A DNA stretch of 32,804 bases from a virus, in IMG/VR virus record IMGVR_UViG_3300028008_000061, positions 1-32,804 of that record; one strand, written 5' to 3'. The notes below the pieces were generated by a model that was not told the DNA's origin, searched no databases, and was given only the letters and a program-made list of their open reading frames with translations. The translations under genes were made by a program, and so were the position numbers. Positions 1 to 32,804 of this stretch are shown piece by piece (within the stretch, counting starts at the first letter, position 1; the number at the start of each line of letters is the position of its first letter).

Positions 1-628
1 ACGGGTGTTTTGTATTGAACTTATATGTAAGAATGTTTTTAAGTATGCTGTTGTTATTGAAAACTTCAGCATCAAACTGTACTAACTTAATTTTTTCATC
101 AGTATTAAACTTATAGTAACATATAGTATCATCCATTTTTATATCAATGGTATTGTTATTCTTCTTTAGTTTGAATGTAGGTTTTACAGGCCTAAACCAT
201 TTATTAATGTTGTATGTAGCACTAACGCCTATGCATCCATTTGTAAAATCTGTTTCTTCATAGTATGGTGGTAACTGTGACATAGTTAAATCTTCATCAC
301 AATAGAATAGGTAAGTAGGAGATGACATTTGTACAACTCTTTCAGGACCTATTTCTCCTATAAGTTGTGATATAAATGACAGTTCTTGCTTGTACTTACT
401 ATTACAACTTGTAAAATCATCATTAAATGTAAGGTGTAAATCTACTGGGGATTTTATCTTAAATGTATTTGCACATTCGTTAATTATAGCTGGACATCTA
501 CCAGCTAAATGACCAAAAAACTCTGTAGGATTTATATCCTTAAGGAGACTTTCTGGTTTTTTATAACGAAGTTCGCTAATTGACTGATCACTTTGTTCAG
601 GATATGTCGCCCAGTATACTGTTACCAT
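1..628 (-). CDS. Conserved-looking phage protein of unknown function, 3' part cut by window edge
   Basis: The minus-strand frame is open from an ATG at 628 to the left edge, giving 209 complete codons without a stop. The protein begins MVTVYWATYPEQ and then carries a Cys-containing stretch (HLAGRCPAIINEC) and a mixed basic/acidic second half. No signal peptide or membrane segment is visible and I recognise no domain. The ATG follows directly on the TAA of the upstream membrane-protein gene, so the two are probably co-translated in the short operon started by the sigma70 promoter near 1.2 kb. It may be an early or middle protein; that is inferred from position only. The C terminus is outside the window, so length and any family cannot be judged. 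Confidence 0.75.
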   Translation of the reverse strand, partial: MVTVYWATYPEQSDQSISELRYKKPESLLKDINPTEFFGHLAGRCPAIINECANTFKIKSPVDLHLTFNDDFTSCNSKYKQELSFISQLIGEIGPERVVQMSSPTYLFYCDEDLTMSQLPPYYEETDFTNGCIGVSATYNINKWFRPVKPTFKLKKNNNTIDIKMDDTICYYKFNTDEKIKLVQFDAEVFNNNSILKNILTYKFNTKHP

Positions 629-910
629 TTACCACCAACCTATTGCTACACCAAAACCGAATATATTTACTACACCAAAATATCCAGTTAGTAGCATTAC
701 CCAAGCTGCACCTCGTCTATATGCGGCATAACATTGTGTAACACTACCTACGAAAAACCCAGGATAAACAATTAGCATATTAGGATCATCAGCATTAAGA
801 GCAAGTGTTAAACTCGCATAAACAGTAAATATAAAACTTACTAGTTCAAAATAAAATGCTATATGATCACTAGTATAACTATCTAACCAAAAGTCTTTTA
901 TTTTTTGCAT
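629..910 (-). CDS. Small membrane protein with about three transmembrane segments
   Basis: The 93-residue protein starts with a short polar, charged stretch (MQKIKDFWLDSYTSDH) followed by hydrophobic segments at about residues 18-38, 43-62 and 70-92, ending in GWW. It should sit in the inner membrane of the infected cell. Its ATG overlaps the stop codon of the DsbA-like gene by one base (TAATG), and its own stop abuts the next gene, so it belongs to the operon from the promoter at 1.2 kb. I do not recognise a family; small membrane proteins in early phage operons are often host-takeover or superinfection factors, but nothing here shows that directly. Confidence 0.75.
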   Translation of the reverse strand: MQKIKDFWLDSYTSDHIAFYFELVSFIFTVYASLTLALNADDPNMLIVYPGFFVGSVTQCYAAYRRGAAWVMLLTGYFGVVNIFGFGVAIGWW

Positions 911-1170
911 TACTTGTCATAACCAAGTGTGGTAACAAGTGTTTCAAGATCATCATATGCATCTGCATGTGAATCCCAATCACGTTTTTGTGCAATCTTA
1001 ATTGCTTTGTTAATTAGTGAAGGTTTAATATCAAGTTCTTCTGCTACTGCCTTTACAGTATCTTTTAGTCCTGCATTAAGATCTTCAACTTCTTGTAGTA
1101 CTGTTACGCCTTCGCGAACAAGTCTTTCAAGTTTTGCTTTTTCTTCTGCACCATAGGTACGATCACTCAT
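910..1170 (-). CDS. dsbA: DsbA-like double-stranded DNA-binding protein
   Basis: This 86-residue, mostly helical protein resembles T4 DsbA, a small dsDNA-binding protein that binds at late promoters and helps late transcription (established for T4). The shared pattern is a central L-K-D-x-x-K segment, then EEL-x-IKPS-x-x-NK and an acidic C-terminal helix (here DAYDDLETLVTTL). Length matches the T4 protein (about 89 residues). The ATG at 1170 is preceded by a good AGGAG ribosome site in a leader of about 20 bases, and a perfect sigma70 promoter lies just upstream, so it would be made early. It is not the thiol oxidoreductase of the same name: there is no CxxC. The identity rests on weak similarity recalled from memory. 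Confidence 0.55.
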   Translation of the reverse strand: MSDRTYGAEEKAKLERLVREGVTVLQEVEDLNAGLKDTVKAVAEELDIKPSLINKAIKIAQKRDWDSHADAYDDLETLVTTLGYDK

Positions 1171-1197
1171 AGGTTTCTCCTGTTAATAATAAGTACT

Positions 1198-1226
1198 ATT
1201 ATATATGATGTTTATGGAGTTGTCAA
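1198..1226 (-). promoter_or_regulatory. Perfect sigma70 promoter (TTGACA-17-TATAAT)
   Basis: On the minus strand TTGACA (1226-1221) and TATAAT (1203-1198) are separated by exactly 17 bases, matching the bacterial housekeeping consensus at all twelve positions. A start about 7 bases beyond the -10 box gives a leader of about 20 bases carrying AGGAG before the DsbA-like ATG at 1170. Host RNA polymerase should use it immediately after infection. Confidence 0.85.
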
Positions 1227-1239
1227 CTGTTAAGTTGGC

Positions 1240-2019
1240 TTATTGATTATATCTTTCACGTGCAGTAGCAATAACATTATCTGCTGTGCGTAGCCAATCT
1301 AAAAATGCTTGTGCTATTTGTTGTTTAGATACTGTGCCATCTGGCAATCCATTAAGTGCGTGAACGAGCATATCTTTAATAGGCGTTCTATTTACATCAG
1401 AACTAGCTGTAGTATAAACCCATTCCTCCCAAGTTGCAGTTGGCTCCCCGTCTTGATTGTTCGGACCATCGCCACTTCTAGAAGGTGTTGCTTTAGCACC
1501 AGCCATCATACCGTCTACAGCGTCTTTAACACTGTTTGGATCGGCATATGTTAATGGATCTACAAGATTCTGTGGTATCCAAGCAAGTACGTCTTGAACA
1601 GTTTCTGTAGTTTTGTATAGTTGCCCAGGAATGTCTGTATCTGCTAAATCATCACCTGCTTGAGTACTAGAAAAATCTAATTCACAAACATGTGATGCAT
1701 GTGGTAACAGTGTGTTATAAAATGCGTCCCAAGTAGAACCTTGTACGCTAATACCAAATGGTCTTGCCAAAGCATTCCACGCCTGTGGCTGAGTGCTGTC
1801 AGGCATTTCTGGACCTAATCTTTGTTTTATTCTTTGAGCTATTTGACTCATCTTAGTTGGATCATCTTGTAATCGTACACTTCTAACAATACCTACATCC
1901 TTATCCATAACAGAGATATAATAACAAATTATATTTTCCCATTGCTCTGGTGTAAAAGAATCTTTAAACTCTTTAGCTGTACTAATTCTTTGATTTTCGA
2001 ATAATTCTAGAACTTTCAT
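1240..2019 (-). CDS. Unknown protein with capsid-targeting-like N terminus
   Basis: The 259-residue protein has no domain that I recognise. It begins MKVLELFENQ, which resembles the start of T4 Alt and other T4 internal head proteins: a short basic/hydrophobic peptide ending in an [L/I]-x-E site (here L6-F7-E8) of the type cut by the prohead protease gp21. The rest is soluble and fairly acidic, with a Gly/Asp/Asn-rich linker at about residues 178-195 (SRSGDGPNNQDG) separating two helical regions. Its ATG follows the stop of the 801-residue protein with no gap, so the two are coupled and may work together. Packaging in the head is inference from the N terminus and the neighbours, six of which share the tag. 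Confidence 0.7.
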   Translation of the reverse strand: MKVLELFENQRISTAKEFKDSFTPEQWENIICYYISVMDKDVGIVRSVRLQDDPTKMSQIAQRIKQRLGPEMPDSTQPQAWNALARPFGISVQGSTWDAFYNTLLPHASHVCELDFSSTQAGDDLADTDIPGQLYKTTETVQDVLAWIPQNLVDPLTYADPNSVKDAVDGMMAGAKATPSRSGDGPNNQDGEPTATWEEWVYTTASSDVNRTPIKDMLVHALNGLPDGTVSKQQIAQAFLDWLRTADNVIATARERYNQ

Positions 2020-4425
2020 TTAAACCTCAACCCTTACTGGAATATTAAACTTTTGAAAAGTACTATTAAGTAACTGTTTAGTTTCATCATCTATTGTGCC
2101 ACCATCATCAAACTCGTCTAGTAAAGACTTGCCGTTGTTTTGTTGTCTATACGCATATAGTAACGACAGCATTTGCTCTCTTGATTCTATTCTATTAATA
2201 CCGTCTTGTAGTTTTGCGTCATCCCAACTAAATGTGTTTTCAGCATCTTTCCATAATGTTAAGATATCATCGCCAGTTGTGCCTAGATTGTCCATTCCAA
2301 GTCCTATTGCTCCGCGAGCATCAAACCCTAAAGGTCTAAGAACACTAATTAGTTTTAGTACTATAGGATCTTGTTTGCTATCTAACGGTTTGCCAGCATT
2401 AAACCCAGGGTTTCTTGCCATCATCCATCCGCTTACACTTGATCCACGTCTTTGATTCTGTCTTAGATATACAGTAGCATTATCTTGTAGAACACCAATT
2501 CCAGTTATTTGATTTCTTTTATCTTCAGGAACTGTAAATTTCCATATTCTATTTCTAGCATCATGTGGTTGAATATTCATCCAATCTAATGTACCTGTTT
2601 GTTCATCTTCAGCATTGCCGTTGTCTGGTACTGGCGGAGTTCCACCTGGTTCAAATGGTGCCGTTGTTCCTGGCCAAAATATTACGTTTAATGGCGGCAT
2701 ATTATAAACTTCAGCCTCTTGCCCATTTATTTTAATAATGTCTCCAGTTTTTAATGTAGTGTCTTGAATAGGATCTGTTAAATTAGTATACTCTCGAACA
2801 CCGTCAACAACTTCATACTTACGTTCAGCTTCGCCTGCATCTTCGCCACTTGTTTCTTCGCCATCTGTTGTAGCAGTATTATCTGCACCTGGTATATTTG
2901 AAGCTCTATCTTTATCACCATCAGTAGTGCCGTCATCTGCGCCATCAGTATTACCAGTAAATGCTTCTGGTTCAATATCATTAACTTCTTTCCAGTCTGC
3001 GGCAAGTGGAAGTCTAGGTCCAGGACCTCTACCGCTTGACAATTCATTACCGTCACGATCATATACACGATAACGTCTACTTTGTCCAGAACCAGTCACT
3101 TCCTTGTAAGCTGGTTCGCCACTTGTTTCTTCGCCACTTGTTTCTTCGCTACCTGTTGTACCTTGTTCACTTGGATCACCACTAGCATTACTAGTAGTTA
3201 CGCCAATTACTGTAGACGCTTTTGTAAACAATTCTTTCTTAAAGTCAGGGAAGACGTTTCTAAAGTTTTCGTATTTGCCTAATATCTGTTGTATTTGTTC
3301 TTTTTGCATGTCGGTAGGTTCTGCTTCGTCAATTCGTGCTTCCAACATTTTAGATATTGCACTTTTAAAAGGTATGATACTTTCATTTAGGCTATCAATT
3401 ATTCCCTGTAGTTGTTCAATATCAGCTTTAACTTCTTTAATTTTAGCAATAGTTTCTGGACCAACATTACCATCTACAGCAACTCCGGTGATTGCTGATT
3501 GAAACTGTCTAACGGCTTCTGTAGTCTTTGGACCATATGCGCCATCAACTGTGCCAGTGTCTAGGCCTAGGTCTGTTGTTAAAAATGTTTGTAATTCTCT
3601 AATAGCAGGTACTTGCTCTTTGTCATTCTGTAACCCACCTAAATTACTATTAGCAAAGTCATCTAAAGTATCATAAACTTGTGTGACAGTTTGGTCAGGT
3701 AACGTAGTTACTTCAACGTCATTGTTAGTAGTATCTGCAGTAGCTGTATTAGCTGTGTTATCTGTAGCAACAGCCTCTAACGGTCCACTACCATCTGCTT
3801 TCATTACTTTAGCGGTTGGAAATGCTGCTTTAAACTGTTCTAGATACTGTTCTTCAAAGTATACTCTTGTTTGTTGCCCTTGTCTAACCATATCAGCATA
3901 GGGCTCTTTGCCTCTATATCTTACTATGCTATGACCTTGTAAACTTCTTGCATTGGGTGTGTAGAAAAATTCTTGTGTAGGACGTAGTTGTGCATTAGCA
4001 CCGCCCTGTTGAATGCTGAATATTGATTGTGAAGCTTGTGGTAATAAGTTTATACGTGCTTGTTGTACAGCTAAATTACGATGTTGTACATTTCTTGCAC
4101 TAGCTCTTACAGCCCTATATGAGCCGCCGTCTAAAGTTCTTATCTTTCCATCAGTACCAATTAATGTACTTAATCCTAATTTTTCAGCTGCGTGATAAAG
4201 AACATAATTAACTCTAAATGATTCGCTTGATGCAATACCTTTAAAAAAGCCGCCGATGCCTCCTGTATTTTCGTTAACATCTCTTGCAGCTTGCTCCATT
4301 GCAGCAAGATCTTGCAAAGTCATTCCAGTTTTTGCATATTGATCAATAACAGCGTTTAGGCTATCCCAATTCTGTCTTTCATCAATTCTTTCAAGTTTGT
4401 TGATTAAATCACGCATATCGGACAT
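2020..4425 (-). CDS. Large internal or virion protein with peptidoglycan-binding domain
   Basis: The 801-residue protein has a helical N-terminal region (about 1-230), a clear PG_binding_1 type domain at about 275-333 (repeat signature with G-T-V-D-G-x-Y-G-P-K-T and A-V-D-G-N-V-G-P-E-T), a coiled helical stretch to about 410, then an acidic low-complexity region holding Glu-Glu-Thr-Ser-Gly repeats near 430 and 525, and a folded C-terminal part from about 640. The N terminus MSDMRDLINKLERIDE carries an I-x-E site at 14-16, a looser version of the tag in the neighbouring genes. PG_binding_1 domains normally attach lysozymes or amidases to the cell wall, but no catalytic domain is seen. It might be injected or hold the wall during DNA entry; this is inference. 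Confidence 0.7.
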   Translation of the reverse strand: MSDMRDLINKLERIDERQNWDSLNAVIDQYAKTGMTLQDLAAMEQAARDVNENTGGIGGFFKGIASSESFRVNYVLYHAAEKLGLSTLIGTDGKIRTLDGGSYRAVRASARNVQHRNLAVQQARINLLPQASQSIFSIQQGGANAQLRPTQEFFYTPNARSLQGHSIVRYRGKEPYADMVRQGQQTRVYFEEQYLEQFKAAFPTAKVMKADGSGPLEAVATDNTANTATADTTNNDVEVTTLPDQTVTQVYDTLDDFANSNLGGLQNDKEQVPAIRELQTFLTTDLGLDTGTVDGAYGPKTTEAVRQFQSAITGVAVDGNVGPETIAKIKEVKADIEQLQGIIDSLNESIIPFKSAISKMLEARIDEAEPTDMQKEQIQQILGKYENFRNVFPDFKKELFTKASTVIGVTTSNASGDPSEQGTTGSEETSGEETSGEPAYKEVTGSGQSRRYRVYDRDGNELSSGRGPGPRLPLAADWKEVNDIEPEAFTGNTDGADDGTTDGDKDRASNIPGADNTATTDGEETSGEDAGEAERKYEVVDGVREYTNLTDPIQDTTLKTGDIIKINGQEAEVYNMPPLNVIFWPGTTAPFEPGGTPPVPDNGNAEDEQTGTLDWMNIQPHDARNRIWKFTVPEDKRNQITGIGVLQDNATVYLRQNQRRGSSVSGWMMARNPGFNAGKPLDSKQDPIVLKLISVLRPLGFDARGAIGLGMDNLGTTGDDILTLWKDAENTFSWDDAKLQDGINRIESREQMLSLLYAYRQQNNGKSLLDEFDDGGTIDDETKQLLNSTFQKFNIPVRVEV

Positions 4426-4437
4426 GGTTTAAATCCT

Positions 4438-4770
4438 TTATACTGTCTTGGTCTTTTCGCTTAACTTTTTTGAAAGTGTAGCTTTATATGATGTTTCAGT
4501 AGCAATTGTCATATCAGCACCTTGCTCTGTTGCATTATCATAATCCATTGCATGGTATACACTTGAAATGTAATCTGCTGCTTTAGTAATTTTAGATTGT
4601 TGCCAGCCTTCAATACCTTCTGCTTCACTTACTGTTTTAAGCATATCGTGTAATTGGATAGCATATTTTGCAATTTTATATAGGTCTGCACGAGCCATCT
4701 GTACTTCGTGATCACGTTCAGCTGCATGTGCTAAATCTCCAAGACCTTCTTTTAATTCATTTTTATTCAT
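4438..4770 (-). CDS. Small helical protein with packaging-like N terminus
   Basis: The 110-residue helical protein begins MNKNELKEG, with L6-K7-E8 as a possible prohead protease site. The central part (LYKIAKYAIQLHDMLKTVS ... EGWQQSKITKAADYISSVYHAMDY) is a pattern I remember from conserved hypothetical proteins of marine T4-like phages; no function is known to me. The ATG at 4770 is preceded by TGGAG and by a GATAAATA late box at 4808-4801, giving a leader of about 27 bases. It lies between the cysteine-rich protein and the 801-residue protein, so it is probably a late gene of the same internal-protein cluster. Confidence 0.75.
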   Translation of the reverse strand: MNKNELKEGLGDLAHAAERDHEVQMARADLYKIAKYAIQLHDMLKTVSEAEGIEGWQQSKITKAADYISSVYHAMDYDNATEQGADMTIATETSYKATLSKKLSEKTKTV

Positions 4771-4800
4771 TGAGTTAACTCCAGTAATACGTATTAAGTG

Positions 4801-4808
4801 TATTTATC
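4801..4808 (-). promoter_or_regulatory. Late promoter box GATAAATA
   Basis: The minus strand reads CGATAAATA here, one base from the T4 late consensus TATAAATA. It overlaps the stop codon of the cysteine-rich gene and lies about 30 bases before the ATG at 4770, leaving room for a ribosome site. The same octamer precedes several other late-type genes in the window. Confidence 0.7.
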
Positions 4809-5313
4809 GTCTTGCAGCACCGCCGCCCATTAAATTAGTATTCATGTCTTGTGCGTTTTTTGCTGTACCATCTGCATTAGTTGCTTGTGGTGCTTTCGGT
4901 GCGCCGTATTTTCCTTTTTTAGAAATCTTACGTTTTGCCCCTGGAACACTTGCTACTGAAGCAATAGATCCTGCACTAGTACCACCTGCTGTTGCATCTT
5001 CCTTCATAGCTTCGGCATGCATTCTTGCTCTTTCACTAACAGCATTACAGTTACAATGCTTACAAGTTGGAGGACATGTGCAATCTTCTGCTTTAGTATC
5101 TGCACCACAACACTTGTCTGAACAGTGTGTGTCTTTGCTTTCCATAATATCTGGAACACCATTGCCGTTCTCATCTCTCCACCAACTACCTGATTCGTCA
5201 TGTGAGTCGTGTTCACATTTACAGTCTGGTTTACAATTGTGCATTTCACATCCACAATCTTTACAATGATATGTGTGTGCTGCACCTTCTTTAATTACGT
5301 CTTGCATTCTCAT
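4804..5313 (-). CDS. Cysteine-rich metal-binding protein with EF-hand-like loop and packaging-like N terminus
   Basis: The 169-residue protein holds 14 cysteines within residues 17-89, in CxxCxC and CxxxCxC groups with histidines between them, which suggests zinc or other metal clusters in the manner of a metallothionein or multiple zinc knuckles. Between the two Cys groups lies a 12-residue loop D47-x-N49-x-N51-G52-x-x-D55-x-x-E58, the pattern of an EF-hand calcium loop. The N terminus MRMQDVIKEG has an I7-K8-E9 site like the T4 capsid-targeting peptide. The C-terminal third is Ala/Gly/Lys-rich and basic (AGGTSAGSIASV, KRKISKKGKYG). Start could be Met1 or Met3. The family is unknown to me. 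Metal delivery or protection in the capsid is only a guess. Confidence 0.7.
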   Translation of the reverse strand: MRMQDVIKEGAAHTYHCKDCGCEMHNCKPDCKCEHDSHDESGSWWRDENGNGVPDIMESKDTHCSDKCCGADTKAEDCTCPPTCKHCNCNAVSERARMHAEAMKEDATAGGTSAGSIASVASVPGAKRKISKKGKYGAPKAPQATNADGTAKNAQDMNTNLMGGGAARR

Positions 5314-5325
5314 AATATTAGTTCC

Positions 5326-5766
5326 TTACCACTTACGACATGACCAGTAACGTGCCTTATGACGCGGTCCTGGACTATCACAGTTATGTCTTGCTCTAAA
5401 GCTCTTGCGTCTTTTAGGATTAGACTTTTTAATTTTAACACCCTTTTGGCCAAAGTTAACTTTAACTACATTGCCTTTTGGATTCTTAACATATACTTTA
5501 AACTTCTTAACATCGCCAGCCATTGGCTTGCCTAGTTTAACTTTACGTCCTTGATACTCTGCTTCTTCTAGACTTTCTTCGTCGTATAGCATGTGCATGT
5601 CGCCTTCCCATGTATACTCGTCTTCGCCTACTTTGACGCAATTGTTTACACGAACGCCGTCTTTCATCTTGGTGCCGTCTTTACGGTAACCTTTCCAACA
5701 TTTAGGGTCTAAGCGTTGTTTTTCTTCTAAGTCAATACTTTCAGATATAATATCAATTATTTTCAT
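5326..5766 (-). CDS. Basic protein with Cys/Trp C-terminal motif and packaging-like N terminus
   Basis: I place the start at the ATG at 5766 rather than the in-frame TTG three bases earlier, because AGGAGAG lies at the right distance. The 146-residue protein begins MKIIDIISES, with I7-S8-E9 as a likely prohead protease site. It has a CWKGYRKDGTKMKDG...NNC module near residues 20-42, a beta-rich lysine-rich middle, and ends in a basic motif SFRARHNC followed by ARYWSCRKW. I recall similar endings in marine T4-like phage proteins but know no function. The Arg/His/Cys/Trp content suggests nucleic-acid or metal binding. It overlaps the end of the upstream gene by 14 bases. Confidence 0.75.
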   Translation of the reverse strand: MKIIDIISESIDLEEKQRLDPKCWKGYRKDGTKMKDGVRVNNCVKVGEDEYTWEGDMHMLYDEESLEEAEYQGRKVKLGKPMAGDVKKFKVYVKNPKGNVVKVNFGQKGVKIKKSNPKRRKSFRARHNCDSPGPRHKARYWSCRKW

Positions 5767-5959
5767 CAACTCTCTCCTTTAATATGTCCTTCATTACTCG
5801 TGTGCCAGTGTTTGTAAAGAAACGCGGCGCAACACTATGTATTAATAATGCTGGCACAAGTAACTGTAACTTTATAGCTGTATTTATCGCAGCCTTCATA
5901 TGTTGTAGTCCTGTTTCACCTTGCTTTTCTAGGTGTAATTTGCATTGTTTACTAAACAT
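5753..5959 (-). CDS. DUF6356-like small membrane-associated protein
   Basis: The 68-residue protein begins MFSKQCKLHLEKQGETGLQHMKAAINTAIKLQLLVPALLIHSVAP and resembles the DUF6356 family, whose members share an N-terminal H-L/P-x-x-x-x-E-T/S-x-x-x-H segment, one hydrophobic segment (about residues 23-45), an invariant-looking I-H-x-x-x-P, and a C-terminal T-x-x-R helix. The role of the family is unknown to me. The gene fits exactly between its neighbours: the ATG shares one base with the stop upstream, and its end overlaps the next gene. It lacks the packaging-like tag of those neighbours. A GATAAATA box lies inside its coding sequence. Confidence 0.65.
   Translation of the reverse strand: MFSKQCKLHLEKQGETGLQHMKAAINTAIKLQLLVPALLIHSVAPRFFTNTGTRVMKDILKERVDENN
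5881..5888 (-). promoter_or_regulatory. Possible internal late promoter box GATAAATA
   Basis: The minus strand reads CGATAAATA within the DUF6356-like gene, about 112 bases ahead of the next ATG at 5766. The octamer is the same as at the clear late sites, so late transcription of the Cys/Trp-tailed and cysteine-rich genes could begin here. Being inside a gene, it may also be chance in AT-rich DNA. Confidence 0.4.
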
Positions 5960-6996
5960 TATTTCTTCTTTCTTCCGCTTTTCATATTAGCACACCAGTG
6001 TAGCATCTTTGCCTTTTCACCACTTGCTTTTTTAGCACGTTTGCGTAGTGCTGTTACACTACCATTGCAACTAGCACCTGACTTCTTTACTCTACCAGGT
6101 CTGCTTTTGCCTTTTTTCTTACCGTCAGCAAAGTTTTCTTCTACTGGTGCATCCATGTGTTGCTTGATATCTTTGGCTGTACGTTCAAACTTGTGATCTT
6201 TGTATTTAAATCCTATGCCGCCAGCTTCTTCCCAATTACGAATATTAACACCGTAGTCATCAATTAGTATATTAGGTGTACCGTCTTTTGCTGTAGCAAA
6301 TTGTGGTTTATTGTGTGTAACAATTACTTCTTCCGGAAGGAAAAACGCTAAATTCTTTTTAACCCATTCACGCTTATGCGGCTCACTACGAGGATCATCT
6401 GCTAGTGGACTTGTACAAATTTTGTATTTGCCTTTTACTCTTTTAATAAGCATAAGCAGTTGTCTTGCTTGTGGAAGTACAGGTAAGTTTAACCAAAAAT
6501 CTTCAACATCTTTGATTTTACTAATTGCTGCTGCAGGATCTTCAATGTCTCTAAAACTGTCTTTGCCCATTACTTTAGCCCATTCGCCAAAGAAGTCAGC
6601 AAGTACTCCATCCATATCAACAAATATTTCTGTATTAGCTGAAATTTCACCTAATGCTTCACTAAGTCCATCTTTAGAAATAAAGGAAAATAACTCTCTT
6701 GCTGTTTTTTGTTTAACAGGTGGTTGCGGTTCTTCTAACGTATGTCCGCCTTCAATAATTGCCCACTCTGCAGCTGTATAACGTGGAGCTTCACTTTCAG
6801 TCATACCTAAGTTAAATAGTACGTTAGTTGATTTACCTTTTACTTTTTTGCTTAGTTGTGGAGGACGTCCGTCTTTGTCTACAGTGTTACCAAACTTTGC
6901 TGCTTGTGTTTTAATTTCGTCTGTATCTACGTCAACAGTGGTGTTAACACCTTTTACAATTCTGCCATCTTCGTTTAGTAGTTCGCTTATCTTCAT
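5959..6996 (-). CDS. HAD-family 5'(3')-deoxyribonucleotidase-like phosphatase with packaging-like tag
   Basis: The 345-residue protein has a HAD phosphatase domain at about 122-270: nucleophile and acid/base D127-x-D129 in FVDMDGVLADF, motif II T195 in ICTSPL, a lysine in HNKPQF near 230, and motif IV D246-D247 in ILIDDYG. This layout is that of the 5'(3')-deoxyribonucleotidase (NT5C) group, which dephosphorylates deoxynucleoside monophosphates; the true substrate is unknown. About 120 residues precede the domain, starting MKISELLNED (L7-N8-E9 as a possible protease site). The C terminus is a separate basic module with SCNGSVTALRKRAKKASGE and HWCANMKSGRKKK. It overlaps the upstream gene by four bases. 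The three-part layout suggests a tagged enzyme with a nucleic-acid-binding or packaging tail. Confidence 0.75.
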   Translation of the reverse strand: MKISELLNEDGRIVKGVNTTVDVDTDEIKTQAAKFGNTVDKDGRPPQLSKKVKGKSTNVLFNLGMTESEAPRYTAAEWAIIEGGHTLEEPQPPVKQKTARELFSFISKDGLSEALGEISANTEIFVDMDGVLADFFGEWAKVMGKDSFRDIEDPAAAISKIKDVEDFWLNLPVLPQARQLLMLIKRVKGKYKICTSPLADDPRSEPHKREWVKKNLAFFLPEEVIVTHNKPQFATAKDGTPNILIDDYGVNIRNWEEAGGIGFKYKDHKFERTAKDIKQHMDAPVEENFADGKKKGKSRPGRVKKSGASCNGSVTALRKRAKKASGEKAKMLHWCANMKSGRKKK

Positions 6997-7220
6997 TTTT
7001 TACGTCCCCTAAATCCTTGTGGCATATTCATTTGTCCGTGCATTTTAGGAAGTCCAAACCATAGTTGGAACCATTCTTCGTCACCAGGTTTAATGTTTTT
7101 GTCACGCATTGTACGTGCATTTGAATTAGCGGCATCGCTGATATTTTCAAGGGTATATTCACTATACCCTTTAAACTCATTTACGCCTGCAAGTTTTTTG
7201 ATATATTCGAGCTCGTCCAT
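6993..7220 (-). CDS. Small conserved-looking protein with YIKKLAG N terminus
   Basis: The 75-residue protein begins MDELEYIKKLAGVNEFKGY and ends in a Met/Gly/Arg-rich basic tail (MPQGFRGRKK). A V-N-E at 13-15 is a weaker counterpart of the [L/I]-x-E sites in the neighbouring genes. I recall similar starts in marine T4-like phage proteins, without known function. It shares one base with the stop of the nucleotidyltransferase gene and overlaps the HAD gene by four bases, so it is translated as part of the same chain. Confidence 0.7.
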   Translation of the reverse strand: MDELEYIKKLAGVNEFKGYSEYTLENISDAANSNARTMRDKNIKPGDEEWFQLWFGLPKMHGQMNMPQGFRGRKK

Positions 7221-8218
7221 TATGGAGCTCTATTTTGTCTTAGTCCTTGAACTTGTTTAATAGTTCTTTCTATATCAACAGGTTTAATTTCAGGAAACTT
7301 TTTCTTTAATTCTTGTCTTAGCCTTGCGTCAGGATACCAATTCATTCTTTTTTGTGCAAACTCAATGTATTGTTTCATTTCTTTACCAGAAAAATCAAAC
7401 CAACCTTCTTCAACGCTTTCACGTTGCATTATTGAAAGTTCTTTTGCAACAACTTGATTTGCTTGATCAGTTAATCCTGCTTGTATAAATCTTTGTAACT
7501 TTTGTAATTGTGTAACAAGTCTTTTATCTTTAGTAGTAGGTTGTGTAGTTGCCCATAGAGCTTTGTTTTCATCATTTAGCCATTCTGGTGCAGGTAATGG
7601 ATCTCCACTGAACCAGCCTTCTGCCATTTCAGGCTCTTTGTCTGTAATGCCCATACCTTGTCTAACTGCCGCAAACATTTCGTCTGCCAGTTGTTGTTGT
7701 GGAACACCTTGCTTAAATGATTCTAAATCATTATCAGCGGCTGCTTGACGCATTTTACTTGCGCTCATTCCTTCTGCACCATCTGCATCTGGATCACGTT
7801 CGCCTGCACTTACTACTTGGATTGATTTAAAGCTATACGGAACATTGCCTGCTTTGTCAGCTTGGCCGTTGTATTGATTTAATAATTTTGTGAATGAATC
7901 AACTCTATCACTACCAGCAACATAAATTACACGCTCGTAACCTAGTTCACTTAGCTTTTGCATTGCTTGTATAATTGTTTTAACTTCAGGATGACCTACT
8001 GTTACACTAGGAAAGAAAAACTTTGCATAACGTAATTTGTCTGTAAAAGTTAATGGATCAGTTTGTGGCTTTTGTGACTGACTAAGAAATACGTAATGGT
8101 CGCCAGGAATACTTTTTATTTTTTCTACAAGTTTTTGATGTCCTATAGTAGGCGGGTTCATTCGGCCAAATGCCATTACCGCTGTTCGTGGAGATTCAAA
8201 TAACTGACGTAGTCTCAT
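7220..8218 (-). CDS. Nucleotidyltransferase (adenylyl/cytidylyl transferase superfamily) with packaging-like tag
   Basis: Residues 12-190 form an HxGH-type nucleotidyltransferase: the nucleotide-binding motif is GRMNPPTIGH (T24-I25-G26-H27) and the second motif is SASKMR (152-157), matching the ISSTxxR element. Enzymes of this fold make NAD, FAD, CoA or CDP-linked products; the substrate cannot be told here, though NMN/phosphopantetheine-type adenylyl transfer is plausible. The enzyme domain is preceded by MRLRQLFESPR, with L6-F7-E8 as a possible prohead protease site. A C-terminal extension (about 195-332) has two EGWF motifs (AEGWFSGD and EEGWFDFSG) and a helical end. It sits in a chain of overlapping genes. 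Delivery into the host with the DNA, as for T4 Alt, is inferred. Confidence 0.8.
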   Translation of the reverse strand: MRLRQLFESPRTAVMAFGRMNPPTIGHQKLVEKIKSIPGDHYVFLSQSQKPQTDPLTFTDKLRYAKFFFPSVTVGHPEVKTIIQAMQKLSELGYERVIYVAGSDRVDSFTKLLNQYNGQADKAGNVPYSFKSIQVVSAGERDPDADGAEGMSASKMRQAAADNDLESFKQGVPQQQLADEMFAAVRQGMGITDKEPEMAEGWFSGDPLPAPEWLNDENKALWATTQPTTKDKRLVTQLQKLQRFIQAGLTDQANQVVAKELSIMQRESVEEGWFDFSGKEMKQYIEFAQKRMNWYPDARLRQELKKKFPEIKPVDIERTIKQVQGLRQNRAP

Positions 8219-8550
8219 TTATACTCGCCCTTTTTAATTTCTTCCATTTCTTCAGCAAATACTCTATCAATAATTGATTGTCTATCATCGTTGGTAAAAA
8301 TTTCATCGGGGTGTCTAGCAATGTTGTACTTCTTGCAATAACTACCTATTGCGGTTTCTATCATGTCACTTAAACATTCATTTTGATTAATTGTTTTGCC
8401 TGCTCGGTGCATATCAGCAACACGAGATACTGCCGGGAAAAAACTTTTTCTAAAGAATACAGGATCGTTTTTCATGAACACACAAACATCGTCAACAACA
8501 TCAAACGGTAACGATGTGTCTTGAGATTGTGAAAATTCGTCCATACGCAT
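8215..8550 (-). CDS. Conserved-looking hypothetical phage protein
   Basis: The 111-residue, soluble, helical protein contains DDVCVFMKNDPVFFRKSFFP and a C-terminal charged helix. I recall a similar D-V-x-V-F-M-x-N-D-P-x-F-x-R-K pattern from marine T4-like phages but no function. It starts MRMDEF, like the tagged proteins next door, but has no [L/I]-x-E site. It overlaps both neighbours (1 and 4 bases), which fixes its start. Confidence 0.75.
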   Translation of the reverse strand: MRMDEFSQSQDTSLPFDVVDDVCVFMKNDPVFFRKSFFPAVSRVADMHRAGKTINQNECLSDMIETAIGSYCKKYNIARHPDEIFTNDDRQSIIDRVFAEEMEEIKKGEYK

Positions 8551-8789
8551 TATTCAGATCCTCCTGATATTTCAATATCAAAGTCGTCATATCCGTTTTC
8601 AAACATCAGTGCTGAAAGTCTGTCAGCATAGCCATCGGCTTCTTCGTTAGTTAATTCTCTATCTAATGGAATTTCTATAACAGGATTTCCTTCAGCTGTT
8701 TCTAATAAACTTTGCGATGGAAAAATACTTTCGTCTAAGATACTAGGCTCTTGACTTTTATCTAATATTACTCTTACATAATGTTCCAT
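8550..8789 (-). CDS. Small acidic hypothetical protein
   Basis: The 79-residue acidic protein (MEHYVRVILDKSQEP ... DDFDIEISGGSE) shows a beta-alpha-beta-like pattern, with an N-terminal strand VRVILD and a C-terminal strand DFDIEIS around a helix. No domain is recognised. It starts 11 bases after the stop of the virion-like gene and ends on the start codon of the next gene, so it heads the overlapping chain 8.8-5.3 kb. Confidence 0.65.
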   Translation of the reverse strand: MEHYVRVILDKSQEPSILDESIFPSQSLLETAEGNPVIEIPLDRELTNEEADGYADRLSALMFENGYDDFDIEISGGSE

Positions 8790-8800
8790 TGACTTATTCC

Positions 8801-9142
8801 TTAATGATTTAGTTTTATTGAATCGACTGTGCCGTCCGTCCAGCTACTTACTACAGCTCTTACCCATACATAATTGCCAGTAAAGTTAGCTGCAATTACT
8901 TTAGTTGTAGTTAAATGTGTTTCAGTGTAAATTGTGAACCAGTCTGCTTCAACTGGATTAATTGCAAGTGTGCCTTGTATGGCTACTATACCTGTAAATC
9001 CTGTTATGCTGTATTGTACGGTGTGGAACCCATCACTACGTCCGTAGTAACCGTCCCCTTTGAATTTTTCACCTGTGACAGTCTCAGTGGTACTGTCTCC
9101 TGGGTGTGTATTTGCTGATAATATTGTTTCACTGTTTGACAT
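8801..9142 (-). CDS. Small beta-rich virion-like protein
   Basis: Translation from the ATG at 9142 gives 113 residues; a TTG five codons earlier also keeps the frame open but lies inside the late promoter box. The protein is rich in beta-strand residues (FHTVQYSITGFTGIVAIQGTLA, TGNYVWVRAVVSSWTDG) and has no signal or membrane segment, like small decoration or neck proteins of marine T4-like phages that I recall. A GATAAATA box ends five bases before the ATG and no ribosome site is visible, so the mRNA may be leaderless. Confidence 0.7.
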   Translation of the reverse strand: MSNSETILSANTHPGDSTTETVTGEKFKGDGYYGRSDGFHTVQYSITGFTGIVAIQGTLAINPVEADWFTIYTETHLTTTKVIAANFTGNYVWVRAVVSSWTDGTVDSIKLNH

Positions 9143-9147
9143 GCAAG

Positions 9148-9155
9148 TATTTATC
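9148..9155 (-). promoter_or_regulatory. Late promoter box GATAAATA placed for a leaderless transcript
   Basis: The minus strand reads GATAAATACTTGC and then ATG. In T4 the late box spans -13 to -6, so +1 would be the A of the ATG at 9142. There is no purine-rich ribosome site between box and gene. The spacing repeats that seen before dnaJ. Confidence 0.6.
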
Positions 9156-9161
9156 AAATAT

Positions 9162-9812
9162 CTACTTGACTACTAATTTGTCGATTCTTCGAATATTAGT
9201 TAACATTAGGTTACATAACTGAAGTGTACGTTCATCTCTTGCATAAAAGTACATACCACAAACATATCCACCCTGCAAAAGTTCAAATTCAAGTTTAGGA
9301 CCTAGTTTAATTAATTTAGGATTATTAGTTGCCCATTGTCCAAAACTATTATCACCAGAATTATTCCCCAAAGTTACTTTATATTCGTATCCATTAGATT
9401 TGTCTACTAATATTGTATTCGGAGTAAGTGTATACCCTGGAGAAGGTTCATGTAAACTAATTAAATTAGGTGAATTACTAGTATCGTAAATAATAGTATT
9501 GAGCCATCTAATATCATTAGAATAAATGTTTAGTATTTGTTGTTCAACTCTTAGTTTATAGTCTTGGGCTTTACTAAAATGTGTGAATAACTTAGATGCT
9601 TCGATAAAATGATCTTTAGAAATTGATCTTACACGAAGACCCCTAGCTAAGACTAATGGCTGCTTATCTTCTATCAATTGTTGCAAATTGTCAAGAACTT
9701 GCCTAGCGTGAGGCAAGTTCTTTTCTCTAAATGCGTCTGACAGCTGATTGGTTACGGTTAACTTATATAAGTATTCTCCGTAGAACAGCTTAGTTGTTTC
9801 AAACCTCTGCAA
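9162..9812 (-). CDS. Unknown protein, TTG start, coupled to ClpA
   Basis: The 216-residue soluble protein has a helical N-terminal half (residues 1-110, including QVLDNLQQLIEDKQP) and a beta-rich C-terminal half. I recognise no domain. The start is a TTG at 9812, supported by GGAG eight bases upstream; there is no suitable ATG. It overlaps the end of clpA by 14 bases, so translation is probably coupled and the protein could be an adaptor or partner of the unfoldase, though that is only a positional guess. A perfect 12-base inverted repeat lies in the coding sequence at 9693-9722. Confidence 0.7.
   Translation of the reverse strand: MQRFETTKLFYGEYLYKLTVTNQLSDAFREKNLPHARQVLDNLQQLIEDKQPLVLARGLRVRSISKDHFIEASKLFTHFSKAQDYKLRVEQQILNIYSNDIRWLNTIIYDTSNSPNLISLHEPSPGYTLTPNTILVDKSNGYEYKVTLGNNSGDNSFGQWATNNPKLIKLGPKLEFELLQGGYVCGMYFYARDERTLQLCNLMLTNIRRIDKLVVK
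9693..9722. repeat. Perfect 12-bp inverted repeat (hairpin) inside a coding region
   Basis: The arms are AAGAACTTGCCT (9693-9704) and its exact complement (9711-9722), around a six-base loop AGCGTG. On the plus strand the second arm runs into a short T-rich tail, like a rho-independent terminator for plus-strand transcripts. On the minus (coding) strand the hairpin would form in the mRNA about 90 bases after the TTG start. Confidence 0.75.
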
Positions 9813-12036
9813 CGACTTTCTCCGAAGTTGTGTCTAATATAAATTTATCATTATCAAAATTAATAGTAACTTCTCCGCCGTTTTTAAGTGTTCCAAACAG
9901 TAGCTCTCGACTCAATGGTCGTTTGATTTCTTTATCAATTACTCGCTGTAAAGGTCTTGCGCCCATTTTAGGATCAAACCCTTTATCAACTAATGCATCA
10001 AGTGCTTCGTCAGTAACATGAATAGTTACGTCTTTCTGTGCAACCATGTCTTTAAGTTCAACAAGGAACTTGCCAACAATTTTCATCATTACTTCTTTGC
10101 CTAGTTTAGCAAATGTAATTACACCATCAAGTCTGTTTCTAAACTCTGGTGCAAAGAATTTCTTTAGTGAAGTATCTTCATACTCTTTTTCAAATGCATC
10201 ACCAAATCCAATAGTATTTTTATCTGCATCTTGTGCGCCTAAGTTAGTAGTAAGAATTAGTACACAATTACGTGCGTCTGCTTCTTTACCGTTAGACCCT
10301 GTTACTTTACCATTGTCCATAACTTGTAATAAGATCTGTGAAACATCTGGATGTGCTTTTTCAATCTCATCTAGCAGTAGTACACAATTAGGATTTTCTT
10401 GTAATTTTGTAATTAGCAATCCTGCATTATCTTCGTGTCCTACATAACCTGGAGGCGAACCAATCAACTTACTCACACTGTGCTTTTCTTGATATTCGCT
10501 CATATCAAAACGTACAAGTTCTACACCTAGTTGTGCTGACAATTGTTTTGCTGTTTCTGTTTTACCTGTGCCTGTTGGGCCCATAAACACAAAGCTACCA
10601 ATTGGTTTGTCATCTGGTTTTAGTCCTGCTTGACTTACAAGAATCTTATCAACAATACCGTCAATAGCATCGTCTTGTCCGTATACAACTTTCTTTAGAT
10701 TCTTTTCAAGATTAGCAAGATTATCAGTTTCAGTTTGACTTACTGTTTCTGCAGGCAATTTAACTACTTTGGCTAATTCAAATTCAATACCTTTTGCTGT
10801 AACTATTTTTTCTTCTACATTAGTAAGGTTAAAGCGTGAACATGCCAAATCAATTAAGTCAATTGCTTTGTCAGGAAGTTTCTTATCTGACTGATATTTA
10901 ATTGACAGTTTAACAGCTGAATCAATTGCTTCTTGTGTAATAGTTGTGCCATGATAATCTTCATAGTACTTCTTAATACCTTGTAGAATATCTTTGGTTA
11001 CTTCTGCACTTGGCTCATCAACTGTAACACGTTGGAATCGACGCATCAATGCACGATCCTTTTCAAAGTACTTACGGTACTCGTCCCAAGTAGTTGATGC
11101 AACAACTTTTAAGTTTCCTTTAGTAAGAGCAGGCTTTAGCATGTTTGCTAAATCGTTGGAGTTTCCGCCACCGCCGGCACCAGCACCATTCATCATGTGT
11201 GCTTCATCGATAAACATAATAGTTTTGCCTTTGCTCTTAAGCCCAGCAAGTACTAGTTTAAAGCGTTCTTCAAAGTCTCCACGATACTTACTACCAGCAA
11301 GCATAGCACCAATGTCTAACATAAACACTTCGTACTCTTTTAGGAATTCTGGAACATTGTCGTTAACAATATTGTATGCCATACCTTCTGCAATAGCTGT
11401 TTTACCGACACCAGGATCACCAACAAGTAATACGTTGTTTTTATTTCTACGACCTAGTGCAAGTGCAAGACTTTCAAGCTCTTCTGAGCGTCCAATAATA
11501 GGATCAATTTTGCCAGTCTTTGCTTCGCCGTTTAGATTAGTTGTAAATGCTTTTAGTGCCTTTTGTGCAGCACCAGAAATTTCTTCGTCTTGTAGATTAG
11601 CATCTGTTTCAGCACTAATGTATTCTGCAAATGCATCTTTGTCAACACCTGCTTTTTCAATGAAGTAACAAGCATGACTTTTCTTTTCATTCATCATACT
11701 TAGAAGTACATCAGTTAATTCAATTTCAGGACGTCCTGCAAACAGTACTTGTGTAAATGCACGGTTAAGACATCTCTCAACAGCTTGTGTTTTCTTAGGC
11801 TTGTACTTTGTTTCTTCAACTTTAATTTCGTCAAGATTATTTTTTAAATAATGCTCTAGTTGAGTCTTAAGATAATCAACATCAGCGCCATAGCCCGTGA
11901 TAAGTTTCAAGAAATTATCCGAACACAGCATAGCAAATAACAGATGTTCTAATGTTACATACTCGTGTTGTAACTTGCGTGTATCTTTTAGAGATTTTTC
12001 AAAGACTAATTGTAGTTCTTCGCTTGGTTCTACCAT
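9799..12036 (-). CDS. clpA: ClpA-type AAA+ unfoldase
   Basis: The 745-residue protein has the full ClpA layout: N-terminal double Clp repeat (about 1-145), first AAA+ module with Walker A GDPGVGKT (206-213) and Walker B MFIDEAH (274-280), and second module with Walker A GPTGTGKT (486-493), Walker B LLLDE (553-557) and sensor motif GARPLQRVI. The ClpB middle domain is missing and the length is close to bacterial ClpA (about 758). Residues I609-G610-F611 occupy the loop that docks ClpA onto ClpP, so it can probably feed host ClpP; no phage ClpP is seen. An sigma70-type promoter lies just upstream, giving early expression. The likely role is redirected proteolysis of host or phage proteins. Confidence 0.92.
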   Translation of the reverse strand: MVEPSEELQLVFEKSLKDTRKLQHEYVTLEHLLFAMLCSDNFLKLITGYGADVDYLKTQLEHYLKNNLDEIKVEETKYKPKKTQAVERCLNRAFTQVLFAGRPEIELTDVLLSMMNEKKSHACYFIEKAGVDKDAFAEYISAETDANLQDEEISGAAQKALKAFTTNLNGEAKTGKIDPIIGRSEELESLALALGRRNKNNVLLVGDPGVGKTAIAEGMAYNIVNDNVPEFLKEYEVFMLDIGAMLAGSKYRGDFEERFKLVLAGLKSKGKTIMFIDEAHMMNGAGAGGGGNSNDLANMLKPALTKGNLKVVASTTWDEYRKYFEKDRALMRRFQRVTVDEPSAEVTKDILQGIKKYYEDYHGTTITQEAIDSAVKLSIKYQSDKKLPDKAIDLIDLACSRFNLTNVEEKIVTAKGIEFELAKVVKLPAETVSQTETDNLANLEKNLKKVVYGQDDAIDGIVDKILVSQAGLKPDDKPIGSFVFMGPTGTGKTETAKQLSAQLGVELVRFDMSEYQEKHSVSKLIGSPPGYVGHEDNAGLLITKLQENPNCVLLLDEIEKAHPDVSQILLQVMDNGKVTGSNGKEADARNCVLILTTNLGAQDADKNTIGFGDAFEKEYEDTSLKKFFAPEFRNRLDGVITFAKLGKEVMMKIVGKFLVELKDMVAQKDVTIHVTDEALDALVDKGFDPKMGARPLQRVIDKEIKRPLSRELLFGTLKNGGEVTINFDNDKFILDTTSEKVVAEV

Positions 12037-12074
12037 TCTTATCGTTCCTTAGTTTTGTAATATGTAACTCTTAT

Positions 12075-12102
12075 ATTATACATTATAATTAGCTAATGTC
12101 AA
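12075..12102 (-). promoter_or_regulatory. sigma70 promoter (TTGACA-16-TATAAT) for clpA
   Basis: The minus strand has TTGACA at 12102-12097 and TATAAT at 12080-12075 with a 16-base spacer; a second TATAAT-like copy overlaps the spacer at 12087-12082. The start would leave a leader of about 30 bases with AAGGA before the clpA ATG at 12036. Both boxes match the consensus fully. Confidence 0.8.
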
Positions 12103-12110
12103 GACTGAAA

Positions 12111-12932
12111 TTAACCATTATCCTTTATTATTTCGTGTATTTTGTTTAACTGTTTTTCATTTAAGTTTCGCGGAATACTTGCATGAATAGTTATTAAAAG
12201 TTTTCCTTTTCGACCATAATTTACATCAGGTACACCATGTCCATGTACACTAAATGTTGTTCCGTTTTTTGTTCCTTTAGGTATTGTAAGTTCAATATCT
12301 CTATTATCTAGTGTATGTACTTTAACTTTTGTACCAGTAATTAATTCTAGACAATTTACATCAATTGAAGTTTTTAAATCGTTATTATTTCGAGCCCAGT
12401 TAGGTTTGTGATTAATGTGTACTTCAACAAATAAATTACCTCTCGGCCCAGGAATGGAATTATCTCCTAAATTTGGAAATTTCATTGTATCGCCGTGATG
12501 TATTCCTGGAGGTATATCTAAGTTAACACTTTCTTCTTGTCCGTTGCGTAACCTAAATGAAGCTAGAACTTTTTTGCCTGTTAGTACTTCTTCAAGAGTT
12601 AATTTAACTCTAAGTCTTATATCCTGATTGTGCGCTCTTTGTCTGTATGCTTGTTGTCCAAACATTGAACCAAAGATATCTTCGAACGGATGTCCGCTAC
12701 CTGTGTTACCAGTATTAAAATTAAATCCTTGTCCGCCACCGTTTTGCTGATGGTCATACATACCACGTTTTTGTGGATCCTTTAGTGTGCTATACGCTTC
12801 GTTAATTTTCTTAAAGGTTTCTTCATTACCGCCCCTATCGGGATGGTGCTTCATACTTGCTTTTTTGTATGCTGCTTTAAGTTCTTTATCAGAAGCGTTT
12901 TTTGCAACGCCTAAAGTAGAGTAGTAGTCCAT
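12111..12932 (-). CDS. dnaJ: DnaJ/CbpA-type Hsp40 co-chaperone
   Basis: The 273-residue protein has an N-terminal J domain with the H30-P31-D32 motif that stimulates DnaK ATPase, a Gly/Phe-rich linker with Gln/Asn (about 64-90), and two beta-sandwich substrate-binding domains to the end. The CxxCxGxG zinc finger of classical DnaJ is absent, so it is a class B (CbpA-like) form. It would work with the host DnaK and GrpE. Together with ClpA and the GroES-like protein it makes a protein-quality set. The ATG follows a late-type box (GGTAAATA) by five bases with no ribosome site, which suggests a leaderless late transcript. Confidence 0.9.
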   Translation of the reverse strand: MDYYSTLGVAKNASDKELKAAYKKASMKHHPDRGGNEETFKKINEAYSTLKDPQKRGMYDHQQNGGGQGFNFNTGNTGSGHPFEDIFGSMFGQQAYRQRAHNQDIRLRVKLTLEEVLTGKKVLASFRLRNGQEESVNLDIPPGIHHGDTMKFPNLGDNSIPGPRGNLFVEVHINHKPNWARNNNDLKTSIDVNCLELITGTKVKVHTLDNRDIELTIPKGTKNGTTFSVHGHGVPDVNYGRKGKLLITIHASIPRNLNEKQLNKIHEIIKDNG

Positions 12933-12937
12933 ACTAG

Positions 12938-12945
12938 TATTTACC
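12938..12945 (-). promoter_or_regulatory. Late promoter-like box GGTAAATA before dnaJ
   Basis: The minus strand reads GGTAAATACTAGT and then the dnaJ ATG at 12932. The box has six of eight bases of TATAAATA and the extended ACT seen in T4 late promoters. As before 9142, +1 would fall on the A of the start codon. Confidence 0.5.
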
Positions 12946-12975
12946 GCATGGACTATTACATAAAGTTAGTACTGA

Positions 12976-13302
12976 TTACTTCTTTTTGTTATCAGAGTAT
13001 GCGTTACCAGCAAAGAATGCTGCTACAATCGCCGCTACTGAAACAAAGTATGTTGGAGCCATATCGCCTAGGATTTTGCCTGCTTGTTCTAAACCAATTA
13101 ATGCGGCAATTACAACAGCAAATGGATATAGTAACATTCCAAATAATGCAAACCAAGCCATGTTACGCATCGCATCTCTACGCTGATCAGCATCTTCTAG
13201 TTCTTTTCTTTTGAACTCTAAGTACATTGCTTGTTCTTCTTTAGATACTTTTCCGTCGCCGTTTGTATCTGCTGGATGGTGCCCTTTTGTTTCTTCGGTC
13301 AT
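12976..13302 (-). CDS. EF-hand membrane protein, possible holin or lysis regulator
   Basis: The 108-residue protein carries a textbook EF-hand calcium loop near the N terminus (D12-T-N14-G-D16-G-K-V-S20-x-x-E23), a charged helix to about residue 46, and two membrane segments at about 49-71 and 84-103, ending in a basic tail SDNKKK. The two-segment hairpin with charged ends fits a class II/III holin, and the gene lies at the end of the lysis cassette. Calcium control of a holin would be unusual; a structural or channel role is also possible. Its ATG shares one base with the stop of the preceding membrane-protein gene. Confidence 0.7.
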   Translation of the reverse strand: MTEETKGHHPADTNGDGKVSKEEQAMYLEFKRKELEDADQRRDAMRNMAWFALFGMLLYPFAVVIAALIGLEQAGKILGDMAPTYFVSVAAIVAAFFAGNAYSDNKKK

Positions 13303-13583
13303 TATCTTTTCCCCTCAAGATGTTTTAAACGCTTTTCTAAGTCGTCAATTTTCTTTGTTATTTTGGGGTATTTTTTACGCCATGCATCTTCTGGTTGTTG
13401 TAACCAAGTCCAGCCATAACGTTCTACAAGGAAATCAACTGCACGATCTACTTTAGCATAAAACCAAAGTCCTGCTCTTGTTGTACTCATATATGTTACA
13501 AAAATAGTACCTGCAACAGATCCTGCTAATGCTGTATATATCCACAGGCGATCACTCGCCATATTACTAATCATTTCCCACAT
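13302..13583 (-). CDS. Membrane-anchored protein with C-terminal coiled coil
   Basis: The 93-residue protein has one membrane segment at about residues 13-33 (LWIYTALAGSVAGTIFVTYM), an amphipathic aromatic region and a charged, probably coiled-coil end (KKIDDLEKRLKHLEGKR). GAGGG precedes the ATG at 13583. It lies between the outer spanin and the EF-hand membrane protein, so it is likely a lysis-cassette component such as a holin or antiholin, but no family is recognised. Confidence 0.65.
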   Translation of the reverse strand: MWEMISNMASDRLWIYTALAGSVAGTIFVTYMSTTRAGLWFYAKVDRAVDFLVERYGWTWLQQPEDAWRKKYPKITKKIDDLEKRLKHLEGKR

Positions 13584-13610
13584 AGTTTACCCTCGTTAAT
13601 TAACTATGTG

Positions 13611-13618
13611 TATTTAGT
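13611..13618 (-). promoter_or_regulatory. Weak late promoter-like box ACTAAATA
   Basis: The minus strand reads AACTAAATACAC overlapping the stop codon of the outer spanin gene, about 28 bases before the ATG at 13583. It matches TATAAATA at six of eight positions. Position relative to the gene is right, sequence match is modest. Confidence 0.35.
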
Positions 13619-14003
13619 TAGATTCAGCTTGTTCTTCTTGGGGTTCGTAGTACTTGCGATACTCATCAAGTGTTATACCTTGTTGTATCATAAAAGCACG
13701 TACTTGTGCAAAGTTTTTAGATAACAGTTCGTAGTCATCGTCACTTAGACCAAACAGCACAGGATCTTTGCCTTGCTCTTGCATTTTAGCAAATACTTCC
13801 GCGGCGTTTTCACTAGTAATAATAATCCAATTTATACTCTCCATTTTAGGAGTTTCAGGATTAGGTAGATTAAGCGGTGCTCTTTCTACTTCAGTAGTAA
13901 ACACATCTAGTTTTTGTACTGAACTACATCCACTAATAAGGATTGTAATTGGGATTAGCAATACTAGGGCATTCGGAATTAATTTCAGACCTTTTAGTTG
14001 CAT
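13614..14003 (-). CDS. Outer-membrane spanin-like lipoprotein (Rz1-like)
   Basis: The 129-residue protein has a lipoprotein signal: basic start MQLKGLKLIP, a hydrophobic core, and lipobox L-I-S-G-C26 followed by SSVQK. The mature part is periplasmic and acidic with no further membrane segment. It starts inside the 3' end of the inner spanin-like gene in another frame (71-base overlap), which is the usual arrangement of two-component spanins that fuse inner and outer membranes at the last step of lysis. It is longer than lambda Rz1, and the order and the lipobox rather than sequence similarity give the call. Confidence 0.7.
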   Translation of the reverse strand: MQLKGLKLIPNALVLLIPITILISGCSSVQKLDVFTTEVERAPLNLPNPETPKMESINWIIITSENAAEVFAKMQEQGKDPVLFGLSDDDYELLSKNFAQVRAFMIQQGITLDEYRKYYEPQEEQAESN

Positions 14004-14418
14004 TTATCTCTTTCTCCGTTAGTGGTGCGCCCATAGCAATTTCTACACATCTCATTGCTTTGTTACTCGCACTGTTAATAATACGTTCAACTGACCTACT
14101 ACGTTCAACAGCAAGTTTGCCTATATCACGTACTTCGCCTCTGCCGTTAATCTTATTAAAGCGTTCGTCAAGTGCTGCAAACTCTCTTTGTAGTATTTGG
14201 TTTTGTTCTTTTAGTGTTTCGTTGGCTGCTAGTATAGAACTAAAGTCTCTTTTTTGTTGTTCTATTACAGCTTTTTGTCCTTCGACAGATTGTTCTAGTA
14301 TTAGATTATTAGCCTTTGCTGTCTCCAAATCAGCCTTAACTGTTTTGTAGTGTAAAAAGCCGCCACCCGCTGTTAAGAGGGTAACGACAATCATTGCAAT
14401 TTTTATTGAACTAAACAT
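13933..14418 (-). CDS. Inner-membrane spanin-like protein (Rz-like)
   Basis: The 161-residue protein has an N-terminal membrane anchor (about residues 5-23, IAMIVVTLLTAGGGFLH) followed by a long periplasmic coiled coil (about 25-92, rich in Glu, Gln, Lys and heptad Leu/Ile) and a C-terminal part with two cysteines. Topology and length match i-spanins such as lambda Rz. The outer partner begins within its 3' end. It follows the small membrane gene and endolysin, so the lysis order is endolysin, small membrane protein, i-spanin, o-spanin. Confidence 0.72.
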   Translation of the reverse strand: MFSSIKIAMIVVTLLTAGGGFLHYKTVKADLETAKANNLILEQSVEGQKAVIEQQKRDFSSILAANETLKEQNQILQREFAALDERFNKINGRGEVRDIGKLAVERSRSVERIINSASNKAMRCVEIAMGAPLTEKEINATKRSEINSECPSIANPNYNPY

Positions 14419-14428
14419 AGTCTAATCC

Positions 14429-14593
14429 TTAGTCTTCCTTTTTAAATATTGTCCATGCGCCGTATGCAATAGCTGCATATGCCGCTAGTTTTGCAAATGG
14501 TCCTGCAATTAGTACAATAACGCCTACAGCAATAAGAGCTGCTCCATCCCAAGATGTGCGTTCATCAAGTCTATTTTTAATCCAGTTTTTCAT
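14429..14593 (-). CDS. Small membrane protein of the lysis cassette, holin candidate
   Basis: I place the start at the ATG at 14593, just after the endolysin stop, where GGAGGAC forms a strong ribosome site; a longer frame exists but would overlap the endolysin. The 54-residue protein has a basic, charged start (MKNWIKNRLDERTSW) and one long or two short hydrophobic segments at about 17-49, ending in KKED. I recall close relatives in marine T4-like phages next to lysis genes. A pinholin or holin role is plausible from size and position but is not shown. Confidence 0.7.
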   Translation of the reverse strand: MKNWIKNRLDERTSWDGAALIAVGVIVLIAGPFAKLAAYAAIAYGAWTIFKKED

Positions 14594-14594
14594 A

Positions 14595-15476
14595 TTAGTC
14601 CTCCAGTAGTTTTGAAAATGTTGCAGGGCCTGCAATACCATCAGCTGTTAAGCCATTTGATAGTTGCCATGCTTTCAATGCTCTTTCTGTGCCTGGTCCA
14701 AAGTCGCCGTCAGCTGTTACGCCTAATGCTTCTTGCATAATTTTAACGCCTTCGCCTTTTGCACCTTTGCGTAGTACACCGATATCGTCTAAAATATCTT
14801 GGATGTCATCATCGTCGCCGGCAACATCCTCTGCACTCATACCTAGTACTTTCATTGCATTAATATAACGTTTTTTACGATCGTCTAAACCAATGCTTCC
14901 GCCGTTGATTTTTTTAGTCATACGTTTTACGTCATCACCATCTGCAATATCATTTAAGTTGTTTGTGTCCCAGAACCAACAAGCTGACTCTACAGCACCT
15001 TTTGGTGTAGCAACATATTCTGCAGCTTCTTCTGCTGTTAGATCAACACTCTTACCAAAACGTGTATAGTTTTCACGTCCTGTTAATTGTTTAAGTCCAC
15101 GTCCACGGAATCTCCAGCCATCGCCTTCTTCTACATTGCCCATCTTGTATTTACGGAACTCGTCCATGTATACATAGTTTGCAATCATCTCTGGATTACG
15201 ATGATATTCGTCTGCATCACGCTTTGGCGCTGCGCCGAAATATCTACCAAAAACAGCACGAAGTGCCTTTGCTGAGTAATTTAAGTTTTCTTCTAAACTT
15301 CGAAAGTTATTGCTTTCGTGAGCGCACTGACTTAGAAAGTGTGCAACTCTACGTTCTGTAGTAATGCCGTATTTAGGCATAATTTCAGCTAGTGCATCAT
15401 ACCATTTGTCAACATTTTTGTTGCCAGGAATGATGGCGGCTAGATGATCGCTAGTAAAGTCAAATTCGAAACTCAT
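14595..15476 (-). CDS. GH19-type endolysin with peptidoglycan-binding domain
   Basis: Residues 1-215 form a glycoside hydrolase family 19 (chitinase/lysozyme-like) domain: the catalytic glutamate is probably E54 in FLSQCAHESNNF, and the family elements GRGLKQLTGRENY (125-137) and INGGS...DDR (190-200) are present. An acidic linker (DDDDIQDILDD) leads to a C-terminal PG_binding_1 domain (about 233-291). It cuts the glycan strands of the host wall at the end of infection. No signal peptide is seen, so it needs a holin to leave the cytoplasm, in line with the small membrane genes next to it. The ATG is four bases from the preceding stop. Confidence 0.9.
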   Translation of the reverse strand: MSFEFDFTSDHLAAIIPGNKNVDKWYDALAEIMPKYGITTERRVAHFLSQCAHESNNFRSLEENLNYSAKALRAVFGRYFGAAPKRDADEYHRNPEMIANYVYMDEFRKYKMGNVEEGDGWRFRGRGLKQLTGRENYTRFGKSVDLTAEEAAEYVATPKGAVESACWFWDTNNLNDIADGDDVKRMTKKINGGSIGLDDRKKRYINAMKVLGMSAEDVAGDDDDIQDILDDIGVLRKGAKGEGVKIMQEALGVTADGDFGPGTERALKAWQLSNGLTADGIAGPATFSKLLED

Positions 15477-15479
15477 AAT

Positions 15480-16178
15480 TTATATCCTTTTTAATACGAG
15501 AGCCTTGTCTTCGTTTTCGAATACAAGTTTGTCTCCATACTTACTTATGTTATAGTCACCAATGTACTTGGTCAAAAAGAGTATTTCAGGATAAGCATTT
15601 ATATCAAATGCTTCGTCTAGTTGCACATTTAGCACATCACTAAAATCAATAAATTCAAATTGTAGTGCTTCTGCATATGCTTTTTTAATAGTAAGAACGT
15701 TTTGTTTCATGCTTACTGATTCAACAAAACTTTTGTTAAAGAAATGTTTTACATTATTTTCAAGAGCTAATATACCATAGTTTTCTGGTGCATCTGGAAT
15801 GTGCGCTTCATATTCTGCAAGAGTTGCATCTTTACTTTTGAAGTCTTTGTAGTAACGAAATTTAAAATTTTCTACTGCGCCAAGTTTTGAAACACCGTCA
15901 ATAATTTCGTTAATATTATCGTGTATTCCACGCTCTCTTTGTAACTCTACAAATACTTTGTACGTACCGTCTGCTTGTTCGCCCGGAGTAGTATCAGCAT
16001 CTAAAATAAAGTTATAACCTTTTTCTAAAAAATTAGCCAAGTCTTCTGCTGGCTTTTTATCTTGTACACTAAAACTTAGTGTTACAATATTTTTATCGTC
16101 ACCCATTTTACTAGAGAATGAATCTACTTCAAATACACTATCTATAAGGTTAACTAAATCTCCTGCACGTAAACTCAT
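15480..16178 (-). CDS. Conserved-looking T4-like phage protein of unknown function
   Basis: The 232-residue soluble, acidic protein starts MSLRAGDLVNLIDSVFEVDSFSSKMGDDKN and alternates strands and helices without a recognised domain. I recall comparable proteins in marine T4-like phages, where no function is assigned. Its start shares one base with the stop of the preceding gene, so the two are coupled and share the late promoter at 16.79 kb. A structural or assembly role is likely from the promoter class, not from sequence. Confidence 0.75.
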   Translation of the reverse strand: MSLRAGDLVNLIDSVFEVDSFSSKMGDDKNIVTLSFSVQDKKPAEDLANFLEKGYNFILDADTTPGEQADGTYKVFVELQRERGIHDNINEIIDGVSKLGAVENFKFRYYKDFKSKDATLAEYEAHIPDAPENYGILALENNVKHFFNKSFVESVSMKQNVLTIKKAYAEALQFEFIDFSDVLNVQLDEAFDINAYPEILFLTKYIGDYNISKYGDKLVFENEDKALVLKRI

Positions 16179-16750
16179 TAAATTACATCCTCGCCACCTG
16201 GTGCAGCTGCCGGTGCGCCTGGCGGTGCTAAGTCTGGTATGTCTGTTGGAGCTGCTGCTGTAACATCAGCTGTCTGTGGCGCTTGCTCTTGTGCGTTTAC
16301 ATCAGTTGCTGGCTCAGCATTGAACTCTTTAGTATCTGCATAGCTAGTATAGATATCTGCTATTAATTTTTTAGGCATTTGAATTTCAACTACCCATATA
16401 GGCATACGATCTAGTTTGCCTTTTTTAGTACCAGGACGTAAATCATCCGGTGTACGAATTTGTCTAGGATTTATAATATGATCTTTTTTGAAGCCAATTT
16501 TACAATCATAATCACTTAGGCGTTTAGCACCCATTGGATCCGGCATTTTTGCACGTGGCCACATAAACTTACAGGTAATCCAATGACGGCCAATTTTTGG
16601 GCCATCAAGCAACTCGCCATCTTCCCAGTTTTTATATACATATAAGTCTACTTCGTCGAGAACTCTTTCAAAGTCTTTAAGAATTTGAAATGACGTATCA
16701 CTGTCATAAATTGTTTCAACGTTTTTGACTAGATCGTAAATATCTTCCAT
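16178..16750 (-). CDS. Phage protein with Ala/Pro-rich C-terminal tail
   Basis: The 190-residue protein has a folded N-terminal part (1-135, with conserved-looking RHWITCKFMWPRAKMPDPMGAKRL split across the middle and PIWVVEIQMPKKL) and an unstructured Ala/Pro/Thr-rich tail (about 143-187). It begins about 30 bases after a GATAAATA late box and is followed at once by its coupled partner. I recall it as a widespread hypothetical of marine T4-like phages; the tail resembles linkers of virion or assembly proteins. Function unknown. Confidence 0.75.
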   Translation of the reverse strand: MEDIYDLVKNVETIYDSDTSFQILKDFERVLDEVDLYVYKNWEDGELLDGPKIGRHWITCKFMWPRAKMPDPMGAKRLSDYDCKIGFKKDHIINPRQIRTPDDLRPGTKKGKLDRMPIWVVEIQMPKKLIADIYTSYADTKEFNAEPATDVNAQEQAPQTADVTAAAPTDIPDLAPPGAPAAAPGGEDVI

Positions 16751-16781
16751 TTGAATCTATCCTATTATTATCTGCTATACT

Positions 16782-16789
16782 TATTTATC
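16782..16789 (-). promoter_or_regulatory. Late promoter box GATAAATA
   Basis: The minus strand reads ACGATAAATAAG about 32 bases before the ATG at 16750, leaving a leader of about 27 bases with AGGAT. It lies in the short divergent intergenic region between phoH and the late pair on the minus strand. Confidence 0.7.
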
Positions 16790-16832
16790 GTATCTAATTA
16801 GTTATAAACTATTTTATCTCTAAATCCTCGAT

Positions 16833-16841
16833 GCTAAATAC
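16833..16841 (+). promoter_or_regulatory. phoH: Possible late-type promoter of phoH in the 16.75-16.91 kb intergenic region
   Basis: The plus strand reads GCTAAATAC at 16833-16841, six of eight matches to TATAAATA, about 70 bases before the phoH ATG. A TATAAA at 16864-16869 lacks a convincing -35 box. A small six-pair hairpin (TGCTTT/AAAGCA, 16856-16873) lies in the leader. A consensus AGGAGG ribosome site is at 16897-16902, seven bases before the ATG, which fixes the start. Confidence 0.35.
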
Positions 16842-16909
16842 TTTCGTAGGGCAAGTGCTTTACTATAAAAGCATACTGTCTTACTCCATAATCCATAGGA
16901 GGACACTTA

Positions 16910-17635
16910 ATGGGTGCAAAGCGAAAAGCTGCTAAACAGCAGAATTCAAAGGGCAATTACAATAATGTAGTTGATATTAAACCATTCCAAAAATCAAAGC
17001 AAGTTAACATACTTCCAAGAAACAGAAATCAAGAATCATATGTATTATCACTGTTAGACCCGTCGAAAGATATAGTCTTTGGCATCGGGCCGGCAGGTAC
17101 AGGTAAAACGTTGTTGGCTGTTCAGGTTGCTGTTAAACTTTTCAAAGAAGGTACAATTGATAAAATCATTGTGACAAGACCAGCTGTATCAGTCGATGAA
17201 GATTTAGGATTCTTACCAGGAACGTTAGAAGAAAAAATGGCGCCTTGGACAAGACCTATTTTTGATGTGTTAAAAGAATATTTTAATGCAGCAGAGATTA
17301 CAGGAATGATTCAAGAAGGCATTATTGAAATTTCGCCACTAGCATATATGCGCGGCAGAACGTTTAAGAATAGTTTTATTCTTGCAGACGAAATGCAAAA
17401 CGCAACACCAAACCAAATGAAAATGTTATTAACACGTTTAGGCGAGGGAAGTATGATGGCTGTAACAGGCGATCTTAATCAGGCAGATAGATTGAAAGAT
17501 AATGGTTTAATTGACTTTACTAAACTATTAGAAAACAGTAATCAATCATGTTTGGACGTAGTCCAGTTCGATCAAGGAGATATTGAAAGGCATGCAGCCG
17601 TTAAGGCAGTTCTTCAAGTTTATGGTGATGAATAG
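16910..17635 (+). CDS. phoH: PhoH-like P-loop ATPase
   Basis: The 241-residue protein is a PhoH-family NTPase: Walker A GPAGTGKT (60-67), the PhoH signature VTRPAVSVDEDLGFLPG (88-104) and Walker B FILADE (156-161), with a basic N-terminal tail (AKRKAAKQ). PhoH is common in marine phages; in bacteria it is linked to phosphate starvation and RNA metabolism, but the phage role is unsettled. Length is typical. It is the only gene on the plus strand, has a consensus AGGAGG site, and its last 35 bases overlap the end of the dCMP deaminase gene in antisense, so no terminator separates the two convergent units. Confidence 0.93.
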   Translation: MGAKRKAAKQQNSKGNYNNVVDIKPFQKSKQVNILPRNRNQESYVLSLLDPSKDIVFGIGPAGTGKTLLAVQVAVKLFKEGTIDKIIVTRPAVSVDEDLGFLPGTLEEKMAPWTRPIFDVLKEYFNAAEITGMIQEGIIEISPLAYMRGRTFKNSFILADEMQNATPNQMKMLLTRLGEGSMMAVTGDLNQADRLKDNGLIDFTKLLENSNQSCLDVVQFDQGDIERHAAVKAVLQVYGDE

Positions 17636-18050
17636 TAACACCTGACTTAGTAAGAAAATCCAAGCCCTGTGTGCTACGATATTCATATTTGTAGTACACA
17701 GTGGCTATTCCACTTTGATAGATCAGTTTTGCACAATCTATACATGGTGAGTGTGTAACAAACATAGTTGCACCGTTTCCACTTTCGCTACTCTTTGCAA
17801 GTTTAGCAATAGCATTTGATTCTGCATGTAAAACTTCAACTTTTGTAACTGTAGTACATGTTCCTAATTCGTGATGCTGTATAGTATCTTCACAACAATT
17901 ATCCCATCCACTAGGCATACCATTATATCCAATTGAGATAATGCGATCATCCTTAACAACAATAGCACCTACTTGTAAACGCTCGGCACTACTAAGTTGT
18001 GCAAAACGTTCTGCAACGTCCATGTAAGCATCAATAAATTTAGATTTCAT
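17601..18050 (-). CDS. dCMP deaminase
   Basis: The protein (149 residues from the ATG at 18050) has the zinc and catalytic motifs of cytidine/deoxycytidylate deaminases: H75-A-E77 and P102-C103-x-x-C106, plus NGMPSGWDNC in the substrate loop typical of the dCMP enzyme. It converts dCMP to dUMP, the substrate of the ThyA two genes upstream. I prefer the start at 18050, because it forms an ATGA overlap with the preceding stop and aligns with the family; an ATG at 18101 would add 17 residues. It is the last gene of the twelve-gene chain and overlaps phoH at the 3' ends. Confidence 0.9.
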   Translation of the reverse strand: MKSKFIDAYMDVAERFAQLSSAERLQVGAIVVKDDRIISIGYNGMPSGWDNCCEDTIQHHELGTCTTVTKVEVLHAESNAIAKLAKSSESGNGATMFVTHSPCIDCAKLIYQSGIATVYYKYEYRSTQGLDFLTKSGVTIHHHKLEELP

Positions 18051-18265
18051 TTTTTTATCTGTTCCAGTAAGTATTCGTTCTTGGTCCATATGTATGTCCA
18101 ACTACGTCCTTTGATAGGCGGCTTACCTAAGTTATCGTAATACGTATGCTGAACGTAATATTTTTTCAGCCATATACGTTTGTGTGATCCACTACGTATA
18201 GGCCACCATGCAAACTTTTCTTCTACAGATCGTTGCGGATCTGCTTGCCAGTTCGCACCCATCAT
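18047..18265 (-). CDS. Small aromatic-rich basic hypothetical protein
   Basis: The 72-residue protein is rich in Trp, Tyr, Lys and Arg ([33 protein letters not shown]) and looks like a small beta-rich fold. I recall similar short proteins in marine T4-like phages with no known role. It is locked between thyA and the dCMP deaminase with four-base overlaps on both sides, so it is surely translated with them and could modulate the dTMP-making enzymes; that is a positional guess. Confidence 0.7.
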
Positions 18266-19098
18266 ACTGCCATAGGTGCCTTTATACTTGGCATTGGATT
18301 ATATCCTACTAATCTATAATCCTCAGTCTTAGTTTGTAATAATTCTTCTAGTGTAGTAAACTCTGGCATCTCCAGTATAGGTCCGTTTACAGGCGCACGT
18401 TCTAATTGTTGTTTAACTTGATCCATATGGTTATTGTAGATATGACAATCTCCTCCAGTCCATATAAATTCACCTAGCTCTAGATCGCAAATTTGTGCTA
18501 ACATATGTGTAAGCAAACTATACGATGCAATGTTAAACGGCACACCTAAGAACATGTCTGCGCTACGTTGATACAGTTGACAACTTAGTTTGCCATTTAT
18601 TACTTTAAACTGTGCAAATGCATGACACGGAGGTAGCGCCATTTTGTCTAGCTTACTTGGGTTCCAAGCACTTACAATAATTCGTCTACTGTCAGGATTG
18701 TTTTTAAGTTGTTCTATAACAGATGCAATTTGATCTACACCATCTCCGTTAAAGTCTCTCCATTGCGAACCATATACAGGTCCTAGCTCTCCGTCTGTAT
18801 ATCCTAATGCTACACCTTGTTCTTTAAAATTAGCTGTCCAAATTGTGTTCTTTGTTTTGTCGCCGTGTGTAATTTCTGCTAGTCTAGGTTCGGATGTAGA
18901 TCCTTCTAAGAACCATAGTAGTTCTCCTACTACACTTTTCCATGCAAGTTTCTTTGTAGTTACAGCTGGAAAGTTACTGTACGTTAGTGGAAAGCGCATT
19001 TGGTATCCAAACACTGTGCGAGTACCTACACCTGTTCTATCACTTACGTCTTCGCCATTTTCTAAAATGTATTCTAGTGCATCTAAATACTGTTTCAT
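18262..19098 (-). CDS. thyA: Thymidylate synthase (ThyA type)
   Basis: The 278-residue protein is a folate-dependent ThyA: catalytic C158 in [10 protein letters not shown], the [20 protein letters not shown] block with N189 that selects dUMP, and the [12 protein letters not shown] element. It methylates dUMP to dTMP and yields dihydrofolate, which the DHFR in the next gene upstream recycles. N189 rather than Asp argues against a dCMP hydroxymethylase. Length is close to the bacterial enzyme (264 in E. coli). Cyanophages usually carry the unrelated ThyX, so ThyA here points to another host group. Four-base overlaps join it to both neighbours. Confidence 0.95.
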
Positions 19099-19580
19099 AG
19101 TTTACTCCAAATTTGAAATTCTACATCGCCATGGTCTTCGTTCCAAGTCATTTCAAACAAATTTTCAATTTTCTTTAACGGTAAGAATGTATCACATGCA
19201 TATGCACCAGGAATACGACTTAGATAAAACTCATCAATTATATCTAGTGTTTGTTCGATAATTTTAGGACCACCTATAACCCAAGTAATAACACCTTCGT
19301 TTAGATACTCAATGTGTTTTATTTCGTTGTTTAGGTTACCGCTAATATACATGTCTGCACCTGGATAGTCATCCTTACGTGTAGTTGCTAGTACATTAGT
19401 ACGTTTAGGTAGCGGGCGTGGCATGTGCGGATCGTCCCAAGTAGTAGATCCCATTATAACAATATGTCCTGCTGTGTTCTCTTTAAACCATTTAAGATCT
19501 GTACTGTTGTTAGGCCAAGGTAGTGTACCGTTTTTACTTACGCCGCCGTAATCGTCACATGCTAGTATTGCTCTTATCAT
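19095..19580 (-). CDS. folA: Dihydrofolate reductase
   Basis: The 161-residue protein has the DHFR layout: [19 protein letters not shown] at the N terminus, the proton-relay acid D28 in [11 protein letters not shown], the NADPH-binding [21 protein letters not shown], and WVIGGPKII. It reduces dihydrofolate to tetrahydrofolate with NADPH and so supports ThyA, encoded directly downstream with a four-base overlap. Length equals the E. coli enzyme (159). No fusion or missing residue is seen. Confidence 0.93.
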
Positions 19581-21166
19581 AAACTCTTAACCTCTATAAA
19601 TTTGTATGTACTGGTTGCATCATGTGTTGGACAAAATCTGTTTACCCTATCCATGCCGCCTTCTTGCACATCACCAAAAAATTCTTCTTGATATTGTGCA
19701 AACAATTTCTTATATAATTTGTCGTCTGTTTCAGATTCTTGTATTACACTATGCATCTCTGGACCAAAGTGTGCATATAAAGCAAACGTTCTTAATAATT
19801 TATCTAGTTCATCTTCTTGTAGATATGGCTCTGGCATATCAATTGCCCACTTGTCCATATATCCGCCACTGTTTATATACGCATTATCTAAGAAGCCTGC
19901 TTTAACTGCCATTGTTCTAAGTTCTGTTCCCCAATATGGCTGGAACATGCCTATAGTAAGTCCGTCATATCCTCTAGCACGATGTACCATGTCTGCTGTG
20001 TCTATTACCATTTGTCTAGTTTCAAATGGCATACCTAAGATAACATTTAAACTGTATGGAATATTGCTTTCGTTTATGTAATTGAAATATTCGTAATACC
20101 TATCGTTACTAGCTTGTCTTTTTAAAACCTTACGTCTGTATTCTTCATTGCCACTTTCTACACCAAATGTCATACGATATACGCCAGCTTCTTTAAGCGC
20201 ACTCAAGTATGCAGGCTTACAGTTTTCAATACGTGTATTAAACCAAAAAGGAATTTTGTACTTGCTCCACATTTCGCAAAATTCAAATACTTCTTTCTCT
20301 GGTCTTGCAAGGAAGCTATCGTCTTGAAACATTATTAGATCAGGATCATATAGGTCTTTGTATATAAGCAATTCTTTTTCAACTTGCTCTGCACTCTTAC
20401 GGCGCATAAAGTTTCCTATATTAAAGTCTTTAGCAAGTGTACGTGTTCGAGGACTATTACAATATGTACAATTATAAGGACATCCTCTATATGTTTCCAT
20501 ACTTACAGCACGTTCGAATACTTTGCCACCCATAGGTCTCCGCCAACGTATTCCTTTAAAGCAACCATAGTCAGGTAGCGTTTTATTAATGTCACACAGT
20601 TGTTGCGGCGCATTTTTCTTAATGTCGCCATTAGGACTTTTAATCCACAGTCCTTTTATATGATCAAAGTTTGTCTTTTCTTTAATTGCTGTAATTGCAT
20701 CAGTAACAGTAATCTCACCTTCGTGCCTTGCTAACACATTTACAGAAGGATGATTGATTACAATGTCTGGCGCATTAGTAGGAAATACACCACCTACAAT
20801 ATGAGGAATGTTTTTATCAGATATACTATCCAACAGTTGAGATGCCATTTTCCAAACATCTTCTTGAACACTCATTAATATTAAATCAGGATTAAAGTCT
20901 TCTACACATTCAATAAAATCAGGAATAATATCTTTAGGATCCTTAATCCAAAACATATCTTCTAATTCTTCTTTTTTGTTTTGTCGACTTGCTCCTATTT
21001 CAGTCATACGAATATGTCTGTTATTATATTGCTCGCTATACTGTGTTGTCTCAAATAATTTTACTTCACAGCCCATGCGTTTGGCAATAGCATTAAACAG
21101 CCCCATGCTCATAGCTGGGGACATCATTAAAGGTAAATTAGGATACGTTAATAGTATCTTAATCAT
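19577..21166 (-). CDS. Radical SAM protein with B12-binding-like N-terminal domain
   Basis: The 529-residue protein has an N-terminal Rossmann-like region (about 1-165) like the cobalamin-binding domain of the BchE/HpnP type radical SAM group ([10 protein letters not shown]..., [21 protein letters not shown]), then a radical SAM barrel with the 4Fe-4S motif C229-x3-C233-x2-C236 ([14 protein letters not shown]), and a helical C-terminal end. No DxHxxG motif is visible, so cobalamin may bind base-off without protein His or be absent. Such enzymes often methylate unreactive carbons; the substrate here is unknown. It overlaps the ferredoxin gene by eight bases, and that protein is a natural electron donor. 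The neighbours downstream make dTMP, so a nucleotide or tRNA substrate is conceivable. Confidence 0.85.
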
Positions 21167-21533
21167 AGTCCGTAGTCTCTTTCATGACGTCCGGACCTTC
21201 TCCTAATGGAGTAAAATATTTTTCGTATTTGTTAGGAACACCGTCATATTTTTCTGCATCAGGTAACGGCTCTTTTTGATCTGTAATTAACGGCCATTCG
21301 TATCCATAGTGTGTATTAATCTCAATCCATTTGATACGTTCGGGTTCGGGTAGTTCATTGTCTGCTACAATAGCATCTACTGGACACTCTGGAACACAAA
21401 CTCCGCAATCAATACATTCATCAGGATTAATTACAAGCATGTCCTCGCCTTCATAAAAACAATCAACTGGGCAAACAGCTACACAGTCGGTATGCTTACA
21501 CTTTATACAGTTGTCTGTTACTAAGTATGTCAC
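21159..21533 (-). CDS. fdxA: 7Fe ferredoxin (FdxA, [3Fe-4S][4Fe-4S])
   Basis: The 124-residue protein is very like Azotobacter ferredoxin I. By alignment, C9, C17 and C50 would hold the [3Fe-4S] cluster and C21, C40, C43 and C46 the [4Fe-4S] cluster, with C12 and C25 as the two extra cysteines of that family; the C-terminal extension ([15 protein letters not shown] ...) is also typical. It carries low-potential electrons in the cytoplasm. The start is a GTG sharing one base with the gp44 stop (TAGTG), and the end overlaps the radical SAM gene, so the pair is tightly coupled. It resembles proteobacterial rather than cyanobacterial plant-type [2Fe-2S] ferredoxins, and suggests transfer from such a host. 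Confidence 0.93.
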
Positions 21534-22438
21534 TATAACCTCGCTAGTTTGATTAGCACAGCGGCTAAATTAATCTCAGGATCAACTACTAGGGTGTGAT
21601 CCACCAACCCTTGTTTAATAATTAGCACAGCTTGGTCCGGATCGGCAAACAATTCGATATTGTCATACAGCCAACGATATACTTCTTCCATTTCTTCTGT
21701 GCGTACTGTGCCACATAGTAGTTTACGTGCTTCTTGTATCTTACCTGCCTTAAATAATTCAACCATGCTCAACTTCCAATCAGTTTCGCCTGTGTCTCCT
21801 TCATTGGGCTTTGTAAGTAAACCGTCAACGCTATTCATTTGCACTGTGTTGATACACTTACGCAAGTCTGGGTATGTACCTTTTACATATGTGTCAAGTG
21901 TATCCAAGTCTGGAGTTACACCTTCTGTAATAAGAATCTCTGCAACTCTTGCTGTAAACTCTGTTTGGTCAATCTTAGCAATATGAAAGCCCTGGCACCT
22001 GCTATGTAATGCAGGAATAATTTTATTAGGATAGTTACAAGTTAGAATAAAACGTGCTGTAGTATGATACTCCTCCATAACACCACGTAGTGCGGCTTGT
22101 GCGTTTGTTGACAAGTAATCTGCCTCATCTAACAATACAATTTTAAAGTCACCAAACGGAATCATTTGTACAAAGTTTACAATCTTATCACGAACGTCAT
22201 CTACACTGTTAGTACGACTTGCGTTGATCTCAAGAATGTCTAATGGATTAGTATCAAGTTCATTAAAAAGCAATTTAGCAAGTGTTGTCTTACCAATACC
22301 TGCGTTACCACTAAACAGCAAATGCGGAATAGTTTTTTCTTTGATCCAAGTGTTTACTTGATTGCGCTGTGCGTCATCTCTAAATACATAACCATCCACT
22401 GTCTTTGGACGATACTTTTCTACCCATAATTCTTTCAT
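21533..22438 (-). CDS. 44: Sliding clamp loader large subunit (T4 gp44 homologue)
   Basis: The 301-residue AAA+ protein has Walker A GNAGIGKT (44-51), Walker B LLDEAD (102-107), the SRC arginine finger (146-148) and the N-terminal WVEKYRPKT start shared by T4 gp44, RFC and DnaX proteins. Four copies with one gp62 load the gp45 clamp onto DNA (known for T4). In T4 gene 62 follows 44 directly; here the ferredoxin gene does, and no gp62-like gene is found in the window. The ATG lies in an ATGA overlap with a 50-residue gene upstream. Confidence 0.93.
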
Positions 22439-22587
22439 TTACTTGCCTCTATAATTTGTTTTAGTCTTGCTATTTCTTTAGGAGTCATTTGTGTTGTATC
22501 TAATACTTTAGTATCATCTGTTTCGACCATTTCAAAATCATCTGATAACAACTCTAGTTCTATAGGATCTTTTTCAAAATTAGTCAT
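22435..22587 (-). CDS. Small acidic protein upstream of gp44 (50 residues)
   Basis: The open frame runs from an ATG at 22587, preceded by AGGAAA, to a TGA that overlaps the gp44 ATG by four bases. The protein (MTNFEKDPIELELLSDDF ... ending in a helix [14 protein letters not shown]) is acidic with a C-terminal helix. Both ends overlap neighbouring genes in the same ATGA manner, which strongly supports it although it is short. It could be a small partner of the clamp loader or a transcription factor; no family is recognised. Confidence 0.7.
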   Translation of the reverse strand: MTNFEKDPIELELLSDDFEMVETDDTKVLDTTQMTPKEIARLKQIIEASK

Positions 22588-22748
22588 GTGTTTTCCTGTT
22601 GTAATCTAAACTCGCAATACACTTTACCCCATAATACATCGTATATTACATATGCTATTATAGCACCAAAGATAGGAACTGTAAAGAAAAAATACATCAT
22701 AAGGTATGAATACACTATTGCCGCCGGCCAATCATACCATCGTATCAT
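22584..22748 (-). CDS. Small membrane protein (54 residues)
   Basis: The frame from the ATG at 22748 to a TGA at 22584 encodes a protein with a Trp/Arg start (MIRWYDWPAA), a long hydrophobic stretch at about 9-39 (one or two membrane segments) and a polar end (EFRLQQENT). Four-base overlaps on both sides support it as a true gene. Function unknown; it is the only membrane protein in this nucleotide and replication operon. Confidence 0.68.
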   Translation of the reverse strand: MIRWYDWPAAIVYSYLMMYFFFTVPIFGAIIAYVIYDVLWGKVYCEFRLQQENT

Positions 22749-22957
22749 ACACGCCATTCCCATTCTTCTTCTATAGCATGATTAACATACTGAAAATAAT
22801 CTCTGTTCTCATCATCCATATGAGCAAAGTATATGTTAGCTTTTCGTAATAGTTCAAGAAGCTCATCACTGGGTGGTATATGCGCTCTTGGGTCAGATTC
22901 CATTATAGCTTGTATCTGATCCATAATGCCGTTTAGCTTATCTTGAATCTTACTCAT
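22745..22957 (-). CDS. Small helical acidic protein
   Basis: The 70-residue protein begins MSKIQDKLNGIMDQIQAIMESDPRA and ends EEEWEWRV. It is acidic and probably all helical, with no recognised domain. ATGA-type overlaps join it to both neighbours. Nothing in the sequence indicates a role. Confidence 0.65.
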   Translation of the reverse strand: MSKIQDKLNGIMDQIQAIMESDPRAHIPPSDELLELLRKANIYFAHMDDENRDYFQYVNHAIEEEWEWRV

Positions 22958-23139
22958 TTATCTTTTTCCTCGGCTTCTTTTTTCTTTCTGCGTTTTGCAT
23001 AAAAGCCGCCTTTGTATTCAATGTTTTCAGTACGGGCGTTGCTTTCACAGTGTGTAATTTGTCCACCCTTTTCCAAGAACTCCTTTACTAGTCTTTCTTC
23101 TTCTGATGTTTTAGTTCTTGGTTTTGGTGACATGCTCAT
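22954..23139 (-). CDS. Small highly charged protein
   Basis: The 61-residue protein is rich in Lys, Glu and Arg, with an N-terminal polar stretch (MSMSPKPRTKTSEEERLVKEFL), a short GGQITHCESNAR segment and a basic-acidic end (YAKRRKKKEAEEKDK). It may bind nucleic acid. It overlaps the exonuclease gene and the next gene by four bases each. Confidence 0.62.
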   Translation of the reverse strand: MSMSPKPRTKTSEEERLVKEFLEKGGQITHCESNARTENIEYKGGFYAKRRKKKEAEEKDK

Positions 23140-23672
23140 CTTTTGAGTCCTAACTCTTTATATGCAACTTGTATTGCTTTTGATTGAAAATATGCATCTG
23201 CTAATGCGTTGTGTAAATCTGTTTGAAATGCTTTGCGAGGATCTGCTTGACAACAGCCAAAAAGCGTTCTAGAATCCCGTATAATCCAGAAGTTCCACGG
23301 AATAGGCTTTCCGCCGCGGCGGAACATGTCTTCCAGTATGGTATAGTCAAAACCGTATCCTTGCCCCCATAACGTGTCAATACCAACAGTCCATTTGCTA
23401 ATTTGACGTAAAGCCTCATCTACGCTAACAGCACCAGTTTGGTCAAATGCTTCTTCCATAATCTTTGGATCTTGCTTACTCCACCAGGCGATTGTATCAT
23501 CACTAGCTGTACGACCTAGTTGGTCTTGTTCGTCAATATTAATTTTAAGGTATAGTTCGCTGTGCGGTTCACTGTCATCTAATGGATTAAACTTAACAGC
23601 ACCAAGTGATAGTATAGTTGCTTGTGGGCATGTGTCAATAGTTTCTAAATCAATAGTGCCATGTGTAGCCAT
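23136..23672 (-). CDS. dexA: DexA-like 3'-5' exonuclease (DnaQ fold)
   Basis: The 178-residue protein has the DEDDh exonuclease residues: D8 and E10 in IDLET, D109 in GYGFDYTIL, and H154 with D159 in DLHNALADA. The IAWWSKQDP and GQGYGFDYTILEDMFR segments match T4 exonuclease DexA and related DnaQ-type trimming nucleases. It would remove nucleotides from 3' ends of DNA or RNA, perhaps to recycle host nucleic acid. It is the first protein gene of the operon, 15 bases after the tRNA CCA end, and thus expressed early from the sigma70 promoter. The start has a weak AGGAAAT site. Confidence 0.82.
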   Translation of the reverse strand: MATHGTIDLETIDTCPQATILSLGAVKFNPLDDSEPHSELYLKINIDEQDQLGRTASDDTIAWWSKQDPKIMEEAFDQTGAVSVDEALRQISKWTVGIDTLWGQGYGFDYTILEDMFRRGGKPIPWNFWIIRDSRTLFGCCQADPRKAFQTDLHNALADAYFQSKAIQVAYKELGLKR

Positions 23673-23686
23673 CTTTATTTCCTCTT

Positions 23687-23763
23687 TGGTGCGCCTGAAA
23701 GGATTCGAACCTTTGACCCTTGGTTTCGTAGACCAATGCTCTATCCAGCTGAGCTACAGGCGC
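23687..23763 (-). tRNA. tRNA-Arg(ACG) with encoded CCA end
   Basis: The minus strand folds as a complete cloverleaf: 7-bp acceptor GCGCCTG/CAGGCGC, 4-bp D stem GCTC/GAGC, 5-bp anticodon stem TTGGT/ACCAA around loop CTACGAA (anticodon ACG), and T stem AAAGG/CCTTT with TTCGAAT loop. A discriminator and CCA follow (23690-23687). A34 needs deamination to inosine by the host TadA to read CGU, CGC and CGA. It resembles alphaproteobacterial tRNA-Arg(ACG). It is the first gene after the promoter, so it is made early. Confidence 0.95.
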
Positions 23764-23783
23764 TTGAATTAATTTATAGTATT

Positions 23784-23812
23784 ATTATAGCAAACTTAGA
23801 CAGAGTTGTCAA
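23784..23812 (-). promoter_or_regulatory. Perfect sigma70 promoter (TTGACA-17-TATAAT) for tRNA-Arg and the downstream operon
   Basis: TTGACA (23812-23807) and TATAAT (23789-23784) are separated by exactly 17 bases. The start falls about 13 bases before the tRNA. No terminator is seen between the tRNA and the DexA-like gene, so the twelve overlapping genes down to 17.6 kb may share this transcript. Confidence 0.87.
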
Positions 23813-23820
23813 GTATTATT

Positions 23821-24537
23821 TTAAACTATATTGGCTGTAAAGTCTGTAGTAAGATCTACTTGAGTAGCGTTATCAAAAAAGTCAATAACCTTGTTTGCTA
23901 GTACTTTGTGATTAACTTCTGAAAAGTGATTATATCTATTATCACCACCTGTTCTTGCCATATGTTTCTGTACAGCTTTGTCGTTACCAATTTCTCTACG
24001 ACTTGGATCAATTAAAGCACCTTCAACGCCATCAATGGTATGAAACCCTGGAAGAATTAACATTTTAACATTTATTTCACCAAATGGTATTGCCCAACTA
24101 AAAAATGCTTGCATGAAAGCGTTGTACACTATCTTTTGTTTATGTTCAGAATACAGATGATTTCTGTATGACTCTAATGCATCGGACTCTAGTTGATTAA
24201 TATGTAATCCGACTTCGTATTTTGCTGATAAGAAATTAGCCATTTCAGGCCTATCTTCAAATATCCATTCTCTTAAGAAAGAAGTAGGTTGTACTATAAC
24301 ATAGTCACCTTTTTGTATCTTTGCTAATGTATTTGTAAATGTGTCAAATATATAATCGTTACCAACTCCGCAAAGTGCGGTATTGTTGTGTTCAGTAGTA
24401 CCAATTAAATGTTTGCTAACAAGTTCAGTCCAAGTATGTTCTATAGGAACAAAGGTTGGATTCATTCCACCCTCACCTATTATATCACATTTATGATCAT
24501 GTGCTATTGAAAAACTACAACCAAATACATGTAACAT
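23821..24537 (-). CDS. SGNH/GDSL hydrolase-like protein, copy 2
   Basis: The 238-residue protein has the order of SGNH esterase blocks: a candidate nucleophile S8 in FGCSFS at the N terminus, GVGNDYIF (block with Gly/Asn) near 57-64, and a C-terminal NHFSEVNH with the candidate catalytic His. The Asp of the GDS motif is replaced by Cys (GCS), a variant also seen in related families. It is about the same length as, and clearly paralogous to, the next gene upstream (VIVQPTS/VVVQLTS, LILPGF, LTTxF endings). Likely substrates are ester-linked groups on glycans or lipids; unknown. It starts on the stop codon of its paralogue (one base shared). Confidence 0.65.
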   Translation of the reverse strand: MLHVFGCSFSIAHDHKCDIIGEGGMNPTFVPIEHTWTELVSKHLIGTTEHNNTALCGVGNDYIFDTFTNTLAKIQKGDYVIVQPTSFLREWIFEDRPEMANFLSAKYEVGLHINQLESDALESYRNHLYSEHKQKIVYNAFMQAFFSWAIPFGEINVKMLILPGFHTIDGVEGALIDPSRREIGNDKAVQKHMARTGGDNRYNHFSEVNHKVLANKVIDFFDNATQVDLTTDFTANIV

Positions 24538-25205
24538 TAATACATGTCTCCTTTAAATCCTGTAGTAAGATCTAACACAGTACCGTTTTTAAAATAGTCT
24601 ACTATTTTGTCTGCAAGGACTGTATGATTCTCTATTGACATATGATTTAGTCTAGGATCAAATCCGTTGTGCTTTTCAAAGAACTCTTTTTGTCCGTTTC
24701 CTAATTCAAAGTTACAAATGTCAGTTGTTAAATTACCAATTACGCCAGGCACTGAATCAAACCCAGGTAAGATTAAAAAGTTAACATTTGGCATTGAATG
24801 TGTCATAAACATAATTGCATATACATATGATGTGTATTGAATGTTGTCTAATTGATCATTATGCAGGTGCTCGCGATAATGATCAATTGCTTGTGAAACT
24901 TTTTTAGTCCAGCCTTGAGAATAAAATATATTACTTTTTTGTGGCTCGCCTGGTAGAAACCATTTACGCCCGGCACTAGTTAATTGTACAACAACATTGT
25001 CGCCAGGTTTAAATTTAGAAGTATGCTCTAGAAAAAACTTAAAGATCCAATCGTTTGAAACACCAAACTGTGATATTGGAATAATTTCGTCAGCACCTAG
25101 TCCTTGTGCTACTAGATCCATCCAGTTGTGTTCATACTTCCAATGTGTTTCGTCTTGTGCTTCAGTTTCTATACAGTAACTATCGCCAAAGAACCACAGG
25201 CTCAT
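24537..25205 (-). CDS. SGNH/GDSL hydrolase-like protein, copy 1
   Basis: The 222-residue protein has GDS9Y at the N terminus (FFGDSYC), GVSNDWIF near 48-55 and NHMSIENH near the C terminus, the pattern of SGNH hydrolases. The block D-x-x-H is changed to E-N-H, so activity is not certain. It is a tandem paralogue of the following gene. The upstream MazG-like gene overlaps it by four bases. Cytoplasmic location is likely, as there is no signal peptide. Confidence 0.65.
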   Translation of the reverse strand: MSLWFFGDSYCIETEAQDETHWKYEHNWMDLVAQGLGADEIIPISQFGVSNDWIFKFFLEHTSKFKPGDNVVVQLTSAGRKWFLPGEPQKSNIFYSQGWTKKVSQAIDHYREHLHNDQLDNIQYTSYVYAIMFMTHSMPNVNFLILPGFDSVPGVIGNLTTDICNFELGNGQKEFFEKHNGFDPRLNHMSIENHTVLADKIVDYFKNGTVLDLTTGFKGDMY

Positions 25206-25558
25206 CTAATGAACTGTTCTAACTCTGGGCCAACCCAACCTTCTGGTTTTAGTACTTTGCCATCTTCACGCTTTTCAACTTTACCAGTCTCAGCATTAAT
25301 CTTAGCGAAGTTAGTTTTCATTACTTCGTCCCATGCACCTTCGCCGTCCATATTACCTGCACGTATCGCGCCAATAGTTACAACTAGGATATCTACTAGT
25401 GCATCAAGTTGACCCACTTTGTTACCATATGCTGTTGCATCTACAAGCTCTCCGTATTCTTCAGCAATAAGGTTAAGGTATAACGCATAGTTATCGTCGC
25501 TCGGTGCTTGATCGCAAGCTACTGCGAATTTATCAATATCTTTAAATACATTTGTCAT
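25202..25558 (-). CDS. MazG/HisE-like nucleotide pyrophosphohydrolase
   Basis: The 118-residue protein has the all-alpha NTP pyrophosphatase motifs E33-E34-x-x-E37 (AEEYGELVD) and D52-x-x-x-D56 (LDALVDILVV) that bind Mg2+, and the ending KINAETGKVEKREDGKVLKPEGW common in phage and bacterial HisE/MazG-like enzymes. It would hydrolyse a nucleoside triphosphate (or related) to the monophosphate plus pyrophosphate, perhaps clearing modified nucleotides or adjusting signals such as ppGpp; the substrate is not shown. It sits between co-chaperonin and SGNH genes, separated from the first by one base. Confidence 0.85.
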   Translation of the reverse strand: MTNVFKDIDKFAVACDQAPSDDNYALYLNLIAEEYGELVDATAYGNKVGQLDALVDILVVTIGAIRAGNMDGEGAWDEVMKTNFAKINAETGKVEKREDGKVLKPEGWVGPELEQFIR

Positions 25559-25963
25559 TTATATTACTCCATTAAATGTTGGCATGTCCTTGACTGTTCC
25601 ATGCTCTGATGTGGTGCCAATATTTATACTGTCTGGCTTTTCGTTTGCATATGCTAGAATACTTTCTGATTCTACCATACGAATTTCTAATTCTTCATTG
25701 TCAACGTCTACTTTCATGCCACGTGTCCATCTACCGTGTTCTACAAGTATCCAATGACCAATTTCATATGTATCTTTATTTTCAGGACCTTTATGCAACA
25801 CTTTAGCCCAGCGAGGATAAATTCCTCTTTCTTGGCCATCATCAGAGCTGATAATTAGTCCGCTTTGTGTAGTTTGTTCACCAAAATACATGTCTGTAAC
25901 TAGTACACGATTGCCAATAGCCCGCAGACTATTTGCTTTAATAGTATTAATATTAAGAGCCAT
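25559..25963 (-). CDS. groES: GroES-like co-chaperonin (gp31-like)
   Basis: The 134-residue protein shows the cpn10 pattern: LRAIGNRVLVTDMYFGEQTTQSGLIIS with the mobile-loop type stretch before GLIIS, then GRWTRGM and EIRMVESESILAY at the dome end. It would cap host GroEL to fold the major capsid protein, as T4 gp31 does. At 134 residues it is longer than GroES (97) with a C-terminal extension of about 30 residues. It shares one base with the stop of the upstream gene. A canonical TATAAATA occurs near its 3' end. Confidence 0.85.
   Translation of the reverse strand: MALNINTIKANSLRAIGNRVLVTDMYFGEQTTQSGLIISSDDGQERGIYPRWAKVLHKGPENKDTYEIGHWILVEHGRWTRGMKVDVDNEELEIRMVESESILAYANEKPDSINIGTTSEHGTVKDMPTFNGVI
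25621..25628 (-). promoter_or_regulatory. Possible late promoter box TATAAATA inside groES
   Basis: The minus strand reads TATAAATA exactly, near the 3' end of groES and about 63 bases before the MazG-like ATG. It is an exact match to the T4 late consensus, but all clear late sites in this window have G at the first position, so this one may be chance. Confidence 0.3.
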
Positions 25964-26298
25964 TATTCACCTTTTTTTACAAAATTGCCGTCTTCGTCTT
26001 CAATCCAATCGTCGTCGTCTGTAATGTCTTTACCGTTAGCATCTAGTTCTGTTTCGATACTAGTTTTTCTAACAGCTGATTCTTCAGGGACGCCTTTAGA
26101 ATTTTCATAATATTCTTTTACAACATCTTCTTTTTTACGAACAATTTGTCCACCTGGGCCTAGTTCATCGCCACGTGCATTAACTTTAGCGTTTCCTACT
26201 GCCGGTGTCATTTCGTTACGTTTGCGTAGCATATCCATATCAACGGTTTTGCCTTGCATTGTTTTATAGACTTTTTGTCCTTTTGTTCTTTGCACCAT
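25963..26298 (-). CDS. Conserved-looking charged phage protein
   Basis: The 111-residue protein starts MVQRTKGQKVYKTMQGKTVDMDML and contains NEMTPAVGNAKVNARGDELG, a pattern I recall from marine T4-like phages. It is hydrophilic, with a glycine-rich middle (ELGPGGQIVRKKED) and an acidic end (DDDDWIEDEDGNF), so it may be partly unfolded. No known function. A weak late-like GATAAGTA box and AGGAG lie upstream of the ATG, and its stop meets the groES start, hence likely co-expression with the co-chaperonin. Confidence 0.72.
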   Translation of the reverse strand: MVQRTKGQKVYKTMQGKTVDMDMLRKRNEMTPAVGNAKVNARGDELGPGGQIVRKKEDVVKEYYENSKGVPEESAVRKTSIETELDANGKDITDDDDWIEDEDGNFVKKGE

Positions 26299-26326
26299 GT
26301 TATTCTCCTATTAGTTATCTATGTAC

Positions 26327-26884
26327 TTATCTCAAGAACTCTCTCCAATCCAGGTCAAACTGGATGGAATTAATTTTATGTACACCTATTAAGTATAACA
26401 CATAACTTGCTACACTTGATCCACGTCCTACACCCCATACAATATTGTTATTACGCATAAATTCTACAAGGTAGATCATATATTGTAATAGTGGAATCAT
26501 ATCACGTGCTTCGTATTCACCTAGCTCTTCTAAACAACGATACCAGTTCTTACTAACCTGTGCTCTTGCACGATCTTTGTACCCGCCTTTGATACGTAGT
26601 TGTTCTAACAAATAATCTTTAACATCAATCTTTTTATATTCATCAGGCATAAACCATTCACTTTGACATACACCGTCAAAAGTCTTTTGATCTACATCTA
26701 ATGGGATATACTTTTGTAGTTTGTCAAAGCCTTGTTCTTCCATAGCGGCATTGAACTTGTCTACATCATCTGATTGCTCACACAGAACTACATGACACTT
26801 GTCAACATGACCTGTATAGATCATGTCAATTAAGTCTTTGTTAGAGAATCGCGGGATACCTAGGCTGTCTGTTTTCATAAGCAT
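26327..26884 (-). CDS. Truncated DNA polymerase III alpha (DnaE)-like protein, without catalytic aspartates
   Basis: The 185-residue protein matches the part of the DnaE/PolC core just before the active site: FMRNNNIVWGVGRGSSVASYVLYLIG (GRGSS at 153-157, equivalent to PGRGSGAGS) and INSIQFDLDWREFLR, which corresponds to DPLEFDLLFERFLN. It stops where the catalytic D-F-D-I-D should follow, so it cannot polymerise by itself. No frameshift remnants of the rest are seen after the stop. It could be a decoy or regulator of host replication, or a structural or nucleotide-binding domain reused. The start is ATG 26884 (or 26878), just after the preceding gene. Confidence 0.75.
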   Translation of the reverse strand: MLMKTDSLGIPRFSNKDLIDMIYTGHVDKCHVVLCEQSDDVDKFNAAMEEQGFDKLQKYIPLDVDQKTFDGVCQSEWFMPDEYKKIDVKDYLLEQLRIKGGYKDRARAQVSKNWYRCLEELGEYEARDMIPLLQYMIYLVEFMRNNNIVWGVGRGSSVASYVLYLIGVHKINSIQFDLDWREFLR

Positions 26885-26893
26885 ACACTTAGT

Positions 26894-27133
26894 TTAACTT
26901 ACATTTATTAAATTGTCAAGTGGATTATCGCCATTTTCTGCACTTTCTTTTGCTCGTTGTGCAGCAATGACTCTTCTTGTAGAAGCTTCTTCTTTATATT
27001 GTTCCAGCAAAGTAGCAATCTGCGATTGTACATGTGGATTATTTGATTGAAAATATTTGCGACCTAATTCAGATATCTTATTTTCAAGTTCTGCATCTGA
27101 CAGGCCGCCCATATTTGCTAGTGGATGAAACAT
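26894..27133 (-). CDS. Small helical phage protein
   Basis: I place the start at the ATG at 27133, immediately after the preceding TAA, giving 79 residues; a longer frame would overlap the upstream gene. The sequence MFHPLANMGGLSDAELENK starts a helical, charged protein (QSQIATLLEQYKEEASTRR). I recall a similar small protein beside tail and head genes in marine T4-like phages. It could be a structural or assembly factor. No domain recognised. Confidence 0.72.
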   Translation of the reverse strand: MFHPLANMGGLSDAELENKISELGRKYFQSNNPHVQSQIATLLEQYKEEASTRRVIAAQRAKESAENGDNPLDNLINVS

Positions 27134-27134
27134 G

Positions 27135-27719
27135 TTACGCCTGACGCATGAATTGTCCAATGTAATCTAGATAAATGTCAAGACCATTGTCTGACCATAC
27201 ATCGATTACTTTAGGTTGATCATTGTCACTTACAACAAAATCGCCGTTGCCGTCAACCGCCTCAGCATAATTGTTGATGTATAAGTTTCCGTTGCCACCT
27301 GTTTCAAAGTTAACTATATGTGAACCACCGTTACTTTTTAGTATGAGTCTTGTTGAAGCATACTTTTGACCACCTGTTGGAAAGTTAGTAAATGTTAATG
27401 TAAGCCCGCTTGCAATATTAATTTTTTGTGCTACGCCATCGTTCCATTCAATTTGCGCATCAGAATCTAAATCCTGCGGTTGATAAATTGCTCCAGATAC
27501 AGCAATTAAGTTTGCATCTTCAATATTATTACCGTTAAAATCATTAGCTGTGTCTGTACGTGCTACTGATGTAAGCAAGTCTGTTAGTTCTGTTTTGGCT
27601 GTTTCAAGCCCTGTTTTAATTTGCGAGAAGTTATCACGGAAGCCTTGACTATCGTTATCCTGTCCTGGTACCGGAAATTCTTCGTCGATTCCTGTGTATG
27701 TAATTGCACTATCTGCCAT
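27135..27719 (-). CDS. Virion structural protein with PGQDNDSQGFRDNF domain
   Basis: The 194-residue protein has an N-terminal PVPGQDNDSQGFRDNFSQIKTGLE segment, a module known from structural and fibre proteins of marine T4-like phages, then a coiled-coil stretch and a beta-rich part (INIASGLTLTFTNFPTGG ... SHIVNFETGGNGN). The ATG at 27719 has AGGAG in front and a GATAAATA late box about 20 bases upstream. It belongs to the fibre/adhesion block on the right. Confidence 0.78.
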   Translation of the reverse strand: MADSAITYTGIDEEFPVPGQDNDSQGFRDNFSQIKTGLETAKTELTDLLTSVARTDTANDFNGNNIEDANLIAVSGAIYQPQDLDSDAQIEWNDGVAQKINIASGLTLTFTNFPTGGQKYASTRLILKSNGGSHIVNFETGGNGNLYINNYAEAVDGNGDFVVSDNDQPKVIDVWSDNGLDIYLDYIGQFMRQA

Positions 27720-27738
27720 GTTGTTTTCTCCTACGTTT

Positions 27739-27746
27739 TATTTATC
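27739..27746 (-). promoter_or_regulatory. Late promoter box GATAAATA
   Basis: GATAAATA on the minus strand at 27746-27739, with AGGAG and ATG (27719) following within about 20 bases. Box to gene spacing gives a leader of roughly 14 bases, the shortest with a ribosome site in this window. Confidence 0.65.
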
Positions 27747-27750
27747 TTGG

Positions 27751-30426
27751 TTAAACGTTGTATCTATAATTTGCGAACAGCAAGTATTGCGGATCGCTTG
27801 TGATGTCAGTACTATCTATTATGTACCTGTCTATATCTAAATTAAACTTCGAAAAGTCAAATCCGTTTGCATTAATTGCGCTTTTAATTATCTCACTAGT
27901 GCCTGGTTTACAATAGCATAGTACTATTGAGCTAGTATACCCTAGTTCGTTAACACTTCCTGGTTGCGAACTTCTCATCCATAATGGAACAAAGTTTCTA
28001 TCAGACTCTCCTGTATTTCTAATATTATCTCGCATATTTGAAATATTACTAATGTACTTTACATTGTCATTAGACTGTGATGCATTAATTACATTAGTAT
28101 CTGCTTTAATACTATTTTCATATTCAGGACGTAGTGTCATTGTAGGACCTAGTCCTTGAAGAATAGCAAGCAGTTTATCTTCAGTTCTTCCGTCGATTTC
28201 TATACCATTAGCCCAGTCTAAATTAATAGTACCATCTTCTTTAGTAACTATTTCAAAGTCTTCACCTAGTGTAACTGTTATGTTTTTAGATCTAGTTTGT
28301 AAACTAAAAGAAGGTTTTTCAGGCCAGTCGTAGTACATATCAGTTGGTGTATGTGCAACAGTGTCAACAGTTAATTTTTTGTTTGATCCTATTGTAATTT
28401 TTTTATTAGTTCTGCCTGTTTTTGGATTTGCAGGATCAACAACTTCTAAGTATAGTACTTCATATACAATATTGTTAGTTCCTGGTTCATTTGCAACAGC
28501 CGTCTTTAATTCTCCAATACGATATTGTTTTCTTTTGTGATTAGTTGCAATTGCACTTACAAATGTATCAAGGTTATTCGTTTCAATTCCATAATACACA
28601 GGAACTTTAACTTCACGTTGAATACCAAAATTTGGATCTTGTGGACGATATATATTTTCTGGTATAAAGATTTCTGGATCTGAAATAAATGCATTAAACT
28701 CTTGTCTAATATTTTCTTTAAAGAAAGGTTTTAGATAAAGATTACTGTAACGTGTAGTTTCTGGATCTCTTACACGTATTTGGAATTCACGTTTTGCTAT
28801 TGTATACTTGTATTGGTCTTCAGCATTTACTATAAATTTATATACTCTATCAAATGTTGTTTCTGTACCATCAGTAGTAAAGGTATCACGATCAAAAACT
28901 GTTAAGCCTGATCTTACATATGCAAATTCTATCCACAGTGTAGTGTCATCGTTAAATACTCCTGAACTAGCACTTAGGTGATCACTGTTGGTTGTGTATA
29001 GTTGTCCGTTGTGTTTTACAACGTCTCCTGCTTTATAGTTTCTTCCACCTCTCCAAATACTACGGTAAAAGTTTTGTCCAAATGCATTTACTTTGCCAAC
29101 AATCTCTCCGTCAAAACTTAGTTGTAATCCCGGTGGTAATCTTCCACTACTTAAACTATATAATAGTCTTGCATTAGGAACATCTGTTGTTGCGTTAACT
29201 TTTAATACGCTTATAACATTTGAATTAATAGTACCTAGGTCACCTTTAGTAACCCACGTTGTATTTGAATTAAACTCGCCTAATAATCTTAGTGTAAATG
29301 TTTTTCTTGAACTTACATTTTCATCAACTTGATCAGGTGTATAACGTGTAGCTCTAATAGTAAATTTATATTCTTTTGATACAGCACCTTGGTATGGAAC
29401 TCTACCAGCAATTTCTCCACTAGATAAATCTAACTTCATTCCCGGAGGTAACGTACTTGTGCTTCCATCATCATTAGTATCAACAACACTATAACTAACA
29501 AATCCAACTTGTGTGTTTGTATCAATAATATCCAACGGAATAGTAACGTAGTTATTAGCACGTTTAACACCTAAGTCACCCGGTGTAACCCAAATAGGTG
29601 TTCTAAGGTTTGTGTTATCTGCTGTAAATGTTCCTGTACCAACTTGTAGTATGGTGTTATCTGCTCTAAAGAAATCGTCGCCAACAACAAAGATTCTAAA
29701 TGTACGTCTTGATATTGTGTCGCCGTCACTTACATTAACTGTAAATTGATAATATCTGTTTAATTTCTTAGGCGGTTTTTCACTATAACTAAAGTCCCAA
29801 GTTGTTGTATCATAATAGAAACTATCAAAACCATTTGAACTTTTAATACCAAAGTCATAGCCGCCATTGATAATATCGTATGGTGCTGTGTCATATGTTC
29901 CGTAACTGTATAACAAACCTTTTTCAATTGCTAAGATAGGATCAACAATACCAATAATACGTCCATCAGATGTTAGTTCTGTACCAGGTGGTAATTCACC
30001 GTCGCCGTCTCCGATAAAGTATTCTAAAGTTTGTCCTGCAGCAATGTCTTCGTCAGTTGCTAACAATTGGAATTCAATTGGCGAACTGTCAAGTATGTAG
30101 AAAGTATTGTTATTCCCTACAGGAAGTAGTCCTGGATCTGTAACCCAATCAGGTGCATCTTCTCCAACTACTGATATCTTAAATGTACGATCGTTTACAG
30201 TTTTATCAAGTGTAGCTCTTAGTACAAATCTATATTCTATTTTTCTTGCTACTTCGTATGGTGTACCAATTATTGAATTGCCAGATAGTCTTGTTCCAGG
30301 TGGTAACGAACCACTAATTAGGCTAACAGTTGATCTGCTAAGTACCGGTAGTGGTATAGTTATAGTAACATTTTCTTCTAAGTTAGCAAGTAATGTTCCT
30401 GAAGGTTGACTCCATAGGTTCGCCAT
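27751..30426 (-). CDS. Large fibre or baseplate-type protein with repeated Ig-like (He_PIG) modules
   Basis: The 891-residue protein contains at least four LPPG-type putative Ig modules: LPPGTRLSGNSIIGTP at 41, LPPGTELTSDGRIIG near 145, LPPGMKLDLSSGEIAGRVP near 326 and LPPGLQLSFDGEIVGKV near 431, each followed by a Y-x-F-x-x-x/V-x-V-x-D strand. The rest is beta-rich with a GDVVKHNGQLYTTNSDH chitin-binding-like segment (about 470-485) and a C-terminal part without recognised domain. Such modules mediate binding in phage adhesion proteins. Its length and place among fibre genes suggest a receptor-binding or connecting protein. It ends 31 bases before the next gene. Confidence 0.8.
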   Translation of the reverse strand: MANLWSQPSGTLLANLEENVTITIPLPVLSRSTVSLISGSLPPGTRLSGNSIIGTPYEVARKIEYRFVLRATLDKTVNDRTFKISVVGEDAPDWVTDPGLLPVGNNNTFYILDSSPIEFQLLATDEDIAAGQTLEYFIGDGDGELPPGTELTSDGRIIGIVDPILAIEKGLLYSYGTYDTAPYDIINGGYDFGIKSSNGFDSFYYDTTTWDFSYSEKPPKKLNRYYQFTVNVSDGDTISRRTFRIFVVGDDFFRADNTILQVGTGTFTADNTNLRTPIWVTPGDLGVKRANNYVTIPLDIIDTNTQVGFVSYSVVDTNDDGSTSTLPPGMKLDLSSGEIAGRVPYQGAVSKEYKFTIRATRYTPDQVDENVSSRKTFTLRLLGEFNSNTTWVTKGDLGTINSNVISVLKVNATTDVPNARLLYSLSSGRLPPGLQLSFDGEIVGKVNAFGQNFYRSIWRGGRNYKAGDVVKHNGQLYTTNSDHLSASSGVFNDDTTLWIEFAYVRSGLTVFDRDTFTTDGTETTFDRVYKFIVNAEDQYKYTIAKREFQIRVRDPETTRYSNLYLKPFFKENIRQEFNAFISDPEIFIPENIYRPQDPNFGIQREVKVPVYYGIETNNLDTFVSAIATNHKRKQYRIGELKTAVANEPGTNNIVYEVLYLEVVDPANPKTGRTNKKITIGSNKKLTVDTVAHTPTDMYYDWPEKPSFSLQTRSKNITVTLGEDFEIVTKEDGTINLDWANGIEIDGRTEDKLLAILQGLGPTMTLRPEYENSIKADTNVINASQSNDNVKYISNISNMRDNIRNTGESDRNFVPLWMRSSQPGSVNELGYTSSIVLCYCKPGTSEIIKSAINANGFDFSKFNLDIDRYIIDSTDITSDPQYLLFANYRYNV

Positions 30427-30439
30427 ATTTTATTCCTTA

Positions 30440-31138
30440 TTATACAATAAAGCCTAGATCTACAGTGTCGCCAGTTTCTGGTGTTATTGCGCCAAAATCA
30501 AGATCTACTGTAGCTAAGATAAACTCTAAAGCATTATTGTAAGTATTTCTAAAGCTACCAAAATCAAATCCACTTAGATACGGGCCAAATTCTCTAACAT
30601 CATAACCATATACTAGACCTTCAATGTAAGCATTAACTGTTGTAGCTGTTATTGTGCCTGCACCAATAATGTTATTATTGTTTGCTGTTAGGTTGCCACT
30701 AAGCGATGGTGCTGAATCTCTTGCAACAATTCCAGTAGTGTCAAGGTCAATAATTAATTGCTGTCCGTCAACTCTAGTACCAACACCTTCGCCGCCATGT
30801 ACACTCATAGTCTGTCCTGGCGCCACAGTTATTGTTCCACTGTCGCTTACAACAATTAAAGAGTCCAATGCATCACCAGCACTAACTGTAATAGTATTTT
30901 CAGTTGTTGTTAGTGTGATATTAGATCCTGCATTAAGTCTTTTAAGACCGTGTATATTATCATCTTTGCCTGTGTATAACCCTTCGCCTACACTGCCATT
31001 GTTTTGTATAACTGTTTCTTCTATAATTCTCAAATCTAATTCTTCGAAGTTATCATTTATTTTTATAAATGCTTCACGAAGATCATCGCCGGTGCCGTCG
31101 TTTGCAATTGTTCCTGTATTGATATATCCTATTGCCAT
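30440..31138 (-). CDS. Tail fibre-type structural protein
   Basis: The 232-residue protein begins MAIGYINTGTIANDGTGDDLREAFIKINDNFEEL split by a helix, an N-terminal module that recurs in structural proteins of marine T4-like phages, and continues with SLSGNLTANNNNIIGAGTIT, a beta-helix-like fibre segment. A GAGDA-like strand-rich middle is present. The C-terminal part (PYLSGFDFGSFRNTYNNA) may attach to a baseplate or neighbouring fibre. It is separated from its neighbours by 10-13 bases, in the same late block. Confidence 0.75.
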   Translation of the reverse strand: MAIGYINTGTIANDGTGDDLREAFIKINDNFEELDLRIIEETVIQNNGSVGEGLYTGKDDNIHGLKRLNAGSNITLTTTENTITVSAGDALDSLIVVSDSGTITVAPGQTMSVHGGEGVGTRVDGQQLIIDLDTTGIVARDSAPSLSGNLTANNNNIIGAGTITATTVNAYIEGLVYGYDVREFGPYLSGFDFGSFRNTYNNALEFILATVDLDFGAITPETGDTVDLGFIV

Positions 31139-31149
31139 TTGTGTCTCCG

Positions 31150-32346
31150 TTATAATGCCGCAATTGCCGCTTGGAATGCAGCGTAGTCAGCCGCTCCAGC
31201 AACTAATGTTTTTAAGTTTGTAATACTTATATGATCTTGTACAACAACATTACCTGATGCTGATGTCAGTGTTAAATTATCTGTTGCTCCAATAGCAATA
31301 GTACTTGTTGCACTTAATGAAATTGTACTAGCGTTTGGTACATTTACTGGACCAGATGGTGACAGTGTAATACCATTTAGTGCTGTAAGAGTTAGCGTTG
31401 TTGTGCTTTCTACATTACCAACGAACTTAGTAGATGCTGTTATTGTTCCTGCATTTACACTATTAGAAACAGCGTCAACTATTACAGAACTATCATCTCC
31501 AAATACTGATCCTTTAAAATCGCCATAGAAGTTACCATCTTGATCAACTAGTAGTGTTGATAAGTCTGATGAAAATAATTGTCCTGAAACATTGCCTTTA
31601 AATAACGCATCATCTTCAAACGTATTGCCTGAATATAAAACTTGTTTTATTCCGTCCTGAGAATATACATCACCAATATGTGTGCCTGTATGATCGCCAG
31701 TTACGTTACCAGTTAAGTTACCGGTAATAGTACCAGATGCATCCAAGTTTACAAGTGACGCACTTTTTGTAACTCCGTCTATAAGTTTTGTGCCGCCATC
31801 TGTACTAAACACATTACCTTCTAAGTCACCAGTGTTGTTTACATCAATTGTTAATGTTCCGCCAGCTATTTCTGCTCTTGATATAAGTTGTGCTGAGTCT
31901 GTTAGATCAAGATAAGAACCACCCGTTGCAACAGCTGCTAGTCCAGATACTTGAGTTGATTGTATTGTTACTTGTGCATTTGTTACAAAATTAGTGTCGT
32001 TTACTAACTGGCTTAAACTAGATGCGATAACTGGTTTGCCAGTTATATCTTCCCATGCCGCTACAACAGATGAAGGCTTATTAGTTAAGCTATTATAATC
32101 TCCATCAAATAGTGTAGGAAGATTTGATAAGTCAGTGTAGCTGTTTGTTTTTGCTACTTCACCTATAGGCGTTCCTGCAATATTTAAGTTGACTGTGTTA
32201 ACTGTATTAGCCGACACTGTTCCTGATGCATTAATATTAATAGCATCATTAATACTACTACTAGACATATTAAGATTATCACCAGTTGGTAATTCTTTAA
32301 TCTTATTTGCTACTGTATCAAATACTAACGGTATTCTGTTTGCCAT
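31150..32346 (-). CDS. Tail fibre protein with glycine-rich repeat segments
   Basis: The 398-residue protein is built of short strand repeats (NITASGTV/NGTITA-like, GNLTGNVTGDHTGTHIGDVYS, VFGDDSSVIVD) typical of trimeric fibre shafts, with an N-terminal PLVFDTVANKIKELPTGDNL motif and a C-terminal helical end SITNLKTLVAGAADYAAFQAA. The ATG at 32346 is preceded by AGGAAAC and a GATAAATA late box. It overlaps no gene; the next fibre gene ends 35 bases before it. Confidence 0.78.
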   Translation of the reverse strand: MANRIPLVFDTVANKIKELPTGDNLNMSSSSINDAININASGTVSANTVNTVNLNIAGTPIGEVAKTNSYTDLSNLPTLFDGDYNSLTNKPSSVVAAWEDITGKPVIASSLSQLVNDTNFVTNAQVTIQSTQVSGLAAVATGGSYLDLTDSAQLISRAEIAGGTLTIDVNNTGDLEGNVFSTDGGTKLIDGVTKSASLVNLDASGTITGNLTGNVTGDHTGTHIGDVYSQDGIKQVLYSGNTFEDDALFKGNVSGQLFSSDLSTLLVDQDGNFYGDFKGSVFGDDSSVIVDAVSNSVNAGTITASTKFVGNVESTTTLTLTALNGITLSPSGPVNVPNASTISLSATSTIAIGATDNLTLTSASGNVVVQDHISITNLKTLVAGAADYAAFQAAIAAL

Positions 32347-32366
32347 GTTTCGTTTCCTATTTTATA

Positions 32367-32374
32367 TATTTATC
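32367..32374 (-). promoter_or_regulatory. Late promoter box GATAAATA
   Basis: CGATAAATA on the minus strand, about 20 bases before the fibre ATG at 32346, with AGGAAAC in the leader. It lies in the 35-base gap between two fibre genes. Confidence 0.68.
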
Positions 32375-32381
32375 GTGATTG

Positions 32382-32804
32382 TTACTTACCGACTAATACC
32401 TCAACAACACCTTTATTGTCGTCTAATTTGTCTTCAATAGCTTTACCAATCATTGTACCAATTCTTGGATCGTTGTCTACCATAGCGTAACCTGGAACAT
32501 TACTAGAAACTAGCATGTCACCTTTAGAAACTTTACCAATTACTTTACACGGAACACGCCCTGTTAGTGCAACAGCAACCACATGCTCACCTTCTAAGTG
32601 TGAGTTCATTAAGTGTGCTGGGTTAGTTGAAACAATACCTGCTACTCTATGATCCTTCATAGTAACTGTAGCTGTTACTTCTGCTGTTCCTCCTAGTGCA
32701 ATAACTGTACCTGCTTCATACTCGCCATCAGCTAAGTAGTTTTCTGCTAAGTCAGCATATTTTGCTGTAGTAGCTGTACCTGAGAATGTTGTAGCATAAA
32801 CTGT
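32382..32804 (-). CDS. C-terminal part of a tail fibre protein, start beyond the right edge
   Basis: The minus-strand frame is open from 32804 to the stop at 32382 (140 residues visible); an internal Met at 32660 is not the true start. The sequence contains KYADLAENYLADGEYEAGTV, then DHRVAGIVSTNPAHLMNS and VAVALTGRVPCKVIGKVSKGDML, the conserved terminal domain of phage fibres and related adhesion proteins, in which a self-assembled tip is formed. It should be the receptor-facing end of a long fibre whose shaft lies outside the window. Confidence 0.82.
   Translation of the reverse strand, partial: TVYATTFSGTATTAKYADLAENYLADGEYEAGTVIALGGTAEVTATVTMKDHRVAGIVSTNPAHLMNSHLEGEHVVAVALTGRVPCKVIGKVSKGDMLVSSNVPGYAMVDNDPRIGTMIGKAIEDKLDDNKGVVEVLVGK

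Follow-up and report, generated by a model that had tools for sequence, protein, structure and literature searches.

Jumbo phages that encode ClpA are already in the literature. The genome of phage Atu_ph07 carries genes for ClpA, ClpP, ClpS, ClpB, and DnaJ, which were not joined into one machine in its description (PMC6102473). A second study reported ClpP in some jumbo phages and ClpS in others, treated the two as alternatives, and proposed that ClpA acts as a translocase or an assembly aid (PMC7824862), and ClpA was also described in 24 moraphage genomes, in a text that contains neither ClpP nor ClpS (PMC12619734). Our literature search, which took in few subscription papers and no preprints, found no description of phage ClpA, ClpP, and ClpS as one protease. 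Of most interest here is the consistent co-occurrence of ClpA with ClpP, accompanied by ClpS, which we noticed when following up a clpA gene in a marine virus sequence (IMG/VR record IMGVR_UViG_3300028008_000061; the whole 32.8-kb stretch analyzed is hereafter called the window). The features discussed below are listed in Table 1.

Table 1. Features of the clpA region, with positions counted from the first nucleotide of the window.
Feature	Position	Strand	Basis
118-aa protein gene, downstream of clpA	8801–9157	−	Profile match, synteny in relatives
216-aa protein gene, TTG start, 14-nt overlap with the clpA 3′ end	9162–9812	−	ORF, synteny
clpA, ClpA-type AAA+ unfoldase, 745 aa	9799–12036	−	Pfam, PHROG 4871, TIGR02639, PDB
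IGF tripeptide I609-G610-F611, predicted ClpP-docking loop	10204–10212	−	Conservation in 80 relatives
Walker B of D2, LLLDEIEKAH, residues 553–562	10351–10380	−	Alignment with relatives
Walker A of D2, GPTGTGKT, residues 486–493	10558–10581	−	Alignment with relatives
Walker B of D1, MFIDEAH, residues 274–280	11197–11217	−	Alignment with relatives
Walker A of D1, GDPGVGKT, residues 206–213	11398–11421	−	Alignment with relatives
ClpA N-domain, approximately residues 1–145	11602–12036	−	E. coli ClpA structure match, conservation
Promoter preceding clpA, sigma-70 consensus TTGACA-N16-TATAAT	12075–12102	−	Perfect consensus match
dnaJ, J-domain protein without zinc finger	12111–12932	−	Pfam DnaJ, DnaJ_C

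The window ClpA combined a Clp_N domain with D1 and D2 AAA modules that both had Walker motifs, the architecture of ClpA-type proteins, with Pfam matches to Clp_N, AAA, AAA_2, AAA_lid_9 (the D1 lid), and ClpB_D2-small. It had a full-length profile match to PHROG 4871, annotated as a phage ATP-dependent protease (836 bits, residues 5–740), and its top PDB matches were E. coli ClpA structures (E = 2.8e-202). The top-scoring NCBIfam model was TIGR02639, the bacterial ClpA equivalog (883 bits, residues 5–726), with a score that fell short of the curated whole-protein cut-off of 993 bits. Walker A and B of each module were intact, as were the pore loops and the two arginine-finger motifs, and all of these were near-invariant across 80 viral relatives (70–87% identity to the window ClpA), which bears out the initial annotation in its statement that both ATPase modules are complete. 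N-domain residues E25, E30, T83, and R88 were also conserved in the relatives and aligned to E23, E28, T81, and R86 of E. coli ClpA, which we take to be its ClpS contacts. A working ClpA ring is the best explanation of these features.

The D2 module contained a match to the ClpP-docking pattern [IVLM]-G-[FL], namely IGF at residues 609–611, the same tripeptide as in host-type (bacterial) ClpA; sampled bacteria had I, V, L, or M followed by GF. We looked for a mutated loop among the viral relatives and found none, as the tripeptide was IGF in 79 of the 80 and LGF in the remaining one. Positions 609–611 were 99–100% conserved, a figure that is not special by itself because ∼38% of all ClpA positions are conserved as strongly; what stands out is the contrast with the flanking positions 608 and 612–618, which were about 30–60% conserved. 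Such conservation within a variable loop suggests that ClpP docking is under selection, and selective maintenance of the tripeptide in phage ClpA is thus supported, in agreement with the earlier placement of these residues at the ClpP-docking site.

No clpP or clpS gene was found in the 32.8 kb of the window. ClpP (PF00574 matches) was nevertheless encoded on 10 contigs of the window's marine group, 9 of 20 large contigs and 1 of 40 smaller ones; two of the nine matches on large contigs represent one and the same divergent ClpP-like form (94 bits; L089 type), and because the contigs are fragments, absence of clpP or clpS from any of them means little. Each of five isolates searched in full (Atu_ph07, Phosso, RaK2, XaC1, and Callisto) encoded ClpP, as did 51 of 51 listed ClpA-bearing jumbo-phage records of at least 280 kb, a count made by comparing the ClpA and ClpP listings by hand, excluding fragment records and ‘Acinetobacter phage MD-2021a’ (see below), and including several near-copies, such that independent lineages are far fewer. 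A 335-kb phage-like contig inside a Neomarinimicrobiota MAG (PBPT01000016.1), also a relative, encoded ClpA and ClpS but lacked ClpP.

The Ser-His-Asp triad was intact in phage ClpP of both ordinary subtypes, with the catalytic aspartate presumed to be that of the RDRF motif, after the human enzyme. Several aligned positions of the presumed docking pocket were still hydrophobic; E. coli ClpP and ClpS served as references for these residue comparisons. An insert of ∼10 residues near the handle, after an HRVSSG-type stretch, distinguished a ClpP subtype (L084–L088, L097, and L226) that occurred on six marine contigs and in the PA5oct type. This insert was missing from E. coli ClpP and from a bacterial ClpP (L221), and the two solved ClpPs with alignments shown had the same gap at this place.

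RefSeq labels the ClpP of PA5oct (NC_071039.1), RaK2 (NC_019526.1), and Atu_ph07 (NC_042013.1) as ‘head maturation protease’. We rejected this identity for the marine and PA5oct-type proteins, leaving aside the divergent L089 form, because they score far higher on ClpP models: the ClpP subfamily model gave marine ClpP 254 bits and the head-maturation model 88 bits, and the PA5oct-type and RaK2 proteins scanned also scored much higher on ClpP models despite their label.

ClpS was encoded on 7 of the 20 large and on none of the 40 smaller contigs of the marine group, and was matched in all five isolates searched whole, weakly in RaK2 and below the cut-off in XaC1. In marine-phage ClpS, N34, D35, T38, P39, M40, and H66 were conserved and position 36 was D or E, whereas pocket residues were changed in Atu_ph07 and RaK2. 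Similarly, the equivalent of ClpA R88 was changed in the isolates, while the marine group was near-invariant at the residues aligned to the presumed ClpS contacts. A phage-encoded Leu/Phe-tRNA transferase was considered and rejected, as none was present in 20 marine-group contigs; N-degrons generated by such an enzyme would therefore need the host.

Because close and distant relatives carry ClpP and ClpS, the phage probably makes most or all of its own protease. The reading that we favor, with somewhat better than even confidence and on the basis of gene content and conserved residues, is that ClpA, ClpP, and ClpS form a protease encoded by the phage, host ClpP being the alternative wherever a member lacks ClpP. 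The ClpA hexamer would unfold proteins and thread them into a ClpP barrel docked via the IGF loops; in relatives this barrel is often phage-encoded, with its catalytic triad apparently intact. Phage ClpS could deliver substrates with Leu, Phe, Tyr, or Trp at the N-terminus, as the N-degron pocket seems intact in the marine group, and members lacking ClpP would use that of the host. The likely gain would be removal of host or defense proteins together with turnover of phage proteins. Several observations count against a protease of the phage's own: the lack of clpP and clpS in the window, the 335-kb relative without ClpP, the loss of ClpS pocket residues in RaK2, the sub-threshold ClpS match in XaC1, the R88 change in the ClpA of the isolates, and the lack of a Leu/Phe-tRNA transferase in the 20 contigs searched.

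The first two of these observations, along with a docking loop identical to that of host-type ClpA, would also fit a phage ClpA that works exclusively with host ClpP, competing with host ClpA and ClpX and redirecting the barrel. We consider this unlikely, since the 51 listed jumbo isolate records with ClpA all carry ClpP too and ClpP occurs commonly within the marine group itself. The initial annotation had likewise proposed that the phage directs the host protease. A complete ClpA with a maintained docking tripeptide agrees with that proposal, but its restriction to the host enzyme is too narrow because ClpA jumbo phages encode their own ClpP. Our checks instead favor a ClpAP or ClpAPS protease belonging to the phage itself, undescribed as one machine in the literature searched. 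More specifically, and here we put the chances at about even, ClpA may regularly belong to a complete phage ClpA-ClpP-ClpS N-degron protease, with the ClpS pocket and the ClpA contact surface kept in the window's group, ClpP with the ∼10-residue insert in several members, and genes ordered dnaJ-(deformylase)-clpA. If true, these phages would run their own N-degron pathway alongside that of the host.

The gene for a 216-aa protein followed clpA in 78 of 80 relatives; these homologs were recognized by synteny, as a single-sequence search for relatives of the protein returned none. The reading frame overlapped clpA in 73 of the 78, by exactly 14 nt in 28. Median identity among relatives was 36% for this protein versus 75% for ClpA. 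Its predicted structure (pLDDT 96.5) had alpha/beta repeats of ferredoxin-like appearance, and no credible named match was obtained in Pfam, NCBIfam, PHROGs, PDB sequences, or Foldseek; VIA-align gave middling matches, none above Z = 5.5, to ferredoxin-like folds of a common kind. Profile searches recovered no homolog in PA5oct-type (Callisto), Atu_ph07, Phosso, RaK2, or XaC1 phages, and a weak structure match in Atu_ph07 was discarded because the profile search did not recover it. Among the ClpA jumbo phages compared, only the marine group has the protein. The suggestion that it is a substrate adaptor for ClpA, which would be compatible with the protease reading, draws on its fixed position behind clpA, the overlapping start, and its fast evolution. 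We nonetheless regard this as doubtful and found it unsupported, given that neither sequence nor structure searches revealed clear likeness to any adaptor, that the protein is missing from the five other ClpA jumbo phages, and that relatives already have ClpS in the adaptor role.

Upstream of clpA, the promoter suggested earlier was confirmed as a perfect consensus match, and the site is very probably a sigma-70 promoter: three perfect sites were observed in the window versus 0.07 expected, and wherever dnaJ and clpA are 45–100 nt apart (18 distinct relatives), the best promoter score was 10–12 of 12, compared with 7–10 in relatives with def or a short gap between the two genes. The other two perfect consensus promoters lie at 23812 and 1226, also on the minus strand. 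dnaJ occurred near clpA in 77 of the 80 relatives. The two genes also adjoin in PA5oct-type and Atu_ph07 phages, and in Phosso a gene annotated as deformylase stands between them. Nearly half of the relatives (36) had a gene of ∼170 aa in this position, with the peptide-deformylase motifs GxGLxAxQ in 32, EGCLS in 35, and HExDH in 35 (loci L003, L008, and L013 and 33 others). Downstream of clpA, homologs of the 118-aa protein were present in PA5oct-type, Atu_ph07, and Phosso phages, and the PA5oct-type phage Callisto shared with the window a clamp loader, PhoH, two virion genes, dnaJ, clpA, and the 118-aa gene. Same-strand neighbors of clpA in the window included an endolysin, an Rz-like spanin, and virion-structural genes. 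Elsewhere on the minus strand, the window encoded a GroES/gp31-like co-chaperonin (25559–25963; PHROG 931 and 3188) and, at 19577–21166, a protein judged radical-SAM-like by eye, with no PHROG match and absent from the flanks of the relatives. The neighboring dnaJ, adjacent in several isolates, and the surrounding virion-structural and lysis genes would fit a chaperone or translocase that degrades nothing and instead helps, say, in disaggregation with DnaJ or in virion assembly, the latter as proposed before (PMC7824862), but this is very unlikely to be the role of ClpA, as conservation of the docking tripeptide inside a variable loop would be unexpected without ClpP.

To assess the origin of the phage gene, we compared its product with ClpA from 30 alphaproteobacterial sequences and from 22 others; of these 22, 21 were bacterial loci that had been sampled and one was an INPHARED record that we judged to be bacterial. 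This record, ‘Acinetobacter phage MD-2021a’ (CAKLQF020000008.1), looks like bacterial chromosome, with argC, rpiA, and clpS-clpA, and was set aside as a phage ClpA record. The best identity of the window ClpA was 47.3% to alphaproteobacterial versus 45.9% to other bacterial ClpA. In a quick tree of 89 ClpA proteins, marine phages formed one clade outside all sampled bacteria, a clade that takes in MAG-binned sequences that look phage, and alphaproteobacteria formed a clade within the bacteria. The alphaproteobacterial likeness noted in the initial annotation is therefore weak, and an alphaproteobacterial origin was not supported by the tree, although an AU test did not reject a clade of alphaproteobacteria plus phages (p = 0.119).

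Should ClpA, ClpP, and ClpS work together as one phage protease, the proteins that it degrades, whether host, defense, or phage, could be tested directly in the strains on which isolated phages, for instance those of the PA5oct type, are grown in the laboratory. Compared with bacterial ClpA of the ClpAP/ClpAPS system, the window protein has the same domains, motor motifs, docking tripeptide, and N-domain, but shares at most 47% identity (tree alignment), belongs to a separate phage clade, and scores below the TIGR02639 cut-off. Moraphage ClpA (PMC12619734), set beside the window by description, comes from a large aquatic phage lineage, some members of which have DnaJ. The jumbo-phage ClpA proteins of RaK2, 121Q/PBECO4, the PA5oct type, and Atu_ph07 (PHROG 4871) are full-length, like that of the window, to which they are at most 45% identical, and PA5oct-type and Atu_ph07 phages share with it the dnaJ-clpA-118-aa gene arrangement. 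In contrast to these isolated phages, the marine group has the 216-aa gene and keeps the ClpS-contact residues that the isolates changed. The window gene is thus an ordinary, well-preserved member of the jumbo-phage ClpA kind already published.

Follow-up and report, generated by a model that had tools for sequence, protein, structure and literature searches.

A ferredoxin gene that behaves as core in an uncultivated phage lineage, and a putatively accessory radical SAM gene beside it

In the viral sequence analysed here (IMG/VR record IMGVR_UViG_3300028008_000061; 32,804 nucleotides, hereafter the window), the gene fdxA encodes a 7Fe-type ferredoxin. Judged by sequence comparison, fdxA behaves like part of the core gene set in a lineage of uncultivated phages, within a cluster of clamp-loader and thymidylate genes. 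The radical SAM gene that overlaps it is predicted to be accessory cargo in a variable slot between fdxA and the gene for dihydrofolate reductase (DHFR). The explanation that we consider best, with a little more than even confidence, combines a core FdxA acting in an electron line for DNA-precursor and iron-sulfur enzymes with a separate, accessory radical SAM enzyme of sugar or glycan chemistry. A coupled fdxA/radical SAM pair, as proposed in the first-pass annotation, was rejected on samples selected through gp44, through fdxA and through the radical SAM gene itself.

The locus lies on the (-) strand. A gp44-like sliding-clamp loader ATPase (21533..22438; phrog_168, E 1e-75, 54.6% identity to PA5oct-type phages) is followed by fdxA (21159..21533; 124 aa, GTG start), the gene for a B12-domain-type radical SAM protein of 529 aa (19577..21166), DHFR (19095..19580; PF00186, 91.7 bits), the thymidylate synthase ThyA (18262..19098; an ORF named by eye from its sequence), a 72-aa ORF common in relatives (18047..18265; weak match to phrog_7749) and dCMP deaminase (17601..18101; phrog_174, E 2e-54). 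The gene order from gp44 to the deaminase had been described correctly; in T4, gene 62 presumably occupies the place corresponding to fdxA and the radical SAM gene. The reported 8-base overlap between these two genes (ATGATTAA) was borne out, and both genes are intact. In addition, gp44 and fdxA overlap by 1 base, and the radical SAM gene and DHFR by 4 bases. Because overlaps of 1–22 bases (the maximum depending on a guessed deaminase start) occur in 12 of 17 adjacent pairs checked, this one included, the fdxA/radical SAM overlap is nothing special, and one overlapping gene pair is a poor guide to function where overlaps prevail. DHFR directly abuts fdxA, with no radical SAM gene between them, in some relatives (L003 and L401). 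The radical SAM gene is unremarkable in its GC content (35.4%, against 36.8% for the window). Elsewhere in the window, the ORF at 26327-26884 was rejected as gp43, as it matches DNA_pol3_alpha, and a tblastn search with four A-type Fe-S carriers as queries found no such carrier in the window.

The predicted FdxA protein shows every sequence feature expected of a 7Fe ferredoxin. It exceeds the cut-off of the NCBIfam model FdxA_Protbact (NF045490) with 160.1 against 135 bits, covering profile positions 1-103 of 104, and it belongs to phrog_8732, a family whose function is listed as unknown. Its top matches among solved structures are 7Fe ferredoxin I entries (E about 1e-39), which we take to be those of Azotobacter. 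The nine cysteines likened at first sight to those of Azotobacter FdI (residues 9, 12, 17, 21, 25, 40, 43, 46 and 50) are present at sites matching the solved 7Fe ferredoxin I, and all are kept in 98/98 aligned rows, comprising 97 distinct viral-locus relatives and the window; we assume that seven of them bind a 3Fe-4S and a 4Fe-4S cluster and that two stay free. In a tree for which the phage rows had been thinned beforehand, 71 of 72 phage rows fell into one group (support 94/91), with row L389 apart. A collection of named phages contained ferredoxins in nine records, two of which were inspected, those of Acinetobacter phage MD-2021a and Microcystis phage MaAM05; the other records were six from human feces and a second MD-2021a record. 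Both inspected ferredoxins sit among bacterial-looking genes and for this reason were labelled 'bact' in the tree (L189 and L190).

The core-like behaviour of fdxA is most evident among loci selected by gp44 (the best 80 of at least 596), 77 of which show fdxA. The gene is present in all 74 with at least 700 bases of downstream sequence and in all 59 with at least 4 kb. The distance from the end of gp44 to the start of fdxA is at most 35 bases in 38 loci, at most 150 in 44 and at most 2.1 kb in all 77; fdxA thus follows gp44 directly in roughly one locus out of two, and elsewhere other genes can stand between them. We also examined loci carrying other phage FdxA types (the best 80 of at least 591). 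Their order reflects similarity to a single FdxA type, from which some of the context queries were also drawn, so that the counts lean to it. Within this further sample, neighbours included an A-type carrier (19 loci), ThyX (14), PRPP synthetase (12), ThyA (11) and NrdB (7), and gp44 was not seen in the flanks of 54 of the 80. One FdxA locus, L428, has genes for SufE and SAM synthetase near fdxA. A literature search, with subscription journals mostly outside its reach, returned no paper joining fdxA, phage and viral contigs.

Conservation of the fdxA/radical SAM pair had been named beforehand as a test of their coupling, and the outcome went against the pair. The radical SAM family was absent from all 80 gp44-selected loci (best 80 of at least 596), including the 74 with at least 700 bases downstream that bear fdxA. 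Neither the fetched flanks of the 80 loci selected by fdxA (best 80 of 164) nor those of the 80 further FdxA loci (best 80 of at least 591) contained it. In the opposite direction, FdxA was not found in 38 of the 39 viral records carrying the radical SAM family, among them records of 111, 138, 157 and 186 kb, any of which may be a fragment. The single record with both belongs to a relative of the window's lineage, and its FdxA gene lies about 18 kb from the radical SAM gene; with both families in one such phage, some shared use is conceivable, and FdxA could reduce the radical SAM enzyme in the window phage. Variation of the iron-sulfur cysteines was also looked for, and all nine proved invariant in the 98 FdxA rows and all three in the 14 aligned radical SAM family members. 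The idea of a phage-made electron-transfer set survives insofar as a ferredoxin-NADP reductase (FPR) is also encoded by some of these phages, but not for the fdxA/radical SAM pair. Radical SAM genes of any kind were infrequent in fdxA records: a PF04055 scan of 50 records, taken from the best 80 of 164 fdxA loci, found matches in seven, with five to seven matches in each of five records (two of the five being near-copies) and none within 20 kb of fdxA, while two other fdxA records had a match at 6-8 kb. Among 30 PF04055 loci in fdxA records (L082-L111), L083 alone resembled the radical SAM protein of the window at E <0.1.

The radical SAM protein is nevertheless no singleton, a possibility that was rejected when a search with a DNA motif around its cysteines recovered a family of 39 viral loci that peptide patterns had missed. 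The window protein exceeds the PF04055 cut-off (78.7 against 29.5 bits), and the cysteines C229, C233 and C236 (CxxxCxxC) pointed out in the first-pass annotation are kept in 14/14 aligned family members. For the B12-binding-like N-terminal domain also proposed there, the fold of an AlphaFold2 model agrees, but the Pfam score in the window, 22.5 bits, falls under the cut-off of 32.1; across the family, 13 of 14 members match this domain at E <=0.01 (best 4.6e-9). The model (m3953f7df6db1) has a pLDDT of 81 and a pTM of 0.83, with a stretch at pLDDT <50 (residues 230-237) where two of the three cysteines lie. It fits AprD4, MgmA, CysS, OxsB, TsrM and TokK over most of its length (Z 18.6 to 23.2, 13-19% identity), followed by the tRNA and ribosome methylthiotransferases MiaB and RimO at Z 17.7-18.2; rows from about Z 12 downward were not taken as kinship. 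The protein passes no NCBIfam cut-off. Its best match there is the hopanoid enzyme HpnJ (TIGR03471; 97.2 bits, cut-off 577.6), with lipid and tRNA models ranking under it among the sub-threshold matches, and the AprD4 family (NF033070) reaches 57.4 bits against a cut-off of 500.

Named neighbours of the radical SAM family lean to sugar or glycan chemistry. After removal of 13 of the 39 loci as near-copies, and leaving out neighbours shorter than 90 or longer than 900 aa, a SPASM radical SAM gene was located within three genes in 9 of the remaining 26 loci. Naming made use of 72 of 85 neighbour references, for which 25 of 36 matching families were shown; among the families shown, about 7 of the 72 neighbours bear nucleotide-sugar or glycosyltransferase names. 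No such gene adjoins the radical SAM gene in the window, and the best plasmid homologue stands directly behind a gene for acylneuraminate cytidylyltransferase. The enzyme is perhaps an optional extra devoted to sugar chemistry, and its substrate may be lipid-linked.

Possible partners of FdxA were sought in fdxA records, where FPR and NrdAB were seen in a minority and any record may be a fragment. An A-type Fe-S carrier occurs in 22 of 29 records, some of them outside the window's lineage (e.g. G160 and G005), an FPR-type reductase in 3 of 27, NrdB likewise in 3 of 27 (the one tested being class Ia by NF006576) and NrdA in 4 of 16 large records. One record of 236 kb encodes NrdAB and a glutaredoxin; neither FPR nor NrdAB was found in two others, of 170 and 152 kb, and no FPR or glutaredoxin gene was found in the fetched flanks of the 80 further FdxA loci (best 80 of at least 591). 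Relatives of the phage FPR are encoded in 168 viral loci, the best 80 at 65-98% identity. When 35 records from these best 80 were scanned, five contained FdxA above cut-off, and FdxA was not found in three large ones (116, 151 and 198 kb; possibly fragments). The phage FPR has full-length kin among solved structures, 2bgi (E 6e-53) and 1a8p (E 1e-43), which we take to be the FPRs of Rhodobacter capsulatus and Azotobacter, respectively. Three FPR proteins of phage relatives score 97 to 125 bits, below the 390-bit cut-off of the ferredoxin--NADP(+) reductase equivalog NF008178.

Under the explanation that we favour, phages of this kind would own an NADPH-FPR-FdxA electron line, probably for DNA-precursor enzymes. 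A ferredoxin-NADP reductase, a phage product in some cases and otherwise the host's, would take single electrons from NADPH and hand them to FdxA, which would deliver them to enzymes that act in DNA-precursor or iron-sulfur metabolism; the phage A-type carrier may help to load the FdxA clusters. The radical SAM enzyme would separately modify a sugar, nucleotide sugar or glycan, with lipid-linked forms among the candidates, and in some other phages would do so next to a SPASM radical SAM enzyme; in the window phage it might, like any enzyme of its type, draw electrons from FdxA without any dedicated pairing. We hold more tentatively the version in which a widespread group of uncultivated phages has built low-potential electron supply permanently into its replication genes: the A-type carrier, the 7Fe ferredoxin and, in some phages, their own reductase would jointly keep the ribonucleotide reductase radical and other nucleotide enzymes going during infection without host ferredoxin, independently of B12-domain-type radical SAM sugar enzymes spread by phages. 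The likeliest single target of FdxA would be the radical site of class Ia ribonucleotide reductase, as NrdB is for E. coli YfaE. Repair or assembly of the diferric-tyrosyl radical in this enzyme, whether phage or host, as the main task of FdxA is a possibility that we take seriously without favouring it. YfaE is a 2Fe-2S ferredoxin and FdxA is 7Fe-type, and the presence of NrdA in just 4 of 16 large records also speaks against this role. It is consistent with 7 of the 80 further FdxA loci (best 80 of at least 591), where NrdB precedes fdxA by 2-4 kb on the upstream side, with the NrdAB and glutaredoxin genes of the 236 kb record, and with expression in virocells, where host nrdA, nrdB and their 2Fe-2S-like ferredoxin are described as the sole genes up at least 2-fold all through infection in both virocells (PMC7082346, in part). 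Broader use, with FdxA supplying phage iron-sulfur and radical enzymes in general, the window radical SAM enzyme among them, is possible if doubtful. The frequency of the A-type carrier, the SufE and SAM synthetase genes of L428 and the records with five to seven radical SAM matches argue for it, as does a T4-like genome of marine origin in which 12 radical SAM genes accompany an A-type carrier (PMC5332604, from the portion available); the low PF04055 count in fdxA records, with its distances from fdxA, argues against it.

More specific roles appear less probable. Radical SAM enzymes require a one-electron donor, and FdxA as the dedicated donor of a coupled enzyme modifying a nucleotide, tRNA or lipid would accord with two genes that adjoin and overlap in the window, with lipid and tRNA models headed by HpnJ among the sub-cut-off matches, and with a fold largely common to MiaB and RimO. 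We nonetheless judge it improbable, given the absence of the family from all three best-80 samples, the 38 of 39 radical SAM records without FdxA and the ordinariness of overlaps here. A similarly small chance is assigned to FdxA feeding the adjacent flavin thymidylate synthase ThyX, which occurs in 43 of the 59 loci chosen through gp44 that have 4 kb or more of flank (identified in relative L040 by TIGR02170) as well as in 14 of the 80 further FdxA loci, both from best-80 samples. ThyX as the sole target was rejected because the other 16 of the 59 loci carry ThyA instead and keep fdxA, as the window does; moreover, among the titles and abstract openings searched, none names a ferredoxin as ThyX donor. 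Finally, the position of fdxA after gp44 across the lineage would suit a structural replacement of the clamp-loader small subunit gp62, but the invariance of all cluster ligands, the up to 2.1 kb of intervening genes and the 54 of 80 further FdxA loci without gp44 in their flanks (best 80 of at least 591) make this extremely improbable.

In the parts of the literature examined, phage ferredoxins have so far figured as energy or photosynthesis genes in some phages. A ferredoxin acting like a core replication gene suggests that infection may be limited by how fast electrons reach the enzymes of DNA precursors, and two or three purified proteins would suffice to test this idea. The radical SAM family, for its part, represents an uncharacterised phage-borne enzyme.

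Both proteins were also compared with known systems. The radical SAM protein of the window shares a predicted whole-length fold with AprD4, OxsB, MgmA, TsrM, CysS and TokK at the low identity given above, and AprD4 itself is not known to bind cobalamin. Cyanophage PetF, a plant-type 2Fe-2S protein for photosynthesis, resembles FdxA in being a phage-encoded ferredoxin, but it is not an FdxA. PetF is recorded in 44 of 153 cyanophage genomes (PMC10452541, in part). The T4-like marine viral genomes of PMC5332604 are similar in their A-type carrier and many radical SAM genes and differ in that the word ferredoxin is absent from the main text of that paper. E. coli YfaE with NrdAB offers another likeness, a small ferredoxin tied to ribonucleotide reduction (cited in PMC7082346, as excerpted), although YfaE is host-encoded and FdxA is phage-encoded and 7Fe-type. 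Azotobacter FdI works together with its FPR, Lys258 of which contacts FdI (PMC3212534, available sections). The phage FPRs, encoded in other records and absent from the window, are akin to bacterial subclass I FPRs over their full length (2bgi, 1a8p); unlike the Azotobacter subclass I enzyme, the three proteins compared end in AFVG or AFVL and seem to have no counterpart of Lys258. FdxA differs from Azotobacter vinelandii ferredoxin I in being phage-borne, in lying within a replication/thymidylate cluster and in having predicted clusters; it shares with it the nine cysteines, the DUF3470 tail and the best solved match, and by our alignment it retains three of the five acidic contact residues of FdI (contacts as given in the same sections of PMC3212534).

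Conservation of fdxA and the radical SAM gene as a pair was assessed in two samples of viral loci. In the best 80 of 164 loci selected by FdxA, gp44 was present within the fetched flanks of 74 and the radical SAM family within those of none. Because this sample was itself selected by FdxA, a second set of 80 loci was drawn through the neighbouring gp44; fdxA was found in 77 of them, including all 74 with at least 700 bases after gp44, and none of these 74 carried the radical SAM gene. The three loci without fdxA stop 0, 70 and 649 bases past gp44, and the distance from the fdxA start to gp44 is at most 35 bases in 38 loci, at most 150 bases in 44 and at most 2.1 kb in all 77. Since fdxA occurs in every gp44-selected locus with enough flank, FdxA is, judging by these 80 loci, a core gene of this lineage.

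PF04055 proteins of any kind occurred in 7 of 50 fdxA records, none of the 50 having one within 20 kb of fdxA. With the window radical SAM protein as query, distant matches were obtained in four of 50 records (46 of them outside the PF04055 set), lying 6-8 kb from fdxA in two of the four. FdxA was present in 1 of 39 records holding the radical SAM family (G219), where it follows gp44 about 18 kb away from the radical SAM gene. The two genes are therefore not conserved together in the viral loci sampled and are not a unit, and the coupled electron-transfer pair proposed in the first-pass annotation is not upheld. What does stand is their eight-base overlap: in the window, a 32,804-base record of an uncultivated virus, fdxA (21159-21533, minus strand) and the radical SAM gene (19577-21166, minus strand) are both intact and share ATGATTAA. 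Gene overlap is a local habit there, occurring in 12 of the 17 neighbouring gene pairs listed, this one included.

The slot around fdxA is variable, with genes that by sequence reading resemble 2OG oxygenases, halogenases, nucleosidases, sulfotransferases and methyltransferases. Judged by eye, the gp44-fdxA-thymidylate slot of several loci (L012, L018, L022 and others) is a cargo hotspot for look-alikes of the first four types. DHFR directly abuts fdxA in two loci (L003, L401), representing the insert-free state. Among the 59 gp44-selected loci with at least 4 kb, ThyX was found in 43, ThyA in 16 and both in none, the two substituting for each other at one site.

FdxA scored above the FdxA_Protbact cut-off in the NCBIfam profile search, and its top solved-structure matches are 7Fe ferredoxin I entries. 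The full set of nine cysteines noted earlier was confirmed and does not vary in any of the 98 aligned rows, which comprise the window and 97 distinct relatives taken from viral loci. In a rough tree built on few alignment columns, 71 of 72 phage rows cluster together next to FdxA of Alphaproteobacteria (support 94/91), and a single row (L389) is placed apart; compared with the fetched bacterial copies, the window FdxA reaches at most 65.8% identity. Two phage-labelled entries, CAKLQH020000001.1 (L189; mutS, type I secretion) and MW495066.1 (L190; pgi, queG), have bacterial-looking gene runs flanking the ferredoxin, so that their labels look doubtful.

At least 591 viral loci encode an FdxA relative under a broader alignment. 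Context was counted in 80 further loci fetched from these: gp44 in 26, an A-type Fe-S carrier in 19, a QueD-like protein in 17, ThyX in 14, PRPP synthetase in 12, ThyA in 11, a DnaB-like helicase in 8 and NrdB in 7, with the radical SAM family, FPR and glutaredoxin in none; one QueD-like protein, one A-type carrier and one PRPP synthetase were checked against Pfam. One FdxA copy has SufE and SAM synthetase nearby, and another is preceded by a nitroreductase-family gene. At the level of fdxA records, the A-type carrier was found in 22 of 29, and NrdB and an FPR-type reductase each in 3 of 27. FPR relatives are encoded in 168 viral loci, and FdxA exceeded the cut-off in 5 of 35 FPR records, with a short partial match in one more. 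Bacterial-type FPR is widespread in viral contigs (L273-L275, L280-L359), also in large records without FdxA. The solved FPRs nearest to the phage protein are presumably those of Rhodobacter and Azotobacter. In Azotobacter, ferredoxin I receives its electrons from an FPR of this class, which contacts it through Lys258 (PMC3212534); this residue, however, is seemingly missing from phage FPRs. In two virocells, host nrdA, nrdB and their ferredoxin are reported as the only genes raised throughout infection (PMC7082346). Together, the gene contexts, the kinship of the phage FPR and this induction support FdxA as a putative carrier of electrons in DNA-precursor and Fe-S chemistry, its target being a presumed one.

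The radical SAM protein contains a PF04055 domain. Its Pfam match to the B12-binding-like domain previously ascribed to it is sub-threshold. Most of the length of the predicted model can be matched to AprD4, MgmA, CysS, OxsB, TsrM and TokK (Z 18.6-23.2, rmsd 3.7-4.4; MiaB and RimO next, Z 17.7-18.2). By sequence, HpnJ is the top NCBIfam model, far under its own cut-off, and other models of the lipid, RiPP, P-methyl and tRNA kinds rank behind it. No relatives came from scans with peptide patterns or from the named phage collection. A DNA motif around the cysteines retrieved 25 viral loci, 24 with homologues at 48-73% identity (best copy) and one at 26%, and an alignment search retrieved 39 (32-73% identical), many on the same contigs. 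A longer DNA motif matched nothing in the genome collection, where the alignment search gave 10 loci, the nearest copies being one in an Omnitrophica MAG (40%), a partial one from Omnitrophota (35%) and one in an alphaproteobacterial MAG (32%). PHROG matches were weak (2 of 14 members). Five phage records (G048, G036, G037, G038, G020; loci L082-L111) each hold 5-7 radical SAM (PF04055) matches, some under that family's cut-off.

In 9 of 26 dereplicated loci, the family member has a SPASM radical SAM gene no more than three genes away, and one also stands beside the alphaproteobacterial copy. Named viral neighbours include cytidylyltransferases, an epimerase, UDP-glucose/GDP-mannose dehydrogenase, a mannose-6-phosphate isomerase domain and a family 25 glycosyltransferase, besides methyltransferases and a sulfotransferase. 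The bacterial copies have a cytidylyltransferase, a GHMP kinase and an aminotransferase gene nearby. Among plasmids, the best homologue (Azospirillum, 24% identity) begins 4 bases after an acylneuraminate cytidylyltransferase gene. These neighbourhoods suggest, with moderate confidence because most neighbours remain unnamed, that the family may act in sugar chemistry.

Elsewhere in the window, a 185-aa ORF (26327-26884, minus strand) matches PF07733, a domain of DNA polymerase III alpha, and resembles a short, free-standing piece of DnaE; GroES and MazG are its neighbours, and many relatives have it too. A tandem of related proteins, 238 and 222 aa long (23821-24537 and 24537-25205, minus strand; 38% in tblastn), looks by eye like SGNH hydrolases, the second having no Pfam match.

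Regarding known systems, published work describes marine T4-like genomes that carry viral Fe-S assembly genes and sets of radical SAM genes (PMC5332604), ferredoxins in Nitrospirota viruses (PMC7678222) and cyanophages (PMC10452541), and oxygen-minimum-zone viromes with ferredoxin-type domains (PMC8940887). No paper met in the literature searches describes FdxA as a core gene of a phage replication cluster or a phage FPR together with FdxA.
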